In this document: one piece after another, positions 1-64,000 of the stretch
How the letters are laid out: each line of letters opens with the position of its first letter
Numbering within the stretch: position 1 is the stretch's first letter
Assembly (NCBI RefSeq): GCF_000715505.1
Contig: NZ_JHEH01000017.1
Span: forward strand, 1-64,000
Direction of reading: 5' to 3'
Origin: Thioclava dalianensis
GTDB lineage: Bacteria > Pseudomonadota > Alphaproteobacteria > Rhodobacterales > Rhodobacteraceae
DNA length: 64,000 bases
Program-made: the position numbers and the translations under genes
The notes under the pieces: generated by a model
Databases searched by the model: none
Told to the model about the DNA's origin: nothing
The model's input: only the letters and a program-made list of their open reading frames with translations

Positions 1-212
1 GCGGCGGGCCGGTGGGGGTGGAAACCCTTTCGGCTGCGCTCTCGGAGGCGCGCGATGCGATCGAGGAAGTGATCGAGCCCTATCTTTTGCAGCAGGGGCT
101 GATCTCGCGCACGCCGCGCGGGCGGATGCTGGGCGCGCGCGCATGGCGGCATCTCGGTCTTGAGGCCCCGCGCCCGGCCCCGCCCAAACCCGATCTGTTT
201 GGCGAGACCTGA
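1..212 (+). CDS. ruvB: Holliday junction branch-migration ATPase RuvB, C-terminal fragment
   Basis: Only the last 70 codons are in the window; the reading frame is open from base 3. The residues GGPVGVETL, then [17 protein letters not shown], are the conserved winged-helix end of RuvB, the DNA-binding domain of the hexameric motor that moves Holliday junctions with RuvA. The protein ends with a short proline-rich tail and PDLFGET. The ATPase domains lie before base 1, so nothing can be said about its start or operon. It reads towards the globin gene with about 50 bases between them. Family assignment is firm; completeness cannot be judged. Confidence 0.9.
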
Positions 213-262
213 GGCAATATGCGTGCTTGATCGCGCCCGCAGCCCCGCCTATCTCCAACCCT

Positions 263-670
263 ATGAGTGACCCGCTTGCCCGCCTCGATCTGACCGAGCC
301 CGAGATCGACCATGTCGTCGCCCGGTTCTATGCGCGGGTGCGCGACCATGCGATGCTGGGGCCGGTCTTTGGCGTACATGTCACCGACTGGCCCGCCCAT
401 GAGGCTCGGGTCGCGGCGTTCTGGAAAGGCGCGATCCTGCGGCGTCCGGGCTATGACGGCTCGCCGATGATGGTCCATCGCCGCGCGGGCAATGTGCGCC
501 CCGGCATGTTCTCGACCTGGCTCGATCTGTTCGACACGGTTCTGGCCGAGGAACTGCCACAGCCCAAAGCCGCCGCATGGTCGGCGCTGGCCCATAAGAT
601 CGGCACCAGTCTGCGGCAGGGCGTGGTCGAGCGCGACATGCTGCCCGGCGGCATCCCGAAGCTGCGTTAG
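263..670 (+). CDS. Group III truncated hemoglobin
   Basis: A 135-residue globin of the TrHbIII class. Visible landmarks are Tyr23 (B10 position, RFYARV), His46 (likely E7), the FWKG segment at 53-56, GSPMMVH with His72 as the probable proximal F8 haem ligand, and Trp86 (G8) in FSTWLDLF. These positions closely match the group III pattern known from the Campylobacter Ctb protein. Such globins bind O2 or NO and are thought to serve redox or nitrosative stress chemistry in the cytoplasm; the exact role here is not shown. ATG 263 fits the family length; a TTG at 227 would add 12 unlikely residues. The stop codon overlaps the ftsY stop by 4 bases, tail to tail. Confidence 0.85.
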   Translation: MSDPLARLDLTEPEIDHVVARFYARVRDHAMLGPVFGVHVTDWPAHEARVAAFWKGAILRRPGYDGSPMMVHRRAGNVRPGMFSTWLDLFDTVLAEELPQPKAAAWSALAHKIGTSLRQGVVERDMLPGGIPKLR

Positions 671-1899
671 CGGCGCGCGTCTGGCTCCAGCCCGACCAGC
701 GCCTGCGCGAACTCTTCGGGATCAAAGGGCGCGAGATCATCAAGCTGCTCGCCCACACCGATGGCATGAATGGGCAGCCCGAAACGGTCCGCCAGCGCCA
801 CCAGCACGCCCCCTTTGGCGGTGCCATCCAGCTTGGTCATCACCAGCCCCGACACATCCGAGATCTTGCGGAACACATCGACCTGCTGAAGCGCGTTCTG
901 CCCGGTCGTCGCATCCAGCACCAAGAGCGTGTTATGCGGCGCATCCGGGTCGCGCTTGCGGATCACGCGCACGATCTTGGCCAGTTCCTCCATCAGATCG
1001 GCGCGGTTTTGCAACCGGCCCGCCGTGTCGATCATCAGCAGATCGGCGCCGTCTTCCTCGGCCTTCTTCATCGCGTCAAACGCCAGCGAGGCCGGATCGG
1101 AGCCCTCAGGCGCGGTCAGAACCGGCACGCCCGCGCGCTCCCCCCAGACCTGCAATTGCTCAACGGCGGCGGCCCGGAACGTATCGCCTGCGGCAATCAC
1201 AACCTGCTTGCCAGCGGCCCGGAACTGGCTTGCCAGCTTGCCAATCGTCGTGGTCTTGCCCGAGCCGTTCACGCCTACGACCAGCACGACCTGCGGCTTT
1301 TTCGGAAAGAGCGGCAAGGGCTTGGCGACCGGCTCCATGATCCGCGCGATTTCCTGCGCCAGAAGCTCCTTGATCTCGGTCACTGACAGCCTGCGACCCA
1401 TCCGCCCCTCGGCCAGATTGGCCGAGACGCGCAGCGCGGTATCAACGCCCATATCCGAGGCGATCAGCAGCTCTTCAAGGCTTTCAAGCATCTCGTCGTC
1501 AAGCACCCGGCGCGGCTCGACCACTTTCGGCTCTGCGCCAAACATCCGCCCCAGAAGCCCCGGCTTGCGCGGCACGGGATCGGCTTTGGGCAAGGCGGGT
1601 TGGATATCGAGCGGTGCTTTGGCGGGCTGGGCGTTCTCCTGCTCGACCGGCTCGGTTACCGGGGCGGGGACGTAGCCCGGCGCGGGGAAAGTCGGATCGG
1701 GCAGCGAGACCGGCTCGGACGCGGGCGGCTCAGACTGCTCGGGTTCGGAACGGGTTTGCGGCTTGGGGGCGGCCTCCGGCTCCGGGGTCTCGGATGCCTC
1801 AGGCTCTGCTGCATTTTCGGCCACGATATCTTCGAGCCCTTTTTCGAGCTTGGAGGAAGACCGCGTGAGGCGCGATTTGAGTTTGTTGAAGAACGACAT
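667..1899 (-). CDS. ftsY: Signal recognition particle receptor FtsY
   Basis: A 410-residue SRP GTPase that docks SRP-ribosome complexes at the inner membrane for co-translational insertion. The N-terminal third is acidic and rich in Pro, Glu and Ala (the poorly conserved A domain). The NG domain follows, with the P-loop GVNGSGKTTTIGKLA, the switch motif DTAGR and the TKLDGTAKGG guanine-specificity loop. ATG 1899 (MSFFNKLKSRL) is chosen because AAAGG lies about 8 bases upstream; a GTG at 1926 is in frame but has no support. The gene faces the globin and is divergent from the AlkB-like gene, 159 bases away. Confidence 0.95.
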   Translation of the reverse strand: MSFFNKLKSRLTRSSSKLEKGLEDIVAENAAEPEASETPEPEAAPKPQTRSEPEQSEPPASEPVSLPDPTFPAPGYVPAPVTEPVEQENAQPAKAPLDIQPALPKADPVPRKPGLLGRMFGAEPKVVEPRRVLDDEMLESLEELLIASDMGVDTALRVSANLAEGRMGRRLSVTEIKELLAQEIARIMEPVAKPLPLFPKKPQVVLVVGVNGSGKTTTIGKLASQFRAAGKQVVIAAGDTFRAAAVEQLQVWGERAGVPVLTAPEGSDPASLAFDAMKKAEEDGADLLMIDTAGRLQNRADLMEELAKIVRVIRKRDPDAPHNTLLVLDATTGQNALQQVDVFRKISDVSGLVMTKLDGTAKGGVLVALADRFGLPIHAIGVGEQLDDLAPFDPEEFAQALVGLEPDARR

Positions 1900-2058
1900 C
1901 GTGACAGGCCTTTCGTTCCCTCTCACCTAATTCATCGCAACGCCGGTGAAAAGAGGCTCGCGGCCTCTGGCGCTGCGCGGTGCTTGCCGTAAAATAGCCA
2001 AAATCGTCGCCAGACTGGCGTGCAAGCGCAGCGTCAGGTCACAACAAGCGAGCCGAAT

Positions 2059-3270
2059 ATGCACGACACTCAAGATCCCTCCCCCGCGCGCGAGGCGGAT
2101 GCGCCCCCCGCACGGCGCGGGCGGGATCGGCTGCCCGGTCCGCTCGCCACGCTGTTCGGGCGTCAGGGCCAGATCCCCGACGTGGATGCCTTCGCGCTCG
2201 TCACGCTCGCCCCGGTGCCGATCCTGATCGCAGGCGCAGTGTTTGGCGGCTGGCCCGCATGGCTGGCGCTGGTCTGGATCGCGCTTTTCATCTTCTTGCT
2301 GGATGAGATCATCGCGCGCGCCGCCCCGGACGCCCCCGAAGGCTCGGAATTTCCCGCCGCAGACCGGCTGTCGATCGCGCTTGCCTGCACGCATTTCGGG
2401 CTGCTGATCTTGGCGGTCGCGGCGCTGTCAGGCCATACGTTTCTAGCGGGCTGGTCGTGGATCGCGGTGCTTCTGGGGTTTGGGCTCTTCTTCGGGCAGG
2501 TGTCGAACTCGAACGCGCATGAGCTGATCCACCGCACGGATAAGCGCCTGTTTGCGCTTGGCAAATGGGTCTATATCTCGCTTTTGTTCGGCCATCACAG
2601 CTCGGCCCATCGGCTGGTGCATCATCGGTTCGTGGCGACCCCCGACGATCCCAATTCGGCCCAGCGTGGCGAGGGGTTCTGGAGCTTTGCGCCGCGCGCC
2701 TGGATCGGGGGCTTCGTGGCCGGGCTGGAGATGGAGCGCGCTCTGGCGCAGCGCCGCGTGCCTGCCGCAGATGCGGATCTGGTGACACGGTTGCGCGTGC
2801 GGATCGCGGCGCTCGGACCCTATCCGAGCTATGTGCTGGGCGGGCTGTGGTTCGTCCTTCTGGTCGGGATTTTGTTCGGGCCGCCCGGCGTGCTGGCCTA
2901 TCTTTTGCTCTGTCTTTACGCGCAGTTGCAGCTTTTGCTGTCCGATTATGTGCAGCATTACGGCTTGCAGCGCGCGCAGCGCGGCAATGGAGACTATGCG
3001 CCGGTCACGACGCGCCACAGCTGGGATGCGCCGCATCCGATTTCGGGGCTGTGGATGCTCAACGCGCCGCGCCATTCCGATCACCACGCCCATCCGGGCC
3101 GCAGATACCCGGCGCTGCGGTTGGGCGAGACGGCGGAGCCCGCGCGCCCCATGCTGCCGCGCAGCCTGCCCGCGATGGCGGCGCTGGCGCTTGTGCCCCC
3201 GCTCTGGCGGCGCGTCATGGACCGGCGACTCGCCGCGCTCGACCGCCACACGCCTGAGACGACACTCTAG
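2059..3270 (+). CDS. AlkB-type membrane alkane 1-monooxygenase family protein
   Basis: A 403-residue integral membrane non-haem di-iron protein. Its histidine boxes are HELIHR (154-159), HHSSAHRLVHH (179-189), the DYVQHYGL segment (297-304) and RHSDHHAHP (338-346), between hydrophobic helices at about 45-80, 105-145 and 255-295. The YVQHYGL box and the arrangement RFVATPDDPNSA match alkane hydroxylases better than fatty-acid desaturases. Such enzymes put oxygen on the terminal carbon of alkanes using rubredoxin electrons; no rubredoxin or ketone/alcohol catabolic gene is nearby, so the substrate is open. It reads divergently from ftsY. The first 35 residues are polar and Pro/Arg rich. Confidence 0.8.
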   Translation: MHDTQDPSPAREADAPPARRGRDRLPGPLATLFGRQGQIPDVDAFALVTLAPVPILIAGAVFGGWPAWLALVWIALFIFLLDEIIARAAPDAPEGSEFPAADRLSIALACTHFGLLILAVAALSGHTFLAGWSWIAVLLGFGLFFGQVSNSNAHELIHRTDKRLFALGKWVYISLLFGHHSSAHRLVHHRFVATPDDPNSAQRGEGFWSFAPRAWIGGFVAGLEMERALAQRRVPAADADLVTRLRVRIAALGPYPSYVLGGLWFVLLVGILFGPPGVLAYLLLCLYAQLQLLLSDYVQHYGLQRAQRGNGDYAPVTTRHSWDAPHPISGLWMLNAPRHSDHHAHPGRRYPALRLGETAEPARPMLPRSLPAMAALALVPPLWRRVMDRRLAALDRHTPETTL

Positions 3271-3290
3271 GCAAGCGCCCGGCAATCTGG

Positions 3291-3308
3291 CAGGTTGAGC
3301 CCAACCTG
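3291..3308. other. Short inverted repeat between the monooxygenase and a secreted protein gene
   Basis: CAGGTTG (3291-3297) and CAACCTG (3302-3308) form a perfect 7-bp inverted repeat with a 4-base spacer. It starts 18 bases after the monooxygenase stop region and ends 6 bases before the ACGGAG ribosome-binding site of the next gene. There is no T-run after it, so it is not a convincing terminator; it could be an operator or an mRNA hairpin. Confidence 0.3.
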
Positions 3309-3325
3309 AGCCTCACGGAGTGCCC

Positions 3326-3763
3326 ATGCGCCTGTTTCTGTCTCTCGCTACCGCCGCCATCCTGAGCGCCTCGCTTGGGGCCGCACAACAAAGCACGCCC
3401 ACCGATCCCCAAAGCGATCTTGGCCCGCCGCTCACTGCCGAGCAGTTCAACGCCCGAACGCTGGGGCGCACGATCACCTATTCCAGCCACGGCCAGCCCT
3501 ACGGCACCGAGCAATACAAGCCGGGACACAAGGTGATCTGGGCCTTCACGGCAGACGAGTGCAAAGAGGGCGACTGGTATCAGGACGGGCAGTATATCTG
3601 CTTCGATTACGGCCAAGAGCTGCCGCTGCAATGCTGGACATTTTACGATGGCGCGCAGGGGCTTGTAGCAAAGTTTCGCGGCGATCCGGCCAGTGAGCCT
3701 CTGGGGTCGCTGAGCGAGAGCCACGCGCCCCTGAGCTGTCAGGGGCCCGGCGTCGGCGTCTGA
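3326..3763 (+). CDS. Secreted protein of unknown function
   Basis: A 145-residue protein that I do not recognise. It begins with a typical signal peptide (MRLFLSLATAAILSASLGAA, cleavage expected near residue 20), so it is probably periplasmic. The mature part is polar. It has the motif NARTLGRTITY, a WAFTADECKEGDWYQDGQYIC stretch with two cysteines, and two more cysteines (QCWTF and SCQGPG), which suggests one or two disulfides. ATG 3326 lies five bases after ACGGAG; a GTG six bases earlier is less good. It follows the monooxygenase in the same direction. Small secreted proteins with this look are common in Rhodobacterales, but I cannot give a function. Confidence 0.75.
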   Translation: MRLFLSLATAAILSASLGAAQQSTPTDPQSDLGPPLTAEQFNARTLGRTITYSSHGQPYGTEQYKPGHKVIWAFTADECKEGDWYQDGQYICFDYGQELPLQCWTFYDGAQGLVAKFRGDPASEPLGSLSESHAPLSCQGPGVGV

Positions 3764-3779
3764 GGCCCGTCGCGCGCAA

Positions 3780-3849
3780 GGGGGATCTGCTCCCACTGTC
3801 AAACCCGCAGGGTTTGTCAGCCCCCCGGGATATCTGGATCAAGAGGAAG
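3780..3849 (-). repeat. Structured 3'-end intergenic element, copy 1
   Basis: Three parts in plus-strand order: a G-run/C-run hairpin (GGGGGATCTGCTCCC, 3780-3794); a second hairpin CAAACCC-GCA-GGGTTTG (3800-3816); and a tail CCCCCCGGGATATCTGG followed by ATCAAGAGGAAG (3821-3849). The same architecture recurs at 25929, 45188 and 57185. In each case a minus-strand gene ends just beyond the tail, here xseA at 3858. Read on the minus strand it is therefore a 3'-UTR element that starts with CTTCCTCTTGAT. Confidence 0.75.
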
Positions 3850-3857
3850 GGGACGCC

Positions 3858-5447
3858 TTAAAACAGGCTGCCTTGATCGGAGCCGGGATCTGCGGGCTTT
3901 TTCTTGGCCTTTGATTTGGCGGGCGGCGCGGTGGGGCTGCCGCCGCCGGGGATCACGGCGAGTTTGCCATCGGCGAATTCGATCTCGAGGCCGGGTTGGC
4001 GGCGCGCGGTCTCGCTTTCGGTAATAACGCCCTCAGGTCCGTGGATCACGGCAAAGCCGCGTTTGAGCGTCTCTCGGTAACCCAGCGTCTGGCGCATCCG
4101 GTCCAGCCGCTCGAGCCGGTCGCGCAGCGCATCGATGCGGGTCTGCGGCAGCCGCGCAAGCCGGGCCTCCAGCCCCGCGAGCCGCGCGTGATCCTCGCGA
4201 ATGCGGCGCTGCGCATCGCTTGTCATGCGCGCGCGCGCGGCCTGCAACCGGCGCTCCAGCATATCAAGCTGCTCCTGCCCGCGCCGCAGCCGGGTGCCGG
4301 GGGCCGGGCGCAGGCGCGCGGCCAGCCCGGAGAGGCGCTGGGTTTCATTGCCCATGAACTGGCGCAGCAGGCGCGGCTCGATCCGTGCCGATAGCGGGGC
4401 AAAGCGGGTGTTTTTGCGCAAGACCAGCGTGCGCAGCGCGGGTTTGAGCCGCTCGGCCCAGATGTCGTAGCTTTGCCGGGCGGATTGGGTGAGCGCTTCG
4501 GGACGGCCAAGGCCGCGCGACAGATCGTGGAGGCGCTGGCCGCGATGTTCCAGCCGTCCGCGCGCGGCCCGACCCATCCGGGCCTGCGCCTCCGACAGCC
4601 AGCTTGCCAGCTCGGCGCGCACCGGCACGGCCATCTCGGCGGCAGCGGTGGGCGTGGGCGCGCGGCGATCCGAGGCGTGGTCGATGAGCGTCGTGTCGGT
4701 CTCGTGGCCGACCGCCGAAATCAGCGGGATTTCACTCTCAAAGGCGGCGCGCACCACCGCCTCTTCGTTGAACCCCCAGAGATCTTCGATCGAGCCACCG
4801 CCGCGGGCCACGATGATCAGATCGGGGCGCGGCACCGGACCGCCCGGTGCAATCGCGTTGAAACCACGGATTGCGCGGGCCACATCGGGCGCGCAGGCCT
4901 GACCCTGCACCGCAACCGGCCAGATCAGCACATGGCGCGGAAAGCGGTCGCGCAGCCGATGCAGGATGTCGCGGATCACGGCGCCCGAGGGCGAGGTCAC
5001 GACCCCGATCACATTGGGCAGCCACGGGATCGGGCGTTTATGGGCGGGGTCGAACAGACCCTCGGCGGCAAGCGCGCGGCGCCGCGCCTCAAGCATCGCC
5101 ATCAACGCACCGGCGCCTGCGGGCTCCACCGTATCGACGATCAGCTGGTATTTGGATTGGCCCGGAAAGGTGGTCAGCTTGCCGGTGGCGATCACCTCCA
5201 TCCCCTCTTCGGGACGGACCTCCATTCTGGCGACCTGCCCTTTCCAGGACACGGCGGCGATGACGGAGCGATCATCCTTGAGATCGAAATACATGTGCCC
5301 CGAGCGCGGCGTCGAGACCCGTCCCACTTCGCCCCGCACACGCACACGGCCAAACTCGCCTTCGATCACGCGCTTCACCGCGCCCGAGATCTCGGAGACG
5401 GTGTAATCATGCGCGTTCGAGCCGCTCTCGTCGTCCAGAAGGTCCAT
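3858..5447 (-). CDS. xseA: Exodeoxyribonuclease VII large subunit
   Basis: A 529-residue catalytic subunit of the single-strand-specific exonuclease VII, which works with a small XseB subunit encoded elsewhere. The N-terminal OB fold begins at YTVSEISGAVKRVIEG and includes RVRGEVG and GHMYFDLKDD. The conserved catalytic core holds GVVTSPSGAVIRDI, the glycine loop IVARGGGSIEDLWGFNEE, and SAVGHETDTTLIDHASDRRAPTPTAAAE split across the active site. The C-terminal half is a long Arg-rich coiled coil, then a Lys-rich end. ATG 5447 is preceded by AGGCAGG; the frame stays open upstream to 5564, but those residues are not family-like. It is divergent from purD. Confidence 0.95.
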   Translation of the reverse strand: MDLLDDESGSNAHDYTVSEISGAVKRVIEGEFGRVRVRGEVGRVSTPRSGHMYFDLKDDRSVIAAVSWKGQVARMEVRPEEGMEVIATGKLTTFPGQSKYQLIVDTVEPAGAGALMAMLEARRRALAAEGLFDPAHKRPIPWLPNVIGVVTSPSGAVIRDILHRLRDRFPRHVLIWPVAVQGQACAPDVARAIRGFNAIAPGGPVPRPDLIIVARGGGSIEDLWGFNEEAVVRAAFESEIPLISAVGHETDTTLIDHASDRRAPTPTAAAEMAVPVRAELASWLSEAQARMGRAARGRLEHRGQRLHDLSRGLGRPEALTQSARQSYDIWAERLKPALRTLVLRKNTRFAPLSARIEPRLLRQFMGNETQRLSGLAARLRPAPGTRLRRGQEQLDMLERRLQAARARMTSDAQRRIREDHARLAGLEARLARLPQTRIDALRDRLERLDRMRQTLGYRETLKRGFAVIHGPEGVITESETARRQPGLEIEFADGKLAVIPGGGSPTAPPAKSKAKKKPADPGSDQGSLF

Positions 5448-5515
5448 CAGCCTGCCTTGCCTCGCTCTTTGCGCCAGCTTAGAAGGCGGAAACGGCAAGG
5501 CCAAGGGGTAGTGAG

Positions 5516-6778
5516 ATGAACATTCTGGTGCTGGGCAGTGGTGGGCGCGAACATGCGCTGGCATGGGCGATCAAGCAAAACCCGAAATGCGACCGTCTGA
5601 TCGTGGCGCCGGGCAATGCGGGCATCGCTCGGATCGCCGATTGCGCGGTAATCGACCCCAATGACAGCGCAGCGGTGCTTGAGCTATGCGCGGCGAATGC
5701 GGTGGATTTCGTGGTGATCGGCCCCGAGGCGCCCTTGGCTGCCGGTGTGGCCGATGCGCTGCGCGAGCAGGGCTATCTGACCTTCGGGCCCTCGGCTGAG
5801 GCCGCCCGGCTTGAGGCCTCGAAAGCCTTCACCAAAGAGATCTGCGATGCCTGTGGCGCGCCGACGGCTGCCTATGCGCGCTTTACCGATGCAGAAGCCG
5901 CCAAAGCCTATGTCACAGCGCAGGGCGCGCCGATTGTGATCAAGGCCGACGGGCTGGCCGCTGGCAAGGGCGTGATCGTCGCGATGACGCTGCAGGAGGC
6001 GCTGGAGGGCATCGACGAGATCTTCGGCGGTGCCTTTGGGGACGCGGGCGCGGAAGTCGTGATCGAGGAATTCATGGAGGGCGAAGAGGCCTCGCTCTTC
6101 ATCCTGTGCGATGGCGAAAACATCCTCAATATCGGCGGCGCGCAGGACCATAAGCGCGTGGGCGAAGGCGATACCGGCCCCAATACTGGCGGGATGGGGG
6201 CTTATTCCCCGGCTCCCGTTCTCACCCCCGAGATCGAAGCCAAGGCGCTTGCAGAGATCGTGCGCCCGACCGTGGCCGAGATGGCCAAGCGCGGCACCCC
6301 GTTTCAGGGCGTGCTTTATACCGGGTTGATGATCAAGGACAGTCAGCCCCGGCTGGTCGAGTATAATGTGCGTTTCGGCGATCCCGAATGTCAGGTGCTG
6401 ATGCTGCGGCTGGGGGCGCAGGTGCTTGATCTGCTGCTGGCCTGCGCCGAGGGACGGCTGGGCGAGATGCGCGCACAATGGGCCCCCGATCACGCGATGA
6501 CGGTGGTGATGGCGGCCAAGGGCTATCCGGGCGCTTATGAGAAGGGCTCGGTGATCGCGGGGCTCGATGCGATTTCGCAAGACAGCCATCAGATGGTGTT
6601 CCACGCGGGCACGGCCTCCCGCGATGGGACAATTGTCGCGTCCGGTGGGCGCGTGCTGAACGTGACGGCGCGCGGTGCGAGCCTCGCGGAGGCCCGGGCG
6701 CGCGCCTATGCGATGGTCGATGCGATTGACTGGCCCGAAGGGTTCGTGCGGCGCGATATCGGTTGGCGCGCGCTTTAA
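5516..6778 (+). CDS. purD: Phosphoribosylamine--glycine ligase
   Basis: A 420-residue GAR synthetase, the second enzyme of de novo purine synthesis. It joins glycine to 5-phosphoribosylamine using ATP. Visible marks are the N-terminal GSGGREHALAWA, the ATP-grasp region IKADGLAAGKGVIVA, the acidic metal-binding part EEFMEGEEASLF, the signature RFGDPECQ and the C-terminal GRVLNVTA. Length equals that of bacterial PurD proteins. It starts 68 bases from xseA in a divergent arrangement. Its TAA overlaps the stop of the minus-strand TIGR01620 gene by four bases, so no terminator separates the two. Confidence 0.97.
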   Translation: MNILVLGSGGREHALAWAIKQNPKCDRLIVAPGNAGIARIADCAVIDPNDSAAVLELCAANAVDFVVIGPEAPLAAGVADALREQGYLTFGPSAEAARLEASKAFTKEICDACGAPTAAYARFTDAEAAKAYVTAQGAPIVIKADGLAAGKGVIVAMTLQEALEGIDEIFGGAFGDAGAEVVIEEFMEGEEASLFILCDGENILNIGGAQDHKRVGEGDTGPNTGGMGAYSPAPVLTPEIEAKALAEIVRPTVAEMAKRGTPFQGVLYTGLMIKDSQPRLVEYNVRFGDPECQVLMLRLGAQVLDLLLACAEGRLGEMRAQWAPDHAMTVVMAAKGYPGAYEKGSVIAGLDAISQDSHQMVFHAGTASRDGTIVASGGRVLNVTARGASLAEARARAYAMVDAIDWPEGFVRRDIGWRAL

Positions 6779-7779
6779 GCGCCGCGTGATTTCTGGCCGA
6801 ACACACCGCTCAGAGACCGCCCGATCAGATTCGTCACCCGCGGTTTTTTGAGCACGCGGAACGGCATCGGGCGGCAGACCTCGAGGGCCGCGATCCCGAC
6901 TCGGGCGGTGAGCGCGCCATTGACCACCCCCTCGCCGAAGCGGCGGGAGAGCTTCGTCATCAGATGCCCGCCCGTGACGGTCTCGATCAGATCGTCGCCC
7001 GCAGCCACGGCCCCCGTCGCCACGAGATGGGTCATCACCGTGCGCGCGAGCCGGATCGAGCCCAGAGTGCCCGAACGCCCGCCATAGATCTCGGCGATGC
7101 GGCGGATCATCCGCAGATTGGCGGTGAGTGCGGTGAATACATCTGCCAGAGCCAGCGGCACCAGCGCGGTCACGGTGGCCACTGTGCGCGCGGCGGCCTC
7201 GATCTCCAGCCGGGCTGCGGCGTCGAGCGGCGCCATCAGCTCGGTCTCGGCCAATCCCATCAGCGTGTCGGTATCGAGCAGCTCATCCGAGCGCTCGGCC
7301 AGACGGGTCCGCGCCCATTCCATGTCAGAGCGTGCCGCATAAAGGCCCGACACATGGGTCACGACGCGACGCGCACGGCTCAGATCGTCCGTGGCCAGCG
7401 CCTCGGAGACCTCTTTATGCACCGTATCGAGCCGCGCCAGCCGCGAGAAGGCCGCGATCTCACGCCCCGCCAGCAGCAGCGCCGCCAAGGCGCAGGCGGC
7501 GACCAGCGCGGTGCCGATCCAGCCAAGGATCGGATGGGTGGCAAACAGACCATCGATGAACCGCCACAGCGCGACGGAGATCAAGAACCCCACCAGAGCC
7601 ACCAGCGCGCGCCAGAAAAACCGCGTGATCACTGAGGACCGCCGCGCGCCAAGTCGGGTTGCGATCTGCATCGCGCGCCCCTCCAGACGTTCCTCGGTTG
7701 CGGTGGGCATATCCTCGATCGGCGGTGCCTCGGCGGGCGAGGGCGCGTCGTCGATCTCGATCATCACAGGTTTCTTCAT
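6775..7779 (-). CDS. TIGR01620/DUF697 family membrane protein (YcjF-like)
   Basis: A 334-residue inner-membrane protein. After a polar, acidic N-terminus it has two closely spaced hydrophobic helices (about residues 55-72 and 82-100). A helical domain follows, and then an alanine-rich region with a third hydrophobic part (VATVTALVPLALADVF) typical of DUF697. Its ATG overlaps the ycjX stop by four bases (ATGA), so the two are co-translated, as is usual for this pair across proteobacteria. The biochemical role is not known; the E. coli homologues are stress-inducible. The stop overlaps purD tail to tail. Confidence 0.85.
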   Translation of the reverse strand: MKKPVMIEIDDAPSPAEAPPIEDMPTATEERLEGRAMQIATRLGARRSSVITRFFWRALVALVGFLISVALWRFIDGLFATHPILGWIGTALVAACALAALLLAGREIAAFSRLARLDTVHKEVSEALATDDLSRARRVVTHVSGLYAARSDMEWARTRLAERSDELLDTDTLMGLAETELMAPLDAAARLEIEAAARTVATVTALVPLALADVFTALTANLRMIRRIAEIYGGRSGTLGSIRLARTVMTHLVATGAVAAGDDLIETVTGGHLMTKLSRRFGEGVVNGALTARVGIAALEVCRPMPFRVLKKPRVTNLIGRSLSGVFGQKSRGA

Positions 7780-9179
7780 AGCTTATCCCCGATCAGGAAA
7801 TCTGCCGCGCGGTCGAGCCGGATATGCGGCGGGCCGATGCCGGGCTTGAGGCTGACCGGCGCGGGGGCGAAATTCATGATCGCATAATCTCCATCGAGCC
7901 AAGCCTGCGCCCCGCGCGCGGCGGGCGCGAGAAGATAGGCCGGATCGGCGGGCAGATCACCGGGGTAAAGCGCCACGGATTTGCCGCTCGCAAGACGCCC
8001 GCGCACCGCGTTCAGCTCGGCCCCTTCATGGGTGATCACTTCTTCGGTCGTCGTGCGCAGCGCCGCGATGGAAAGCGCCTGCGTCTTGGCCCCTGCGAAA
8101 TCGGCGCGGTCGCGCGCCTCGCGCAGCAGCGCCCCGGTGATCGCGGTCAAGCGCGCATGCTGGGAATGGTGCAGGTGATCCGCCTTGGTGGCGGCAAACA
8201 GGATGCGCTCGACCCGGTGCGCGCCCAGCAGCGAGGTGAGCCAGCGCGCCCGGCCGGGACGAAACGCGCTCAGGATATCGGCCATCGCAGCGCGCAGATC
8301 CTCAAGCGCTGCCGGTCCTGCGTGGATCGCACCGAGCACGTCGACGAGAACGACCTGCCGGTCGATCTTGGCGAAATGATCGCGAAAGAACGGTTTGACG
8401 ACCTCGCGCTTATAGGCGTCAAAGCGGCGCTCCATCTCGCGCCGGAGCGAGCGGCGCGGAGCCTCGCCTGCGGGCAGCGGCGCGAAGGTCAGCGCGGGCG
8501 ATCCGGCCATCTCGCCGGGCAACAGGAAACGCCCCGGCGTGCAGTCGGAGAACCCGGCTTCGCGCGCAGCGGTCAAGTATGCGGTGAAGCGGGCGGCCAG
8601 CGCCTTGGCCTGCGGCTCGGTGAAGTCTGCCGTGCCATCGCAGGCCTCAGCCATCTCAAGATAGCCCGGCCCCTCGGGACGATTGGGCAGCCGCGCGAGC
8701 ACTTCATCAGACCATTGCGCGTAGGTTTTCTCCATCAGCCCCAGATCAAGGAGCCACTCGCCGGGATAATCCACGATATCGAGATGCACGACGCGCGGGC
8801 CGCGCACCGCGCCAAGGATGCCGCGCGACTGGATGCGGAAGGACAACCGCAGCTCCGAGACGGCGCGGGTGCCCTCGGGCCAATGCGGCTCGGGTCCGGT
8901 GAGCGCCGCGAGGTGGCTCTCGTAATCAAAGCGCGGCACGGTGTCATCGGGCTGCGGCTGCAGGAAGGCCGCCGTGATGTCGCTGGCGGCACTGAGCGCC
9001 GGCATCCGCCCCCGGTCCAGCAGATTGGCCACAAGGGAGGTGATGAACACCGTCTTTCCCGCCCGCGACAGCCCGGTCACGCCCACCCGGATCACCGGTT
9101 CGAAAAAGGTCTCGGAGACCTGCGAGCCAAGCCCCTCGAACCTGCGCGTGATGCCGTCCGCGATATTGGAAATGCCCAA
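7776..9179 (-). CDS. ycjX: YcjX-family P-loop NTPase
   Basis: A 467-residue predicted GTPase/ATPase. The P-loop GLSRAGKT sits near residue 35 after RVGVTG. The switch region DYPGEWLLDLGLM and the base-recognition-like region FAATKADHLHHSQH near the middle match the YcjX (DUF463) family. The chosen start is TTG at 9179 (LGISNIADGI), because the frame has no ATG upstream and AGGGGCAGG lies about 6 bases before it. The gene heads a two-gene operon with its membrane partner. It is transcribed away from truA, and the 142 bases between them contain a GGGGC-CGCA-GCCCC hairpin at 9240-9253. Confidence 0.85.
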   Translation of the reverse strand: MGISNIADGITRRFEGLGSQVSETFFEPVIRVGVTGLSRAGKTVFITSLVANLLDRGRMPALSAASDITAAFLQPQPDDTVPRFDYESHLAALTGPEPHWPEGTRAVSELRLSFRIQSRGILGAVRGPRVVHLDIVDYPGEWLLDLGLMEKTYAQWSDEVLARLPNRPEGPGYLEMAEACDGTADFTEPQAKALAARFTAYLTAAREAGFSDCTPGRFLLPGEMAGSPALTFAPLPAGEAPRRSLRREMERRFDAYKREVVKPFFRDHFAKIDRQVVLVDVLGAIHAGPAALEDLRAAMADILSAFRPGRARWLTSLLGAHRVERILFAATKADHLHHSQHARLTAITGALLREARDRADFAGAKTQALSIAALRTTTEEVITHEGAELNAVRGRLASGKSVALYPGDLPADPAYLLAPAARGAQAWLDGDYAIMNFAPAPVSLKPGIGPPHIRLDRAADFLIGDKL

Positions 9180-9321
9180 AACCTGCCCCTCTCGAAGGTG
9201 TTATGGGCTCAAGATAGACAGCGTGCCGGGTGGTTGAAAGGGGCCGCAGCCCCGGGAGGCGCGCGAAACGAGGCCGCGATGGGGATTGCAGCCCCCATAT
9301 CGACCGCGCTATTGGCAGCTT

Positions 9322-10089
9322 ATGCCCAGATATGCGTTCCAGATCGAATATGATGGCGGGCCCTTTTCGGGATGGCAGCGCCAGACAGACCACCCCTCCG
9401 TGCAGGGTGCCATCGAGGCTGCGCTGGCGCGGCTTGAGCCGGGGCCGCATACAATCGCGGCTGCCGGGCGCACGGATGCGGGTGTGCATGCGACCGCGCA
9501 GGTGGCCCATGTCGATCTGCAAAAATCTTGGGATCCGTTCCGGCTGACAGAGGCCATCAACCACCACCTGCGTCCGCATCCCGTGGCGATTCTCGCCTGT
9601 GCGGAAGTGCCCGAGGATTTTCATGCGCGGTTCTCGGCAGGCGAGCGGCGCTATCTGTTCCGGCTGGTCCAGCGGCGTGCGCCGATGACCTTCTCGCGCG
9701 GGCAGGTCTGGCAGGTGCGCAATCCGCTCGATATCGATGCGATGCGCGCGGGCGCGGCTCATCTGATCGGGCATCATGACTTCACGACGTTTCGCTCGAC
9801 CCTGTGTCAGGCGAAATCGCCGTTGAAAACGCTCGACGAGATCACCATCTCGGAGCAGGAGATCCCGGGCGGTGTGGAATATCACTTCCGGCTGCGCGCA
9901 CGCTCGTTCCTGCACAATCAGGTGCGCTCGATTGTCGGGACTTTGGAACGTGTGGGGGCGGGATCATGGTCGCCCGAGCGGGTCGGATCGGCGCTGGAGG
10001 CCCGCGACCGCGCAGCTTGCGGTCCGGTCTGTCCGCCGCAGGGGCTCTATCTGGCCGGGGTCGGCTATCCGGAGGATCCCTTCGCCTGA
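9322..10089 (+). CDS. truA: tRNA pseudouridine synthase A
   Basis: A 255-residue enzyme that makes pseudouridine at positions 38-40 of tRNA anticodon stems. It begins [19 protein letters not shown]. The catalytic aspartate is in [11 protein letters not shown] (about residue 54) and the RNA-binding [14 protein letters not shown] segment follows. HHDFTTFRS, then [16 protein letters not shown], completes the second half. The length is standard. ATG 9322 is chosen because upstream codons ([12 protein letters not shown]) are not conserved. It converges on the CapD-like gene with a 17-base gap. Confidence 0.95.
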
Positions 10090-10106
10090 GCGGCGCTAGG
10101 GGCGGA

Positions 10107-12023
10107 TCACTCGGCGGGGTGATTGGCCGCGTTGCGCTCTTGGATCACCTGCATCTGAAGGCTCTCCGGGGCATGGCTTTGCGGCTGATATTCCGGGATC
10201 GCGCGGCCAAGGATCGCCAGCATCTCGGCCTGATCGTCGCGGTCCACCGCCTCGCGCAGATCGCGCAGCATCGCGGCGGTTTGCAGTTCCGAGAGCTGAT
10301 CTTCGCGCACCCGGATGATCTTGCGATGCGAGGTGCTGCCTGCGCCTTTGCGCACCATCAGCTCTTCATGCAGCTTCTCACCGGGGCGCAGCCCGGTGGT
10401 GACAATCTCGATATCGCCTTCGGGATGGTCCGCGTCGCGGACCAGAAAGCCGCGCGCCTCGATCATCCGGCGCGCCAGATCGCGCACCAGCATCGGCTTG
10501 CCCATATCGAGCACATAGACCTCGCCGCCTTCAGCGAAACTGCCCGCGAGCAGCACCAGACGGGCGGCTTCCTGAATCGTCATGAAATAGCGGGTCACGC
10601 GGGGATCGGTAAGTGTAACCGGGCCACCACGGCGGATCTGCTCTTCGAAGAGCGGCACCACCGAGCCCGAGGAGCCCAGCACATTGCCAAAGCGCACGAT
10701 GGAGAAGATCGTGTGCTCTGCCCGGCTTGCGAGGTCCTGCACGATCAGCTCGGCCAGTCGCTTCGACGCGCCCATCACAGAGCCCGGACGCACCGCCTTA
10801 TCCGACGAGACCAGCACGAAGCGGGCCACGCCTGCGTCCCGCGCCGCACGGGCAAGGACCTGCGTCGAGTAGACGTTGTTTTGCAGCCCTGAGCGCAGGT
10901 TCAGCTCGACCAGCGGGACGTGCTTATAGGCGGCCGCATGCATCACGACATCGACCGAATGGTTGGCGAAAATCCCCTCGACCAGCACCGGATCGGCAGC
11001 CGATCCGAGCATCGGGATCACCTCGATGCCGTAGGGCTCAGCCAACACGCGCAATTCCTCGTTGGCGGCGTAAAGCGCCAATTCCGACAGCTCCAGCAAG
11101 ATCAGCCGCGCGGGACGGCAGGACAGCACCTGACGGCACAGTTCCAGCCCGATCGAGCCGCCTGCCCCGGACACCAGTACCGTGTTATCCGCATAGGCCA
11201 CGCAGCTCGTTTGCAGCGTCTGATACAGCTCGTCGCGCTCCATCAGATGGCCCGAGGTCACCGGCTCCAGCCGCGAGACAAGGCCGTTATCGTCGATCAG
11301 CTGGGCGAAAGCGGGCAGCGTCTGGACCGAGATGCCCAGCGCCTCGAACTGGCGCGACAGCACCGCGCGGCGCGCATCGGGCAGATCTGGATCGGCGAGG
11401 ATCACGCGGTTGATATTGTAGCGTTCGCCAAGCCGGTCGGCCTGAAACACCGGGTAGACCTTGAGCCCGTTGACCTGCGAGCCACGCAGCGCGGGATTGT
11501 CGTCGATGAAGGCATAGACCATGACATTGGGCCGATCCATCATCTCGCGCGAAAGCTTGATCCCGGTATGGCCCGCTCCAAAGATCGCAACCCGCGACAC
11601 GATGCGCGAGCGGCGATAGAGCACGCCCAGCAGCCGCAGGAGGCCGCGCCGCAATACAATATAGGACAGGAAGTAAAGCAGACCGAAGAAGACGGGGGCC
11701 GCAGCACCGACATTGTAGCCGATCGCGCGATCAAGCAGCCATCCCATACCCGACAGGCAGACGGTAAGGATCAGCGCGCGGCTGACCCCGTCGCTGTCGA
11801 AATGCTTGAGCTGGATCCGGTTGAGGCCAAGCGCCACCGACATGATCGCCGCGGTCAACATCAAGAAAGGCAACAACTGCAAGCCGCTTGCCATCATGGC
11901 GGGATCGTAACGCAGAAGCAGCACGCTCGTGACCCAGCCCACGACGGGCACAAGAAACACGTCGATCATCAGAAGAAAGAAGTTCTTCTGATCCCGGGAA
12001 AGCGTCATGTAGCGTTTAAACAT
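10107..12023 (-). CDS. Membrane nucleotide-sugar 4,6-dehydratase (CapD/FlaA1/PglF family)
   Basis: A 638-residue polysaccharide-biosynthesis protein. Four hydrophobic helices lie at about 15-36, 50-68, 84-98 and 108-125. A first Rossmann-like domain (VAIFGAGHTGIKL, 145-157) and the catalytic SDR domain follow, with SGAGGSIGLELCRQ (285-298), HAAAYKHVP (362-370), SSDKAV (406-411) and MGASKR (417-422). The Met/Lys pair in place of the usual Tyr-x3-Lys is the family hallmark. It should act on a UDP-GlcNAc-type sugar at the membrane to start a modified glycan. Downstream of a phosphoglycosyltransferase and an epimerase on the same strand, but 121 bases away, so it may have its own promoter. Confidence 0.9.
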   Translation of the reverse strand: MFKRYMTLSRDQKNFFLLMIDVFLVPVVGWVTSVLLLRYDPAMMASGLQLLPFLMLTAAIMSVALGLNRIQLKHFDSDGVSRALILTVCLSGMGWLLDRAIGYNVGAAAPVFFGLLYFLSYIVLRRGLLRLLGVLYRRSRIVSRVAIFGAGHTGIKLSREMMDRPNVMVYAFIDDNPALRGSQVNGLKVYPVFQADRLGERYNINRVILADPDLPDARRAVLSRQFEALGISVQTLPAFAQLIDDNGLVSRLEPVTSGHLMERDELYQTLQTSCVAYADNTVLVSGAGGSIGLELCRQVLSCRPARLILLELSELALYAANEELRVLAEPYGIEVIPMLGSAADPVLVEGIFANHSVDVVMHAAAYKHVPLVELNLRSGLQNNVYSTQVLARAARDAGVARFVLVSSDKAVRPGSVMGASKRLAELIVQDLASRAEHTIFSIVRFGNVLGSSGSVVPLFEEQIRRGGPVTLTDPRVTRYFMTIQEAARLVLLAGSFAEGGEVYVLDMGKPMLVRDLARRMIEARGFLVRDADHPEGDIEIVTTGLRPGEKLHEELMVRKGAGSTSHRKIIRVREDQLSELQTAAMLRDLREAVDRDDQAEMLAILGRAIPEYQPQSHAPESLQMQVIQERNAANHPAE

Positions 12024-12144
12024 CAGCGGTGAGGCTCGCGATGACAGTCCTAAAGCATGGGGTATATCGATATGGGCGAAGTAATACCAAAAGAGAGAAG
12101 CAATTGGAGGAAAATTTCTTAAGACCGTCGCATCTGAGCGACGC

Positions 12145-12762
12145 TCAGCGGAAGACGCCCTTGAATGTCCGCCAAATCAGCACGAGATCGAAACAAACTG
12201 AAACATGTTTTTGATACATCAGATCCAGTTTGGCCTTGGCCGGGATGCAGCGCTCGCAATAGGCCCGGTCCACCTCTTCGGCGTTGTTACAGCGGTTGAG
12301 GATCCAGTCTTCGTGACCATGAAAATATAGCGATGCCAGACCTGTGACCCCCGGCGGCGTGCGCAAGACCTCCGCATAGACCTCGGGAAAGCGCTCGACA
12401 TATTCGCGCAGCGGCGGGCGCGGCCCGACGAAACTGATATCGCCGCGATAGATATTCCAGATCTGCGGCAACTCATCCGCGCGGGTTCTGCGCATGATTC
12501 CGCCCATCCGGGTGATCCGCTGGATTTTATGCCCGCCGGACACGCCCGAATCACCTGAGGCGACCTCCATCGTGCGGAATTTCAGCAGCCGAAAGCTGCG
12601 ATCGGGCGTCTTCATCCGCTCGGCGGCATAGAAATAAGGCCGTTTTTCGAACAAGATCACCGTGACCATCGTGAACAGGAACAGCACGGCAATCAGCGGC
12701 GTCAGCAAGACCGCCAGCACCAGATCAAGGGCGCGTTTTGCCAAGCGTTGCGAGCGTGTCAT
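12145..12762 (-). CDS. PglC-type initiating phosphoglycosyltransferase
   Basis: A 205-residue monotopic sugar transferase that links a sugar phosphate to undecaprenyl phosphate. The single N-terminal membrane segment (about 12-36) is the re-entrant helix, followed by FRLLKFRTME. The catalytic Asp-Glu pair is D96-E97 in RRTRADELPQIWN, followed by GDISFVGPRPPL. It is the short catalytic form, without the extra WcaJ-type helices. The start overlaps the stop of the epimerase gene by four bases, so both are coupled. With the CapD-like dehydratase it forms a small set able to make and load a modified sugar on the lipid carrier; further glycosyltransferases are not in this window. Confidence 0.9.
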   Translation of the reverse strand: MTRSQRLAKRALDLVLAVLLTPLIAVLFLFTMVTVILFEKRPYFYAAERMKTPDRSFRLLKFRTMEVASGDSGVSGGHKIQRITRMGGIMRRTRADELPQIWNIYRGDISFVGPRPPLREYVERFPEVYAEVLRTPPGVTGLASLYFHGHEDWILNRCNNAEEVDRAYCERCIPAKAKLDLMYQKHVSVCFDLVLIWRTFKGVFR

Positions 12763-13634
12763 TGGATCTCCTGTTTCACGCGCTGCATATCCTCGACCAT
12801 GGCCTGCGCGTCAAGCGGGGCGGGCGCTACAAGGCCCAAATTGACCGCGCGCGTGACATCCAGCTCCACATGCGCAATGGCCGTGGGCGGGGCGGGCTGC
12901 GCAGACCAGCTCTCGCCCGCAGCTGATAGCAGCTCGTCCATGCCCACAGCGCCGGGCTGCGCGAGATTGAGACATGCGGGCAGCGTCTCGGGCTGCGCGA
13001 CGGCGAGACAGGCGAGATGCGCGACCGCATCGGCCAGCGCGCTCGGACCGATATAGCTGCGCCGGGGCGCGGAGCCATCGGTGAAGACATGCAGCTTGCG
13101 CCCCTCGGGCGGGGCGGGCGCACCCAGCAGTGCATCGGCCCCCGCGACATTGCCGATCCGCAGCGCACAGCCCCGCGCCATCCCCTCCAGCACGGCCTCC
13201 ACCGCCAGTTTCGAGCGCCCGTAATCATTGAGCGGCGCGCAGGGCGCGGTCTCGGACAAAAGCCCCGCACCGCGCCCATAGACGGCAGCGCTCGAGGCCA
13301 TGATCAGCGGCACGCCTGCCCTGAGCGCCTGCGCGCGCGCAGCCCGGGCCAGCGCGACGTTGATCTCAAGCGCCGCGGGCGGGCCGTTGATGCGCCCTGC
13401 GAGAAACAGCACCGCATCGGATTGCGCACAGGCCCGGGCAAAGGCCTCTGGTGCCTCCAGCGGATCAAAGATCGGCCCGCCAAGCCCCAAATCGCGACGG
13501 GCCTGCCAGATCGGCGTCACGGGCGGGCCCTCCGGTGCACGCGCCCAAGCGGCGGCGATCAACCGCCCCAGCCGCCCGCTGCCCCCCACGATCAAAAGGC
13601 GCGGATGACTTGAGGACAGGGATGGGCTTGGCAT
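12759..13634 (-). CDS. NAD(P)-dependent nucleotide-sugar epimerase/dehydratase (extended SDR)
   Basis: A 291-residue Rossmann protein. The nucleotide loop GGSGRLGRL is near residue 17, the catalytic serine region SSAAVYG is in mid-protein, and YGRSK is the Tyr-x3-Lys pair. It is shorter than GalE (about 330), and the C-terminal substrate part is poor in family motifs, so the sugar cannot be predicted. ATG 13634 (MPSPSLSSSHPRLLIVGG) is preferred over an upstream in-frame start because the Rossmann strand begins soon after it. It is first in the run epimerase-PGT-dehydratase and divergent from the aminotransferase gene. Confidence 0.8.
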   Translation of the reverse strand: MPSPSLSSSHPRLLIVGGSGRLGRLIAAAWARAPEGPPVTPIWQARRDLGLGGPIFDPLEAPEAFARACAQSDAVLFLAGRINGPPAALEINVALARAARAQALRAGVPLIMASSAAVYGRGAGLLSETAPCAPLNDYGRSKLAVEAVLEGMARGCALRIGNVAGADALLGAPAPPEGRKLHVFTDGSAPRRSYIGPSALADAVAHLACLAVAQPETLPACLNLAQPGAVGMDELLSAAGESWSAQPAPPTAIAHVELDVTRAVNLGLVAPAPLDAQAMVEDMQRVKQEIQ

Positions 13635-13828
13635 GTGAAGGGCTCCGGCTCTGGCGCGGCAAGGTCGCGCGAACAAAGGCCGTTAGAGCATTCCGCCAAT
13701 CCTCGCGCAACGTCATGTCTCGCGCCGCGCGCGCCCTCAGGCATCTCTCCGGTTGATACCGATACAATCGGCTGACTGGACACGGCCTGCGCGCGGTGGT
13801 TCTCTCCGCCCAGATTTGGAGGCGACCG

Positions 13829-14695
13829 ATGGCATTTGGCACAAATATCCGCACATGGTTCGAAGGCGAGTGGCACGAGGGCGACATTCCCGTCATGCGC
13901 GCAGCCGATCACGGGCTTTGGCAGGGCAGCTCTGTCTTTGATGGCGCGCGGCTGTTCGACGGGCTGGTGCCCGATCTCGATCTGCACTGCGCGCGGGTCA
14001 ACCGCTCGGCGGATGCGCTGATGATCACGCCGACGCTTGAACCCCAGACGATTGTCGAAATCGCCCGCGAGGGTCTGCGCAAATATCCCAAGGGGGCGGC
14101 CGTCTATGTCCGCCCGATGTATTGGGCCGTGGCGGGCTCGGATCTGGGCGTGGCCCCGATGCGCGGCGAGACCCGGTTCGCGCTGTGCCTCGAAGAGGTT
14201 GCGATGCCCGATCCCGAAGCGGCCACGACGCTGACCACCACGCAATTCCGCCGCCCCGTGCTGGCCGATAACGTCTGTAACGCCAAGGCCGGGTGCCTCT
14301 ATCCCAACAATGCCCGGATGCTGGTCGAGGCGCAGGCCAAGGGGTTCGGCAATGCACTGGTGCAGGATGCTCAGGGCAATGTCGCCGAAAGCGCCACGGC
14401 CAATATCTTCATGGCGCGCGATGGCGAGATCTTCACCCCGATCGCCAATGGCACCTTTCTGGCCGGGATCACCCGCGCCCGCCATATCGCGAACCTGCGG
14501 AGCGCCGGGTTCAAGGTGCATGAGGCGGTGCTTACGCTGGCCGATTTCCACGCCGCCGACGAGGTCTTCCTGTCGGGCAACTTTGCCAAGGTCACCCCGG
14601 TCGCGGCCTTTGAGGATACGCGCTTCGAGATCGGTCCCATCACCCGCGCCGCGCGCGAAAGCTACTGGGACTGGGCGCTTGGGGCCCCGCTTTGA
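13829..14695 (+). CDS. ilvE: Branched-chain amino acid aminotransferase (class IV, PLP)
   Basis: A 288-residue fold-type IV transaminase. The PLP lysine is probably K153 in NVCNAKAGCLYPN, and EsaTANIF (E187-F194) is the usual phosphate/cofactor loop. The N-terminus FEGEWHEGDIPVMRAADHGLW is typical of alphaproteobacterial BCAT. It interconverts Leu, Ile and Val with their 2-oxo acids in the cytoplasm. The specificity is inferred from overall similarity, and a D-amino-acid or lyase activity cannot be excluded from sequence alone. ATG 13829 follows GGAGG by six bases. A UspA-like gene follows 65 bases later. Confidence 0.85.
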   Translation: MAFGTNIRTWFEGEWHEGDIPVMRAADHGLWQGSSVFDGARLFDGLVPDLDLHCARVNRSADALMITPTLEPQTIVEIAREGLRKYPKGAAVYVRPMYWAVAGSDLGVAPMRGETRFALCLEEVAMPDPEAATTLTTTQFRRPVLADNVCNAKAGCLYPNNARMLVEAQAKGFGNALVQDAQGNVAESATANIFMARDGEIFTPIANGTFLAGITRARHIANLRSAGFKVHEAVLTLADFHAADEVFLSGNFAKVTPVAAFEDTRFEIGPITRAARESYWDWALGAPL

Positions 14696-14760
14696 GCGAG
14701 GTTGCCAAAGCGTCCGACACGCGCGATGATCCCGCGACAGGCGCAGGCCACGGAGGCAAG

Positions 14761-15216
14761 ATGCGGAAGTTTCTGGTTGTCCTCGATGACACGCGCGAGT
14801 GTCTCAACGCGATGCGGTTCGCGGCGATGCGCGCCAGCCATACCGGCGGCGGCGTGATGATTTTGTCGGTCATTCCGCCCGACGAGTATCAGCACTGGAT
14901 CGGCGTGGCCGAGATCATGCGCGACGAGGCCCGCGAGCGGATCGAGGCGCATTTCGAAGTCTTTGCCAAATGGATGCGCGACCGTCAGGGCGTCGAGCCC
15001 GAGTTGCTGATCCGGGAGGGCGAGCCTGCCGCCGAGATCCTCAACGTGATCCAGGAGAACACCGATATCGGCGTGCTGGTGCTCGGGGCCGGGACCGGAA
15101 AGGGCGGCCCGGGGCCGCTGGTGAGCCAGATGACGAAACAGGCGGGCTCCCTGCCCTGCCCGCTGACCGTGGTGCCCGGCGAGATGTCGAAGGAAAAGCT
15201 CGAGCAGATCACCTGA
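14761..15216 (+). CDS. Universal stress protein (UspA domain)
   Basis: A 151-residue single UspA domain. The first strand is MRKFLVVLDDT, and near the end GAGTGKGGPGPLVSQMTKQ is the ATP-binding glycine loop, followed by CPLTVVPGE. Usp proteins are small cytoplasmic dimers made in stress and often bind ATP; a substrate is not known. ATG 14761 stands right after a strong GGAGGCAAG, so I use it. The frame also opens at a TTG inside the aminotransferase stop (14692), which would add a Gly/Asp-rich stretch of 23 residues. Confidence 0.85.
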   Translation: MRKFLVVLDDTRECLNAMRFAAMRASHTGGGVMILSVIPPDEYQHWIGVAEIMRDEARERIEAHFEVFAKWMRDRQGVEPELLIREGEPAAEILNVIQENTDIGVLVLGAGTGKGGPGPLVSQMTKQAGSLPCPLTVVPGEMSKEKLEQIT

Positions 15217-15303
15217 GCCCGCACGGATCTGTGTCCTGCCCCCGCTATACTTGATTCATTCGCTCGGAAGGCGCATATGAAACGCAAGCCAAGGAGGCAC
15301 GCG

Positions 15304-15864
15304 ATGTTTATTCAGACCGAGACAACCCCGAACCCCGCGACGCTCAAGTTCCTGCCGGGCCAGACCGTGCTCGAGATGGGCACCGCAGATTTTCCGACGC
15401 CTGAGTCGGCTGTGAAATCGCCACTCGCCGCACGGGTCTTTGCCGTGCCGGGCGTGACCGGCGTGTTTTTCGGCTCGGATTTCGTGACCGTCACCAAGGA
15501 AGACGCCACTTCGTGGGACCATGCGAAACCCGCGATCCTCGGCGCGATCATGGAGCATTTCCAGTCCGGCGCCCCGGTAATCGAGGGCGAGGCAGCCCCC
15601 TCGGGCCATGCCGAGCATGACGGCGAGGACGGCGCGATCGTCCACCAGATCAAAGAGCTGCTCGATACCCGGGTGCGCCCGGCGGTAGCTCAGGATGGTG
15701 GCGATATCACGTTCCACGGCTTTGAACGCGGCGTGGTTTATCTGCATATGCAAGGCGCCTGCGCGGGCTGCCCCAGCTCGACCCTGACGCTCAAGATGGG
15801 CATCGAGAACCTGCTGCGCCACTACATCCCCGAAGTCACCGAGGTGCGTCCGGTCAATGCCTGA
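15304..15864 (+). CDS. NifU-like Fe-S cluster carrier (Nfu)
   Basis: A 186-residue two-domain Nfu protein. The N-terminal Nfu_N domain begins MFIQTETTPNPATLKFLPG. The C-terminal domain carries VAQDGGDITF and the cluster-binding CAGC pair (C153 and C156). It receives Fe-S clusters and passes them to client enzymes. The usual Rhodobacterales arrangement Nfu-tsaB-rimI is present, with the tsaB start inside the last codons of this gene (8-base overlap). AAGGAGG lies 7 bases before ATG 15304; an ATG 27 bases earlier has no such site. Confidence 0.93.
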   Translation: MFIQTETTPNPATLKFLPGQTVLEMGTADFPTPESAVKSPLAARVFAVPGVTGVFFGSDFVTVTKEDATSWDHAKPAILGAIMEHFQSGAPVIEGEAAPSGHAEHDGEDGAIVHQIKELLDTRVRPAVAQDGGDITFHGFERGVVYLHMQGACAGCPSSTLTLKMGIENLLRHYIPEVTEVRPVNA

Positions 15865-16510
15865 CGCGCTGATCCTCGGCTTCGACACATCGGCCTCGCA
15901 TTGCGGGGCCGCTTTGTTGTCGGGCGACCGCTGCATCGCGGCCCGCCACGAAGAGATGAGCCGGGGACAGGCAGAGCGGTTGATGCCGATGCTCGAAGAG
16001 GTGCTAGCCGAGGCCGGGATCGGCTGGCGCGATCTGGCACGGATCGGCGTGGGCATCGGACCGGGTAATTTTACCGGCGTGCGGATCGCGGTTTCGGCGG
16101 CGCGCGGGCTGGCGCTCAGCCTTGGGATTCCGGCAATTGGCGTGTCGGTCCTCGATGCGCTGAGCGCGGATAGCAGTGGCCCGGTGCTTGCGGCCAGTGC
16201 CGCGCCGCGCGGGCGGGCCTATCTGCAGGGCTACCGGATGGCCGCGCCCGTGACGCTGGAGCTATGTGCGCTGGACGCGCTCGATCCCGATTGGGCCGAG
16301 CCGGACCTGACCTGCATCGGGTCCGCAGCCGCAGAGGTGGCGCAGGTGCTCGGGGCGAAGGTGGCCCCTGCCGCCCATGCCCCCGCCGAAGCCGTCGCCC
16401 GGATCGCCGCGCTCCGCGAGGTGGTGCCCGGCACGCGCCCGGCCCCGCTCTACCTGCGGGCCGCCGATGCCGCGCCGCCCTCGGACCCGCCGCCGGTGAT
16501 CCTCGACTGA
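15857..16510 (+). CDS. tsaB: tRNA threonylcarbamoyladenosine biosynthesis protein TsaB
   Basis: A 217-residue member of the ASKHA fold that forms the TsaB-TsaD heterodimer required to make the t6A base next to tRNA anticodons. It starts LILGFDTSASHCGAALL, and GVGIGPGNFTGVRIAVSAARGLAL is the conserved nucleotide-region loop. The second lobe is degenerate, as is normal for TsaB. It overlaps nfu by eight bases, and its TGA shares one base with the rimI start (TGATG), so the three genes are translated in series. Confidence 0.92.
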   Translation: MPDALILGFDTSASHCGAALLSGDRCIAARHEEMSRGQAERLMPMLEEVLAEAGIGWRDLARIGVGIGPGNFTGVRIAVSAARGLALSLGIPAIGVSVLDALSADSSGPVLAASAAPRGRAYLQGYRMAAPVTLELCALDALDPDWAEPDLTCIGSAAAEVAQVLGAKVAPAAHAPAEAVARIAALREVVPGTRPAPLYLRAADAAPPSDPPPVILD

Positions 16511-16935
16511 TGGGCCCCGAAGACCTTTCCCGGCTGCATGCCGCCTGTTTCACGACGCCGCGCCCGTGGAGCGCTGCGGAATTTGCCGATTTTCTGGCGC
16601 AGGATGGTGTGTTCTTGGTGCAGGAGCCGGGCGGGTTTCTGCTGGGCCGGGTGATCGTGGATGAGGCCGAGCTGCTCACGCTGGCCGTCGATCCCGCGCA
16701 GCGCCGCCGCGGCATCGCGCGCCGCCTGATGGCGCAATTCGTCGCGCAGTGCCAAACCCGCAATGTTTGCTCGGCCTTCCTGGAAGTCTCCGAGACCAAT
16801 GCCGCGGCGCGCGCGCTTTACGTCGCGACGGGATGGCAAGAATCGGGGCGTCGCCGCGCCTATTACCGCACGCCCGAAGGGGTGCCGCAGGATGCTGTTG
16901 TCATGGGACTGCCTCTGGGATCGGCGGCGGGCTGA
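16510..16935 (+). CDS. rimI: Ribosomal-protein-alanine N-acetyltransferase RimI-like
   Basis: A 141-residue GNAT acetyltransferase. ELLTLAVDPAQRRRGIARRLM holds the acetyl-CoA pyrophosphate loop (R-R-R-G-I-A), and EVSETNAAARALYVATGW with RRRAYYR is the RimI-type end. Its E. coli counterpart acetylates the N-terminus of S18, and this genomic partnership with tsaB is common. Start ATG 16510 overlaps the tsaB stop by one base. The whole domain fits, although the N-terminal strands are short. Confidence 0.88.
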   Translation: MGPEDLSRLHAACFTTPRPWSAAEFADFLAQDGVFLVQEPGGFLLGRVIVDEAELLTLAVDPAQRRRGIARRLMAQFVAQCQTRNVCSAFLEVSETNAAARALYVATGWQESGRRRAYYRTPEGVPQDAVVMGLPLGSAAG

Positions 16936-17090
16936 CCAATCAATCAAATTTGTAGCCCTCCCTTGCGTCAGTTAGTGATTGTCGCTTGACCCTCATGGCA
17001 AGCTCTGCCCAAATCCGTAGGTCCGCGCGCCATGACGAAGGCCGCGCTAAACAGGCCAACCGAATAGGCCGTAATGACTGGGAGTGATCC

Positions 17091-18080
17091 ATGACCTTAT
17101 TCAAACAGTTCCTCGGCGCCGCCGCCACGCTCGCGCTGAGCGCTGGTGCTGCACTCGCCGAACCCGCCGTGATCTATGACCTTGGTGGCAAATACGACAA
17201 GAGCTTCAACGAGGCGGCTTACAACGGCGCGAAACGCTGGGCCGAAGAAACCGGCGGGAAGTACAAGGAACTGGAGATGCAATCGGAGGCCCAGCGTGAG
17301 CAAGCGTTGCGCAAGCTGGCTGAATCCGGTGCCAACCCGATCGTGATGACGGGCTTTGCCTTTGGCGACACGCTCAATCAGGTCGCCCCCGACTACCCGG
17401 ACACGAAATTCGCGATCATCGATATGGTCGTCGATCAGCCCAACGTGGAATCGATCGTCTTCAAGGAAGAGCAAGGCTCCTACCTTGTCGGCCTGATGGC
17501 GGGCATGGCCTCGAAAACCGGCACCGTGGGCTTCGTCGGCGGTATGGATATCCCGCTGATCCGCAAGTTCGCCTGCGGCTATGTACAGGGCGTGAAAGCG
17601 GCCAACCCGGACGCCAAGGTCATCGAGAACATGACCGGCACCACCCCGGCTGCTTGGAATGACCCGGTGAAGGGCGGCGAGATCGCCAAGGCCCAGATCA
17701 GCCAAGGCGCGGATGTGATCTACGCAGCCGCCGGCGGCACCGGTATCGGCGTTCTGCAGGCCGCAACCGATGGCGGCGCTCTGGGGATCGGTGTCGATTC
17801 CAACCAGAACTACCTGCATCCGGGCAAGATCCTGACCTCGATGCTCAAGCGCGTCGACACGGCTGTCGATGAGGCGTTTAAGGCCGGGCCGGACCTCAAG
17901 CCGGGCATCAAAGTCATGGGCCTGTCCGATGATGGCGTGGGCGTTGCGCTCGACGACAATAACAAGTCGCTCGTGACCCCGGCGATGCTGAAAGCCGTGG
18001 ATCAAGCCAAGGCCGACATCATTTCGGGCAAGATCAAAGTGCACGACTACATGTCGGATGACAGCTGCCCGGTCGAGTAA
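17091..18080 (+). CDS. BMP-family periplasmic nucleoside-binding protein of an ABC importer
   Basis: A 329-residue substrate-binding protein with a signal peptide (MTLFKQFLGAAATLALSAGA, cleavage after AALA near residue 23). The mature part starts EPAVIYDLGGKYDKSFNEAAYNG, a typical BmpA/PnrA opening, and has GFVGGMDIPLIRKFACGYVQG and the ligand loop VIYAAAGGTGIGVLQAA. BMP proteins of this group bind purine nucleosides; the purine nucleoside phosphorylase at the end of the operon supports that. GGGAG stands before ATG 17091. The 155 bases upstream hold no clear riboswitch, as far as I can see. Confidence 0.92.
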   Translation: MTLFKQFLGAAATLALSAGAALAEPAVIYDLGGKYDKSFNEAAYNGAKRWAEETGGKYKELEMQSEAQREQALRKLAESGANPIVMTGFAFGDTLNQVAPDYPDTKFAIIDMVVDQPNVESIVFKEEQGSYLVGLMAGMASKTGTVGFVGGMDIPLIRKFACGYVQGVKAANPDAKVIENMTGTTPAAWNDPVKGGEIAKAQISQGADVIYAAAGGTGIGVLQAATDGGALGIGVDSNQNYLHPGKILTSMLKRVDTAVDEAFKAGPDLKPGIKVMGLSDDGVGVALDDNNKSLVTPAMLKAVDQAKADIISGKIKVHDYMSDDSCPVE

Positions 18081-19681
18081 TGCAGGCAGATCAAAACACC
18101 ACGAAAGCGGGGCGGCAGGCAACTGCCGCCCCTGCCGCTAAAAGCGTAGCGACGCCCACGGGCGCGCCTGCAATCGAGCTCAAGGGCATCTCGAAAGCCT
18201 TCGGCACGGTGCAGGCCAATAAAGACATTTCGATCCGGGTCATGCCCGGTACGATCCATGGCATCATCGGTGAGAACGGTGCTGGAAAATCCACCCTGAT
18301 GTCGATCCTCTACGGGTTCTACAAGGCGGATGCAGGCGAGATCTGGATCAAGGGCAAGCACACCCAGATCCCCGACAGTCAGGCCGCGATCTCTGCCGGG
18401 ATCGGGATGGTGTTCCAGCATTTCAAACTGGTGCAGAATTTCACTGTGCTCGAGAATATCATTCTGGGCGCGGAAGATGGGGCATTGCTGCGCCCGTCGC
18501 TGAACAAGGCGCGGCGGGAACTCAAGCGGCTGGCCGAGGAATATGAGCTCAACGTCGATCCCGACGAGAAAATCGAAGAGCTGTCGGTCGGACATCAGCA
18601 GCGCGTGGAGATCCTCAAGGCGCTCTACCGTCAGGCCGATATCCTGATCCTTGACGAGCCCACGGGCGTTTTGACCCCCGACGAGGCCGATCACCTGTTC
18701 CGCATCCTTAATCACCTCAAGGATGAGGGGAAGACGATCATCCTGATCACCCACAAGCTGCGCGAGATCATGGAGACGACCGACACGGTGAGTGTGATGC
18801 GGCGTGGCGAGATGACCGCGACCGTGAGCACCTCCGAGACCAGCCCCGAGCATCTGGCCGAGCTGATGGTGGGGCGCAAGGTCCTTCTCAATGTCGCCAA
18901 GACCAAGGCCAATCCGGGCAGGACGGTGCTGGAGATCGAGAACCTGAAAGTCCGCGACGAAGACGGCGTCGAGCGGCTGCGGGGCATCAATCTGCAAATT
19001 CGCGCAGGCGAGATCCTTGGGATCGCCGGGGTTTCGGGCAATGGTCAGTCAGAGCTTCTCGAAGTGCTGGGCGGCTTTGCCAACGGGACCGGCACGATCC
19101 GGCTCAATGGCGAAGAGCTTGACCTTACGGGCAAACATTCCGACGGCCAGTCGCGCCGGGCCAAGGGGATCGCCCATGTGCCCGAAGATCGCCACCACCT
19201 TGGCCTGATCCTCGATTTCGCGGCTTGGGAAAACATGGTCTTCGGCTATCATTCCGATCCGGCCTACCAGAAGAACAGGCTGGTGATGGATAACGCGGGC
19301 ATCACCGCGCATACGCAAGAGGCGATGAACCGCTTCGATGTGCGCCCGCCGATCCCGACCCTGCCTGCGAAAAGCTTCTCGGGCGGCAATCAGCAAAAGA
19401 TCGTTCTTGCGCGCGAAATCGAGCGCAATCCCGATCTGCTGCTGGTGGGCCAGCCCACGCGCGGCGTCGATATCGGCGCGATCGAGTTCATCCATAAGCG
19501 CATCGTGGAGCTGCGCGACCAAGGCGCCGCGATCTTGCTGGTCTCGGTCGAGCTGGACGAGATCCGCGCGCTTTCGGATCGGATCGCGGTGATGTTCGAC
19601 GGTCAGATCATGGGCGAGCGCGCCCCCGAAGACACCGATGAGAAAGAGCTGGGACTGATGATGGCAGGGGTGGTGAAGTAA
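18080..19681 (+). CDS. Nucleoside ABC importer, duplicated ATPase subunit
   Basis: A 533-residue protein with two ATP-binding cassettes. The first has GENGAGKSTLM, the signature LSVGHQQRVEIL and Walker B ILILDEPTGVLTPDE. The second has a weak P-loop (GVSGNGQSEL) and a signature FSGGNQQKIVLAREI, with LLVGQPTRGVDIGA. Such an inactive-looking second site is usual for carbohydrate/nucleoside class importers. The start shares its A with the stop of the binding protein gene (TAATG), and the same junction recurs at its own end. Confidence 0.93.
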   Translation: MQADQNTTKAGRQATAAPAAKSVATPTGAPAIELKGISKAFGTVQANKDISIRVMPGTIHGIIGENGAGKSTLMSILYGFYKADAGEIWIKGKHTQIPDSQAAISAGIGMVFQHFKLVQNFTVLENIILGAEDGALLRPSLNKARRELKRLAEEYELNVDPDEKIEELSVGHQQRVEILKALYRQADILILDEPTGVLTPDEADHLFRILNHLKDEGKTIILITHKLREIMETTDTVSVMRRGEMTATVSTSETSPEHLAELMVGRKVLLNVAKTKANPGRTVLEIENLKVRDEDGVERLRGINLQIRAGEILGIAGVSGNGQSELLEVLGGFANGTGTIRLNGEELDLTGKHSDGQSRRAKGIAHVPEDRHHLGLILDFAAWENMVFGYHSDPAYQKNRLVMDNAGITAHTQEAMNRFDVRPPIPTLPAKSFSGGNQQKIVLAREIERNPDLLLVGQPTRGVDIGAIEFIHKRIVELRDQGAAILLVSVELDEIRALSDRIAVMFDGQIMGERAPEDTDEKELGLMMAGVVK

Positions 19682-20778
19682 TGGAAAAGACCCCGAAGTG
19701 GATCGACGTTGCGTTGATCCCCCTGCTCAACCTGCTGATTGCTTTTGTCATTTCCGGCATCGTGGTCTTGCTGATCGGCGAGAACCCGATTGAGGCGATC
19801 CGCGTGATGGTCGATGGCTCTCTGGGCTCGCCCTATGGCTGGGGCTACACGCTCTATTACGCGACCAACTTCATCTTCACCGGGCTTGCGGTGGCCGTGG
19901 CCTATCACGCCAGCCAGTTCAATATCGGCGGCGAGGGTCAGGCCACGCTGGGCGGGCTTGGTGTGGCGCTGGTGCTGCTGATGGTGCCGTGGCCGAATTG
20001 GTATCTCGCGCTGATCGGCGCGATGATCGGCGGCGCGGTGTTCGGGGCGGCCTGGGCCGCGATCCCGGCCTATCTGCAAGCCAAGCGCGGCAGCCATATC
20101 GTGATCACCACGATCATGTTCAATTTCATCGCGGCATCGCTGCTCAATTACATGCTGGTCAATGTGCTGCGTCCGCGCGGCTCGATGGACCCGGCGACGG
20201 CGCGTTTTCCCGCAGCCACCCATCTGCCGACCTTCCACGACATGCCGCTGATCGGTCAGTTCTTCGGCAAATCCGTGCCCGCGAACGTCTCCTTCTTCAT
20301 CGCGATCGTCGCGTGTTTTCTGGTCTGGGGGCTGATCTGGCGCACCCGGCTGGGCTTTGCGATCCGCGCCTTTGGCCGCTCCGAGCCCGCCGCGCGCTAT
20401 GCAGGCATCTCGCCGGTCAAGATCGTAATGGCGGCGATGCTGATCTCGGGCGCGCTGGCCGGTCTGATGGCGACCAACAACGTCATGGGCGAGGCGCATC
20501 GCCTTGTGCTCAACTCCGTCGAGGGCGCGGGCTTCATCGGCATCGCGGTGGCACTTATGGGCCGCAACCACCCGTTTGGCGTATTCCTCGCCGCGCTTTT
20601 GTTCGGCTTTCTCTATCAGGGCGGCGGTGAACTGGCGCTGGAGACATCGATCCCGCGTGAGTTGATTACCGTGATTCAGGCACTGGTGATCTTGTTCACG
20701 GGCGCGTTCGACAACATGCTGCGCGGCCCGATCGAGCAATTTTTCGTCGCCCGCGCCAACGCCCGGAAGGAGGCCTGA
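19681..20778 (+). CDS. Nucleoside ABC importer permease 1
   Basis: A 365-residue inner-membrane protein with about nine hydrophobic helices. FNIGGEGQATLGG near residue 80 and the RAFGRSEPAARYAGI coupling helix, before KIVMAAMLISGALAGL, are features of the BPD_transp_2 family. A large periplasmic loop (about 155-195) separates the halves. It forms the pore with the next gene's product. The start is at a TAATG junction with the ATPase gene; a three-base gap separates it from permease 2. Confidence 0.92.
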   Translation: MEKTPKWIDVALIPLLNLLIAFVISGIVVLLIGENPIEAIRVMVDGSLGSPYGWGYTLYYATNFIFTGLAVAVAYHASQFNIGGEGQATLGGLGVALVLLMVPWPNWYLALIGAMIGGAVFGAAWAAIPAYLQAKRGSHIVITTIMFNFIAASLLNYMLVNVLRPRGSMDPATARFPAATHLPTFHDMPLIGQFFGKSVPANVSFFIAIVACFLVWGLIWRTRLGFAIRAFGRSEPAARYAGISPVKIVMAAMLISGALAGLMATNNVMGEAHRLVLNSVEGAGFIGIAVALMGRNHPFGVFLAALLFGFLYQGGGELALETSIPRELITVIQALVILFTGAFDNMLRGPIEQFFVARANARKEA

Positions 20779-20781
20779 TCC

Positions 20782-21747
20782 ATGGATTTCGCAACCATAG
20801 TCGAGCTTCTCGATAGCGCGGTGCGCCTTGGCACGCCGCTACTTCTGGCCTGCCTTGCGGGTCTGTTTTCCGAACGCGCTGGCATTTTCGACATCGGGCT
20901 TGAAGGCAAGATGCTGATGGCGGCCTTTTTCTCGGGCGCCGTGGCCGCGGTCACCGGCTCAGCTTGGCTCGGGCTGATGGCGGGCGTCGGCGGGGCGCTG
21001 AGCCTCTCACTCGTCCACGGGATGGCCTCGATCACCTTCCGGGGCAATCAGTTGATCTCCGGGGTTGCGGTGAATTTCCTCGCCTCGGGCTTCACGGTGC
21101 TGATCGCGCAGAGCTGGTTCCATCAAGGCGGGCGCACGCCGCAGCTCTCTGGCTCGGGCCGGTTCGAGCCGATCACCCTTCCGGGGGCCGAGGCCGTCAA
21201 GGACGTGCCGGTGATCGGGCAGCTCTATGACAACCTGCTCTCAGGCCATTCGATCCTTGTCTATGTCGCCTTCGCGATGGTGCCGCTGACATGGTGGGTG
21301 CTGTTTCGCACCCGCTTCGGGCTGCGGCTGCGCGCGGTGGGCGAAAACCCGGAATCGGTGGACACCGCCGGTATCTCAGTGGTCCGGCTGCGCTACACGG
21401 CGGTTGCGATCACCGGCGTTCTCTCGGGGCTGGCAGGCACCTATCTGGCGACCGGGCTTGCGGCGGGCTTTGTGAAAGAGATGACCGCCGGGCGCGGCTA
21501 TATCGCTCTTGCCGCGCTGATCTTTGCCAAGTGGCGCCCCGTTCCCGCGTTGGGGGCCACGATGCTCTTTGGCCTGCTGGAGGCGATCTCGAACCGCTAT
21601 CCCAATATCGACCTTGGCGTTGTGAACCTGCCGATCCAGTTCATGCAGGCCGTGCCCTATATCCTGACCGTGATCATTCTTGCCGGATTCATCGGCAAGG
21701 CGATCCCGCCGCGTGCCGGAGGACAACCTTATGTCAAAGAGCGCTGA
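20782..21747 (+). CDS. Nucleoside ABC importer permease 2
   Basis: A 321-residue permease, the second half of the nucleoside pore. FSERAGIFDIGLEGKMLMAAF near residue 30 is diagnostic for this subfamily, as is RLRAVGENPESVDTAGISV (the cytoplasmic coupling loop). About nine helices can be drawn. Its last 17 bases overlap the purine nucleoside phosphorylase gene, which has its own GGAGGA site within the permease end. Confidence 0.92.
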   Translation: MDFATIVELLDSAVRLGTPLLLACLAGLFSERAGIFDIGLEGKMLMAAFFSGAVAAVTGSAWLGLMAGVGGALSLSLVHGMASITFRGNQLISGVAVNFLASGFTVLIAQSWFHQGGRTPQLSGSGRFEPITLPGAEAVKDVPVIGQLYDNLLSGHSILVYVAFAMVPLTWWVLFRTRFGLRLRAVGENPESVDTAGISVVRLRYTAVAITGVLSGLAGTYLATGLAAGFVKEMTAGRGYIALAALIFAKWRPVPALGATMLFGLLEAISNRYPNIDLGVVNLPIQFMQAVPYILTVIILAGFIGKAIPPRAGGQPYVKER

Positions 21748-22531
21748 GCTTGCCGATCTGATCCGCGCGAAGGCAGGCGTGGAGCCGCCCGCGCTCGGGC
21801 TGATCCTCGGGTCGGGCCTTGGCCATCTGGCCGAAGAGGTCGAGGGCGTGGCAGTCCCCTACTCGGATCTGCCGGGCTTTCCGCATGCGGGCGTCTCGGG
21901 ACACAACCCCAAGCTGGTGATCGGCACGCTGGAAGGGGTCCGGGTCGCAGTGTTCGGCGGGCGGGTGCATTACTACGAGCATGGCAATCCTGCCGAGATG
22001 CGGCTGCCGCTCGAGATCCTGCGCGAGCTGGGCTGCGAGCAGCTTTTGCTGACCAATGCCGCCGGAAGCCTGCGCGAGGATATCGCGCCGGGCGGGCTGA
22101 TGATGCTGAGCGATCACATCAACTTCTCGGGCAACAATCCCCTGATCGGCGAACCCTCGGATGCGCGGTTCGTGCCGCTGACCGAGGCGCATGATCCGCA
22201 GATCCGCGCAGGTCTTGCCGCAGCCGCCAAGGCGGAGGGGATCGACCTGCCCGAAGGCGTCTATTGCTGGTTCTCCGGCCCCTGTTTTGAGACCCCCGCC
22301 GAGATCCGTGCGGCGCGGATCTTCGGGGCGGATGCGCTCGGTATGTCCACCGTTCCCGAAGTGATCCTCGCACGGTTCCTCGGGCTGCGGGTCGCGGCGG
22401 TGTCGGTGATCACCAATATGGGCGCGGGCATGGCGGACGAGCAGATCAGCCACGAGCAGACCAAGGCGATCGCCCCCATGGGCGCGGCCAAGCTCGAACG
22501 GGTTTTGCGACGATATCTGCAACAGTTGTGA
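21731..22531 (+). CDS. Purine nucleoside phosphorylase
   Basis: A 266-residue PNP of the trimeric (class II) type, which splits inosine or guanosine with phosphate. Evidence: LILGSGLGHLAEE at the phosphate loop, GRVHYYEHGNPAEM, LLTNAAGSLRED, SGPCFETPAEIRA, MSTVPEVILA and SVITNMGAGM, where the Asn binds the base. It is last in the importer operon, so imported nucleosides can be cut at once to base and ribose-1-phosphate. I use ATG 21731 (MSKSAELADLIR), six bases after GGAGGA. The 77 bases after it show no clear terminator. Confidence 0.93.
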   Translation: MSKSAELADLIRAKAGVEPPALGLILGSGLGHLAEEVEGVAVPYSDLPGFPHAGVSGHNPKLVIGTLEGVRVAVFGGRVHYYEHGNPAEMRLPLEILRELGCEQLLLTNAAGSLREDIAPGGLMMLSDHINFSGNNPLIGEPSDARFVPLTEAHDPQIRAGLAAAAKAEGIDLPEGVYCWFSGPCFETPAEIRAARIFGADALGMSTVPEVILARFLGLRVAAVSVITNMGAGMADEQISHEQTKAIAPMGAAKLERVLRRYLQQL

Positions 22532-22608
22532 TCGCGTCCGACGCCGGGGTTTGACAGACCGACCGAGCAAGGGCAAACAGGAAAGACCCGCTCTAGCAGG
22601 TGTGCCGC

Positions 22609-23526
22609 ATGCAGATCTACCTGCCCATCGCCGAAGTCTCGGTCAATATGTTCACCCTGCTGGGCCTCGGCGGCATTGTCGGCCTGCTCTCGGGTCTGTT
22701 CGGGGTGGGCGGCGGCTTTCTGATCACCCCGCTTTTGTTTTTCATCGGCATCCCACCTGCGGTGGCCGTGGCCACCGGTGCCAATCAGGTCGTGGCCTCG
22801 TCCGTGTCGGGCGTGCTCGCACAGCTCAAGCGCAAGGCGGTGGACATCCCGATGGGTCTGGTGCTGCTGGTGGGCGGCTTGCTGGGATCGGCCAGCGGGA
22901 TCTATGTGTTCAACCTGCTCACCCGGCTGGGCCAGATCGATCTTGCGGTCCAGCTTTGCTATGTCGTGTTTCTGGGCGGCATCGGCGTGCTGATGTTTCT
23001 CGAATCCCTGCGCACGATGCGGCGGCAACGCACGGGCGGCGTGCGCAAAAAGCGCAATCCGCATAGCTGGGCGCATAAACTGCCCTTCAAGTTCAAGTTT
23101 CGTGCCTCGGGCCTCTATATCTCGGTGATCCCGCCGCTTCTGGTCGGGGTTCTGGTAGGCGTGCTCGCGGCGATCATGGGGGTGGGCGGCGGCTTCATCA
23201 TGGTGCCTGCGATGATCTACCTGCTGCACATGCCCACCAAGGTCGTGATCGGCACCTCGCTGTTTCAGATCCTGTTCGTGTCGGCCTTCACGACGCTGAT
23301 GCATGCCATCACCAACCAGACCGTCGACGTGATGCTGGCGCTGCTGCTGATCGCAGGCGGGGTCGTGGGCGCGCAGATCGGCTCGCGCATGGGGGCCAAG
23401 CTGAAGGCCGAGCAGCTCCGCATCCTGCTGGCGCTGCTGGTGATCGTCGTCGCGCTGAAACTTGGGGCGGATCTGGTGATCACGCCGCATGATATTTACT
23501 CCATCGCAAGCGGGGGGCACGCATGA
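22609..23526 (+). CDS. TauE/SafE family membrane protein
   Basis: A 305-residue protein with seven or eight hydrophobic segments and the two repeated family signatures: LLSGLFGVGGGFLITPLLF (near residue 30) and LAAIMGVGGGFIMVPAMIY (near 200). A basic loop RRQRTGGVRKKRN sits between the halves and must be cytoplasmic. The family includes exporters of sulfite, sulfoacetate and similar anions; the substrate here is not shown. It is coupled to a TIGR02186 gene by a four-base ATGA overlap, and this pairing is widespread in alphaproteobacteria. Confidence 0.88.
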   Translation: MQIYLPIAEVSVNMFTLLGLGGIVGLLSGLFGVGGGFLITPLLFFIGIPPAVAVATGANQVVASSVSGVLAQLKRKAVDIPMGLVLLVGGLLGSASGIYVFNLLTRLGQIDLAVQLCYVVFLGGIGVLMFLESLRTMRRQRTGGVRKKRNPHSWAHKLPFKFKFRASGLYISVIPPLLVGVLVGVLAAIMGVGGGFIMVPAMIYLLHMPTKVVIGTSLFQILFVSAFTTLMHAITNQTVDVMLALLLIAGGVVGAQIGSRMGAKLKAEQLRILLALLVIVVALKLGADLVITPHDIYSIASGGHA

Positions 23527-24326
23527 TCCGCGCCCTGATCGCCCTAAGCGCCGTGCTGCTGACGGCCATGCCGCTTTGCGCGCAGGTCGCGGCCGGGACC
23601 GAGACGGCCCCGGCCAAACCGCCCGAGCAGATCGTGGCGGGGCTGAGCCGGGACAATATCGGGATCACCACCTCGTTTGACGGGTCGCAGATCCTGATCT
23701 ACGGCGCGATCAAGCGGCAAGCGCCCGAACCCGAAGATCAGAAACTCGCGGTGATTGTGACGCTCGAAGGCCCGCTCGGCCCGGTCCTGATCCGGCGCAA
23801 ATCGCGTGAGTTCGGGATCTGGGTCAACACCGCTTCGGTGGGCGTGGCCTCGGCGCCGAGCTATTACGCCGTGGCGACCTCTGGGCCGCTCGACCAGATC
23901 CTCGACCGCCGAGTCGATGTGCAGCAGCGGATTTCGGTCCCGATGGCGATGCGGGCCTTCTCGGGCCCGCTTCTGGTGCAAAACACCCAACCGTTCACGC
24001 AAGCCATGATCCGTATCCGCGAACGTCAGGGGCTTTATCAGCTTGAAACGGGCGGTGTGCGGCTCGTGGAAAACACACTGTTTCGCGCCGATTTTTCGTT
24101 GCCCGCCAACCTGACCGAGGGCGAATACAAGACCCGAATCTTCCTTTTGCGCGACGGCAAGCTGGTCGATCAGTATCAATCCGCGATCAGCGTGAACAAG
24201 GTCGGGCTGGAGCGCTGGCTCTATATGCTCTCGCATCAACACGCGGCGCTTTACGGGCTGCTGTCGCTTGCGGTGGCCGTGATCGCGGGCTGGGCGGCGG
24301 CGGCCATCTTCCGCTTTATCCGCTAG
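23523..24326 (+). CDS. TIGR02186 family membrane-anchored protein
   Basis: A 267-residue protein with a signal peptide (MIRALIALSAVLLTAMPLCA), a long periplasmic beta-rich domain and one C-terminal helix (LLSLAVAVIAGWAAAAIFRF) that would leave it hanging on the outer face of the inner membrane. LSRDNIGITTSFDGSQILIYGA and RRKSREFGIWVN belong to the TIGR02186 family. Its function is unknown; its constant linkage with a TauE-like exporter suggests a periplasmic accessory part for that transport. It converges on the helicase gene with an eight-base gap. Confidence 0.85.
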   Translation: MIRALIALSAVLLTAMPLCAQVAAGTETAPAKPPEQIVAGLSRDNIGITTSFDGSQILIYGAIKRQAPEPEDQKLAVIVTLEGPLGPVLIRRKSREFGIWVNTASVGVASAPSYYAVATSGPLDQILDRRVDVQQRISVPMAMRAFSGPLLVQNTQPFTQAMIRIRERQGLYQLETGGVRLVENTLFRADFSLPANLTEGEYKTRIFLLRDGKLVDQYQSAISVNKVGLERWLYMLSHQHAALYGLLSLAVAVIAGWAAAAIFRFIR

Positions 24327-24334
24327 CGCGGGCT

Positions 24335-25879
24335 TCAGCCTTCGCGAACCTCTGCTTCGAGCTTGAGCGCGCCACCGCCTTTGGGCAGATCGTCGATCGA
24401 GAGCGGTGCTGCGGGTTTGCCCAAGCGCGCCCGGATCACCCAATGCAGCCTGTGCTGCGCACGGGTGATCGCGACATAGGCCAGACGTTTCCAGAGCGGG
24501 ATGCCCGCCTCCGTCCGCCCCGCGCGGTAGGCGGCGTAGATGTCGGGTGCAAAGACCTGCACATCGGGCCATTGGCTGCCCTGCGCCTTGTGGATCGTGA
24601 CCGCCGCGCCATGCAGGAAGGTGGCCCCCATCCGGGCGGCGAAGGGGATGAAAGGTTCTTCCAGTTCGGGCATCTCGATCTTGACGATGGAGGCCGCCGA
24701 AAGCCGCGGATCCTCGGCCCCCATCACGTGAAGCCGCGAGAAGCCCGGTTTTTTGCCCGGCCCCAGATAGACCACCTGCGCGCCCTTGATCAGGCCCCGC
24801 GCCTCCAGATCGATCCGCTTCTTGCGATGTTTGGCGGGCAGCTCGATCCCGTCGCAAATCAGCGGCTCGCCCGGCAGCATCATATCGGACGGCGCGCTAT
24901 GGGCGGTGCGAAACGCATGGATCAGCCGGATCCGCGTCGCATTGCGCCAGACCAGAACCGGCGAGCGGGCCATCAGGTCGCATTCCACCCGCTCGGCCCA
25001 AACCACGCGGTCATCGCGGGCTGCGGCCTCTTGCACGGCGCGCTCGAAAGCCTCGAAGCCCACGCTCTCATCGCCCAGCATATGCGCGAGATCGAGGATC
25101 GGGTTGTCCTCGGCCTGACGGTGAATGCGGTGCAACACATGCTTGCTTTTGTCGGGCAGGCGCTCGAACACCATCTCGCCCGATTGGTTCACCGGAGCGA
25201 GCTGCGCGGGATCGCCAAACAACACCAGCGTCGGGAAGATTTCCTTGAGGTCATCGAATTGCCGCTCGTCGAGCATCGAGGCCTCATCGACGAACCCGAT
25301 ATCGAGCGGATCTTCGCGCCGTTTCCAGCCCCGAATGAAATCCGAGCCGCGCAGCCCCGCCGAGGCCAGCGCCCCGGGGATCGACTTTTGAAGATCGTAG
25401 AACGCCTTGGCCCGGTCGAGCGCCTCTTCGGTGAGCCCCGTGATCTGCAATTGCGTGATATCGGGGCGGCTGCCCTGCCCCGTCAGCCATTCCGCGATCT
25501 GCTCATATTCCGGGTCATAGACCGGAGTGTAGAGGATGCGGTGGATCGTGGTCGCAGGCACGCCGCGATTGCGCAGCACCGAGGCCGCTTTGTTGGTCGG
25601 CGCGAGGATCGCCAGAGTGCGCCGCTCGCGCTTGCGCTTGCCTTCGAAATCGCCGGACACCAGATCGAGCCCCGCCGCCTCGAGCGCCTTGTAAAGCTCG
25701 GCCAGCAGCAAGGTCTTGCCCGACCCCGCCTTGCCGATCACCGACAGCACCCGGCTGCCACCGCCTTCGGGCTGCAAATGGCCCTCGAGAATGTCGACGC
25801 CGGCCTCTTCAAGCGCTGCGGCTACGGCATCCCAGGCTTCGGCCTGATCGTCGGAAAACTGGATCGCTGAATGTGTCAT
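24335..25879 (-). CDS. RecD/Dda-like superfamily 1 DNA helicase
   Basis: A 514-residue ATPase. The P-loop GKAGSGKT lies at 49-56, APTNKAASVLRNRG is motif Ia, VDEASMLD is Walker B of the RecD-like (SF1B) type, LFGDPAQLAPVNQ is motif III, and TIHKAQGSQWPDV and VAITRAQHRLHWV at the end are motifs V and VI. There is no RecBC-like or nuclease domain, so it is not an exonuclease V subunit. Such single helicases are common in Rhodobacterales; the cellular job is unclear. ATG 25879 (MTHSAIQFSDDQ) is chosen on homology grounds; the ribosome-binding site is weak. Confidence 0.85.
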   Translation of the reverse strand: MTHSAIQFSDDQAEAWDAVAAALEEAGVDILEGHLQPEGGGSRVLSVIGKAGSGKTLLLAELYKALEAAGLDLVSGDFEGKRKRERRTLAILAPTNKAASVLRNRGVPATTIHRILYTPVYDPEYEQIAEWLTGQGSRPDITQLQITGLTEEALDRAKAFYDLQKSIPGALASAGLRGSDFIRGWKRREDPLDIGFVDEASMLDERQFDDLKEIFPTLVLFGDPAQLAPVNQSGEMVFERLPDKSKHVLHRIHRQAEDNPILDLAHMLGDESVGFEAFERAVQEAAARDDRVVWAERVECDLMARSPVLVWRNATRIRLIHAFRTAHSAPSDMMLPGEPLICDGIELPAKHRKKRIDLEARGLIKGAQVVYLGPGKKPGFSRLHVMGAEDPRLSAASIVKIEMPELEEPFIPFAARMGATFLHGAAVTIHKAQGSQWPDVQVFAPDIYAAYRAGRTEAGIPLWKRLAYVAITRAQHRLHWVIRARLGKPAAPLSIDDLPKGGGALKLEAEVREG

Positions 25880-25928
25880 GGCGCGACCATAACGGTGCCC
25901 CTTGGCGGGCGGAAGTGCCAAAGCCCAT

Positions 25929-25987
25929 GCCGCGAAGAGATCCGACGCGGCGGAGCCTCCGGCGGGGATATTTTCATCAAGAGGAAG
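25929..25987 (-). repeat. Structured 3'-end intergenic element, copy 2 (divergent)
   Basis: GCCGCG (25929-25934) pairs with CGCGGC (25946-25951). The tail GGCGGGGATATTTTC, followed by ATCAAGAGGAAG, ends at 25987. The tail agrees with copies 1 and 4 except at a few bases, while the hairpin part differs. It lies downstream of the minus-strand ecm gene, after that gene's own hairpin. Confidence 0.6.
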
Positions 25988-26003
25988 ACGGCAGGACGAG
26001 CGG

Positions 26004-26038
26004 GCGCGCCGTCCGACAGGGCTTGCCGGACGGCGCGC
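26004..26038 (-). terminator. Strong hairpin just after ecm
   Basis: GCGCGCCGTCCG (26004-26015) and CGGACGGCGCGC (26027-26038) are perfect 12-bp arms around an 11-base loop. The hairpin starts 3 bases after the ecm stop on the minus strand. The sequence after it is not a pure U-run, so it may stop RNA polymerase inefficiently or protect the 3' end of the mRNA. Confidence 0.65.
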
Positions 26039-26041
26039 GGA

Positions 26042-28015
26042 TCAGGCGGCGGCCTCTTCGGGCGTGGCCAGCGCCACGATATCCATCATGATCCGGTTCA
26101 ACTCGAAATCCTTGGGCGTATAGACGCGGGCCACGCCAAGCGCGCGCAGCCGGGTCGCATCCTCTTCGGGAATGATGCCGCCCACCACGACCGGGATATC
26201 CGCAAGCCCCGCCTGTTTCATCCGTGCCATCAGGTCTTCGATCAGCGGCAGGTGGCTGCCTGAGAGGATCGAGAGCCCGACGACATGGGCCTGATCTTCG
26301 ATGGCCTTTGCCACGATCTGCTCGGGCGTGAGGCGAATGCCGTCATAGGTGATGTCCATGCCGCAATCGCGCGCGCGCACCGCGATCTGCTCGGCGCCGT
26401 TGGAATGTCCGTCGAGGCCGGGTTTGCCGACGAGGAATTTCAGTCGGCGGCCCAACCGGGTGGAGACCGCATCGACCGCCTCGCGGATCGTATCGAGCCC
26501 CTCGGTCTGGTTCGAGGGATTGCGCGACACACCGGTCGGGCCGCGATATTCGCCATGGACCGCGCGCATGATGTCGGCCCATTCGCCGGTGGTGACCCCG
26601 GCGCGTGCCGCAGCGATTGAGGCGGGCATGATGTTGCGGCCCGCGCGGGCATCGGCGCGGAGCGTCTCAAGCGCGGCATTGACCTCTTGCGTGTCGCGGC
26701 TGGCGCGCCAAACCGCCAGCCTGCCAATCTGCTCGGCCTCCACCGCCGGATCGACCACCATGATCCCGCCATCGCCTGCTGTGAGCGGCGAGGGCTCGCC
26801 CTCCTGCCAGCGATTGACGCCCACGACGATGGTTTGCTCCGCCTCGATCCGCCCCAGCCGCGCGGCGTTGCTGTCGACCAGACGGGCCTTCATGTAATCG
26901 ATCGCGGCAATCGCGCCGCCCATCCCGTCCAGCGCGTCCAGCTCGGCGCGCGCACCGGCTTTGAGCGCCTCGACCTTCGCAGTCACGGCCGGGTTGCCCT
27001 CGAACAGATCGTCAAATTCCAGCAGATCGGTCTCATAGGCCATGATCTGCTGCATCCGAAGCGACCACTGCTGATCCCATGGGCGCGGCAGGCCAAGCGC
27101 CTCGTTCCAAGCGGGCAGTTGCACGGCGCGGGCGCGGGCGTTCTTGCTCAGCGTCACGGCCAACATCTCGATCAGGATGCGGTAGACGTTGTTTTCGGGC
27201 TGTTGCTCGGTCAGGCCCAGCGAGTTGACCTGCACCCCGTAGCGGAAGCGGCGGTATTTCGCATCTTCGATCCCGTAGCGCTCGGCGGTGATCTCGTCCC
27301 ACAGCTCGGTGAAGGCGCGCATCTTGCAGAGCTCGGTGACGAATCGGATGCCTGCATTCACGAAGAAGGAAATCCGGCCCACCATGGCCGGGAAGGCCTC
27401 GGGCGGGACCTTGCCCTTGAGATCGTCGAGCACCGCAATCGCCGTCGCCAAGGCGAAGGAGAGCTCCTGCTCGGGCGTCGCTCCGGCCTCTTGCAGGTGG
27501 TAGGAACACACGTTCATCGGGTTCCATTTCGGCAGATGCTCGCGCGTATAGGCCGCGACATCGGTGATCATCGCGAGGCTTGGCTTGGGCGGGCAGATAT
27601 AGGTGCCGCGCGAGAGATATTCCTTCACCAGATCATTTTGCACCGTGCCCTGCAGCGCGCGCACATCCGCGCCTTGCTCTTCGGCCACGGCGATATAGAG
27701 CGACAGCAGCCAAGGTGCGGTGGCATTGATCGTCATCGATGTGTTCATCTGATCCAGAGGGATCTCGTCGAACAGCGCGCGCATATCGCCCAGATGGCAG
27801 ACCGGCACGCCGACCTTGCCGACCTCCCCGCGTGACAGGATGTGATCGCTGTCATAGCCGGTCTGGGTGGGCAGATCGAAGGCCACCGAGAGGCCAGTCT
27901 GCCCGCGGGCGAGGTTGGCGCGGTAGAGCGCATTGGAGGCCTTTGCCGTGGAATGGCCGGCATAGGTGCGAAACAGCCAGGGGCGGTCCTTGGCGGGAGT
28001 TGCATCTTGGGTCAT
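26042..28015 (-). CDS. ecm: Ethylmalonyl-CoA mutase
   Basis: A 657-residue B12-dependent carbon-skeleton mutase that turns (2R)-ethylmalonyl-CoA into methylsuccinyl-CoA. The N-terminal barrel opens with RPWLFRTYAGHSTAKASN and has the CoA-channel motifs GLSVAFDLPTQTGYDSDH and NTSMTINATAPWLLSLY. The C-terminal cobalamin domain carries LDGHSNGAEQI, with the lower axial ligand His537. It is a single fused chain about as long as known Ecm proteins and shorter than methylmalonyl-CoA mutase. ATG 28015 follows GGAGG; the frame continues upstream without support. The divergent neighbour ccr makes its precursor, which fixes the assignment against plain methylmalonyl-CoA mutase. Confidence 0.93.
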   Translation of the reverse strand: MTQDATPAKDRPWLFRTYAGHSTAKASNALYRANLARGQTGLSVAFDLPTQTGYDSDHILSRGEVGKVGVPVCHLGDMRALFDEIPLDQMNTSMTINATAPWLLSLYIAVAEEQGADVRALQGTVQNDLVKEYLSRGTYICPPKPSLAMITDVAAYTREHLPKWNPMNVCSYHLQEAGATPEQELSFALATAIAVLDDLKGKVPPEAFPAMVGRISFFVNAGIRFVTELCKMRAFTELWDEITAERYGIEDAKYRRFRYGVQVNSLGLTEQQPENNVYRILIEMLAVTLSKNARARAVQLPAWNEALGLPRPWDQQWSLRMQQIMAYETDLLEFDDLFEGNPAVTAKVEALKAGARAELDALDGMGGAIAAIDYMKARLVDSNAARLGRIEAEQTIVVGVNRWQEGEPSPLTAGDGGIMVVDPAVEAEQIGRLAVWRASRDTQEVNAALETLRADARAGRNIMPASIAAARAGVTTGEWADIMRAVHGEYRGPTGVSRNPSNQTEGLDTIREAVDAVSTRLGRRLKFLVGKPGLDGHSNGAEQIAVRARDCGMDITYDGIRLTPEQIVAKAIEDQAHVVGLSILSGSHLPLIEDLMARMKQAGLADIPVVVGGIIPEEDATRLRALGVARVYTPKDFELNRIMMDIVALATPEEAAA

Positions 28016-28042
28016 GGCGTCCTCCGACGACGAAAACTGACA

Positions 28043-28059
28043 GCGCAATAAAATTGCGC
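28043..28059. promoter_or_regulatory. Perfect 17-bp palindrome before ecm, probable operator
   Basis: GCGCAAT (28043-28049), AAA, and ATTGCGC (28053-28059) make a perfect inverted repeat only 28 bases from the ecm start. It is in an AT-rich divergent region, so it stands out. It resembles the TTTGCAAA type half-site of short-chain acyl-CoA regulators (PccR/RamB group), but the match is not exact, so the regulator is only a suggestion. Confidence 0.55.
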
Positions 28060-28192
28060 AACAACCGTCATATATTGAGCTTTGTGTCTCTGTCAATTCG
28101 CCGCACTGCGGCGGGGGCGGCTTTTTGATCGCGCGACAGAGATCTGTAGTAAAATCAGGCATACGACGTGGCATCACAAAACCAGAGGGACA

Positions 28193-28233
28193 TAAAATTA
28201 CAAAGTAGTCACCAAAAACTATTGTAAAATTAC
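28193..28233. promoter_or_regulatory. Paired 9-bp direct repeat in the ecm-ccr divergent region
   Basis: TAAAATTAC occurs at 28193-28201 and again at 28225-28233, so the period is 32 bases, near three helical turns. It lies about 70-110 bases before ccr, where activator sites would be expected. The region is the most AT-rich of the window, so chance is a real possibility. Confidence 0.3.
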
Positions 28234-28302
28234 TCTTTGATACGTATCCCTCAGACAATCACCGCCCGATTCTGCGACGCGGCATAAAGACAGGAGAGAG
28301 CC

Positions 28303-29595
28303 ATGGCCCTTGACCACAACACTGGGATCGCGCCCTACGACGCCCCCGAGAAAGAGCTGTATGAGATCGGTGAAATGCCGCCGCTCGGCTATGTCCCGCC
28401 CAAGATGTATGCATGGGCGATCCGGCGCGAGCGTCATGGCGAGCCCGAACAGAGCTTCGAGGTCGAAGTTGTCGACACTTGGGAGATCGACAGCCAAGAA
28501 GTGCTGGTGCTCGTGATGGCGGCAGGCGTCAATTATAACGGCGTCTGGGCGGGGCTCGGCGTGCCGATCTCTCCCTTCGACGGGCATAAGCAGCCCTATC
28601 ACATCGCGGGTTCGGATGCGTCAGGCATCGTGTGGAAAGTGGGCGACAAGGTCACCCGCTGGAAAGTCGGCGACGAGGTCGTGATCCATTGCAATCAGGA
28701 TGATGGCGACGATGAGGAGTGCAATGGCGGCGACCCGATGTTCTCGCCCAGCCAGCGGATCTGGGGCTATGAGACGCCCGACGGCTCGTTTGCGCAGTTC
28801 ACCCGCGTGCAGGCCCAGCAGCTCATGCCGCGTCCCAAGCACCTGACCTGGGAGGAATCCGCCTGCTACACGCTGACGCTCGCCACCGCCTATCGGATGC
28901 TCTTCGGCCATCACCCGCATGAGCTGAAACCGGGGCAGAACGTGCTGGTCTGGGGCGCCTCGGGGGGGCTTGGCTCCTATGCGATCCAGCTGGCCAACAC
29001 GGCAGGCGCGAATGCAATCGGCGTGATCTCGGACGAAAGCAAGCGCCAGTTCGTGATGGATCAGGGCGCAAAGGGCGTGATCAACCGCAAGGACTTCAAT
29101 TGTTGGGGGCAGCTGCCCACGGTCAACACGCCGGAATATAACGAGTGGCTCAAAGAGGCGCGCAAGTTCGGCAAGGCGATCTGGGAGATCACCGGCAAGG
29201 GCGTGAGCGTTGACATGGTCTTCGAACATCCCGGCGAGGCGACCTTCCCGGTCTCGACCTTGGTGGTCAAGAAGGGTGGGATCGTGGTGATCTGCGCGGG
29301 CACCTCCGGGTTCAACTGCACTTTCGATGTGCGCTACATGTGGATGCATCAAAAGCGCCTTCAGGGCTCGCATTTCGCCAATCTCAAACAGGCGTCTTCG
29401 GCCAACCGGCTGATGGTGGAGCGGCGCCTCGATCCCTGCATGTCCGAGGTGTTTCCCTGGGCAGAGATCCCGCAGGCCCATACGATGATGCTGCGCAATG
29501 CCCATAAGCCGGGCAATATGGCGGTGCTGGTGCAGGCGCCCCGCGCCGGTCTGCGCACCTTCGAGGATACGCTGGAGGCCGGTCCCCGCGGCTGA
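28303..29595 (+). CDS. ccr: Crotonyl-CoA carboxylase/reductase
   Basis: A 430-residue enzyme of the zinc-independent MDR superfamily. It reduces crotonyl-CoA with NADPH while adding CO2 to give ethylmalonyl-CoA, the key step of the ethylmalonyl-CoA pathway. Visible are the long N-terminal part with EIGEMPPLGYVPPKMYAWAI, the substrate/CO2 pocket NYNGVWAGLG (77-86), the insert HCNQDDGDDEECNGGDPMFS special to Ccr, VWGASGGLGSYAIQLA for NADPH, and YMWMHQKRLQGSHFAN. It starts 287 bases from ecm, divergently. A hairpin terminator follows. Confidence 0.95.
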   Translation: MALDHNTGIAPYDAPEKELYEIGEMPPLGYVPPKMYAWAIRRERHGEPEQSFEVEVVDTWEIDSQEVLVLVMAAGVNYNGVWAGLGVPISPFDGHKQPYHIAGSDASGIVWKVGDKVTRWKVGDEVVIHCNQDDGDDEECNGGDPMFSPSQRIWGYETPDGSFAQFTRVQAQQLMPRPKHLTWEESACYTLTLATAYRMLFGHHPHELKPGQNVLVWGASGGLGSYAIQLANTAGANAIGVISDESKRQFVMDQGAKGVINRKDFNCWGQLPTVNTPEYNEWLKEARKFGKAIWEITGKGVSVDMVFEHPGEATFPVSTLVVKKGGIVVICAGTSGFNCTFDVRYMWMHQKRLQGSHFANLKQASSANRLMVERRLDPCMSEVFPWAEIPQAHTMMLRNAHKPGNMAVLVQAPRAGLRTFEDTLEAGPRG

Positions 29596-29624
29596 CGCAT
29601 CGGGATTGGCACTGCTGAAAGACA

Positions 29625-29652
29625 AAACGCCCGGCTTCAAAGCCGGGCGTTT
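29625..29652. terminator. Bidirectional terminator between ccr and frcA
   Basis: The 13-bp arms AAACGCCCGGCTT (29625-29637) and AAGCCGGGCGTTT (29640-29652) close on a two-base spacer, with A and T runs on either side. It serves the converging ends of ccr and frcA. Confidence 0.85.
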
Positions 29653-29675
29653 CTCTGTGGAATGCGGGCGTGGAG

Positions 29676-30458
29676 TTAAGCCGCCTCGCCCAGATCGTCG
29701 GGAAGTTTCGCGCCGGTCATATAGGCCACCGCATCCGACATCGAATGCTTCTTCGGGTCGATCACGCAAAGCCGTTTACCGAGGCGATGGACGTGAATAC
29801 GGTCGGCCACCTCGAACACATGCGGCATGTTATGCGAGATCAGGATGATCGGAACACCGTTCGATTTCAGCTCTTGGATCAGCTTGAGCACCTGACGGCT
29901 TTCCTTCACGCCCAGCGCCGCCGTCGGCTCGTCCATGATGATCACCTTGGAGCCGAACGCCGCCGCACGGGCCACGGCCACACCCTGACGCTGACCGCCC
30001 GAGAGTGTCTCGACCGGCTGATCGATATTCTGGATCGTCATCAGCCCCAGATCGTTGAGCTTTTCGCGCGCAAAGCTCCGCATCGCCGGTTTGTCGAGCA
30101 TGCGCAGCCATTTGCCCGCCACGCCCGGTTTGCGCAGTTCGCGCCCCACGAACATGTTGTCGACAATCGAGAGCGCCGGAGACAAAGCGAGCGTCTGGTA
30201 AACGGTAGCGATGCCCGCATCCTGCGCCTCAAGCGGGCTTTTGAAATGGACCGGCTTGTCATTGAGCCGGATCTCGCCCTCGTCGATCTGGACAGCGCCC
30301 GAGAGCGCCTTGATCAGTGAGGATTTCCCCGCCCCGTTATCGCCGATCACCGCAAGGATCTCGCCGGGATAAAGGTCGAAGTCGCAGTGATCGAGCGCCG
30401 TGACGCGGCCATAGCGTTTGACCAGACCGCGTGCGGTAAGAATGGGTTCGCGTTTCAT
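29676..30458 (-). CDS. frcA: Fructose-type ABC importer ATPase FrcA
   Basis: A 260-residue single cassette. GDNGAGKSSLIKALSG is the P-loop, ETLSGGQRQGVAVARAAAF the signature and VIIMDEPTAALGVKES Walker B. Carbohydrate importers of the ribose class often have doubled ATPases; the single-cassette form, as here, is typical of the FrcBCA system. Start ATG 30458 overlaps the permease stop by four bases. It is the last gene of the operon. Confidence 0.9.
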   Translation of the reverse strand: MKREPILTARGLVKRYGRVTALDHCDFDLYPGEILAVIGDNGAGKSSLIKALSGAVQIDEGEIRLNDKPVHFKSPLEAQDAGIATVYQTLALSPALSIVDNMFVGRELRKPGVAGKWLRMLDKPAMRSFAREKLNDLGLMTIQNIDQPVETLSGGQRQGVAVARAAAFGSKVIIMDEPTAALGVKESRQVLKLIQELKSNGVPIILISHNMPHVFEVADRIHVHRLGKRLCVIDPKKHSMSDAVAYMTGAKLPDDLGEAA

Positions 30459-31537
30459 GCCGACACCTTTCTGATCCATTGGTCGATTGCGACCGCGATG
30501 ATGATAAGCCAGCCGATTGCGAAGACCTGCCAGAGCACGTCGACATCCGCGAGGCGCAGCCCCGACTGGAACACGCCCACGATCAGCGCGCCAAACAGCG
30601 CCCCCATGATCGAGCCGCGCCCGCCGAAGAGGGAGATGCCGCCAATCACCACAGCGGTGATCGAGTGCAGGTTGGCCTCGTAGAAGGCCTGCGGAGAGAT
30701 CGAGCCCACCCGGCCAATCGACGCCCAAGCGGCGATCGCACAGACCAGCCCTGCCAGCGCATAGATCGACAGCAGCGTGCGATCGGTGCGAATCCCGGCC
30801 AGTTCGGCGGCCTCTTTGTCATCGCCCACCGCGTAGACGTGACGCCCCCATGCGGTCTTGTTGAGCATGTACCACAGCACCAGAAACACCAGCACCATCA
30901 GCACCGAGCCATAGGTCAGCCGCGCATTGCCAACCGTGATCGTGTTGCCAAAGAACTTGAGCAAGGCCGCGTTGCTGTCGATATCTTGCGAGCGGATCGA
31001 CTGTGCGCCCGAAAGCCACAGGTTGAGCGCGAAGAAGATCGACCACGTGCCCAGCGTCGTGATGAAGGGCGGCAACTTGACCTTGGTGACGAGAAACCCG
31101 TTCATCAGACCGGCGCAGGCGCCGCCAACAAAAGCCACCAGCAGCGCCAGCGGCGCGGGCACGCCGTGATACACGGCAAGATTGCCTGCGATCACCGACA
31201 TCAGCACCATGATCGCGGCCACTGACAGATCGATCCCAGCCGTCAGGATGATCAGCGATTGGGCGGCGGCGAGAATCCCGATGATCGAGACCTGCTGCAT
31301 GATCAAGGTGAGGTTGAAGGCCGAGAAGAACTTGCCTCCCGCGATCAGCCCGAAGACGGCGACAGAAATCAGCAGCACAATCACCGGCACCATCGTCGGG
31401 TTGCCGTGCAATACGTGCTGGATCGTGCCGAGCGGGCCACGCTTGCGCGCCTCGAATGCCGCGACCGATTTGTCGCTCTTGTCGAGATCGCGCTCGAAGG
31501 ATTGTCCGCCGGGTTCTGTTTGGGTCATGTCCGACAT
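30455..31537 (-). CDS. frcC: Fructose-type ABC importer permease FrcC
   Basis: A 360-residue BPD_transp_2 permease. A 45-residue charged, cytoplasmic N-terminus precedes about nine hydrophobic helices. ILTAGIDLSVAAIMVLMSVIAGN is the family motif in the third helix, and YAVGDDKEAAELAGIRTDRTLLSIYAL is the coupling loop. ATG 31537 comes after GGAGA; a second ATG nine bases later is less well placed. It makes a transmembrane channel, probably as a homodimer, for the sugar delivered by FrcB. Confidence 0.9.
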   Translation of the reverse strand: MSDMTQTEPGGQSFERDLDKSDKSVAAFEARKRGPLGTIQHVLHGNPTMVPVIVLLISVAVFGLIAGGKFFSAFNLTLIMQQVSIIGILAAAQSLIILTAGIDLSVAAIMVLMSVIAGNLAVYHGVPAPLALLVAFVGGACAGLMNGFLVTKVKLPPFITTLGTWSIFFALNLWLSGAQSIRSQDIDSNAALLKFFGNTITVGNARLTYGSVLMVLVFLVLWYMLNKTAWGRHVYAVGDDKEAAELAGIRTDRTLLSIYALAGLVCAIAAWASIGRVGSISPQAFYEANLHSITAVVIGGISLFGGRGSIMGALFGALIVGVFQSGLRLADVDVLWQVFAIGWLIIIAVAIDQWIRKVSA

Positions 31538-31582
31538 CCTTTATCTCCAATAGGAACCGGCCTGTGCCGGCTGCGAAAACAG

Positions 31583-31607
31583 AAGGGGCCGCGCATGGCG
31601 GCCCCTT
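31583..31607 (-). terminator. Intercistronic attenuator hairpin between frcB and frcC
   Basis: AAGGGGCCGC (31583-31592) and GCGGCCCCTT (31598-31607) pair perfectly around GCATG. On the transcribed minus strand it is followed by CTGTTTTCG, a short U-run. It lies 18 bases after frcB, so partial termination should give more binding protein than permease. Confidence 0.7.
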
Positions 31608-31625
31608 CGGGTCGTCATGCAGATC

Positions 31626-32639
31626 TTAGCCCCAGCAGCGCTTGAGGCCCTCTTCCGAGGTGATCGACTCGATGCCGTCGACCGGCTGATCGGTCACCAG
31701 CTCCACGCCGGTGTTGAAGAAATCCAAGCCTTTGGAGTTCGTAGGCTTGGTGCCATCCTTGGCGAATGCGGCAATCGCCTCGACGCCCTTGGAGGCCATC
31801 AGCAGCGGGAATTGCATCGAGGTCGCACCGATGATGCCTTCCTTGACGTTCTCCACGCCCGGGCAGCCGCCATCGACCGAAACGATCAGCGCCTGCTTCT
31901 CAAGACCGACGGCCTTGAGCGCCTCATAGGCACCAGCGGCTGCGGGCTCGTTGATCGTGTAGACGAGGTTGACGCCCGGATCCTTCTGGAGAAGGTTCTC
32001 CATCGCGGTGCGGCCACCCTCTTCGTTGCCGTTGGTCACATCATGACCGACGATGCGGGAGTCGTCCTCGTCACCGATTTTCTTGGGATCTTTGATGTCG
32101 ATGCCAAAGCCCTTCATGAAGCCCTGATCGCGCAGGTAATCCACCGAAACCTGGCTGGGGTTGAGGTCGAGCAGCGCGATCTTCGCATCCGCCGCCTTGT
32201 CGCCCATCTTGGCCTTGGCCCATTCGCCGATCAGCTCACCAGCCTTGAAGTTGTCGGTGGCGAAGGTCGCATCGGCAGTATCGGCGGGCTCGAAGGGGGT
32301 GTCGAGTGCGATGACGAGCGCCCCGGCCTTGCGGGCCTGCGTGACCGAAGGTGCCAGAGCACGGCTGTCGGAGGGCGTGATCAGGATCCCTTTCGCACCG
32401 GCTGCGATGCAGCTTTCAACCGCAGCGATCTGGCTTTCGACATCGCCGTCCAGCTTGCCGGCATAGGTGTTGAGCTTGATGCCCAGCTCCTTGGCCTTGG
32501 CCTGAGCGCCTTCCTTCATCTTGACGAAGAAGGGGTTTGTGTCGGTTTTGGTGATCAGGCAAGCGGTGGTTTCCGCCCAAGCGCCACTGGCAGCCATCGT
32601 CAGAGCGGTCGCGCCGAGAATCAGCGTTTTCTTCATCAT
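31626..32639 (-). CDS. frcB: Fructose-type periplasmic sugar-binding protein FrcB
   Basis: A 337-residue periplasmic binding protein with a signal peptide ([19 protein letters not shown], cleavage after AWA near 24). [70 protein letters not shown] and [13 protein letters not shown] are very close to the rhizobial FrcB pattern, which takes up fructose, mannose and ribose. This supports the sugar assignment. The first of two adjacent ATGs is chosen since GGAGG is nine bases away. The divergent ROK gene is the likely repressor. Confidence 0.92.
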
Positions 32640-32717
32640 AATCAGTCTCCTCCCAAGAGATCTCCTGCCGGACATCGCCGGCCTCGTGAACAAAAGTGAC
32701 CCGAATCATACCGGCCA

Positions 32718-32752
32718 GTCAATAGATAAATCACTCTGATTTATTAATTGAC
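32718..32752. promoter_or_regulatory. 35-bp nested palindrome between frcB and the ROK gene, probable operator
   Basis: An inner perfect inverted repeat ATAAATCA-CTC-TGATTTAT (32726-32744) and an outer one, GTCAAT (32718-32723) with ATTGAC (32747-32752), share exactly the same centre, 32735. Only two positions per arm mismatch. It stands 79 bases from frcB and 61 from the ROK start. ROK repressors bind long AT-rich palindromes, so it is the natural site for the divergent regulator. Confidence 0.7.
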
Positions 32753-32812
32753 GAAACTGACCGACCGCGCCATTGTAGATAGATCGGCGCAACACGCCGG
32801 AGGGAGAGGCCC

Positions 32813-34027
32813 GTGAACAGAGCGACCCAAGAGACCGGATCAACCGGAATGGCGCTGCCCAAAATGGGCTCTGACCATACGGCCATGCGCAACCATAACG
32901 AGCGTCTGGTCCTGTCGATCATTCGCCATAAAGGCGCTTTGGCCAAATCCGAAATCGCGCGGCTCACGGGGCTTTCGGCGCAGACCGTCTCGGTGATCAT
33001 GCGCGCGCTTGAGACCGAAGGCCTCTTGCTCAAATGCGATCCGGTGCGCGGCAAAGTGGGGCAACCGACCGTTCCGATGCGGCTCAATCCCGAGGGCGGG
33101 TATTTTCTTGGGCTCAAGGTGGGGCGGCGCCGCAGCGAGTTGATGCTGATCGATTTTCTGGGACAGCCGCGCGCAAGCCGCGTTGCGCGTCACGATTATC
33201 CGACGCCCGATGACACCGTCGCCTTCGCACGCCGCGCGGTGCAAGAGATCCTCGCCGAAATGAAGCCGCGCAGGCGCGCACGGGTCTTTGGCATGGGGAT
33301 CGGCGCTCCGTTCCAGATGTGGGACTGGGGGACGGCGCTGGGGCTGCCTCCTACAGCGATGAGCGGCTGGCGCAGACGCGACATCCGGGCCGAGCTGGAG
33401 GCCGAATTTCCGTGGCCTGTCCTGCTGGAGAATGACGCCTCGGCTGCGTGCAATGCCGAGCTTCTGCATGCCGATGAAGAGCTTCCGCGCCATTTCATCT
33501 ACGCCTTCCTTGGCTTCTTCGTGGGCGGCGGGCTGGTGATGAACGCCTCGCTCGTCACCGGGTCGCGTGGCAATGCGGGCGCGCTGGCTTCGATGCCGGT
33601 GCCCGATGGAAAAGGTGGTCAGGTCCAGCTTCTGGACGTGGCCTCTCTCTCCGGACTGGAGGCTCGGCTGCGCGCGCAGGGGCAGGATTCCGAGTTTCTC
33701 TGGGAATCGCGCGAGAATTGGTCGGTGCCGCCGTATATCCTCGATCCGTGGATGGAGGGGGCCGCCAAAGGGCTTGCGCATATTGCGGCCTCGGCCGGGG
33801 CGCTGTGCGATCTGGAAGCCGTGGTGATTGATGGCTGGATGCCCGATGCGCTGCGGGCGCGCCTTGTCGCGCAGACCCGCGACGCGCTTGCCGGGATGAA
33901 CCATTCGGGGATGATTGCGCCGCGCGTGCTGGAAGGCCATGCCGGGGCCGATGCCCGCGCGATTGGGGCCGCGAGCCTGCCGCTGGCGGCGCGCTTCCTC
34001 ACCGAATTCGACCTCAAAGACAGTTAA
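32813..34027 (+). CDS. ROK-family transcriptional repressor
   Basis: A 404-residue regulator. The N-terminal winged helix has NHNERLVLSIIRHKGALAKSEIA and TGLSAQTVSVIMRALETEGLL. The C-terminal sugar-kinase-like domain follows, with GYFLGLKVGRRRSELMLIDF, GIGAPFQMWDW and LENDASAACNAELL, the usual ROK ENDA box. The kinase ATP motif and the zinc motif CxCGxxGC are not visible, so it is a regulator without catalysis and perhaps without zinc. GTG 32813 is used, nine bases after GGAGG. Divergence from frcBCA suggests it controls fructose uptake. Confidence 0.85.
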   Translation: MNRATQETGSTGMALPKMGSDHTAMRNHNERLVLSIIRHKGALAKSEIARLTGLSAQTVSVIMRALETEGLLLKCDPVRGKVGQPTVPMRLNPEGGYFLGLKVGRRRSELMLIDFLGQPRASRVARHDYPTPDDTVAFARRAVQEILAEMKPRRRARVFGMGIGAPFQMWDWGTALGLPPTAMSGWRRRDIRAELEAEFPWPVLLENDASAACNAELLHADEELPRHFIYAFLGFFVGGGLVMNASLVTGSRGNAGALASMPVPDGKGGQVQLLDVASLSGLEARLRAQGQDSEFLWESRENWSVPPYILDPWMEGAAKGLAHIAASAGALCDLEAVVIDGWMPDALRARLVAQTRDALAGMNHSGMIAPRVLEGHAGADARAIGAASLPLAARFLTEFDLKDS

Positions 34028-34034
34028 GATCAGC

Positions 34035-35408
34035 TTAGACCCGGGGAAACCCCAGCGTTACGACTAGGCCCGGCGCATTGTCCGAAAGAGTCAGTTGCGC
34101 GTCGTGCAACCCGGCCACCGCGTCGACCAGCGCCAATCCGAGCCCGTTGCCCGGCGTCGTGCGCGAGTGCTCCAGCCGGTAGAGCCGTTGCAGCACCTGC
34201 CCGCGCTCGGCCTCGGGAATGCCCGGCCCGCGATCGCGCACGCGCAGCTCAACAAGCTCGTCCCGCGCGACAACCTCGACCGTGATCTGCGGCGCATCGC
34301 CTGCGTGACGGATCGCGTTCTCGATCAGATTCGAGAGCATCTGGCCCAGCAGGCTGCGATCACCCAGCACCATCATGCTGCCGCTGGGACGCTTCGCCAA
34401 TGCGATCTGGCCGCCTGCCTCCTCTGCGCTGGCCGCATAAAGCTCGGTGATATCGCCGGCCAATGCGCCCAGATCGACCGGCGTGAAGCGGTTCTTCGGG
34501 CTCCCCCCCTCGATTTGCGCGATCTGCAGCAGCGCGTGGAACACCGCGACCGCCCCCTCAGCCTCTGCATTGGCCCGCGCCGCCAACTGCCGGGCCTCCG
34601 AGCCCTCGGGCAGCTCGGTTTGCAACTGCGACAGCAAGACCGAGATCCGCTGCATCGGCGTTTTGAGATCATGCGCGATATCGGCCGAGACCTGCCGCAG
34701 CGCCTCGACCGTCGATTCCTGCGTCGCCGCCATCACATTGAGCCGCGCGCCGATCCGCGCCAAATCATCGCCGCGCGCCGCCCGGATCGCCGACCGGGCC
34801 ACGCGCGCATCCAGCCGCCCCTCGGTCAGCGCATCGAGCGTGTCCTCGATCACGCTCACCCGGCGGCGCGTGCGCATCCCCGCCCAAGCACCATAAGCGG
34901 CAGAGACCAGCACCGAAGGCACGAAGGAAAAGATCAGGATCGCAAGGAAGGTCGATGTCAGCTCGGCAATCGGGGCCTGGCTCTCACCGATCACCAGAAA
35001 TCCGCCCGCGAGCGGCATCACCAGAGTGAAATAGCCATGTTGCGAGAGCGCGGGGAAATCGGGGTTGCGCCCGATCACCCATTGCCCGGATTTGCGCACG
35101 ACATGAACATTGCCAACCTGCCGCCCATCCGCCAGCACGAAGGCAATCGCGCGCTCGGCCGGATCGGCGGCACGCGCCTCGGCCGAGACAATCACCGAGA
35201 GCGTCTCGGGATTGGCGGCCACCTGAAACACCGCCGTTTGTTGCTTGAGATCGGCGCGGATCGAATCCTCGCTCGAAGAGCGCAGCGCCACATAGGCAAA
35301 TCCAAGCGTGACCAGCAGGATCGCGAAAACCAGCGCCATCAGCCCCAGCGCCTGTCGCAACGGCGTCGAGGCCAGAATAGCGGCCCGGTTCAACCGCCAG
35401 CGCCTCAT
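34035..35408 (-). CDS. Sensor histidine kinase (QseC/OmpR-partner type)
   Basis: A 457-residue membrane kinase. TM1 is about 20-42, a periplasmic domain covers 43-150, TM2 is about 152-172, then a HAMP-like linker with RVSVIEDTLDALTEGRLDARV. The phospho-acceptor is H246 in DIAHDLKTP. The ATPase domain has NLIENAIRHA (N box), RDRGPGIPEAE (G1) and GNGLGLALV (G2). It overlaps the response regulator stop by four bases (ATGA). Its gene converges on ROK with a seven-base gap. The signal is unknown; the HtrA protease across the promoter suggests envelope stress. Confidence 0.9.
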   Translation of the reverse strand: MRRWRLNRAAILASTPLRQALGLMALVFAILLVTLGFAYVALRSSSEDSIRADLKQQTAVFQVAANPETLSVIVSAEARAADPAERAIAFVLADGRQVGNVHVVRKSGQWVIGRNPDFPALSQHGYFTLVMPLAGGFLVIGESQAPIAELTSTFLAILIFSFVPSVLVSAAYGAWAGMRTRRRVSVIEDTLDALTEGRLDARVARSAIRAARGDDLARIGARLNVMAATQESTVEALRQVSADIAHDLKTPMQRISVLLSQLQTELPEGSEARQLAARANAEAEGAVAVFHALLQIAQIEGGSPKNRFTPVDLGALAGDITELYAASAEEAGGQIALAKRPSGSMMVLGDRSLLGQMLSNLIENAIRHAGDAPQITVEVVARDELVELRVRDRGPGIPEAERGQVLQRLYRLEHSRTTPGNGLGLALVDAVAGLHDAQLTLSDNAPGLVVTLGFPRV

Positions 35409-36076
35409 CCCTCGATCCGGTAGCCCGCGCCGCGCACGGTGTGGATCAGATCGCGCTCAAAGGGCTTATCCACCTTGTTGCGCAGCCGCGAAATATGAGT
35501 CTCGACCACATTGGTCTGCGGATCGAAATTGAGATCCCAGACCCCTTCCAGCAGCATCGTGCGGGTCTGCACCCGGCCCTTGCGACGCAGCAGGAACTCC
35601 AGCAGGGCAAATTCGCGCGGCAAAAGGTCGATCTCTTGGCCTGCGCGGGTCACCCGGCGCGAGATCAGATCCATCCGCAAATCGCCCGCCTCCAGCACGA
35701 CCTGCTCGGCCTGCGCCTGCGGACGGCGGGCAAGCGCTGCCAGCCGGGCAGACAGCTCGCCAAAGGCGAAGGGCTTGACGAGATAGTCATCGGCACCCGC
35801 GTTGAGCCCTTCAATCCGGTCATCGACCCCGCCAATCGCGGTCAGAAAGATCACCGGCGTGGTGATCTTGGCGGCACGTACGGCGCGCACGACCGACAGA
35901 CCGTCCAGCTCGGGCAGCATGCGGTCGGCGATCATCACATCATATTCGCCCGCCAGCGCCTGCGCGAGACCGTCGCGACCATTGGTCAGCGCGTCGACCG
36001 TGTGCCCCTCTTCGCGCAGCCCTTTGGACACGTAATCCGAGGTGGTCGCGTCATCTTCGATCAGCAAAATCTTCAT
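35405..36076 (-). CDS. OmpR-family response regulator
   Basis: A 223-residue regulator with receiver domain (acidic pair E7-D8-D9, phospho-acceptor D51 in MIADRMLPELDG, and VKPF with the conserved lysine near 104) and winged-helix DNA-binding domain (LPREFALLEFLLRRKGRV, VETHISRLRNKVDKPFE, VRGAGYRIEG at the end). It is coupled with the kinase just downstream and divergent from htrA over 178 bases. Control of htrA by this pair is an inference from position. Confidence 0.92.
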   Translation of the reverse strand: MKILLIEDDATTSDYVSKGLREEGHTVDALTNGRDGLAQALAGEYDVMIADRMLPELDGLSVVRAVRAAKITTPVIFLTAIGGVDDRIEGLNAGADDYLVKPFAFGELSARLAALARRPQAQAEQVVLEAGDLRMDLISRRVTRAGQEIDLLPREFALLEFLLRRKGRVQTRTMLLEGVWDLNFDPQTNVVETHISRLRNKVDKPFERDLIHTVRGAGYRIEG

Positions 36077-36254
36077 CGGCCTCTTTCCTTGTCTCGCATC
36101 CTAGATGGCCTCACGTGCAAGGCAAGTCACGCCCTGATCCCCTTAAGGTGAAAAGAATAACATCACTGCAACCTTCCCGCAGAGTCCCCGACAGGCTTGG
36201 CCCTCACATAGGATGCAATCGGTTAATACGCACACCAGTCTCAAGGAGATACGA

Positions 36255-37406
36255 ATGCAAGAGATCCGCAAACCCCACCTGCTGCGCACCCTCGCGGCCA
36301 CTGCAATGCTTGGCGCGGGCTCGATCGCTACAACGGGGATCATTGCCGCTCCCACCATCGCCTCGGCGCAAGCTCTCACAAACACGGTCGATCTTGTGAA
36401 ACAGGTGATGCCCGCTGTCGTCACGATCGAGATCAAGAAAAAGGCGGATGATCAGGAAATGGCCCAGATGGGCATGCCCCAGGATTTCCCGTTCCAGTTC
36501 TTCTCGCGCCGCTTCGGCATGCCCGGGGATCAGGACGGTCCGGATCAACAGATGCAACGCCCCGAGATCACCGGGCTCGGCACCGGCTTCATCATCGAGA
36601 AAGACGGCTATATCGTTACCAACGCGCATGTCGTGGACGGTGCGGAAAGCGTGAAGGTCACGTTCTCGGACGGCACCAGCGAGGATGCGAAGGTGATCGG
36701 CGAGGACAAGGCCACCGACATCGCGCTGATCAAGGTCAAGACCGACAAGGATCTCACCACCGTGGGCTTTGGCGATTCCGACAAAGTGCAGGTCGGCGAG
36801 CCGGTTGTGGCGATCGGCAACCCGTTCGGTCTGGGCACTTCGGTCTCGGCGGGCATCGTCTCTGCGCTCGGGCGCGATCTGAACTCGGGTCCGTTCGACA
36901 ACTACATCCAGACGGACGCGGCTATCAACAAAGGCAACTCGGGCGGTCCGCTGTTTGACGCAGAGGGCAAGGTCATCGGGATGAACTCCGCGATCATCTC
37001 GCCCACGGGTGGCTCGGTCGGCATCGGCTTCTCGGTTCCCTCGGACACGATCAAGACCGTTGTGCAGGATCTGCAAAACGGCGGCTCCGTGAAGCGCGGC
37101 TTCCTCGGCGTGGGCATCCAGCCGGTTAGCGCGGATATCGCAGCGGCACTGGGCCTCGACAAACCCGAAGGCGTGCTGGTCGCCAATGTCAGCGACGACA
37201 CCCCGGCGCAGAAAGCGGGCCTGAAACGCGGCGATATCATCGTGGCTGTTGACGGCAAGCCGATGAAAACGCCCCGCGATCTGACCCGCGCCATCGGTTC
37301 GGACAACCCCGGCACGACGGTCCAGCTCTCGCTGCTGCGCGCCAACAAGCCGCTCACGCTCTCGGTGACTCTCGAGACCCGTCCGTCGCCGAAAACCAAG
37401 AGCTAA
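36255..37406 (+). CDS. Periplasmic HtrA/DegP-like serine protease with one PDZ domain
   Basis: A 383-residue protease-chaperone for misfolded envelope proteins. A twin start to the signal peptide (LLRTLAATAMLGAGSIATTG) ends near ASAQA at 36-40. The trypsin-like triad is H125 (TNAHVV), D155 (ATDIALIK) and S229 (NKGNSGGPLF). A Gln/Met/Pro-rich loop (64-103) takes the place of the LA loop. Only one PDZ domain is present (about 275-383), whereas DegP has two; without a membrane anchor it differs from DegS too. ATG 36255 follows AAGGAGA. A hairpin terminator follows. Confidence 0.92.
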   Translation: MQEIRKPHLLRTLAATAMLGAGSIATTGIIAAPTIASAQALTNTVDLVKQVMPAVVTIEIKKKADDQEMAQMGMPQDFPFQFFSRRFGMPGDQDGPDQQMQRPEITGLGTGFIIEKDGYIVTNAHVVDGAESVKVTFSDGTSEDAKVIGEDKATDIALIKVKTDKDLTTVGFGDSDKVQVGEPVVAIGNPFGLGTSVSAGIVSALGRDLNSGPFDNYIQTDAAINKGNSGGPLFDAEGKVIGMNSAIISPTGGSVGIGFSVPSDTIKTVVQDLQNGGSVKRGFLGVGIQPVSADIAAALGLDKPEGVLVANVSDDTPAQKAGLKRGDIIVAVDGKPMKTPRDLTRAIGSDNPGTTVQLSLLRANKPLTLSVTLETRPSPKTKS

Positions 37407-37441
37407 TCCCAAACGGGAAGGCCTAATCGAGCAGAGTAGAG

Positions 37442-37470
37442 CGCCCGGGGCCACTGGCTTCGGGCGTTTC
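37442..37470 (+). terminator. Rho-independent terminator after htrA
   Basis: CGCCCG (37442-37447) pairs with CGGGCG (37461-37466) and the stem is extended inwards by G-U and C-G pairs (CC with GG at 37451-37457). TTTC follows. Confidence 0.7.
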
Positions 37471-37538
37471 TTATATCCCGGCACAGCAAAACTCCGCCGC
37501 GCGCTCACGCAAACGGGAACCATTACTGAAGAACTTTT

Positions 37539-37564
37539 GGAACCCCGTGACCAGACGGCACGTT
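37539..37564 (+). promoter_or_regulatory. GGAACC-N16-CGTT promoter before the lipoprotein gene
   Basis: GGAACC (37539-37544), exactly 16 bases, then CGTT (37561-37564). This is the full consensus of the alphaproteobacterial general-stress sigma factor EcfG. Transcription would start about 7-10 bases on, leaving a leader of about 30 bases before ATG 37601. No sigma factor or PhyR/NepR gene is in the window. Confidence 0.6.
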
Positions 37565-37600
37565 GAGCGCTCAGAATGAAAAACCTGGGAGAGACCAATC

Positions 37601-37864
37601 ATGAAAAAACTTCTTCTCGTTCTGCCGCTCGTCACCGGTGTTGCTGCTTGCCAAATGACGCCTGAGAACCAGTCGGCCCTGACCGGCGGTGTCGCGGGCG
37701 CCGCACTCGGCGCTGCCGTGTCCAAAGACGGCAAACGTGCCGAAGGCGCAGCCCTTGGTGCCGCCGCAGGTACCGTTGCGGGCGCCGTGATCGGCCGTGC
37801 CAACCAGCCGGGCCAGTGCCGCTATCGTGACCAGTATGGCCGCGAGTATATCGCTCCGTGCTAA
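37601..37864 (+). CDS. Small glycine-zipper lipoprotein
   Basis: An 87-residue envelope protein. MKKLLLVLPLVTGVAAC is a lipoprotein signal with the lipobox VAAC (Cys17 lipidated). Two glycine-zipper runs follow: GGVAGAALGAAVSK (29-42) and GAALGAAAGTVAGAVIG (49-65). It ends RYRDQYGREYIAPC. Such YMGG/OmpA-linker-like proteins are small outer-membrane lipoproteins of unclear role, often induced by stress. It has its own promoter-like signal upstream and a strong terminator downstream, so it is monocistronic. Confidence 0.85.
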   Translation: MKKLLLVLPLVTGVAACQMTPENQSALTGGVAGAALGAAVSKDGKRAEGAALGAAAGTVAGAVIGRANQPGQCRYRDQYGREYIAPC

Positions 37865-37935
37865 GCTGACCGCGCGCGCCGCCTGATAGGCGGTGTGACG
37901 ACATCATCTTTTCGAGACTGGTAACCCTCGAACCG

Positions 37936-37973
37936 ACCGCCCGGGCCTGTATGTCCGGGCGGTTCTGGTTTTT
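37936..37973 (+). terminator. Rho-independent terminator after the lipoprotein gene
   Basis: ACCGCCCGG (37936-37944) and CCGGGCGGT (37955-37963) are perfect arms around a ten-base loop, followed by TCTGGTTTTT. A weaker hairpin, TTCGAG/CTCGAA, lies just before it. Confidence 0.85.
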
Positions 37974-38064
37974 GTAAGCGCTTTGGCAAGGGGCCTATTG
38001 TCGCAGCGCCATTGCCGCGACTGTCCCAGCCCGCTATCTGGCTCTTGCAAGCGCAGGAAAGCCA

Positions 38065-39747
38065 ATGACCGATAGCAGCCCGCAAAGCCCCAAGCAGATC
38101 CTCAACCGTCTCGCCGCCCCACAGTCCAAGCGCCTGCGCGCCTCGGGATGGCTGTCCGTGCTCTCGGCGCTGATCTGGCCGGTACAGGCGGCCGTGGTCG
38201 GGCTTGTTCTGGGTCACCTCGTGGCCCCCGGGGTCAGCCCCGCGCTCTCGCCGCTCGCAGGCGCGCTGTGCTTCGTGGCTTTGGCACTTGTGCGGATCGC
38301 GCTTGATTGGGCGGCGCAAAAGCTGGGCGCGGATGCCGCCGAAGCCATCGTCATTCACGCCCGCAGCCGCCTTGTCGCGCAGGCCGCCCGTCAGGCGACA
38401 GGGGCAGCCGCGCTCTCGCCTGCCCATAGCGCCGCGCTGGTTGCCGAGAAACTCGCCGCGCTGACGCCTTGGGCCACGCGCTATCAGCCAAGCTTCATGC
38501 GCGCCCGCATCGTGCCGCTCGCCTTTCTGGTGATCGCGGCCACGCAAAGCTGGGTTGTCGCCCTCATCTTGCTGATCGCAGGGCCGCTGATCCCGATTTT
38601 CATGGCTCTGATCGGGATGGCCGCGCAGCAGGCGTCGGAAAAGCAGATGATCGAGATCGGCGCGCTCAACAGCCTGCTGATCGACCGCATCGCCGCCATG
38701 AGCGACCTGCGCCTTCTGGGCGCCGAGGGGCGCGCGCGTGAGGTTCTGAAAGACAAGACCGAGGATCTGCGCCGCCGCACCATGGCCGTGTTGCGCGTGG
38801 CCTTCCTCTCTTCGACCGTGCTTGAGCTGTTTTCGGCCTTGGGTGTGGCGATGGTGGCGATGTATGTCGGCTTCTCGCTGATCGGCTGGATGCATTTCGG
38901 AACATGGGGCGCGCCGATGACGCCGGCGACCGGGATCTTTCTGCTGATGATCGCCCCGGAATTCTTCCAACCCTTGCGCGATCTGGCCGCCGCTTGGCAT
39001 GACCGCGCGGCCGCGCTGGCCGTCGGGTCCGAGCTCGACACCGCCGAGACCGAGATCGAGGCCGCCCGCAAGATCCTTGGGGACGGCGGCGCGGGCCAAC
39101 CGCTCGCAGGCGGCATCCTGCGCTGGCAGGGGCTGCGATTGCGCCCGGCCCGCGACGCGGCCCCGATTGCGCTGCCTGATGGCGCGGTCGCACCGGGTGA
39201 GGCCGTTGCGATCACTGGCCCCTCCGGTGTGGGCAAGACCACACTGCTGTCGGCCCTGGCGGGACTTCTGGAGAGCGAAAGCGGCACCATCGAATGGGGC
39301 ACGGATGTGCTCGATGCCCAAAGCGCCGATGCGTGGCGCGCCGGTCTGGGCTGGCTGCCGCAGGTGCCGCGCTTTGCCGATACCAGCCTGCGGGGCCTGA
39401 TCACGCTGGGCCGGGAGGGCGATCTGGACGGCGCATTGAGTGCCGCAGCCGCCCAAGACATCATCGCGGGCCTGCCCGGCGGCCTGGAGACCCGGCTTGG
39501 CGATATGGGCGGTGGCGTGTCAGGCGGCGAGGCGCGTCGGCTTTTGATCGCGCGCGCCCATTATGCCCGCCGCCCGCTGCTGCTCGCCGATGAGCCGACC
39601 GCCGATCTCGACCCGGACACCGCCGCCAAGGTGATCGCGGGGCTGGTGGCACTGCGCGAAGCTGGCATCACGCTGATCGTCGCCAGTCACGATCCGGCCC
39701 TCGTGGCCGCGATGGATCGCGCAATTGCATTGGAGGGCGTTGCATGA
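38065..39747 (+). CDS. cydD: Thiol-reductant ABC exporter subunit CydD
   Basis: A 560-residue fused membrane-ATPase half-transporter. About six helices fill residues 25-310. The cassette has ITGPSGVGKTTLLSALAG, the signature GGGVSGGEARRLLIARA and Walker B LLLADEPTADLD. With CydC it forms the heterodimer that exports cysteine/glutathione-type reductant or haem-related substrate, needed for cytochrome bd and periplasmic cytochrome assembly. It overlaps cydC by four bases. The cydAB genes that often follow are absent here; etfBA comes next. Confidence 0.9.
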   Translation: MTDSSPQSPKQILNRLAAPQSKRLRASGWLSVLSALIWPVQAAVVGLVLGHLVAPGVSPALSPLAGALCFVALALVRIALDWAAQKLGADAAEAIVIHARSRLVAQAARQATGAAALSPAHSAALVAEKLAALTPWATRYQPSFMRARIVPLAFLVIAATQSWVVALILLIAGPLIPIFMALIGMAAQQASEKQMIEIGALNSLLIDRIAAMSDLRLLGAEGRAREVLKDKTEDLRRRTMAVLRVAFLSSTVLELFSALGVAMVAMYVGFSLIGWMHFGTWGAPMTPATGIFLLMIAPEFFQPLRDLAAAWHDRAAALAVGSELDTAETEIEAARKILGDGGAGQPLAGGILRWQGLRLRPARDAAPIALPDGAVAPGEAVAITGPSGVGKTTLLSALAGLLESESGTIEWGTDVLDAQSADAWRAGLGWLPQVPRFADTSLRGLITLGREGDLDGALSAAAAQDIIAGLPGGLETRLGDMGGGVSGGEARRLLIARAHYARRPLLLADEPTADLDPDTAAKVIAGLVALREAGITLIVASHDPALVAAMDRAIALEGVA

Positions 39748-41453
39748 GCGTTCTACTCGGCCTTGCATGGCGTCTGATCGTCCAACAAAAATGGGCGTTT
39801 TCGCGCGGCTTGATCCTGTCTTTCATCGTCCTGGCGATGGGGGCGGCACTGCTGGGCCTGTCGGGCTGGCTGGTGACCGCGGCAGGCGCCGCCGGAATCA
39901 CCGGGATCGCGCTGAACATTTTCGAGCCCTCTGCGGGGGTGCGAGGGCTGGCGCTGGGGCGAGCCGCTGGACGCTATGGCGAGCGGCTGTTGACCCATGA
40001 TGCCACGCTGCGCGCGCTGGCAGATCTGCGGCTCTCGTTGATGGACGGGGTGGCGCGTCGCCCGCATGAGGAACAGGCCCGGCTGCGGGGCGCCGAAGCG
40101 CTCAACCGGATGACCTCGGATGTCGATGCGCTGGACGGGCTGTTGCTGCGCCTGATCGTGCCTTTCCTTGCGGGCGGCATGGCGCAACTGGCCGCTTTGC
40201 TGATGCTGTGGTGGCTTGAGAGCCTGCCGGTCGGGCTGAGCGTCTTTGCGATCTACCTGATCGGCGGCGGCGGCGGGCTGATCTGGGTCGCCCGTGCCGC
40301 GCGCCATCAGGCGCGGGCTGCGGAAACCGCGCTTCAGGCGATCCGGACGCGCACGCTGGAGCTGCTGCGCGGGCGGGCCGATCTTGCGGTCTCGGGCCAA
40401 CTGCAGAGCGAGATCAACCGCGCCCTCGAAGAGGTCACCGCCGAAGCCCGCGCACGCCGCACCCTTGAGGCGCTCGACCGCCGGATCGGTGCCGTGATCG
40501 GGCTGACCACGGCCCTCGCGGCGGGGGCTGCCCTTGCCATCGCGGGGCAGATGGCCGCATCGGGCCAGATTACTCCCGCCCGCGCCGCCATCGGCTTTTT
40601 CGTGGCGCTTGCGCTGGCGGAATCGGTGATGCTGCTGCGCCGGGGCATGGCCGAAATCGGCCGGATGCAAGAAGCGGGCGCGCGTGTGGTCGAACTGGCC
40701 CGCACCCCGGAACGCCCCATTGCTCCGACACAGGCGCACCCTGTCGCGGACGCCCCGCTGCTGCGGGTCCGTGATCTCAGCTTCACCCGCCCGGGCGCGA
40801 GCGGGCCGGTCTTTGCGGAGCTGAATTTTGAGCTACACCGGGGCGAGACGCTGTTTCTCACCGGACCGTCGGGGGCCGGAAAATCGACCGCGCTGGCGGT
40901 GCTGGCGGGCCTTCTGCCAACCAGCGAAGGCACCTGCTCGGTGTTGGGTGAGACGCTCGCGCATTGGCCCGAGACGGATCTGCGCCGCCATCTCACGATG
41001 GTCCCCCAACGTAGCCAGTTGATCGGCGGCAGTGTGGCCGAGAACCTCGCGCTGGCGGTGCCCGCGGGAGAGCTGCTGTCGCAAAAGGCGGCGGAGGCAG
41101 CACTTCGGGCAGTATCGCTCGACCGAGTGCTTGCGGCGCGGGGCGGGTTCGAGGCGCGTCTCAACGAGGGCGGATCGGGTCTGTCAGGCGGGCAATCCAA
41201 GCGGCTGGCCCTTGCGCGCGCCGCCCTGCGCAATCCCGACATTTTGCTGCTCGACGAGCCGACCGAAGGGCTCGATGCCGCAACCGCACGCGCCACGCTT
41301 GAAGGCCTGCGCGCCCTGCTGCCCGAGGCAGGTTTCGTCATCGTCTCGCATCGCAGCCCCGATCGGGACTTTGCCGACCGCGAGATCGCGCTCACGCGTC
41401 GCTGCCCCGCGCAGCATCGTGCAAAGAACACAAGCAGGCGCAAAAATACGTGA
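39744..41453 (+). CDS. cydC: Thiol-reductant ABC exporter subunit CydC
   Basis: A 569-residue partner of CydD with the same architecture. SGWLVTAAGAAGITG is in the first helices and FEPSAGVRGLALGRAAGRYGERL is the characteristic CydC loop. The cassette has LTGPSGAGKSTALAVLAG, the signature GSGLSGGQSKRLALARA and ILLLDEPTEGLD. ATG 39744 lies within the cydD stop (ATGA), so both halves are made in equal amounts. The end is basic (QHRAKNTSRRKNT). No clear terminator is seen in the 120 bases before etfB. Confidence 0.9.
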   Translation: MSVLLGLAWRLIVQQKWAFSRGLILSFIVLAMGAALLGLSGWLVTAAGAAGITGIALNIFEPSAGVRGLALGRAAGRYGERLLTHDATLRALADLRLSLMDGVARRPHEEQARLRGAEALNRMTSDVDALDGLLLRLIVPFLAGGMAQLAALLMLWWLESLPVGLSVFAIYLIGGGGGLIWVARAARHQARAAETALQAIRTRTLELLRGRADLAVSGQLQSEINRALEEVTAEARARRTLEALDRRIGAVIGLTTALAAGAALAIAGQMAASGQITPARAAIGFFVALALAESVMLLRRGMAEIGRMQEAGARVVELARTPERPIAPTQAHPVADAPLLRVRDLSFTRPGASGPVFAELNFELHRGETLFLTGPSGAGKSTALAVLAGLLPTSEGTCSVLGETLAHWPETDLRRHLTMVPQRSQLIGGSVAENLALAVPAGELLSQKAAEAALRAVSLDRVLAARGGFEARLNEGGSGLSGGQSKRLALARAALRNPDILLLDEPTEGLDAATARATLEGLRALLPEAGFVIVSHRSPDRDFADREIALTRRCPAQHRAKNTSRRKNT

Positions 41454-41573
41454 CGTTTCCACGGGCCAAAGAGGCGAATTAGCACTGTCCCTTGGTCCTA
41501 TCCTCTAGTAACAAAATTACCGAGAAAGTCTGTCCACCGCGAAAACGTGGACGCCAGAATAGGGAGACACGCC

Positions 41574-42332
41574 ATGAAGGTCCTGGTGCCGGTTAAGCGC
41601 GTGATCGACTATAACGTGAAAGCCCGCGTGAAAGCGGACGGAAGCGGTGTCGATCTCGCCAATGTCAAAATGTCGATGAACCCGTTCGACGAGATCGCAG
41701 TCGAAGAAGCGATCCGTCTGAAAGAAAAGGGCATTGTCGAAGAAATCATCGTCGTCTCGATTGGCGTGAAGCAGGCGCAGGAAACCCTGCGCACGGCGCT
41801 TGCCATGGGGGCGGACCGCGCGATTCTCGTCGTCGCCGCCGATGACGTGCACCAAGATATCGAGCCGCTGGCCGTGGCCAAGATCCTTGCCAAGGTCGTC
41901 GAGGCCGAAGATCCCAAGATGGTGATCCTGGGCAAGCAGGCCATCGACAACGACATGAACGCGACGGGCCAGATGCTGGCCGCGCTGCTGGGCTGGGGGC
42001 AAGCGACCTTTGCCTCCGAAGTCGTGGTCGAGGGCGAGGCCGCGAAGGTCACCCGCGAGGTTGATGGCGGTTTGCAGACCATCGAGGTCAAGCTCCCCGC
42101 GATCGTCACCGCCGATCTGCGCCTCAACGAGCCGCGCTACGCATCGCTGCCCAACATCATGAAAGCGAAGAAAAAGCCGCTTGAGGAAAAATCCGCCGAC
42201 GATTTCGGCGTCGATGTCAGCCCGCGCCTTGAAGTGGTTTCGGTCAAAGAGCCCGAAACGCGGCAGGCAGGCGAGATCGTGCCCGATGTGGACACGCTTG
42301 TGGCGAAACTCAAAGAGAAGGGGGTCGTGTGA
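41574..42332 (+). CDS. etfB: Electron transfer flavoprotein beta subunit
   Basis: A 252-residue ETF small subunit that binds AMP and passes electrons from acyl-CoA dehydrogenases to the ETF-quinone oxidoreductase. [20 protein letters not shown] opens it, and [18 protein letters not shown] and [21 protein letters not shown] (AMP loop) are clear; [21 protein letters not shown] is the recognition loop for partners. ATG 41574 follows AGGGAGAC. The methylsuccinyl-CoA dehydrogenase in this window is one likely electron donor. Confidence 0.95.
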
Positions 42333-43258
42333 TGGCCGTTCTGCTGCTGGGTGAAGTGAATAATGGCGAATTGTCGCTCGATGCGACCGCGAAGGCGGTG
42401 AGCGCGGCGAAATCGCTGGGCGACGTGACGGTGCTCTGCGCGGGCGCTTCGGCTGCCGCGGCAGGCGAGGCCGCGTCCAAGATCGACGGCGTGGCCAAAG
42501 TGCTCGTCGCCGAGGATGCCTCGCTGGGTCACCGTCTGGCGGAACCCACCGCCGCGCTGATCGTGAGCCTCGCGGGCGATTACAGCCACATCGTGGCGCC
42601 TGCGACGACCGATGCGAAGAACGTGATGCCCCGCGTGGCAGCCCTGCTGGACGTGATGATCCTGTCCGATGTGTCGGGCGTCGTCGATGCGGACACGTTC
42701 GAGCGCCCGATCTACGCGGGCAACGCGATCCAGACCGTGAAGTCGAAAGACGAGAAGAAGGTCATCACCTTCCGTACCTCGACCTTCGATGCGGCAGGCG
42801 ACGGCGGCGCGGCCTCGGTCGAGACCGTGGGGGCGGCCGAGGCCGCCGGTCTGTCGAGCTGGGTCGAGGATAAGGTCGCGGAAAGCGACCGTCCCGAGCT
42901 GACCTCGGCGAAGATCGTCGTGTCGGGTGGCCGTGGCGTCGGCTCCGAAGATGATTTCAAGGTGATCGAGGCTCTGGCCGACAAGCTGGGCGCCGCCGTT
43001 GGCGCCTCGCGCGCGGCTGTGGACTCGGGCTTTGCGCCCAACGATTGGCAGGTCGGTCAGACCGGTAAGGTCGTGGCGCCCGAGCTCTATATCGCTTGTG
43101 GCATCTCCGGGGCGATCCAGCACCTCGCCGGGATGAAGGACTCCAAGGTCATCGTCGCGATCAACAAGGACGAAGAAGCACCGATCTTCCAGGTCGCCGA
43201 TTTCGGTCTTGTGGCGGATCTGTTCGACGCCGTGCCTGAGCTGACCGAAAAGCTCTGA
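42332..43258 (+). CDS. etfA: Electron transfer flavoprotein alpha subunit
   Basis: A 308-residue FAD-binding subunit. The FAD domain has [54 protein letters not shown] and [20 protein letters not shown], all standard. Its ATG shares the last base of the etfB stop (TGATG); a GTG three bases earlier is possible. It forms a heterodimer with EtfB. A near-perfect terminator follows. Confidence 0.96.
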
Positions 43259-43279
43259 GCGAGAGTTTTGCGACACCTG

Positions 43280-43306
43280 AAAGGCCGGGGAAGTTCCCCG
43301 GCCTTT
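43280..43306. terminator. Bidirectional terminator after etfA
   Basis: AAAGGCCGGGGAA (43280-43292) and TTCCCCGGCCTTT (43294-43306) are mirror arms, with A and T runs at both ends. It serves both etfA and the converging DUF6473 gene. Confidence 0.9.
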
Positions 43307-43322
43307 TCACATCGCGCGCCGC

Positions 43323-44144
43323 CTAGAGCATGCGCCGCGCCACCGGGGCCAGCGCCTCGGCAATCTCGGCATGGACCATGGGGCCAGGCATCATCAGAGC
43401 CGAGGGCTCTTCCATCTGTCCGAAATGCATGCCCGTGGTGCCCGAGCTGCGTGCCGTAACCGAAGGGTCAACGCGCACCACCTCATCGACCATTGGCCGC
43501 AAGGCGTCGATCATCGCGCGCGTGATCAGAAACGGCTCTGCGCCTAGCGGATCGCAATGATCGGGGTCACGATACTCGCCTAGCCAGAGCAGCACCTTGC
43601 GCCCCGCTACCCGCTCCAGCAGCGCCTGCATGCGCTGCATCCACGCCTGGCGCAACTCCTCTGACAGGGCGGCGAATTTCGCGGGCTCATGGACCTTCAG
43701 CGTCGTCAGCATATGGCGTGTGAAATTGAACTCCGTGAAATCGATATCGCGAAAGATCGAGCGCATCAGTTTTGAGGCGCGCAGGAAGCGATCATTGCGG
43801 CGCGGATGGACCGCGTAGAAGCGGTTCGACATATTTTGCGCGCCGGTCAGCTGTATGACCGAGAACTGCGCCGCATCCGTGGCCTGAGTCACCTGCGGCT
43901 CGTTCATGAAGACATCGATGCCCGCATTCATGTAGCCAAAATTAACGACCGGCAGGCCCATACGCTGCTCGAGCAAGGCGGGCCATGGCTCTGAGACGAA
44001 TTTCCCATAGGTTTCGCTGCCGCCGATTGCGGCCACATATGATCCGTTCAGCGAGCGCCGTGGCCCGCGAAACAGCAGTTTCGACTTTCCATATCGGCAC
44101 GGATAGTAATCCAGCGCGCCAGCCCCTGCATATTCAAATGCCAT
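43323..44144 (-). CDS. DUF6473 family protein
   Basis: A 273-residue protein. The opening [19 protein letters not shown], then [10 protein letters not shown] and [14 protein letters not shown], matches a family found mainly in Rhodobacterales. The region [18 protein letters not shown] and the later [11 protein letters not shown] suggest an SGNH-hydrolase-like or GDSL-like sandwich, with GGSETYG as a possible nucleophile loop; this is inference only. No signal peptide or membrane helix is visible, so it is cytoplasmic. Its function is unknown. It is a single gene between etfA and hbd. Confidence 0.8.
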
Positions 44145-44295
44145 CGTCCCACCTATCCTTTCGACTCACCCAATGGCAGTGTGCCGGGAAAGACTTGCCA
44201 AACAGTTATTGATAAAATGCCCCCTGTCGGCGTGGGCCTCTTGCATGGGGCGGCTGGCGGCGTATGGTCGGGTCAAACGTAAGAAAGGGCAGAAT

Positions 44296-45171
44296 ATGGC
44301 GATCGAGAAAGTCGGCATCGTGGGTGCAGGTCAGATGGGCAACGGGATCGCCCATGTCTTTGCGCTTGCGGGGTTCGAAGTCCTGCTCAACGACATTGAT
44401 GGCAAAGCTCTCGACAAGGCGCTTGCGACGATCGGGAAAAATCTCGACCGGCAGGGGTCGCGCGAGAAGATCAGCCAAGCTGACCGCGATGCCGCGATGG
44501 CGCGGATCTCGACGACGACCGATCTGACCGATCTCGGCCCGACCGATCTGGTGATCGAGGCCGCGACAGAGCGCGAAACCGTCAAGCAGCAGATTTTCGA
44601 CGCGCTGCTGCCGCATCTCAAGCCCGAAACGATCCTGACTTCGAACACCTCGTCGATCTCGATCACCCGTCTTGCCTCGCGCACCGACCGCCCCGAGAAG
44701 TTCATGGGGTTCCATTTCATGAACCCGGTGCCGGTGATGCAACTGGTCGAGCTGATCCGCGGGATCGCGACCGACAAGGAAACCTACGAGACGCTGCTGG
44801 GCGTGGTCGAAAAGCTTGGCAAGACCTCTGCCTCCGCCGAGGATTTCCCCGCCTTCATCGTCAACCGGATCCTGATGCCGATGATCAACGAGGCAGTCTA
44901 TACGCTTTATGAAGGCGTCGGCAATGTCCGCTCGATCGACGAATCGATGAAGCTGGGCGCGAACCACCCGATGGGGCCGCTGGAGCTTGCGGATTTCATC
45001 GGGCTCGACACCTGCCTTGCGATCATGAACGTGCTGCATGACGGTCTGGCCGACACCAAATACCGCCCCTGCCCACTTCTGACGAAATATGTCGAAGCTG
45101 GCTGGCTGGGCCGCAAATCCGGGCGCGGCTTTTACGACTATCGCGGCGAGACGCCGGTGCCGACGCGCTGA
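44296..45171 (+). CDS. hbd: 3-hydroxybutyryl-CoA dehydrogenase
   Basis: A 291-residue short 3-hydroxyacyl-CoA dehydrogenase. The NAD loop is VGIVGAGQMGNGIAHVFA (6-23), the catalytic region NTSSISITRLA and GFHFMNPVPVMQLVELI holds the His-Glu relay, and FIVNRILMPMINEAVYTL and MKLGANHPMGPLELADFIGLD form the dimer part. It interconverts acetoacetyl-CoA and 3-hydroxybutyryl-CoA, the C4 level that feeds polyhydroxybutyrate breakdown, butyrate and the ethylmalonyl-CoA route. ATG 44296 fits the family start. It is monocistronic and divergent from DUF6473. Confidence 0.93.
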   Translation: MAIEKVGIVGAGQMGNGIAHVFALAGFEVLLNDIDGKALDKALATIGKNLDRQGSREKISQADRDAAMARISTTTDLTDLGPTDLVIEAATERETVKQQIFDALLPHLKPETILTSNTSSISITRLASRTDRPEKFMGFHFMNPVPVMQLVELIRGIATDKETYETLLGVVEKLGKTSASAEDFPAFIVNRILMPMINEAVYTLYEGVGNVRSIDESMKLGANHPMGPLELADFIGLDTCLAIMNVLHDGLADTKYRPCPLLTKYVEAGWLGRKSGRGFYDYRGETPVPTR

Positions 45172-45187
45172 GCGCTGGCGGCGCGAA

Positions 45188-45250
45188 GGGGGCTCTGCCC
45201 CCTCTTCGGCTGTGCCGAAGTCACCCCCGAGATATTTCGACCAAGCGGAG
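45188..45250 (-). repeat. Structured 3'-end intergenic element, copy 3
   Basis: First hairpin GGGGGC-TCT-GCCCCC (45188-45202); second hairpin CTTCGGC-TGT-GCCGAAG (45204-45220); tail ACCCCCGAGATATTTCG then ACCAAGCGGAG (45223-45250). Its second hairpin has other bases than copies 1 and 4, yet stays perfectly paired. It precedes, in plus-strand order, the stop of the minus-strand acyltransferase gene and follows the hbd stop. Confidence 0.7.
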
Positions 45251-45258
45251 GACCCGAG

Positions 45259-46113
45259 TTAAAGCTTGAGGGTCTCTTCCCGCAGATCGGCCAGGAATTT
45301 GCGCGGGTTTTTAAGTGGCTCCGCGATCTCCTCAGCCGTTTTCGCCCGGCCAATCACTGGATGCTGCGGCTTGTTGAGCGCGCGCCGGATTTCATAGAGC
45401 AACAGCCCCTGACGCACGGTCGCGCTGAGCCGGTTGGCGATCTGGTAGGCCCGCGAGTTGCAGCCCGGGAAATGGATCGGCACCACGCTGGCGCCGGAGC
45501 GGGCCAGCATCTTTGCGGTGAACGGGTTCCATTCCTGCTCGATCACGGGGCCGAAAAGCGTCGCGGAATGCGCGACTTGCCCAGCCGGAAACAGCACCAC
45601 GACCCCGCCACGCCGCAGCTGCGCCATGCAGGCCGCGCGCATCTTGAGACTGTCTTCGCGGGCGTTTGCCTCATGCGGGAACGGCACGGGGAGCATATAT
45701 TGCTCGATCTCGGGAATGCCGGTCAGCAAGGAACGGGTCAGGATCAGGTAGTCATCGCGCACCTGACCGATCAGATAGGCCAGCACCATGCCATCGACGA
45801 GCCCATGCGGGTGATTGGCCACCACGACCAGCGGGCCGGTCTTGGGGATCCGGGCGATTTGCTCGGGCGGAGTCGTGACATCGATCCCCATGATGTCGAG
45901 CGCCTGCGGCCAGAACTCCTGCCCGACCGGTGCGCCGCGTTTTTCGAATTTGCGAATGAGCCGCAGCAGGCGCGTCTTGGCAGTCACCCATTCCAGCGCG
46001 CGGATCGTTCCCACTTTGAAAGGGTTCGAAAACGTGCCGGCATAGGACAGCCTGCGCTTGTCGTAGGCCTTCGATTGCGCTTGAGCTGCGGCGATCTCGA
46101 CATGCTCATCCAC
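45259..46113 (-). CDS. Lysophospholipid acyltransferase family protein
   Basis: A 284-residue PlsC-like acyltransferase. VVANHPHGLVDGMVLAYLIG has the HX4D catalytic motif, and VVLFPAGQVAHS has the second motif (FP-G). The rest shows no clear membrane helix beyond one hydrophobic patch, so it may be peripheral. It probably acylates a lysophospholipid or a lipid such as ornithine lipid; acyl and acceptor cannot be predicted. A GTG at 46113 is used, with GAGAGG eight bases before it. It follows the HPr gene by 27 bases and may be its operon partner. Confidence 0.82.
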   Translation of the reverse strand: MDEHVEIAAAQAQSKAYDKRRLSYAGTFSNPFKVGTIRALEWVTAKTRLLRLIRKFEKRGAPVGQEFWPQALDIMGIDVTTPPEQIARIPKTGPLVVVANHPHGLVDGMVLAYLIGQVRDDYLILTRSLLTGIPEIEQYMLPVPFPHEANAREDSLKMRAACMAQLRRGGVVVLFPAGQVAHSATLFGPVIEQEWNPFTAKMLARSGASVVPIHFPGCNSRAYQIANRLSATVRQGLLLYEIRRALNKPQHPVIGRAKTAEEIAEPLKNPRKFLADLREETLKL

Positions 46114-46140
46114 GATATGGACCTCTCGGTTCCGTGCGGG

Positions 46141-46413
46141 TTACATGCCTTCGCCGAACTTGTCCTTCACCAGAGCCTCTAGGGCATCGGCAAGCGTTTC
46201 GGCATCGGCCCCGCGTGTCGTGACTTCAATAGTGGTTCCGCGCGAGGCTGCCAACATCAAAAGCCCCATGATCGAGTCACCCGAAACCGACTGCCCGTCC
46301 TTAGCGACCAGCGCAGAGGCGTCGTGATCCTCAACAACCTCGACAAAGCGGGCCGATGCACGTGCGTGAAGACCCTTCTCGTTCACGATCTCAAGCGTTC
46401 GGGTCACGGACAT
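46141..46413 (-). CDS. ptsH: HPr-like phosphocarrier (NPr) of the nitrogen PTS
   Basis: A 90-residue HPr. GLHARASARFVEVV includes the phospho-acceptor H16 and R18, and SVSGDSIMGLLMLAA contains S47, the site used by HprK. It passes phosphate from EI-Ntr to EIIA proteins; no sugar permease is present, so it is regulatory. It overlaps the EIIA gene by ten bases and is last in the chvI-chvG-hprK-rapZ-EIIA-HPr run. EI-Ntr is not in this window. Confidence 0.93.
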   Translation of the reverse strand: MSVTRTLEIVNEKGLHARASARFVEVVEDHDASALVAKDGQSVSGDSIMGLLMLAASRGTTIEVTTRGADAETLADALEALVKDKFGEGM

Positions 46414-46811
46414 TTGGCATTCGCCTTCTTCACGGTGTAACTGTTGATGTACTTGCGCCCCGCATCAAGCGCCGCTTCGACCGCCGCGTGCACATCGAGG
46501 CTGCGGGATTTGGCGAGCTTGATCAGCAGGGGGAGGTTCGCGCCGTAGATGATCTCGCGCCCGTTCTGCTCGCAGGCCTTGAGCGACAGGTTCGAGGGAG
46601 AGCCTCCGAACATATCGGTGACCACGACCACCCCTTCGCCCAGATCGACATCATCGGCGGCATCGCGAATTTCGGCTTGTTTCCCGGCGCGGTCGTGATC
46701 GTCTTCGATGGTGATGGCCCGGATACCGTCTTGCGGCCCCACAACATGCTCAACGGCGGCGAGATATTCGCGTGCCAGCCCTCCATGTGCGACGATCACG
46801 ATCCCGATCAC
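46404..46811 (-). CDS. PTS EIIA component, mannose type
   Basis: A 135-residue EIIA-Man domain. [21 protein letters not shown] has the phospho-histidine H9, and [20 protein letters not shown] is the second loop. No EIIB, C or D parts are nearby, so it acts as a phosphorylation-state sensor, as in other alphaproteobacteria. The start is GTG 46811 in a four-base overlap (GTGA) with the rapZ stop. The C-terminus KKANAKCP overlaps the HPr start. Confidence 0.92.
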
Positions 46812-47734
46812 GCGCCTGCCTCCATCTTCGATGCAGCCCCGTCGGGCGATTTTCGTTCTAGCTCTCTATGGCGCTTAGACACCTGCCAACCGGCCTCTGC
46901 AAGCGCTTTGGTGACTGTTTCAGTCATCATAACAGAGCGGTGTTGCCCACCGGTACATCCAAATCCCACCGAAAGATGCGCCTTGCCTTCCGCGACATAG
47001 GCCGGGAGGAGAAACAGCAAGAGATCCATCACCTTGGCGTAGAATTCCGCATAGCGCGGGTCGCTCTCAACATGGGTCGCCACCGCCGCGTCGCGCCCAT
47101 CGAGCGGGCGCAGCGCCGGGTCCCAATGGGGATTGGCCAGAAAACGGCAATCGAACATCAGATCAATCCCGCGCGGCACACCGCGCTTGTAGCTGAAGGA
47201 ATGAACCGAAACCGCCAGCCGCTCGATGCGCCCAGTGTCGAAAAAGCGCCCCAGCTCGGCGCGCAGGTCGTGCGGGCTCATCTCGGAGGTGTCGATCAGC
47301 ACATCGGCGCGCAGCTTGATCGGCGCGAGGATATCGACCTCCTGCGCGATACCCGATCCGGGCGGGGCATCGGGCGACAGCGGATGCCGCCGCCGGGTCT
47401 CGGAGTAGCGCCGCACGAGAACGTCTTCGCGCGCGTCGAGATAGAGCAGCTCAAGGTTGAGATCGGGCTCGCGGGTCAAAGTGTCGATCAGCTCGATCAG
47501 GGCGGCGGCGGAGAAATCCCGCCCGCGCACATCGACCCCAAGCGCGACCGGGTGACCGATATGGCCCGAAAGCAGGCGCGGGATCAGGCTCAACGGCAGG
47601 TTGATAATCGGCTCGTAGCCCAGATCCTCAAGCGCGCCAATCGCCGTCGTGCGCCCAGCCCCAGACGGGCCAGAGACGAGCACCACTCGCTGACCTTCTT
47701 GCTGTGTCGCCGGATCGGATCGGGTCACGCCCAT
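46808..47734 (-). CDS. rapZ: RNase adapter protein RapZ (YvcJ family)
   Basis: A 308-residue nucleotide-binding protein. The P-loop is GPSGAGRTT (22-30), so the usual lysine is an arginine (R28, codon CGC). [25 protein letters not shown] and [14 protein letters not shown] and [14 protein letters not shown] are strongly conserved. In E. coli RapZ directs RNase E to the GlmZ sRNA and senses glucosamine-6-phosphate; whether it does so here is unknown. It overlaps hprK by ten bases. ATG 47734. Confidence 0.92.
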
Positions 47735-48168
47735 CGGCCTTCTTTCAAGAATTGCAATATTGCCACGTCAAGATGGCCATTTTGCAATTGCAGCACAAGG
47801 GGCAGCGCAACGCCAAGCACCCTGTCTTTTCGATAGGGTGGGAGGCGCTGATCCTCGATCCGGTCCAAGTCGACGCAGAGCGTGACGCGCGCCTGCGACA
47901 AGGCATCGGCGCGCAGGATGCCAACGCCGCGCGCCTCGATCCGCCCGGCAAGCTCGGGCGGCGCGCTTGCGATCAACTGCCCCGCGTCATCGCTGCGCAG
48001 ATCGGTGCGGTCATCCGAGACCAGCCGCGCACCAAAAGCCATAAGACGCAGGGCGAGTTGAGACTTTCCGCTGCCCGAGGCACCACGGATCAGCACACCG
48101 CGCTCGGCATCGAGCGCCACCGCGGTGGCGTGGATATTTTCGCTGCGGTTGAGCAACGGGACGGTCAC
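47725..48168 (-). CDS. hprK: Truncated HPr kinase/phosphorylase
   Basis: A 147-residue protein comprising only the C-terminal kinase half of Hpr[15 protein letters not shown] (29-42) is the P-loop, with IHATAV just before it. The N-terminal domain present in Firmicutes is absent, as is normal for alphaproteobacteria, where it phosphorylates HPr on serine. The start is GTG 48168, five bases after chvG. Acts between the ChvGI sensor and the PTS. Confidence 0.9.
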
Positions 48169-48172
48169 AGGA

Positions 48173-49918
48173 TCAGACCGGGAGGCCGACGACGAAACGT
48201 GCTCCCAGCGGGTCGGACGTCAGATCGGCATCGGTCGGGCGGATATTCTCGGCCCAGATCACGCCACCATGTGCCTCGATGATCTGCTTGGAGATCGCAA
48301 GGCCAAGGCCGGAGTGATCGCCGAACTGACCCTCGGGGCGTTCCGAGTAGAACCGCTTGAAGACCTTGCTCAACGCCTCTTGCGGAATGCCGGGGCCGGT
48401 ATCCTCCACCACGACGAGCACCCGATTGTCGCGCCGCCGTGCCCAGACGCGCACCGCATCGCCATCCTCGCAGAACGAGGTCGCGTTGGTTATCAGATTG
48501 ACGAAGACCTGCGCGAGCCGCGCCTCCAGCCCCGAAATCTCAACCGGATGCTTGGGCAGATCGGTGATGAACTCGACGCCCTTCTTGCGCGCCTCCTGAC
48601 CGAGATACTCCGTCAGGTTGCCCACCATCTTCACCAAATCGAACTGCTCTTCCTCTTCCTTCACCAGCTCGCTGTCGAGCCGCGAGGCGTTGGAGATGTC
48701 GCTGACCAGCCGGTCCAGCCGCCGCACGTCATGGTCGATGACATCCAGAAGCTTGTCGCGATGCTCTTCCTTCTTGACCATGCGCAGCGAAGAGACGGCA
48801 GAGCGCAGGCTGGCCAGCGGGTTCTTGATCTCGTGGCTCACATCGGCGGCGAACTGTTCGTTGGCGTCGATCCGGTCATAGAGTGCCGCCACCATGCCGC
48901 GCATCGCCCCCGACAGCCGCCCGATTTCGTCGGGACGCGCGGTCAGATCGGGAATGCGCACGCGCGCCGGGGCCATTTTGCGGGCGTTCTTCTCGCGTCC
49001 GATTTCGGCGGCAGCGGCCAGATCAGAGAGCGGATTCGCGATGGTCGAGGCCAGAACAAGGCTGAGGCCAATCGAGACGATGATCGCGATGACAAACATC
49101 TGCAGCACCTGCTCGCGCTCAATCGCGACGAGTGCGTCGATCTGACCGGCCACCGAGGTCAGGCCAAGTACGCCAACGACCCGGTCGCCTTGCCGCACGG
49201 GCGTGGCCACGGCGAAAATCGTGGCCCCCGCCGCGTTCTTTTGCGACAGGATCTGCGTTTTGCCCGCAAGCGCGCTGGGAACGATCTGGCGCACGGTCTC
49301 AAGCGGATTGACCGTCGCGTTATCGCCCGAGCGCGCGATCACCCGCGACATGGTCCCCCAGATCTTTCCGAGAAAATCGGTGAGGATCGTGGTGCGGCGG
49401 TCCAATTCAAGCCCCTCGACCTGCTCTGCCGGGGCGCGCTTTCCCATGGTGGACGTGCCGATCAGCGCCGCACTGGGATCAAAGAGGTAGAGATTTGAGC
49501 CATCTGGCAGCTGGATGCCCGCAATCGTCGCGGCAGGGTCAATCCCATCGCCCGCCGCCAGATTGACCGGTGCACCGGCAGGCAGCTGTGCCTCGAAAAC
49601 GTCGGCTGCGAGCTGCGCCTCATTCACGAGGCCTGCTTCGCGCTGCATCACCAATGTGTCGCGAAACGGGTTGAGATAGAGCACACCCACCACAAGCACG
49701 ACCATCGCGAGCAAATTGAAGATAATGATCTTGCGGGCAAGCGGCGAGCGGTTGAGCGCGATCATCCCACGGCGGGCACGACCGAGCCGCAGGTCCTCAT
49801 CGACACCATCCTCAGGCCCGACCCAATCTTCACCGAAGATGACGTCAGTGCCTGCCTTCGTCGGCCTGCCTTTGGTCCTGCGCGACCGTCCCAATCCAAT
49901 CCTCCCCGCGATGCTCAT
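48173..49918 (-). CDS. chvG: ChvG/ExoS-type membrane sensor kinase
   Basis: A 581-residue kinase. A basic N-terminus (1-60) precedes TM1 (about 64-82), a periplasmic domain (83-270) and TM2 (about 271-291). HAMP follows (292-345). H362 in SHEIKNPLASLRSAV is phosphorylated, and NLITNATSFC (N), VEDTGPGIPQEAL (G1) and HSGLGLAISKQII (G2) bind ATP. In rhizobia ChvG senses acidity or envelope change, inhibited by ExoR; no exoR is present here. It reads from chvI with a 12-base gap. Confidence 0.93.
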   Translation of the reverse strand: MSIAGRIGLGRSRRTKGRPTKAGTDVIFGEDWVGPEDGVDEDLRLGRARRGMIALNRSPLARKIIIFNLLAMVVLVVGVLYLNPFRDTLVMQREAGLVNEAQLAADVFEAQLPAGAPVNLAAGDGIDPAATIAGIQLPDGSNLYLFDPSAALIGTSTMGKRAPAEQVEGLELDRRTTILTDFLGKIWGTMSRVIARSGDNATVNPLETVRQIVPSALAGKTQILSQKNAAGATIFAVATPVRQGDRVVGVLGLTSVAGQIDALVAIEREQVLQMFVIAIIVSIGLSLVLASTIANPLSDLAAAAEIGREKNARKMAPARVRIPDLTARPDEIGRLSGAMRGMVAALYDRIDANEQFAADVSHEIKNPLASLRSAVSSLRMVKKEEHRDKLLDVIDHDVRRLDRLVSDISNASRLDSELVKEEEEQFDLVKMVGNLTEYLGQEARKKGVEFITDLPKHPVEISGLEARLAQVFVNLITNATSFCEDGDAVRVWARRRDNRVLVVVEDTGPGIPQEALSKVFKRFYSERPEGQFGDHSGLGLAISKQIIEAHGGVIWAENIRPTDADLTSDPLGARFVVGLPV

Positions 49919-49930
49919 GGCTGGTACGGG

Positions 49931-50632
49931 TCACTCTTCGTTATAGCGGTAGCCGATGCCATAAAGCGTCTCGATGGCCGAAAACTCGTCATCGGCCGTG
50001 CGCATCTTTTTCCGCAAGCGTTTGATATGACTGTCGATCGTGCGATCATCGACATAGACCTGATCGTCATAGGCCACATCCATCAGCTGATCGCGGGATT
50101 TGACGAAACCGGGACGTTGGGCGAGCGCCTGCAACAGCAAAAACTCCGTCACGGTCAGCGTCACGTCCTTGCCCTTCCAAGTCACGGCATGGCGCAGGGG
50201 ATCCATCTCAAGCGCGCCGCGCACCATAACCTTGTTTTCTTCGGTCGTGGCGACTTCCCCGGTGCTGATCGCTTCCTGACGACGCAAGAGCGCCCGGATC
50301 CGCTCTACCAAAAGGCGCTGCGAGAACGGCTTTTTCACGTAATCATCGGCGCCCATCCGCAGGCCGAGCACCTCGTCGATTTCGTCATCCTTGGAGGTCA
50401 GGAAAATAATCGGCATCGCGGTTTTCAGGCGCAGCTTTTGCAACAGCTCCATCCCGTCCATCCGTGGCATCTTGATATCCAGAACCGCCATATCCGGCAG
50501 GCGCTTGCTGAATGCATCGAAAGCGGCCTGACCGTCATTATAGGTTTCGACGTCGTATCCCTCCGCCTCAAGCGTCATCGACACCGAGGTCAAGATATTG
50601 CGGTCATCGTCAACCAAAGCGATCCTTGACAT
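49931..50632 (-). CDS. chvI: ChvI response regulator
   Basis: A 233-residue OmpR-type regulator. [20 protein letters not shown]52 in [12 protein letters not shown] and [19 protein letters not shown] form the receiver; [24 protein letters not shown] and [17 protein letters not shown] form the DNA-binding part. I use ATG 50632 because the family starts there and AAGGG lies just before; an ATG at 50647 would add MRGKG. It leads the operon and is divergent from pckA, as in other alphaproteobacteria. Confidence 0.93.
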
Positions 50633-50975
50633 GCCCTTACCCCTCATAGCTGTTCTTTTGTTGTTAGACACATCATCTGCATTTGGGTCCGGCAAATCAA
50701 CCAAGATGTGCGAATCACGTATAATTCCCGAATCATCAGAGCGGAAAATCTCAAAGGTTTGACTAATTTGCCTCACCTTTGCGCAAGAATTCGCGATGGT
50801 GGCGCTAACCCCGAAAATGGTTGCGCTAACGACGGCAAGCTTTCTGTTCCTTGTCAAAATTGTCATGCTATAGCCCATTCATCGGGGCAGTTTCTCTACC
50901 CTGATCGGCATCTCGAGGCCCCGAGGTGCCGAGAGGAACCCAAGATACGCCGCATGACGGCATCGGGAGCGACAG
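50633..50975. promoter_or_regulatory. chvI-pckA divergent regulatory region
   Basis: The largest gene-free stretch of the window, 343 bases. No gene is visible. It holds a direct repeat TGGTGGCGCTAAC (50797-50809) and TGGTTGCGCTAAC (50818-50830), period 21 bases, i.e. two helical turns, with one mismatch. It also has the palindromic octamer TTGCGCAA (50779-50786). CTAAC boxes resemble half-sites of the LacI-family regulators (PckR, CceR) that control pckA in relatives. Confidence 0.45.
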
Positions 50976-52574
50976 ATGAACAATGGACATGTAAACCCAG
51001 CAAAGCGCCTTGAAGCCCAAGGGATCGAAGGTCTGGGGACGGTCTATTATAACCTGCTGGAACCAGCCCTGATCGAAGAGGCAATCAAGCGCGGAGAGGG
51101 AACGCTGGGCAAGGGGGGCGCATTTTACTGCACCACGGGCGCCCATACCGGTCGCTCGCCCAAGGACAAGCACATCGTGCGGACCCCGTCGGTTGAAGAC
51201 ACCGTCTGGTGGGACAACAACAACCCGATGTCCCCCGAGGCCTTTGACCTTCTGCATGCGGACATGCTCGCCCATCTTCAGGGCCGCGACATGTTCGTCG
51301 AAGATCTCTATGCCGGATCGGACCCGGCCCATCGCCTGGATGTACGCCTCGTCGCCGAGCTGGCATGGCACGCGCTGTTCCTGCGCACGATGCTGCGCCG
51401 CCCCGAGCGCGCAGAGCTCGACAGCTTCGACCCCGAATGGACGATCATCAACTGCCCGAGCTTCAAGGCCGATCCCGCGCGCCACGGCTGCCGCTCGGAA
51501 ACCGTGATCGCGTTCAACTTCGACAAGAAGGTGATCCTGATCGGCAACACCGCCTATGCGGGCGAGAACAAGAAAGGCGTGTTCACGCTGCTCAACTACA
51601 TCCTGCCCGGCAAGGATGTCATGGCGATGCATTGCTCGGCCAACCATGCGATCGACGATCCCGATGATGCGGCTGTGTTCTTCGGCCTGTCGGGTACCGG
51701 CAAAACCACGCTGTCGGCCGATCCCTCGCGCATCCTGATCGGCGATGACGAGCACGGCTGGTCCGAGAAAGGCATCTTCAACTTCGAAGGCGGCTGCTAC
51801 GCCAAGACGATCAATCTGAGCAAAGAGGCCGAGCCCGAGATCTACGCGACCTGCTCGATGTTCGGCACCGTCGTCGAGAACATGGTGTTCGACCCCGAAA
51901 CCAAAGAGTTGGATTTCACCGACAGCTCGATCACCGAGAACATGCGCTGCGCCTACCCGCTGCACTATATCTCGAACGCCTCGGACAATGCGCTTGGCGG
52001 CCACCCCAAGAATGTCATCATGCTGACCTGTGATGCATTCGGCGTGCTGCCTCCGATCGCGCGGCTGACCCCGGCTCAGGCGATGTATCACTTCCTGTCG
52101 GGCTTCACCTCAAAGACGCCGGGGACCGAGATGGGGGTGATCGAGCCGGTCCCGACCTTCTCGACCTGCTTTGGTGCGCCCTTCATGCCGCGCCGCCCCG
52201 AGGTCTATGGCAAGCTGCTGCAAGAAAAGATCCGTGCCCATGGCTCGTCGTGCTGGCTCGTCAATACCGGCTGGACCGGCGGTGCGTTTGGCACCGGCTC
52301 GCGGATGCCGATCCGCGCCACCCGCGCGCTCCTGACCGCAGCGCTCGATGGCTCGCTGCACAATGCCGAGTTCCGCAAGGATGCCAATTTCGGCTTCGAA
52401 GTGCCGGTCGAAGTGCCGGGCGTCTCGGATGTGTTGCTTGATCCGCGCCGCACTTGGGATGATCGCGACGCCTACGACGCGCAGGCCGCGAAACTCGTGC
52501 AGATGTTCTCGGACAACTTCGCACAATACGTGCCCTTCATCGACGAGGACGTGCGCGCCGCAGCCATCGGCTGA
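50976..52574 (+). CDS. pckA: Phosphoenolpyruvate carboxykinase (ATP)
   Basis: A 532-residue enzyme that turns oxaloacetate into phosphoenolpyruvate, the first step of gluconeogenesis. [14 protein letters not shown] (53-66), the P-loop [14 protein letters not shown] (237-250), EGGCYAKTI and the metal residues in [15 protein letters not shown] are seen. [17 protein letters not shown] is near the end. It is the ATP-type, not GTP-type. GGGAGC precedes ATG 50976. Substrate comes from malate/succinyl-CoA made by the ethylmalonyl-CoA route. Confidence 0.97.
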
Positions 52575-52623
52575 GGCAGCGCGCCCTTTGCGCCGCAGCA
52601 ATGCGGCGCCCCCTGAACAGCAA

Positions 52624-52652
52624 AAAGGCCGGAGCGATCTGCTCCGGCCTTT
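52624..52652. terminator. Bidirectional terminator between pckA and the small secreted protein gene
   Basis: AAAGGCCGGAGC (52624-52635) and GCTCCGGCCTTT (52641-52652) are 12-bp arms around GATCT, with A and T runs. A GC-rich hairpin (GCGCCGC/GCGGCGC, about 52590-52609) lies just before it. Confidence 0.9.
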
Positions 52653-52680
52653 CACATTCTAGCGGCGCATCGCTGCGCTA

Positions 52681-53022
52681 TCAGTAAACTTTCACGCCAA
52701 TGCGGCTGGCTTGGAAGGTGCGGATCTCGGTGCCGGCTTCAACGCCGGTTGCGAGGACCTGACGCCCCTCGATGGTGCCACCGCAGCGCTTGCTTTCGAA
52801 CGGGCCGACGCCGCCATCCGAATAGGTCACGAGCTTCGAGTCGGGCAGGTAATCTTTGATCGCCTGGAAGCTCGGAGCGGGTGCGTTGCAATCACCGCCG
52901 ATATAGTTGGCGAGGACCTTGGTCTCACCAAGCTTGAGCTTTTCAACAGTGCCAGCAGCAGCGAGGCCGGGCGTGATGATCGTCAGCAGGGCAAGGGCAC
53001 CCCATTGCATGGTGCGTTTCAT
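52681..53022 (-). CDS. Small secreted protein of unknown function
   Basis: A 113-residue protein I do not recognise. MKRTMQWGALALLTIITPG with LAAAG gives a signal peptide cleaved near residue 23. The mature part of about 90 residues has two cysteines (GGDC and SKRC), likely a disulfide, and a beta-rich look (ETKVLANYIGG, LVTYSDGGVGPFES, GRQVLATGVEAGTEIRT). ATG 53022 follows GGAGAG. It is a single gene, converging on pckA and divergent from the phospholipase-D gene. No partner suggests a job. Confidence 0.75.
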   Translation of the reverse strand: MKRTMQWGALALLTIITPGLAAAGTVEKLKLGETKVLANYIGGDCNAPAPSFQAIKDYLPDSKLVTYSDGGVGPFESKRCGGTIEGRQVLATGVEAGTEIRTFQASRIGVKVY

Positions 53023-53125
53023 GATCTCTCCAAAAATATCGTGGCTCCCGGGCAGCGAGATAGGCCAAAACACCCTGTACTGTCCAGTTCATGCTGCTAT
53101 GCAGAAATGTCATAACTCGCCGCTT

Positions 53126-53151
53126 GGAACCGCTTGGGCCGTTGCGGGGTT
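53126..53151 (+). promoter_or_regulatory. Second GGAACC-N16 promoter-like signal, before the phospholipase-D gene
   Basis: GGAACC (53126-53131), 16 bases, then GGTT (53148-53151), one base off the CGTT of the -10 element. As at 37539, the -35 is preceded by TT. It is 72 bases before ATG 53224. Confidence 0.35.
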
Positions 53152-53223
53152 ACATCAGAGAATCGCCGCGGATCGGCCAGAGGCTCTTTCCCAAAATCGA
53201 TAACCCTCTACACTGCGCAGGAC

Positions 53224-54822
53224 ATGGAAAGAGAGCTGATCCATCTGGCCCTGTTGGGTTTTCTTGCGGGCTTGGTTGGCCTGATCGCCTTGGTATTGAT
53301 CGTCGCGCGTCTCTCTCACCGTCGCCCCAAAGGCCCCTTCCCCCGCTCGCAGGTCCTCATGGCGCCTCAGACCGGAGCCATCGCGCGAGCGCTCGATGCG
53401 CGGCTCAAAGCTGCACCTGCGGAAAAATGTGCCATCCAGATGCTTGCCGACCCGATTGATGCGCTGGCCGCCCGATTGGAACTGATCGCCGCGGCAGAGG
53501 TCTCGCTCGATCTGCAATATTACATTTGGCAGAATGACACGTCGGGGGCGATCTTGCTGGATGCGATCCGACAGGCCGCCGCGCGCGGGGTTCGGGTCCG
53601 GCTGCTGATCGACGACAACGGCACCGCTGGCATGGATCGCACGCTGGCAGCCCTCCATCAGCTCGAAGGGGTCGAGGTGCGGCTCTTCAACCCCTTCCCG
53701 ATCCGCACCGCGCGGTTTCTGGGCTATCTCACGGATTTTCGCAGGCTCAATCGCCGGATGCACAACAAATCGATGATCGTCGATGGCCGGATCGCGATCC
53801 TCGGCGGGCGCAATATCGGGGATGATTATTTCGACGGGTTGTCGGAAAGCGGGCTCTATATGGATCTCGACGCCGCCATCGCGGGGCCGGTCCTGCCCCG
53901 GATCTGCACCCAGTTCGATCTGTATTGGAACGCGGATCTGGCCATTCCGGCGGCGCTGATCCTAGGCGGGTGCACACCAGAAGCCGCCGAGGCGATCGTC
54001 AAGGCCGAGGCGTTGCGGCTGTCAGAACCCGAAGCCAGCAGCTATGCCAAATTGCTGCGCGCACCCGATCATTGCAACCGAATCCTCGGCTCTGATGAAG
54101 AGGTGATCCAAGCCGAGGCACAGGTAATTTATGACGACCCCGGCAAGATCATCGGGCGTCTGCGCGGGCGCAAATTGCTGTGGCACTACCTGATCCGGGC
54201 GCTCGGGCAGCCAGAGCGTGAATTGGTGCTGATCACGCCTTATCTCGTGCCGGGACGGGCGGGTGTGCGCTTCTTGCGCCGAATCGCGCGCAGCGGCGTG
54301 CAGATCAAGGTGCTGACGAATTCCTACGCGGCCACCGATGTGCCCATTGTCCATTCCGGTTATGCCCATCGGCGGCGGGCGCTGCTGCGCGCGGGGCTGG
54401 AGCTCTATGAATTCGCGCCTGATGCCAACGCACGGCGGCCCCGCGGCATGCGGCCACGGCAGTTTCTGGGCACATCGGTGCGCGGCACCTCGCCGTTTTC
54501 ACGCAACAAGCTGCATGCCAAGGTGTTTGCCGTCGACCGCGCGCGGGTCTTCATCGGATCGTTCAATTTCGACCCGCGCTCAATGCGGCTCAATACCGAG
54601 CTGGGGCTGGTGATTTCAGCGCCCGAAATTGCCTCGGAGATCTCCGACAGTTTCCGCAATTCCGTCCCCGAGCGGTCGTGGCGGGTGCGTATGACGCGCA
54701 CCCAACGTCTGCGCTGGTCGCGCCCGGGACAGCCCGAATTGCACAAGGAACCGGGCGTGCCATGGACCCACCGGCTGGCGCTTGCCATCGTGCAGCGCCT
54801 GCCGATTGAGTGGATGCTTTAG
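53224..54822 (+). CDS. Membrane-anchored phospholipase D family protein (cardiolipin-synthase-like)
   Basis: A 532-residue protein with one N-terminal helix (7-29) and two HKD catalytic motifs: H180-x-K182-x4-D187 (RRMHNKSMIVDGRIAILGGRN) and H431-x-K433-x4-D438 (KLHAKVFAVDRARVFIGSFN). The pair joins or splits phosphatidyl groups. Its N-terminal anchor and LITPYLVPG box fit the bacterial ClsB/YmdC-like branch more than secreted phospholipases. Therefore cardiolipin synthesis is probable, not proved. ATG 53224 is placed before the helix. Its stop overlaps rnr by four bases, tail to tail. Confidence 0.85.
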   Translation: MERELIHLALLGFLAGLVGLIALVLIVARLSHRRPKGPFPRSQVLMAPQTGAIARALDARLKAAPAEKCAIQMLADPIDALAARLELIAAAEVSLDLQYYIWQNDTSGAILLDAIRQAAARGVRVRLLIDDNGTAGMDRTLAALHQLEGVEVRLFNPFPIRTARFLGYLTDFRRLNRRMHNKSMIVDGRIAILGGRNIGDDYFDGLSESGLYMDLDAAIAGPVLPRICTQFDLYWNADLAIPAALILGGCTPEAAEAIVKAEALRLSEPEASSYAKLLRAPDHCNRILGSDEEVIQAEAQVIYDDPGKIIGRLRGRKLLWHYLIRALGQPERELVLITPYLVPGRAGVRFLRRIARSGVQIKVLTNSYAATDVPIVHSGYAHRRRALLRAGLELYEFAPDANARRPRGMRPRQFLGTSVRGTSPFSRNKLHAKVFAVDRARVFIGSFNFDPRSMRLNTELGLVISAPEIASEISDSFRNSVPERSWRVRMTRTQRLRWSRPGQPELHKEPGVPWTHRLALAIVQRLPIEWML

Positions 54823-57095
54823 GGTTTGCGCGTGCGCTTGACCTTGCGCGCGATGGCCTTTTTCTTCGCCGCCCCGCGCGCAGGTTTGCGCGGCGGGCGC
54901 GTGCCCGGGCGTTTGCCCTTGTGACGACGGCCCTTGGGCATTGCCTTGCCATCGACATCGAGCAGTTCCAGCACCAGCCCGCCGGTTACCGGCACAGCCT
55001 CGGCCAGCCGCACGGTCACCCGCAGGCCCGGCGCGATGGTGAGCCCGCTCTCCGCGCCGACCAACTCTTGCGCCTCGCGGTCATAGTGGAAGAACTCGCG
55101 CCCGATCTCGCGGATCGGGATCAGCCCGTCGGCGCCGGTCTCGTCAAGCTTCACGAAAGCGCCGAATTTCTGCACCCCCGCGATCCGCCCCGTGAATTCA
55201 GAGCCCACGCGGTCGCTCAGATACGCCGCAAGGTAGCGATCGGTCGTGTCGCGCTCGGCCACCATGGAGCGCCGCTCGGTATCGGAAATCTGCTTGGCCG
55301 TGTCCTCGAGATTCTCGATATCCCACTCGCTCAGCCCATCCTTGCCCCAGCGATGCCCCGCAATCAGCGCGCGGTGCACGATCAGGTCTGAATAGCGCCG
55401 GATCGGCGAGGTGAAATGCGCGTAGGAGCGCAGCGCAAGGCCGAAATGGCCGTAATTTTGCGGGTGGTAATAGGCCTGCGTCATCGAGCGCAGCGTAGTG
55501 ATGTTCAACAGCTCGTCGAACTCGCTGCCCTCGGATTGCGCCAGCAGATTGTTGAGATGCGCGGTCTTGAGCACCTGCCCCTTGGCCAGCGTGAAGCCCG
55601 AGGCCTGCGCCACTTCGCGCAGGGCTTCGATCTTATCGAGGCTGGGCTCTTCGTGGACGCGGTAAAGCAGCGGGCGCTTGAGGCGCTCCAGCTCTTCGGC
55701 GGCGGCCACATTGGCCAGAACCATGAATTCCTCGATCAGCTTATGCGCATCAAGGCGTTGCTTGAACCGGATCGAGGCGACCTTGCCATCATCGCCCAAC
55801 ACGATCTGGCGCTCCGGCAGGTCCAACTCCAACGGCTGGCGCTGCGCACGCGCCTTCAGCAGGCTTTGATAACAGGCGTAGATCGGCGCGATCACCGGCT
55901 CGACCAGATCCTCGGTTTTCTCGTCGGGATTGCCGTCCTGCGCGTCCTGAACCTGACCGTATTCCAGCGAGGCGATGGAGCGGATCATGCCACGCGTGAA
56001 GCGATGCGCGATCTTGCGCCCCTGCGCGTCGATGGTCATTTTCACCGCCAAAACCGCGCGGTCCACATTCTCATGCAGCGAGCACAGGTCGCCGGACAGG
56101 CTGTCGGGCAGCATCGGCACGACGCGATCCGGGAAATAGCTGGAATTGCCGCGCTTGCGCGCCTCGCGATCCAGCTCAGAGCCCGGCGTGACGTAATGGG
56201 CGACATCCGCAATCGCGACCCAAAGGTGATGGCCGCCTGCGTTCTTGGGGTCGTCATCAGGCAGCACCAGCACCGCGTCATCGCGGTCACGCGCATCCGC
56301 CGGGTCGATGGTGACGAAGTTGAGATCGGTCAGATCCTCTCGCCCCTCAAGCTTGGCGGGTCGGGCGGCATCGGCCTCGGCCACGACCGCATCGGGGAAA
56401 TCATCGGGAATGCCGTGCTGGTGGATCGCGATCAAGGACACGGCGCGCGGCGCGGACGGATCGCCCAAAACCTCGATCACGCGGGCCTTGGGCAGCCCCA
56501 TGCGACCACGCGGGCCGGTCTGCTCGGCCTCGACCAGCTCACCGTCCTTCGCATCAAGCGTCGCGGCGGCCGGCACCTGCCACTCATTCGAGATCCCCTT
56601 GTCGATGGGCATGATCCGCCCGCCCTCGGCGGATTTGCGGAAGATCCCCACAACACGATGTGCGGCCTCGCCGATCTTGCGGATCATCCGGGCCTGATAG
56701 GCGTAGCTTTCATCCTCGACCGGGGTCAGGCGGCCAAGGATGCGGTCGCCCTCGGCCAGCGCAGGCTCGCCCTTCTTCGGGATGAACAGAACCGAAGGCG
56801 CAGCGCCCTCGCCCTCCCATTCGGCAGGCTCGGCCCATTGATCGCCAGACGCATCTTCGCGCAGCATCCGCAGCACTGTCACCGGCGGCAGGCTGTTGGG
56901 GTCGTGGAATTTCCGGGCACGTTTCTCGATCAGACCCTCGGCCTGCATCTCGCGCAAGATCCGCTTCAGCTCAATCTTCGCAGGGCCTTTCACGCCGAAA
57001 GCCCGCGCGATATCGCGCTTGGCGCTATGGCCGGGATTGTCATTGAGCCAGTCGAGGATCTGCTGGCGCGAGGGGGTCTGGGAGGCGTTGTTCAT
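54819..57095 (-). CDS. rnr: Ribonuclease R
   Basis: A 758-residue 3'-5' exoribonuclease that degrades structured RNA. An N-terminal winged helix (10-70), cold-shock domains, the RNB catalytic domain with TIDPADARDRDDAV (the Asp cluster that binds Mg2+) and YFPDRVVPMLPDSLSGDLCSL split, a S1 domain (GRIAGVQKFGAFVKLDETGADGL), and a Lys/Arg-rich tail that ends the chain. All parts are present in order and length is normal. ATG 57095 is used with TTAGG nine bases before; ATG 57110 has no such site. Confidence 0.95.
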   Translation of the reverse strand: MNNASQTPSRQQILDWLNDNPGHSAKRDIARAFGVKGPAKIELKRILREMQAEGLIEKRARKFHDPNSLPPVTVLRMLREDASGDQWAEPAEWEGEGAAPSVLFIPKKGEPALAEGDRILGRLTPVEDESYAYQARMIRKIGEAAHRVVGIFRKSAEGGRIMPIDKGISNEWQVPAAATLDAKDGELVEAEQTGPRGRMGLPKARVIEVLGDPSAPRAVSLIAIHQHGIPDDFPDAVVAEADAARPAKLEGREDLTDLNFVTIDPADARDRDDAVLVLPDDDPKNAGGHHLWVAIADVAHYVTPGSELDREARKRGNSSYFPDRVVPMLPDSLSGDLCSLHENVDRAVLAVKMTIDAQGRKIAHRFTRGMIRSIASLEYGQVQDAQDGNPDEKTEDLVEPVIAPIYACYQSLLKARAQRQPLELDLPERQIVLGDDGKVASIRFKQRLDAHKLIEEFMVLANVAAAEELERLKRPLLYRVHEEPSLDKIEALREVAQASGFTLAKGQVLKTAHLNNLLAQSEGSEFDELLNITTLRSMTQAYYHPQNYGHFGLALRSYAHFTSPIRRYSDLIVHRALIAGHRWGKDGLSEWDIENLEDTAKQISDTERRSMVAERDTTDRYLAAYLSDRVGSEFTGRIAGVQKFGAFVKLDETGADGLIPIREIGREFFHYDREAQELVGAESGLTIAPGLRVTVRLAEAVPVTGGLVLELLDVDGKAMPKGRRHKGKRPGTRPPRKPARGAAKKKAIARKVKRTRKP

Positions 57096-57184
57096 GCTTG
57101 TGCCTAACATGGGGGACGCGGGGCGTCACGCGAGGAAGTGGACGCCCCCCGGTGGCCGGAGGGGATAAAGAGTCAGAAAACAGA

Positions 57185-57256
57185 GGGGCGCTGCCCCCGC
57201 CCGTCAAAGCCTGTGGCTTTGCCTGTCTCCCCCGGGATATTTACATCAAGAGGAAG
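57185..57256 (-). repeat. Structured 3'-end intergenic element, copy 4
   Basis: First hairpin GGGGC-GCT-GCCCC (57185-57197); second hairpin CAAAGCC-TGT-GGCTTTG (57205-57221); tail CCCCCGGGATATTTAC then ATCAAGAGGAAG (57229-57256). The tail ends one base before the stop of the GNAT gene (minus strand). Compared with copy 1, both arms of the second hairpin change together. Confidence 0.8.
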
Positions 57257-57257
57257 A

Positions 57258-57671
57258 TCAGAGCGCCATTTCCATGTCCTTATGCGCGATCCCGGCATCG
57301 TCATATTCCGCGCCATAAGCCGCAAAGCCCAGACGTTCGTAAAATCCAATCGCATAGCACTGCGCCGAGAGATAGGCGCGTGTGCAGCCGATCTCGCGCA
57401 GCCGTGCACAGCTTTCCCGAACGAGCGCCGCGCCAAGCCCGGTGCCACGTGCCTCACGGACAACGCAGATCCGACCGATCTTGCCGGTCTCGCCCACGCG
57501 GATCAGCCGGGCGGTCCCCAGAGGCGTGTCCTCCTCATGCGCGAGAAGATGGATGGCATCGACGTCGAGATCATCCCATTCGTCGGGCTCTGCGATGCCT
57601 TGCTCTTCGATGAAGACCGCCCGGCGCAGCGCATGGCAGGGCGCGAAATCGGTAACCTGTTCAATGATCAT
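57258..57671 (-). CDS. GNAT-family N-acetyltransferase
   Basis: A 137-residue acetyltransferase. [19 protein letters not shown] is the first helix-loop typical of the ElaA/YjdJ-like branch, and [18 protein letters not shown] holds the acetyl-CoA loop (R-G-T-G-L-G). [28 protein letters not shown] is a standard ending. Substrate unknown. It is coupled to dapE by a four-base ATGA overlap and is the last gene of that pair. Confidence 0.88.
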
Positions 57672-58810
57672 GCGAAATAGTCCTTCAATATGCGGGCATA
57701 GATCTGTTTGAGCGTCGCGATCTGCGCGATCGGGACCTGCTCGTCGATCTGGTGCATTCGGTCGCCCACAAGACCGAATTCGACGACCGGGCAGTGATCC
57801 TTGATGAAGCGCGCATCCGAGGTGCCGCCCGAGGTGGACAGTTCAGGCACCGTCCCGGTCTCGTCCGCGACCGCCTGTGCGACCAGATCGACGAAAGGTC
57901 CGGGCAGCGTCAGAAAGCTCTCGCCCGAGATATCGGGGGTGAGCGTGAGGGTAACACCGCTTTCGCGCGCGATGGTTTGGGCCAGATCGCTGGCCCATTT
58001 GATCAGCGATGCGCCGCTATGGGCATCGTTGAAACGGATATTCACGGTGGCCGTGGCGCGGGCCGGGATCACGTTATTGGCCGGATTGCCGCAATCAATC
58101 GTGGTGACTTGCAGCGTCGAGGGCTGGAAATGCGCGGTGCCGGTATCGAGGGGCTCGGCGGTCATCTGGCCCAGCAGATCCACCAGCGCATGCAGGGGGT
58201 TCAGCGCGCGATGCGGATAGGCTGCGTGGCCCTGCCGACCCTGCGCCTCGATGCGAAATGTCAGCGAGCCGCGCCGCCCGATCTTGATCATTTCGCCCAT
58301 CACCTCGGGGCAGGTCGGCTCTCCCACAAGACACACCGACATCGCCTCGCCCTGATCGGCCATGTAATCGAGCAAGGCGCGGGTGCCATCACGGCCCGGC
58401 CCTTCCTCGTCACCCGTGATCGCAAGCACGATGGCCCCGTCGGGCGGCGTGTCACGCACGTGATCTATCGCGGCGGCGGCAAAGGCGGCCACGGCGGTTT
58501 TCATATCCTGCGCACCGCGCCCCCAAAGGATTCCCTCTTCGATCTCGCCGCCGAAGGGATCGCGGCTCCAGGCTGCGGTATCGCCTGTCGGGACCACATC
58601 GGTATGGCCGTTGAACCCAAAGCTGCGCGCAGCCCCCTTTTCGCCCCAACGCGCAAACAGGTTGGGCGTGCCCGCGCGGTCCACGCGGGTGCAGTCAAAG
58701 CCCGCCTCGCTCAGCAGCTCGCCGAGCAGAACCAGCGCGCCGCCCTCTTCGGGGGTAACCGAGGGGCAGCGGATCAGATCGGCGCTCAGGGCGATGGCAT
58801 CGGTGGTCAT
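57668..58810 (-). CDS. dapE: Succinyl-diaminopimelate desuccinylase
   Basis: A 380-residue M20-family zinc hydrolase of lysine and diaminopimelate synthesis. [19 protein letters not shown] opens it; [12 protein letters not shown] (first zinc His), [15 protein letters not shown] (bridging Asp), [13 protein letters not shown] (catalytic Glu), and the ending [21 protein letters not shown] (last zinc ligands) are clear. It acts as a homodimer in the cytoplasm. ATG 58810 comes after AAGGAG. The first gene of a two-gene unit with the GNAT. Confidence 0.95.
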
Positions 58811-59080
58811 TGGCACTCCTTGCAACACTTGGCCCAAGGCTTAGACCGCCGCGGCGCACTGGGCAATGGCTGTTGCCGCTTGGACACCGGCGGTTCGTCG
58901 CATCAGCAAGCCTCTCGCCTTTTGCTAAAAACCTGTCATGATGGAAAAAAACGCACCCCGAGGCAGGGTGACACGAGCAGGGCAAAAGCCCCGACAGACG
59001 CAGTCAAGGCCGAATGGCCCGCGAGATGCGGCAATCGCCGTGCATGTGTTGCGCTGCCTTCGAGAAGATCGGAGGCACGA
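58811..59080. other. dapE upstream region
   Basis: 270 bases between dapE and the small ORF at 59081. It must contain promoters for both directions, but I see no clear motif. A short AT-rich part at 58918-58950 (TTTTGCTAAAAACCTGTCAT) could carry a -10. No gene of convincing quality is here. Confidence 0.4.
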
Positions 59081-59227
59081 ATGGCAGGACAATATTCGAA
59101 GCCCGTAGCAAACCGGGATCGGCGCATTGCGGGCGCGTGGCATCAGCGTGCCGCCGTGGCGCAGACAGGCCTTTCGCTCCTCCGGACGCCTCGTTTGAGT
59201 ACCTCGCAGGCAGGGGGTGAGGCATGA
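59081..59227 (+). CDS. Probable 48-residue protein coupled to the Hint gene
   Basis: A short ORF that begins ATG 59081, five bases after a perfect GGAGG (59071-59075), and whose TGA (59225-59227) overlaps the next ATG (59224) by four bases. The product starts MAGQYSKPVANRDRRIAG and is basic, with no cysteine, signal peptide or membrane helix. I recognise no family. The strong ribosome-binding site and coupling suggest it is either a real small protein or a leader that controls translation of the Hint gene, which has no own Shine-Dalgarno of similar strength. Confidence 0.5.
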   Translation: MAGQYSKPVANRDRRIAGAWHQRAAVAQTGLSLLRTPRLSTSQAGGEA

Positions 59228-60327
59228 GCGAGAGCAAGGGCTGGATTGCCGCCCATGACCCGACGCACGGCTCTTTCCGCTTTACTGATCGCCCGCTGCC
59301 CGTGCTGCTGCCTCAGGGCACCTTGATGCTCGAGTTCAATCTCGTGCGAGGCGAGACCGGGCCGCTCTCGCTGGTTCAGCTGGAGCATCGCACCGCCGCG
59401 TGGCGTGCTTTCCTCTCGCTTTCTCTGGACGGTCATGGACGGATCACGCTGACTCAAAGGCGGGGCGATGAGGTGCGGTCGATCTCGCTCGATGCGAGCG
59501 CGGAATTGATGACCGGTGGGCGGATGCGGATGAGTTGGCGCTGGGATGGGCCCGGTCGGGAAGGGTTGCTGACGCTCAAGGCGCTCGATCACGGCAGTCT
59601 GCGGCAACATTCCATCAATGCGCCCCTGCCGATGACGCGCGATGAAGCGATGGCGCTGGTCAGTGGCGACGGGCGGGCGCGTATCGGCCCGCGCGTGATC
59701 TGGCTGGCGATCGGGGATCACCTGCATCCGCTGGGCCCGGGCGCCTGCTTTGCGCCCTCCACGCCAATCGAGACGCCGAACGGTCCGCGACCGGCCGCGC
59801 ATCTCAAGGCGGGAGATGAGGTGCTGACCGCAGATGCCGGGGTGCAGGAAGTGATCTGGTCGGGCCGGGTCTCGCTGCCCGCGCTGGGACAGCTGCGCCC
59901 GGTGCAATTGCGCGCGCCGGTCTTTGCCGAGACCCGCGATCTATGGCTTTTGCCGCAGCATCATATTGCCGTGGGCGGGCCATCGGTCGATTTCCTCCTC
60001 GGCGAAGACAAGGTTCTGATCGAAGCGCGCCATCTGGTGGATGGCTGCACCGCGCTGCAACCTGATCGCCCCGCCCTGTTGAGTTGGCAGGGGCTGCTGC
60101 TGCGCGGGCACCATTTGTTGATCGCCGATGGCTGCGAAATCGAGAGCCTGCAAATCGGCGGCCTCGCCCGGCGGCCTCTTCTGGCAGCGACCACCGCACT
60201 CTCGGCCTTGGCGCGGGCGGGTACCTTGCCGCTGCATAGCAAGCCTGCGATCAAGATTGCCAGCGAATACGAGGCGGCGACGCTGGCCTCCGCGCGGCGT
60301 CAGAGAAGTGGGCCGGTGGCTGCCTGA
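59224..60327 (+). CDS. Hint-domain (Hint_2) protein with LamG-like N-terminus
   Basis: A 367-residue protein. Residues 1-165 form a beta-rich region that resembles a concanavalin/LamG fold (FRFTDRPLPVLLPQGTLMLEF, LSLDGHGRITLTQRRGD). From C175 (GACFAPSTPIETPNGPRP) runs a Hint domain with AAHLKAGDEVLTADAGVQEVIWSG and LLPQHHIAV. Cys175 would be the nucleophile of self-cleavage. Such stand-alone Hint proteins are multi-copy in Rhodobacterales and their role is unknown. No signal peptide is visible. Cleavage at C175 would free a 174-residue N-part. Confidence 0.82.
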   Translation: MSESKGWIAAHDPTHGSFRFTDRPLPVLLPQGTLMLEFNLVRGETGPLSLVQLEHRTAAWRAFLSLSLDGHGRITLTQRRGDEVRSISLDASAELMTGGRMRMSWRWDGPGREGLLTLKALDHGSLRQHSINAPLPMTRDEAMALVSGDGRARIGPRVIWLAIGDHLHPLGPGACFAPSTPIETPNGPRPAAHLKAGDEVLTADAGVQEVIWSGRVSLPALGQLRPVQLRAPVFAETRDLWLLPQHHIAVGGPSVDFLLGEDKVLIEARHLVDGCTALQPDRPALLSWQGLLLRGHHLLIADGCEIESLQIGGLARRPLLAATTALSALARAGTLPLHSKPAIKIASEYEAATLASARRQRSGPVAA

Positions 60328-60349
60328 GCCGCGCGCGCCCTCCCCCGGG

Positions 60350-61108
60350 TCAGCCCATCAGTGCGCGGCGCACCAGATTGGCCCCCGCAATTGCGAGCAG
60401 GATCAGCGTCAGGCGGCGGAACATCACCGGGTCCAACCGGTCTTGTGCTGCAAATCCGAGCCGCTGCCCAAGCAGTGCGGGCGCGACCATCAGCGCCGAA
60501 AGCGGGATGGTCTGCGCATTGAGTACGCCCGAGACGAGATGCGCGCCGGCCAAGATGATCGCCCCGATCAGGAACACCACGCCCTGAATGCGCACGGCCT
60601 CTTGCTTGGGGGCCTCAATCGACAAGAGATAGACGATGAGCGGCGGCCCCCAGATCCCCGAGATTCCGCCATAAAGCCCGCCGATCACGCCCAGCCCCCC
60701 TTCGGTCAGGCGGCGGTGGTGCATCGGCAGGATCAAGGGCTTGCCCGAAAGCTGCCAAAGCGCGAAGGCCACGATCGGCCCGCCCAGCAGCCCATACATC
60801 ACCCCTTGCGGGACCGTCTGCACAAAACCCGCGCTGATCGGAATGAAGAGGACGATCATGGCGATGAAGATCCGATAGCTGCGGATCGAGCCCCAGGCCG
60901 CGCCGATGCCTTGCCGCGACGCTTGCAAGATATTGGTGACCAGCGTGGGCAGAATCAACAGCGCAAGGGCCAGCTCTGCGGGCAGGAACGACGCGAAGCT
61001 CGAGAGCATGATCATCGGCATGGCAAACCCCACCGCGCCTTTGACGAACCCCGCAAACAGTGTGACAGCGAGCGCAACGGCGATCTGCCAAATCTCCATT
61101 CCAGCCAT
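60350..61108 (-). CDS. Second TauE/SafE family membrane protein
   Basis: A 252-residue protein of about seven or eight helices, shorter than the first TauE-like protein at 22609. FAGFVKGAVGFAMPMIMLSSF is the first signature, GGLYGGISGIWGPPLIVYL the second. No cysteine-rich loop. The substrate is not shown; sulfite or organic sulfonates are family choices. ATG 61108 after GGGAGG. It is divergent from mcd, over 217 bases, and converges on the Hint gene with 22 bases. Confidence 0.85.
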   Translation of the reverse strand: MAGMEIWQIAVALAVTLFAGFVKGAVGFAMPMIMLSSFASFLPAELALALLILPTLVTNILQASRQGIGAAWGSIRSYRIFIAMIVLFIPISAGFVQTVPQGVMYGLLGGPIVAFALWQLSGKPLILPMHHRRLTEGGLGVIGGLYGGISGIWGPPLIVYLLSIEAPKQEAVRIQGVVFLIGAIILAGAHLVSGVLNAQTIPLSALMVAPALLGQRLGFAAQDRLDPVMFRRLTLILLAIAGANLVRRALMG

Positions 61109-61265
61109 GGCGGCCTCCCTTTTATGAAGGGTTCTAGCGGGTTTGTCGGCCAAGGCCAGCCTTGCGTGACGCCGACGCCTAAGCAGGTGGCATTTCAGCA
61201 CTGGCCCCCGCGAAAAATTTCGTTGCGACACAATTGATCGATTTCAGCTTTTTACGCGCATTTTT

Positions 61266-61283
61266 ATTGCGCTGTGACTGCAA
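61266..61283. promoter_or_regulatory. TTGC-N9-GCAA inverted repeat before mcd
   Basis: ATTGCGC (61266-61272) followed by GCAA (61280-61283), an inverted repeat TTGC/GCAA. Its left arm is the same heptamer as in the ecm palindrome (28053-28059). It is 43 bases before ATG 61326. It may be a weak site of the same regulator. Confidence 0.3.
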
Positions 61284-61325
61284 ACACCCTATCCATGATG
61301 CAACCGCAGAAACGGAGGCCGATTC

Positions 61326-62990
61326 ATGGCGCATGATGGAGCTGAAATGCCAATGACGATCATCCTCGATGACATCACATCCCTCAGCGGGGCCTGCCTG
61401 CCCGAGCTTGAGGCGCTTGTCGCGCGCGCGACCGAGGCGCTCCGGGGCACAGTCACACGCGACGGGCGGGTTTCGGCCACGGCTCTCGAGACGCATCAAT
61501 ATCAAGCGCATGGGGTGGCATGGCTTGCGACTTATCACCAGGCGCTGGTGCAGCTTCACGCCTGGGCGCTGCGGCTCTCTGAGGCGGGCACGCTGGGCGA
61601 TATGGAGCGGCTGATCTTGCAGATCGGGTTCGGCGAGTATCTGGCCCAGATCGCGGGCGGCCTGCAGATGAATCAGGGCGAGATGGTGCGCCTGTCGGAT
61701 ATGGGGATCGACTGGACCCCATCCGACGCCGCAGCGACGCTGATTGCGCAGGGCAATTCCAACGCCGCGCGCATGGCGCTGGTGGCGCTGATCCGCGATG
61801 TGCAGGGCCGCTCGATCTTTGGCCAATCCGGGCTGGATGACGAGCTGGAGATGATCCGCGAGCAATTCTACCGCTACGCCGAGGACCGGGTGAAGCCCTT
61901 CGCCCATGAATGGCACCTCAAGGACGAGTTGATCCCGATTTCGGTGATCGAGGAACTGGCCGAGCTGGGCGTGTTCGGCCTGACCATCCCCGAAGCCTAT
62001 GGCGGGCTCGGCCTGTCCAAGGCCTCCATGGCCGTGGTCACCGAGGAACTCTCGCGCGGCTATATCGGCGTGGGCTCACTGGGCACGCGCTCCGAAATCG
62101 CCGCCGAGCTGATCATCTGCGGTGGCACCGAGGCGCAAAAAGAGAAATGGCTCCCGGGCCTTGCAAGCGGCGAGATCCTGTCGACGGCGGTGTTCACAGA
62201 GCCCAATACCGGCTCGGATCTGGGCGCCTTGCGCACCCGCGCGGTCAAAGATGGCGACGATTGGCTGGTGACTGGCAACAAGACCTGGATCACCCATGCC
62301 CAGCGGACCCATGTCATGACGCTGCTGGCACGCACCGACCCGGAGAGCATCGATTACAAAGGCCTGTCGATGTTTCTGGCCGAGAAAGAGCCGGGCACCG
62401 ATGACACTCCCTTCCCGACGCCCGGCATGACCGGCGGCGAGATCGAGGTGCTGGGCTATCGCGGCATGAAGGAATACGAGCTGGCCTTTGACGGGTTCAA
62501 GGTCCGGGGCGAGAACCTGCTGGGCGGCGCGGAAGGGCGCGGTTTCAAGCAATTGATGGAGACCTTCGAGAGTGCGCGAATTCAGACCGCCGCGCGCGCC
62601 GTGGGCGTGGCGCAATCCGCGCTTGAAAGTGGCATGCAATATGCCATCGACCGCAAGCAATTCGGCAAATCGCTGATCGCCTTTCCCCGTGTCGCCTCCA
62701 AGCTTGCGATGATGGCCGTGGAAGTGATGATTGCCCGCCAGCTCACCTATTTCTCGGCTTGGGAAAAGGATCACGGGCACCGCTGCGACCTTGAGGCCGG
62801 GATGGCGAAGCTGCTGGGGGCGCGGGTCGCGTGGGCTGCGGCGGATAATGCGCTGCAAATCCATGGCGGCAACGGCTTCGCGCTGGAATACCAGATCTCG
62901 CGCATCCTATGCGACGCCCGGATCCTCAATATCTTCGAGGGCGCCGCCGAGATTCAAGCACAAGTGATTGCGCGGCGTCTGCTCGGGTGA
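61326..62990 (+). CDS. mcd: (2S)-methylsuccinyl-CoA dehydrogenase
   Basis: A 554-residue acyl-CoA dehydrogenase with a 160-residue N-terminal extension that plain acyl-CoA dehydrogenases lack. This is typical of Mcd. AVFTEPNTGSDLGALRTRA and TGNKTWITHAQRTHVMTLL bind FAD; IQTAARAVGVAQSALESGMQYA and FGKSLIAFPRVASKLAMM follow; NALQIHGGNGFALEYQISRIL and NIFEGAAEIQ near the end. It oxidises methylsuccinyl-CoA to mesaconyl-CoA after Ecm. Electrons go to ETF. ATG 61326 follows GGAGG by seven bases. Assignment rests on the extension and on ecm/ccr nearby. Confidence 0.88.
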   Translation: MAHDGAEMPMTIILDDITSLSGACLPELEALVARATEALRGTVTRDGRVSATALETHQYQAHGVAWLATYHQALVQLHAWALRLSEAGTLGDMERLILQIGFGEYLAQIAGGLQMNQGEMVRLSDMGIDWTPSDAAATLIAQGNSNAARMALVALIRDVQGRSIFGQSGLDDELEMIREQFYRYAEDRVKPFAHEWHLKDELIPISVIEELAELGVFGLTIPEAYGGLGLSKASMAVVTEELSRGYIGVGSLGTRSEIAAELIICGGTEAQKEKWLPGLASGEILSTAVFTEPNTGSDLGALRTRAVKDGDDWLVTGNKTWITHAQRTHVMTLLARTDPESIDYKGLSMFLAEKEPGTDDTPFPTPGMTGGEIEVLGYRGMKEYELAFDGFKVRGENLLGGAEGRGFKQLMETFESARIQTAARAVGVAQSALESGMQYAIDRKQFGKSLIAFPRVASKLAMMAVEVMIARQLTYFSAWEKDHGHRCDLEAGMAKLLGARVAWAAADNALQIHGGNGFALEYQISRILCDARILNIFEGAAEIQAQVIARRLLG

Positions 62991-63010
62991 CTTGACTTCA
63001 AAGCACCACC

Positions 63011-63042
63011 TCCCAGAGTGAACCTGTAAGTTCACTCTGGGA
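63011..63042. promoter_or_regulatory. Perfect 13-bp inverted repeat over the ribosome-binding site of the last gene
   Basis: TCCCAGAGTGAAC (63011-63023) and GTTCACTCTGGGA (63030-63042), with CTGTAA between. The right arm contains GGGA of the Shine-Dalgarno GGGAGAG (63039-63045), eight bases before ATG 63050. The left arm begins 21 bases after the mcd stop. It lacks a T-run. It can be an operator dyad or an mRNA hairpin that hides the ribosome-binding site. Confidence 0.7.
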
Positions 63043-63049
63043 GAGCACC

Positions 63050-64000
63050 ATGGCCCGCACGATCCTTGTCACCGGTATCACCGGCTTTATCGCCAAGCGC
63101 ATCGCCTATGATCTGTTGGCGCGCGGCGACACGGTGCGCGGCACGCTGCGCAAAGCGGCGCGTGGCGATGAGGTCCGCGCCGCGATGCATGGGCTGCCCC
63201 CCGAAGCGCTTGAGCGGCTGAGCTTCGTTGAGGCCGATCTGATGGACAATCGGGGCTGGGCAGCTGCGATGGAAGGTGTCGATGCCGTGTTGCACACCGC
63301 TTCGCCCTTTCCGCTGAGCAAGCCCAAGGATGAGATGGATATCATCTCGCCCGCCGTCGAGGGCACCAAGCGGGTGCTGCGCGCGGCCCAGAAAGCGGGC
63401 GTGACGCGGGTCGTGCTGACCTCTTCGATGGAGGCGGTGATGCATGGCGTCTCGTCGAAGCCGATGACCGAGGCGGATTGGTCCGACCCGGAGGCCCCGT
63501 CCTGCAGCCCCTATACGCGCTCCAAGATCTTTGCCGAACGCGCTGCGTGGTCCGTCGTCGAGGATCATCCCGAGATGCAGCTGACGGTGATCAATCCCGG
63601 TCTGGTCTGCGGCACTCCGATGGATCGCCATACCGGCTCGTCGGTGGCGGTGATCGAGCGGATCGTGGCAGGCCGGGATCCGATGCTGCCCGATCTGGAC
63701 CTGCCGGTGGTCGATGTGGCCGATGTCTCTGCGGCCCATATCGCGGCGCTCGATCACGCCGAGAGCATCGGAAGGCGCTATATCTGCGCCGAGCGTTTCA
63801 TCTCGTTTCGCGACATGGCCGCCGCAATCAAGGTGGCCCTCCCTGAGCGCCGGATTGCCCAGAAAGTCGCGCCGAAATTCCTGCTCTCGCTCCTTGGCCT
63901 GTTCGACGCGCAGATCGCGCTGATCCTGCCGCTGGTCGGCAAGAAGATGACGCTCAGCCATGCCGCCGCGACCCGCGATCTCGGCATCACATTCGTGCCA
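63050..64000 (+). CDS. NAD(P)-dependent extended SDR reductase (dihydroflavonol-reductase-like), 3'-truncated by the window end
   Basis: 317 codons are present without a stop before the window edge. The nucleotide loop is TGITGFIAKRIA (8-19) and the catalytic pair Y155-x3-K159 in YTRSK, with LTSSMEAVMHG before it. The length and TASPF motif fit aldehyde/ketone reductases of the extended SDR class (DFR/cinnamoyl-CoA reductase-like). The physiological substrate is unknown. The inverted repeat just before the start suggests local control. Same strand as mcd, but with a separate-looking signal. Confidence 0.85.
   Translation, partial: MARTILVTGITGFIAKRIAYDLLARGDTVRGTLRKAARGDEVRAAMHGLPPEALERLSFVEADLMDNRGWAAAMEGVDAVLHTASPFPLSKPKDEMDIISPAVEGTKRVLRAAQKAGVTRVVLTSSMEAVMHGVSSKPMTEADWSDPEAPSCSPYTRSKIFAERAAWSVVEDHPEMQLTVINPGLVCGTPMDRHTGSSVAVIERIVAGRDPMLPDLDLPVVDVADVSAAHIAALDHAESIGRRYICAERFISFRDMAAAIKVALPERRIAQKVAPKFLLSLLGLFDAQIALILPLVGKKMTLSHAAATRDLGITFVP

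Follow-up and report, generated by a model that had tools for sequence, protein, structure and literature searches.

Coupled leader ORFs and leaders that hide an SD are already known, and several described systems bear on the locus considered here. Among overlapping gene pairs of E. coli, Huber et al. (2019, PMC6728339) report that all those analysed were coupled, with one exception, and that reinitiation fell in four of five pairs when the internal SD was taken away; the coupling step invoked below thus has general support. The SAM/SAH element of Rhodobacterales, which lies upstream of metK (PMC2864571), exemplifies structured leaders with a regulatory role. In CutF/CutO of Rhodobacter (PMC9973294), the exported CutF protein has a C-terminus of stalling type, and the SD of the downstream gene is shielded by a stem-loop.

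The locus described here lies in a 64,000-nucleotide stretch of Thioclava dalianensis DNA (the window) and consists of a leader RNA, a 48-codon ORF and a gene for a Hint-domain protein, which we call hintB (Table 1). It resembles the termination-reinitiation overlaps of Huber et al. in its 4-nt ATGA and in the downstream SD lying inside the upstream ORF; unlike those pairs, its upstream cistron occupies the place of a deleted gene and is without recognisable sequence of its own, and its coupling is putative. It has in common with the SAM/SAH element a structured leader in one alphaproteobacterial group directly before one gene, but differs in its hintA/hintB context and in lacking any Rfam hit up to E 1, while with CutF/CutO, which come from the same order of bacteria, it shares an upstream ORF and an SD-hiding stem-loop, although here the 48-codon peptide is unconserved and the hairpin hides the SD of the ORF itself. 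Choice-of-anchor-L plus Hint_2 proteins are a further point of reference: the two HintA proteins scanned match both domains and hintB matches Hint_2, whereas the species of the window has lost HintA. In the literature searched, where coverage of subscription papers was slight and the evidence accordingly weak, we found neither an eroded first cistron relaying a leader switch nor the hint leader RNA; searches on the Hint domain in Rhodobacterales or Thioclava, on choice-of-anchor L with Hint, on small-ORF leaders with translational coupling in Rhodobacter, and on structured 5' UTR RNAs of Rhodobacteraceae found nothing.

Table 1. Features of the hint locus and its neighbors, in coordinates of the window.
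Feature	Position	Strand	Remarks
dapE-like M20 peptidase gene	57668..58807	-	PF01546 + PF07687; divergent neighbor anchoring synteny
Leader RNA element (model R1), to the ATG of the ORF	58954..59083	+	87.4 bits, E 6.6e-23; one of 18 seed rows
P1 outer 5' strand GAGGCAG	58960..58966	+	partner of the anti-SD strand
P1 inner 5' strand GTGACAC	58968..58974	+	pairs with 59046-59052; covarying part
Core word GAGCAG, then hairpin GGGCAAAAGCCC	58975..58991	+	
P1 inner 3' strand	59046..59052	+	
Anti-SD strand CTGCCTTCGA	59054..59063	+	common to P1 and the SD hairpin
SD arm TCGGAGGCA of hairpin TGCCTTCGA-GAAGA-TCGGAGGCA	59069..59077	+	contains GGAGG 59071-59075, the SD of the ORF
48-codon ORF	59081..59227	+	ATG at 59081, TGA at 59225-59227; occupies the ancestral start site of hintA; first cistron, eroded or replaced
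Wobble SD AGGGGGTGA of hintB, inside the 48-codon ORF	59212..59220	+	predicted anti-SD pairing
ATGA stop/start overlap, 48-codon ORF/hintB	59224..59227	+	4 nt, read from the sequence
hintB, 367 aa	59224..60327	+	Hint_2 domain (PF13403) at residues 175-312
TauE/SafE-family permease gene	60350..61231	-	PF01925; right-hand synteny anchor

The 48-codon ORF, the GGAGG at a proper distance and the 4-base overlap with the Hint gene, on which a first-pass annotation had remarked, are all present in the sequence: the spacer between GGAGG and ATG is 5 nt, and ORF and hintB share, on the same strand, the stop/start overlap expected of a coupled pair. When the dapE-hintB gap was shuffled 4000 times with its dinucleotides preserved, 39% of the shuffles contained an ATG ORF of at least 8 codons ending in that ATGA, 6.8% one preceded by a 4-nt SD-like word, and 0.7% one with GGAGG or AGGAG, so that a bare overlapping ORF is unremarkable and one furnished with an SD is remarkable. 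The open frame as such is uninformative, because an ORF of 491 codons in the same frame extends antisense through dapE. A scan of 58700-60500 for sigma-70 promoters found no site (0.1 expected). On the minus strand, 58954-58970 read as a terminator-like hairpin with a T run, formed by sequence complementary to the conserved 5' leader element and to the A-rich segment that precedes it; one such structure was found against 1.1 expected, and it is possibly due to chance. The Hint_2 score of hintB exceeds the curated cut-off (108.3 against 28.4 bits), and it has a match at E <=1e-60 in 13 of 16 Thioclava genomes, its own included. The genome of the window also contains a set of Hint_2 paralogues: the Hint protein has ten hits there at E <=0.001.

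We compared 96 loci, namely 80 loci from 79 genomes, 15 further loci and the window; the 80 were chosen by hand, chiefly among the leading entries, some of which were passed over, from a list of 145 hintB-matching genomes of the family out of 394 searched. A search of named genomes with hintB as query found none, and the plasmids searched gave no match. Upstream of hintB lies dapE in 96 of the 96 loci fetched, which were picked by hintB and not by dapE, and tauE follows on the minus strand in 15 of 16 loci inspected, not being seen in G061. This comparison points to dapE(-)/hintA/hintB as the ancestral order, with hintA present in 63 loci and missing from 33. HintA, of about 520 aa, joins a choice-of-anchor-L domain (NF038133) to a Hint_2 domain (PF13403), both being matched by each of the two HintA proteins scanned. 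In T. indica (G002) and G005 a HintA of 518 aa ends in the same ATGA overlap as the 48-codon ORF, and since 22 of the 53 hintA-bearing loci with both ends determined show the 4-nt hintA/hintB overlap, T. indica, G005, G004 and G061 among them, the junction was probably inherited. Furthermore, the leader and ATG of the window align with those of G009 (77% over 162 nt), in which the first ORF encodes a HintA reduced to 107 aa by an internal deletion. The five HintA matches at E <=1e-30 in the genome of the window cover only the C-terminal half (residues 261-515), which argues that no full-length HintA has moved elsewhere in that genome.

On a tree of DapE the hintA label changes 22 times (20-23 over a bootstrap that is not fully settled), and at least ten of these changes are forced by well-supported branches. 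Within Thioclava the hintA-less lineages, namely G009, an eight-member clade and the window, are separated from one another by supported branches, and G002 and G005, which have hintA, lie between them; by parsimony this amounts to three losses in the genus. Two loci deserve separate mention: in L077 (G132) HintA is matched from residue 218 onward only and the leader still gives a weak match (15.3 bits, E 0.076), which may reflect a further partial loss of hintA, and L155, a metagenome-assembled genome record titled Sphingomonadales and perhaps wrongly labelled, has a hintA of 60% identity together with a leader match of 54.6 bits.

We then considered what the losses of hintA leave behind. A short ORF of 3-107 codons stopping -2 to +4 nt from the hintB start is found in 23 of 32 hintA-less loci. 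In Thioclava, nine of ten such loci carry an ATG ORF ending in ATGA, with lengths of 48, 107, 15 and 15 codons and, five times, 11 codons; in the tenth (G015) the ORF and hintB form an in-frame fusion. Outside the genus, 11 of 22 have an ATG ORF of at least 3 codons with the 4-nt overlap (5.4 expected, P 0.007) and three more a 1-nt overlap or gap, so that in all 14 stop within -2 to +4 nt (6.3 expected; none of 300 shuffle sets was as high), and six of the ORFs have an SD against 1.1 expected. Overlap and SD occur together in four of four Thioclava representatives, with 0.28 expected. This shuffle control covered 22 of the 23 non-Thioclava loci without hintA (G065 was left out) and four of the ten from Thioclava, and inherited start and stop codons will raise ORF counts over shuffles without any present selection. 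The hintB start was not found in 7 of the 96 loci. In eight of the 22 non-Thioclava loci (G124, G215, G339, G123b, G445, G226, G328 and G042, the hintB start of G123b being doubtful) no ATG ORF ends in that interval around the hintB start, although G339 and G226 have one that ends 7 and 12 nt short of hintB, respectively. As a separate observation, the hintA start site seems to have been turned into that of hintB through the in-frame fusion in L045 (G015) and in L078 (G124), where the leader directly precedes hintB.

In other lineages HintA is shortened to 214 (G036, an intermediate length), 107 (G009), 81 (G314) and 31 aa (G292), so that some of the ORFs are evident remnants of HintA. Among 17 ORFs tested against HintA, those of G314 (81 codons) and G292 (31 codons) alone exceeded every shuffle, matching HintA N-termini above all 60, with G226 borderline. 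The 214-aa HintA of G036 (L233, 1799 onward; outside the 96 loci) ends 1 nt before hintB, lies behind a leader match of E 4.2e-4 and, by eye, keeps both N- and C-terminal parts. The 48-codon body in the window, by contrast, retains no trace of HintA (protein P about 1.00; DNA ends P 0.06-0.22), and for this reason we claim homology for the leader, the start site and the junction only.

A further question is whether the 48 residues act as a protein. The first-pass annotation had offered two readings of the ORF, a partner of the Hint protein, which it assumed to be self-cleaving, or a translational leader; it had noticed neither that the start site is that of a deleted upstream Hint gene nor the switch-like leader. 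A functional peptide would fit the good SD, the good start codon and the location beside hintB. However, the 48 residues have no relative in their own genome (next best E 0.147) and match neither Pfam nor NCBIfam; in a search of 41 genomes their DNA finds only short matches, the best besides itself covering 43 nt in G008 (E 2.7e-4, a per-genome value). The GC3 of the ORF, 0.62 against 0.77-0.78 in hintB and dapE, falls below every one of 651 overlapping 48-codon windows of those two genes, and ORFs at the same site in other species, of 3-107 codons, are by eye unlike one another outside close relatives. With neither relatives nor coding-like GC3 nor a HintA trace, a partner protein is unlikely, and we have set aside a functional peptide as very improbable. 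Across related Hint loci the position and the stop/start junction, the latter often with an SD, recur and the peptide sequence is not shared; this pattern supports a translational leader.

A leader peptide whose nascent chain stalls the ribosome, in the manner of CutF or SecM, would be a special case. In its favor, the ORF precedes hintB, and the lost partner of hintB had a choice-of-anchor-L domain, which may point to export. Against this, no shared residues or C-terminal motif were seen among the ORFs of related loci, which range over 3-107 codons and by eye have no sequence in common outside close relatives, and the 48 residues match no family, so that the conserved peptide or motif of a stalling uORF is missing; moreover, the conserved hairpin covers the SD of the ORF and not that of the downstream gene, the predicted pairing of which varies with the stretch folded. 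We therefore consider a sensing peptide highly improbable as well.

The leader itself is a different matter. A covariance model (R1) was built from 18 leaders picked by eye for a clear P1 helix from 72 start sites, and the pair counts of this seed lean towards structure because its rows were so chosen. A whole-genome search with R1 places the leader of the window at G000:C17:58954-59083 (E 6.1e-22). Unguided RNAalifold on a MAFFT alignment of the 18 leaders returned one helix, P1, made of GAGGCAG/CUGYCUY and an inner covarying part. In P1 93.3% of cells are paired and 20 show double changes, where shuffles give 8.1 (0/500 as high), and the SD hairpin has 91.8% pairing and a covariation of 0.363 against 0.285 (2/500), while registers slid by 1-3 columns leave both helices at 60% pairing or less. 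Counted by pairs, double changes were no more numerous than in shuffles of the 18 rows, nor were further pair types in P1. The two helices are mutually exclusive and both covary, as the CUGCCUU strand can pair either with the 5' GAGGCAG in P1 or with the SD.

A second set, which gives a wider and better test, comprised 80 named loci found by the HintA protein alone and kept from 580 in a HintA alignment search. In 56 of them R1 matches at E <=0.01, each match starting upstream of hintA, and in the alignment of these 56, which was fitted to R1 and in which at least seven rows are seed loci by their identical scores, P1 has 54 double-change cells against 20.7 in shuffles. The SD hairpin, the columns of which R1 holds as sequence and not as pairs, scores on average 7.0, where shuffled flanks give 4.4, and reaches P <=0.05 in 34 of the 56, and the word GAG[CT][AG]G inside P1 is found in 40 of these 56 relatives against 7.0 expected. 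Over the 96 loci R1 matches 52 at E <=0.01, comprising 44 of 63 with hintA and 8 of 33 without; 18 of the 52 are seeds, as are two of the eight. Within Thioclava, inspection by eye shows interrupted P1 and anti-SD strands in G001, in G003 and in the G014 group. A known RNA family was rejected, as Rfam gave no match at E up to 1 to 57500-61500 of the window or to the loci of eight relatives. So was a wider R1 regulon: under strict filters, which also missed several genomes whose leader locus was known, R1 found 11 places at E <0.1 in 61 genomes, all at the hint locus and G036 among them, and five other places at E >=0.168. A few dozen nt before the leader element, TTAACA-type words are visible by eye in G053, G020, G304 and others, resembling CtrA half-sites.

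Folding predictions bear on which of the two helices would form. In the window the two states are predicted at -52.9 and -53.9 kcal/mol, 1 kcal/mol apart, the ensemble probability being 0.80 for P1 and 0.20 for the SD hairpin, and P1, which leaves the SD free, is predicted to prevail in 11 of 11 leaders computed (0.70-1.00, the SD hairpin reaching at most 0.28). As P1 prevails in the window and ten relatives, the default state is predicted to be open, and hiding of the SD would need a trigger.

What emerges from comparing the sequences is thus a lost gene, a homologous leader and start site, a junction, and covarying, mutually exclusive helices. We propose, as the probable though by no means certain explanation, that the ORF is a leader cistron at the initiation site of the lost hintA, which relays the switch in the leader to hintB and whose peptide is functionless; it may be kept by selection or persist passively at the hintA start site. 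Ribosomes would load at the GGAGG of the ORF, which the leader RNA would expose when the anti-SD strand is in P1 or hide when that strand is paired to the SD. By translating the ORF they would open the structured start region of hintB, terminate in ATGA and reinitiate on hintB with help from the internal SD, so that hintB would remain under the leader switch despite the loss of the first gene. Transcription and translation of the ORF, the coupling, the switching and its trigger are what we infer in this scheme.

The SD of hintB complicates the picture. The first-pass annotation held that the Hint gene had no ribosome-binding site equal to that of the ORF, which our predictions contradict: the anti-SD duplex of AGGGGGTGA is computed at -15.1 kcal/mol and that of the ORF at -11.4, energies which rest on an assumed 16S tail sequence. 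Coupling may thus be dispensable, hintB having a predicted strong SD of its own. This SD is in turn predicted to be paired in 8 of 9 bases in a 216-nt fold and 5 of 9 in a 131-nt fold, values without a shuffle control. In the two hintA-bearing relatives computed the hintB SD is predicted to be weak (-2.5 in G002, -4.0 in G005), as it also is in G009 (-3.9), and in G001 and G003, both without hintA, it is predicted to be strong (-10.7). Leader and ORF could hence be decaying remains of hintA, with hintB translated alone from AGGGGGTGA and the overlap and ORF without a role. The stronger predicted SD of hintB, the ease with which an overlapping ORF lacking an SD arises by chance, the missing codon signature of the ORF, and the 25 of 33 hintA-less loci with no R1 match at E <=0.01 all agree with such a scar, but the leader of the window still scores 87.4 bits with both helices intact, short ORFs stopping at the hintB start recur above chance where hintA is gone, and the hintB SD is predicted to be partly paired; we regard a mere scar as possible but doubtful. 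Retention of this leader after the loss of hintA speaks against HintA regulating its own gene and in favor of hintB as a regulated target, provided that the loss is not so recent that decay is yet to be seen; the 25 loci without a leader match are a counterpoint to hintB being that target.

Returning to the leader cistron, we also entertain a bolder version, in which the leader is a new class of riboswitch in Rhodobacteraceae controlling a two-gene Hint operon, and selection has preserved a minimal relay ORF after repeated losses of hintA. P1 would then close a multi-hairpin core with the GAGCAG word, and the exchange between P1 and the SD hairpin would be the expression platform. A covarying structure and an alternative helix hiding the SD, as sought in a riboswitch, are both found, but P1 is predicted to prevail; we offer this version tentatively, and on balance it is unlikely. 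Were it true, a minimal ORF without a sequence of its own would serve as a mechanical relay, through which the switch still controls hintB. The hint loci document many separate losses of one gene, at about 520, 214, 107, 81, 48, 31 and 11-18 codons, in which the junction often survives, and this series makes selection for an ORF purely for coupling directly testable. The leader RNA, with two exclusive helices at most of the hintA loci examined and no match in Rfam, is a candidate for ligand hunting.
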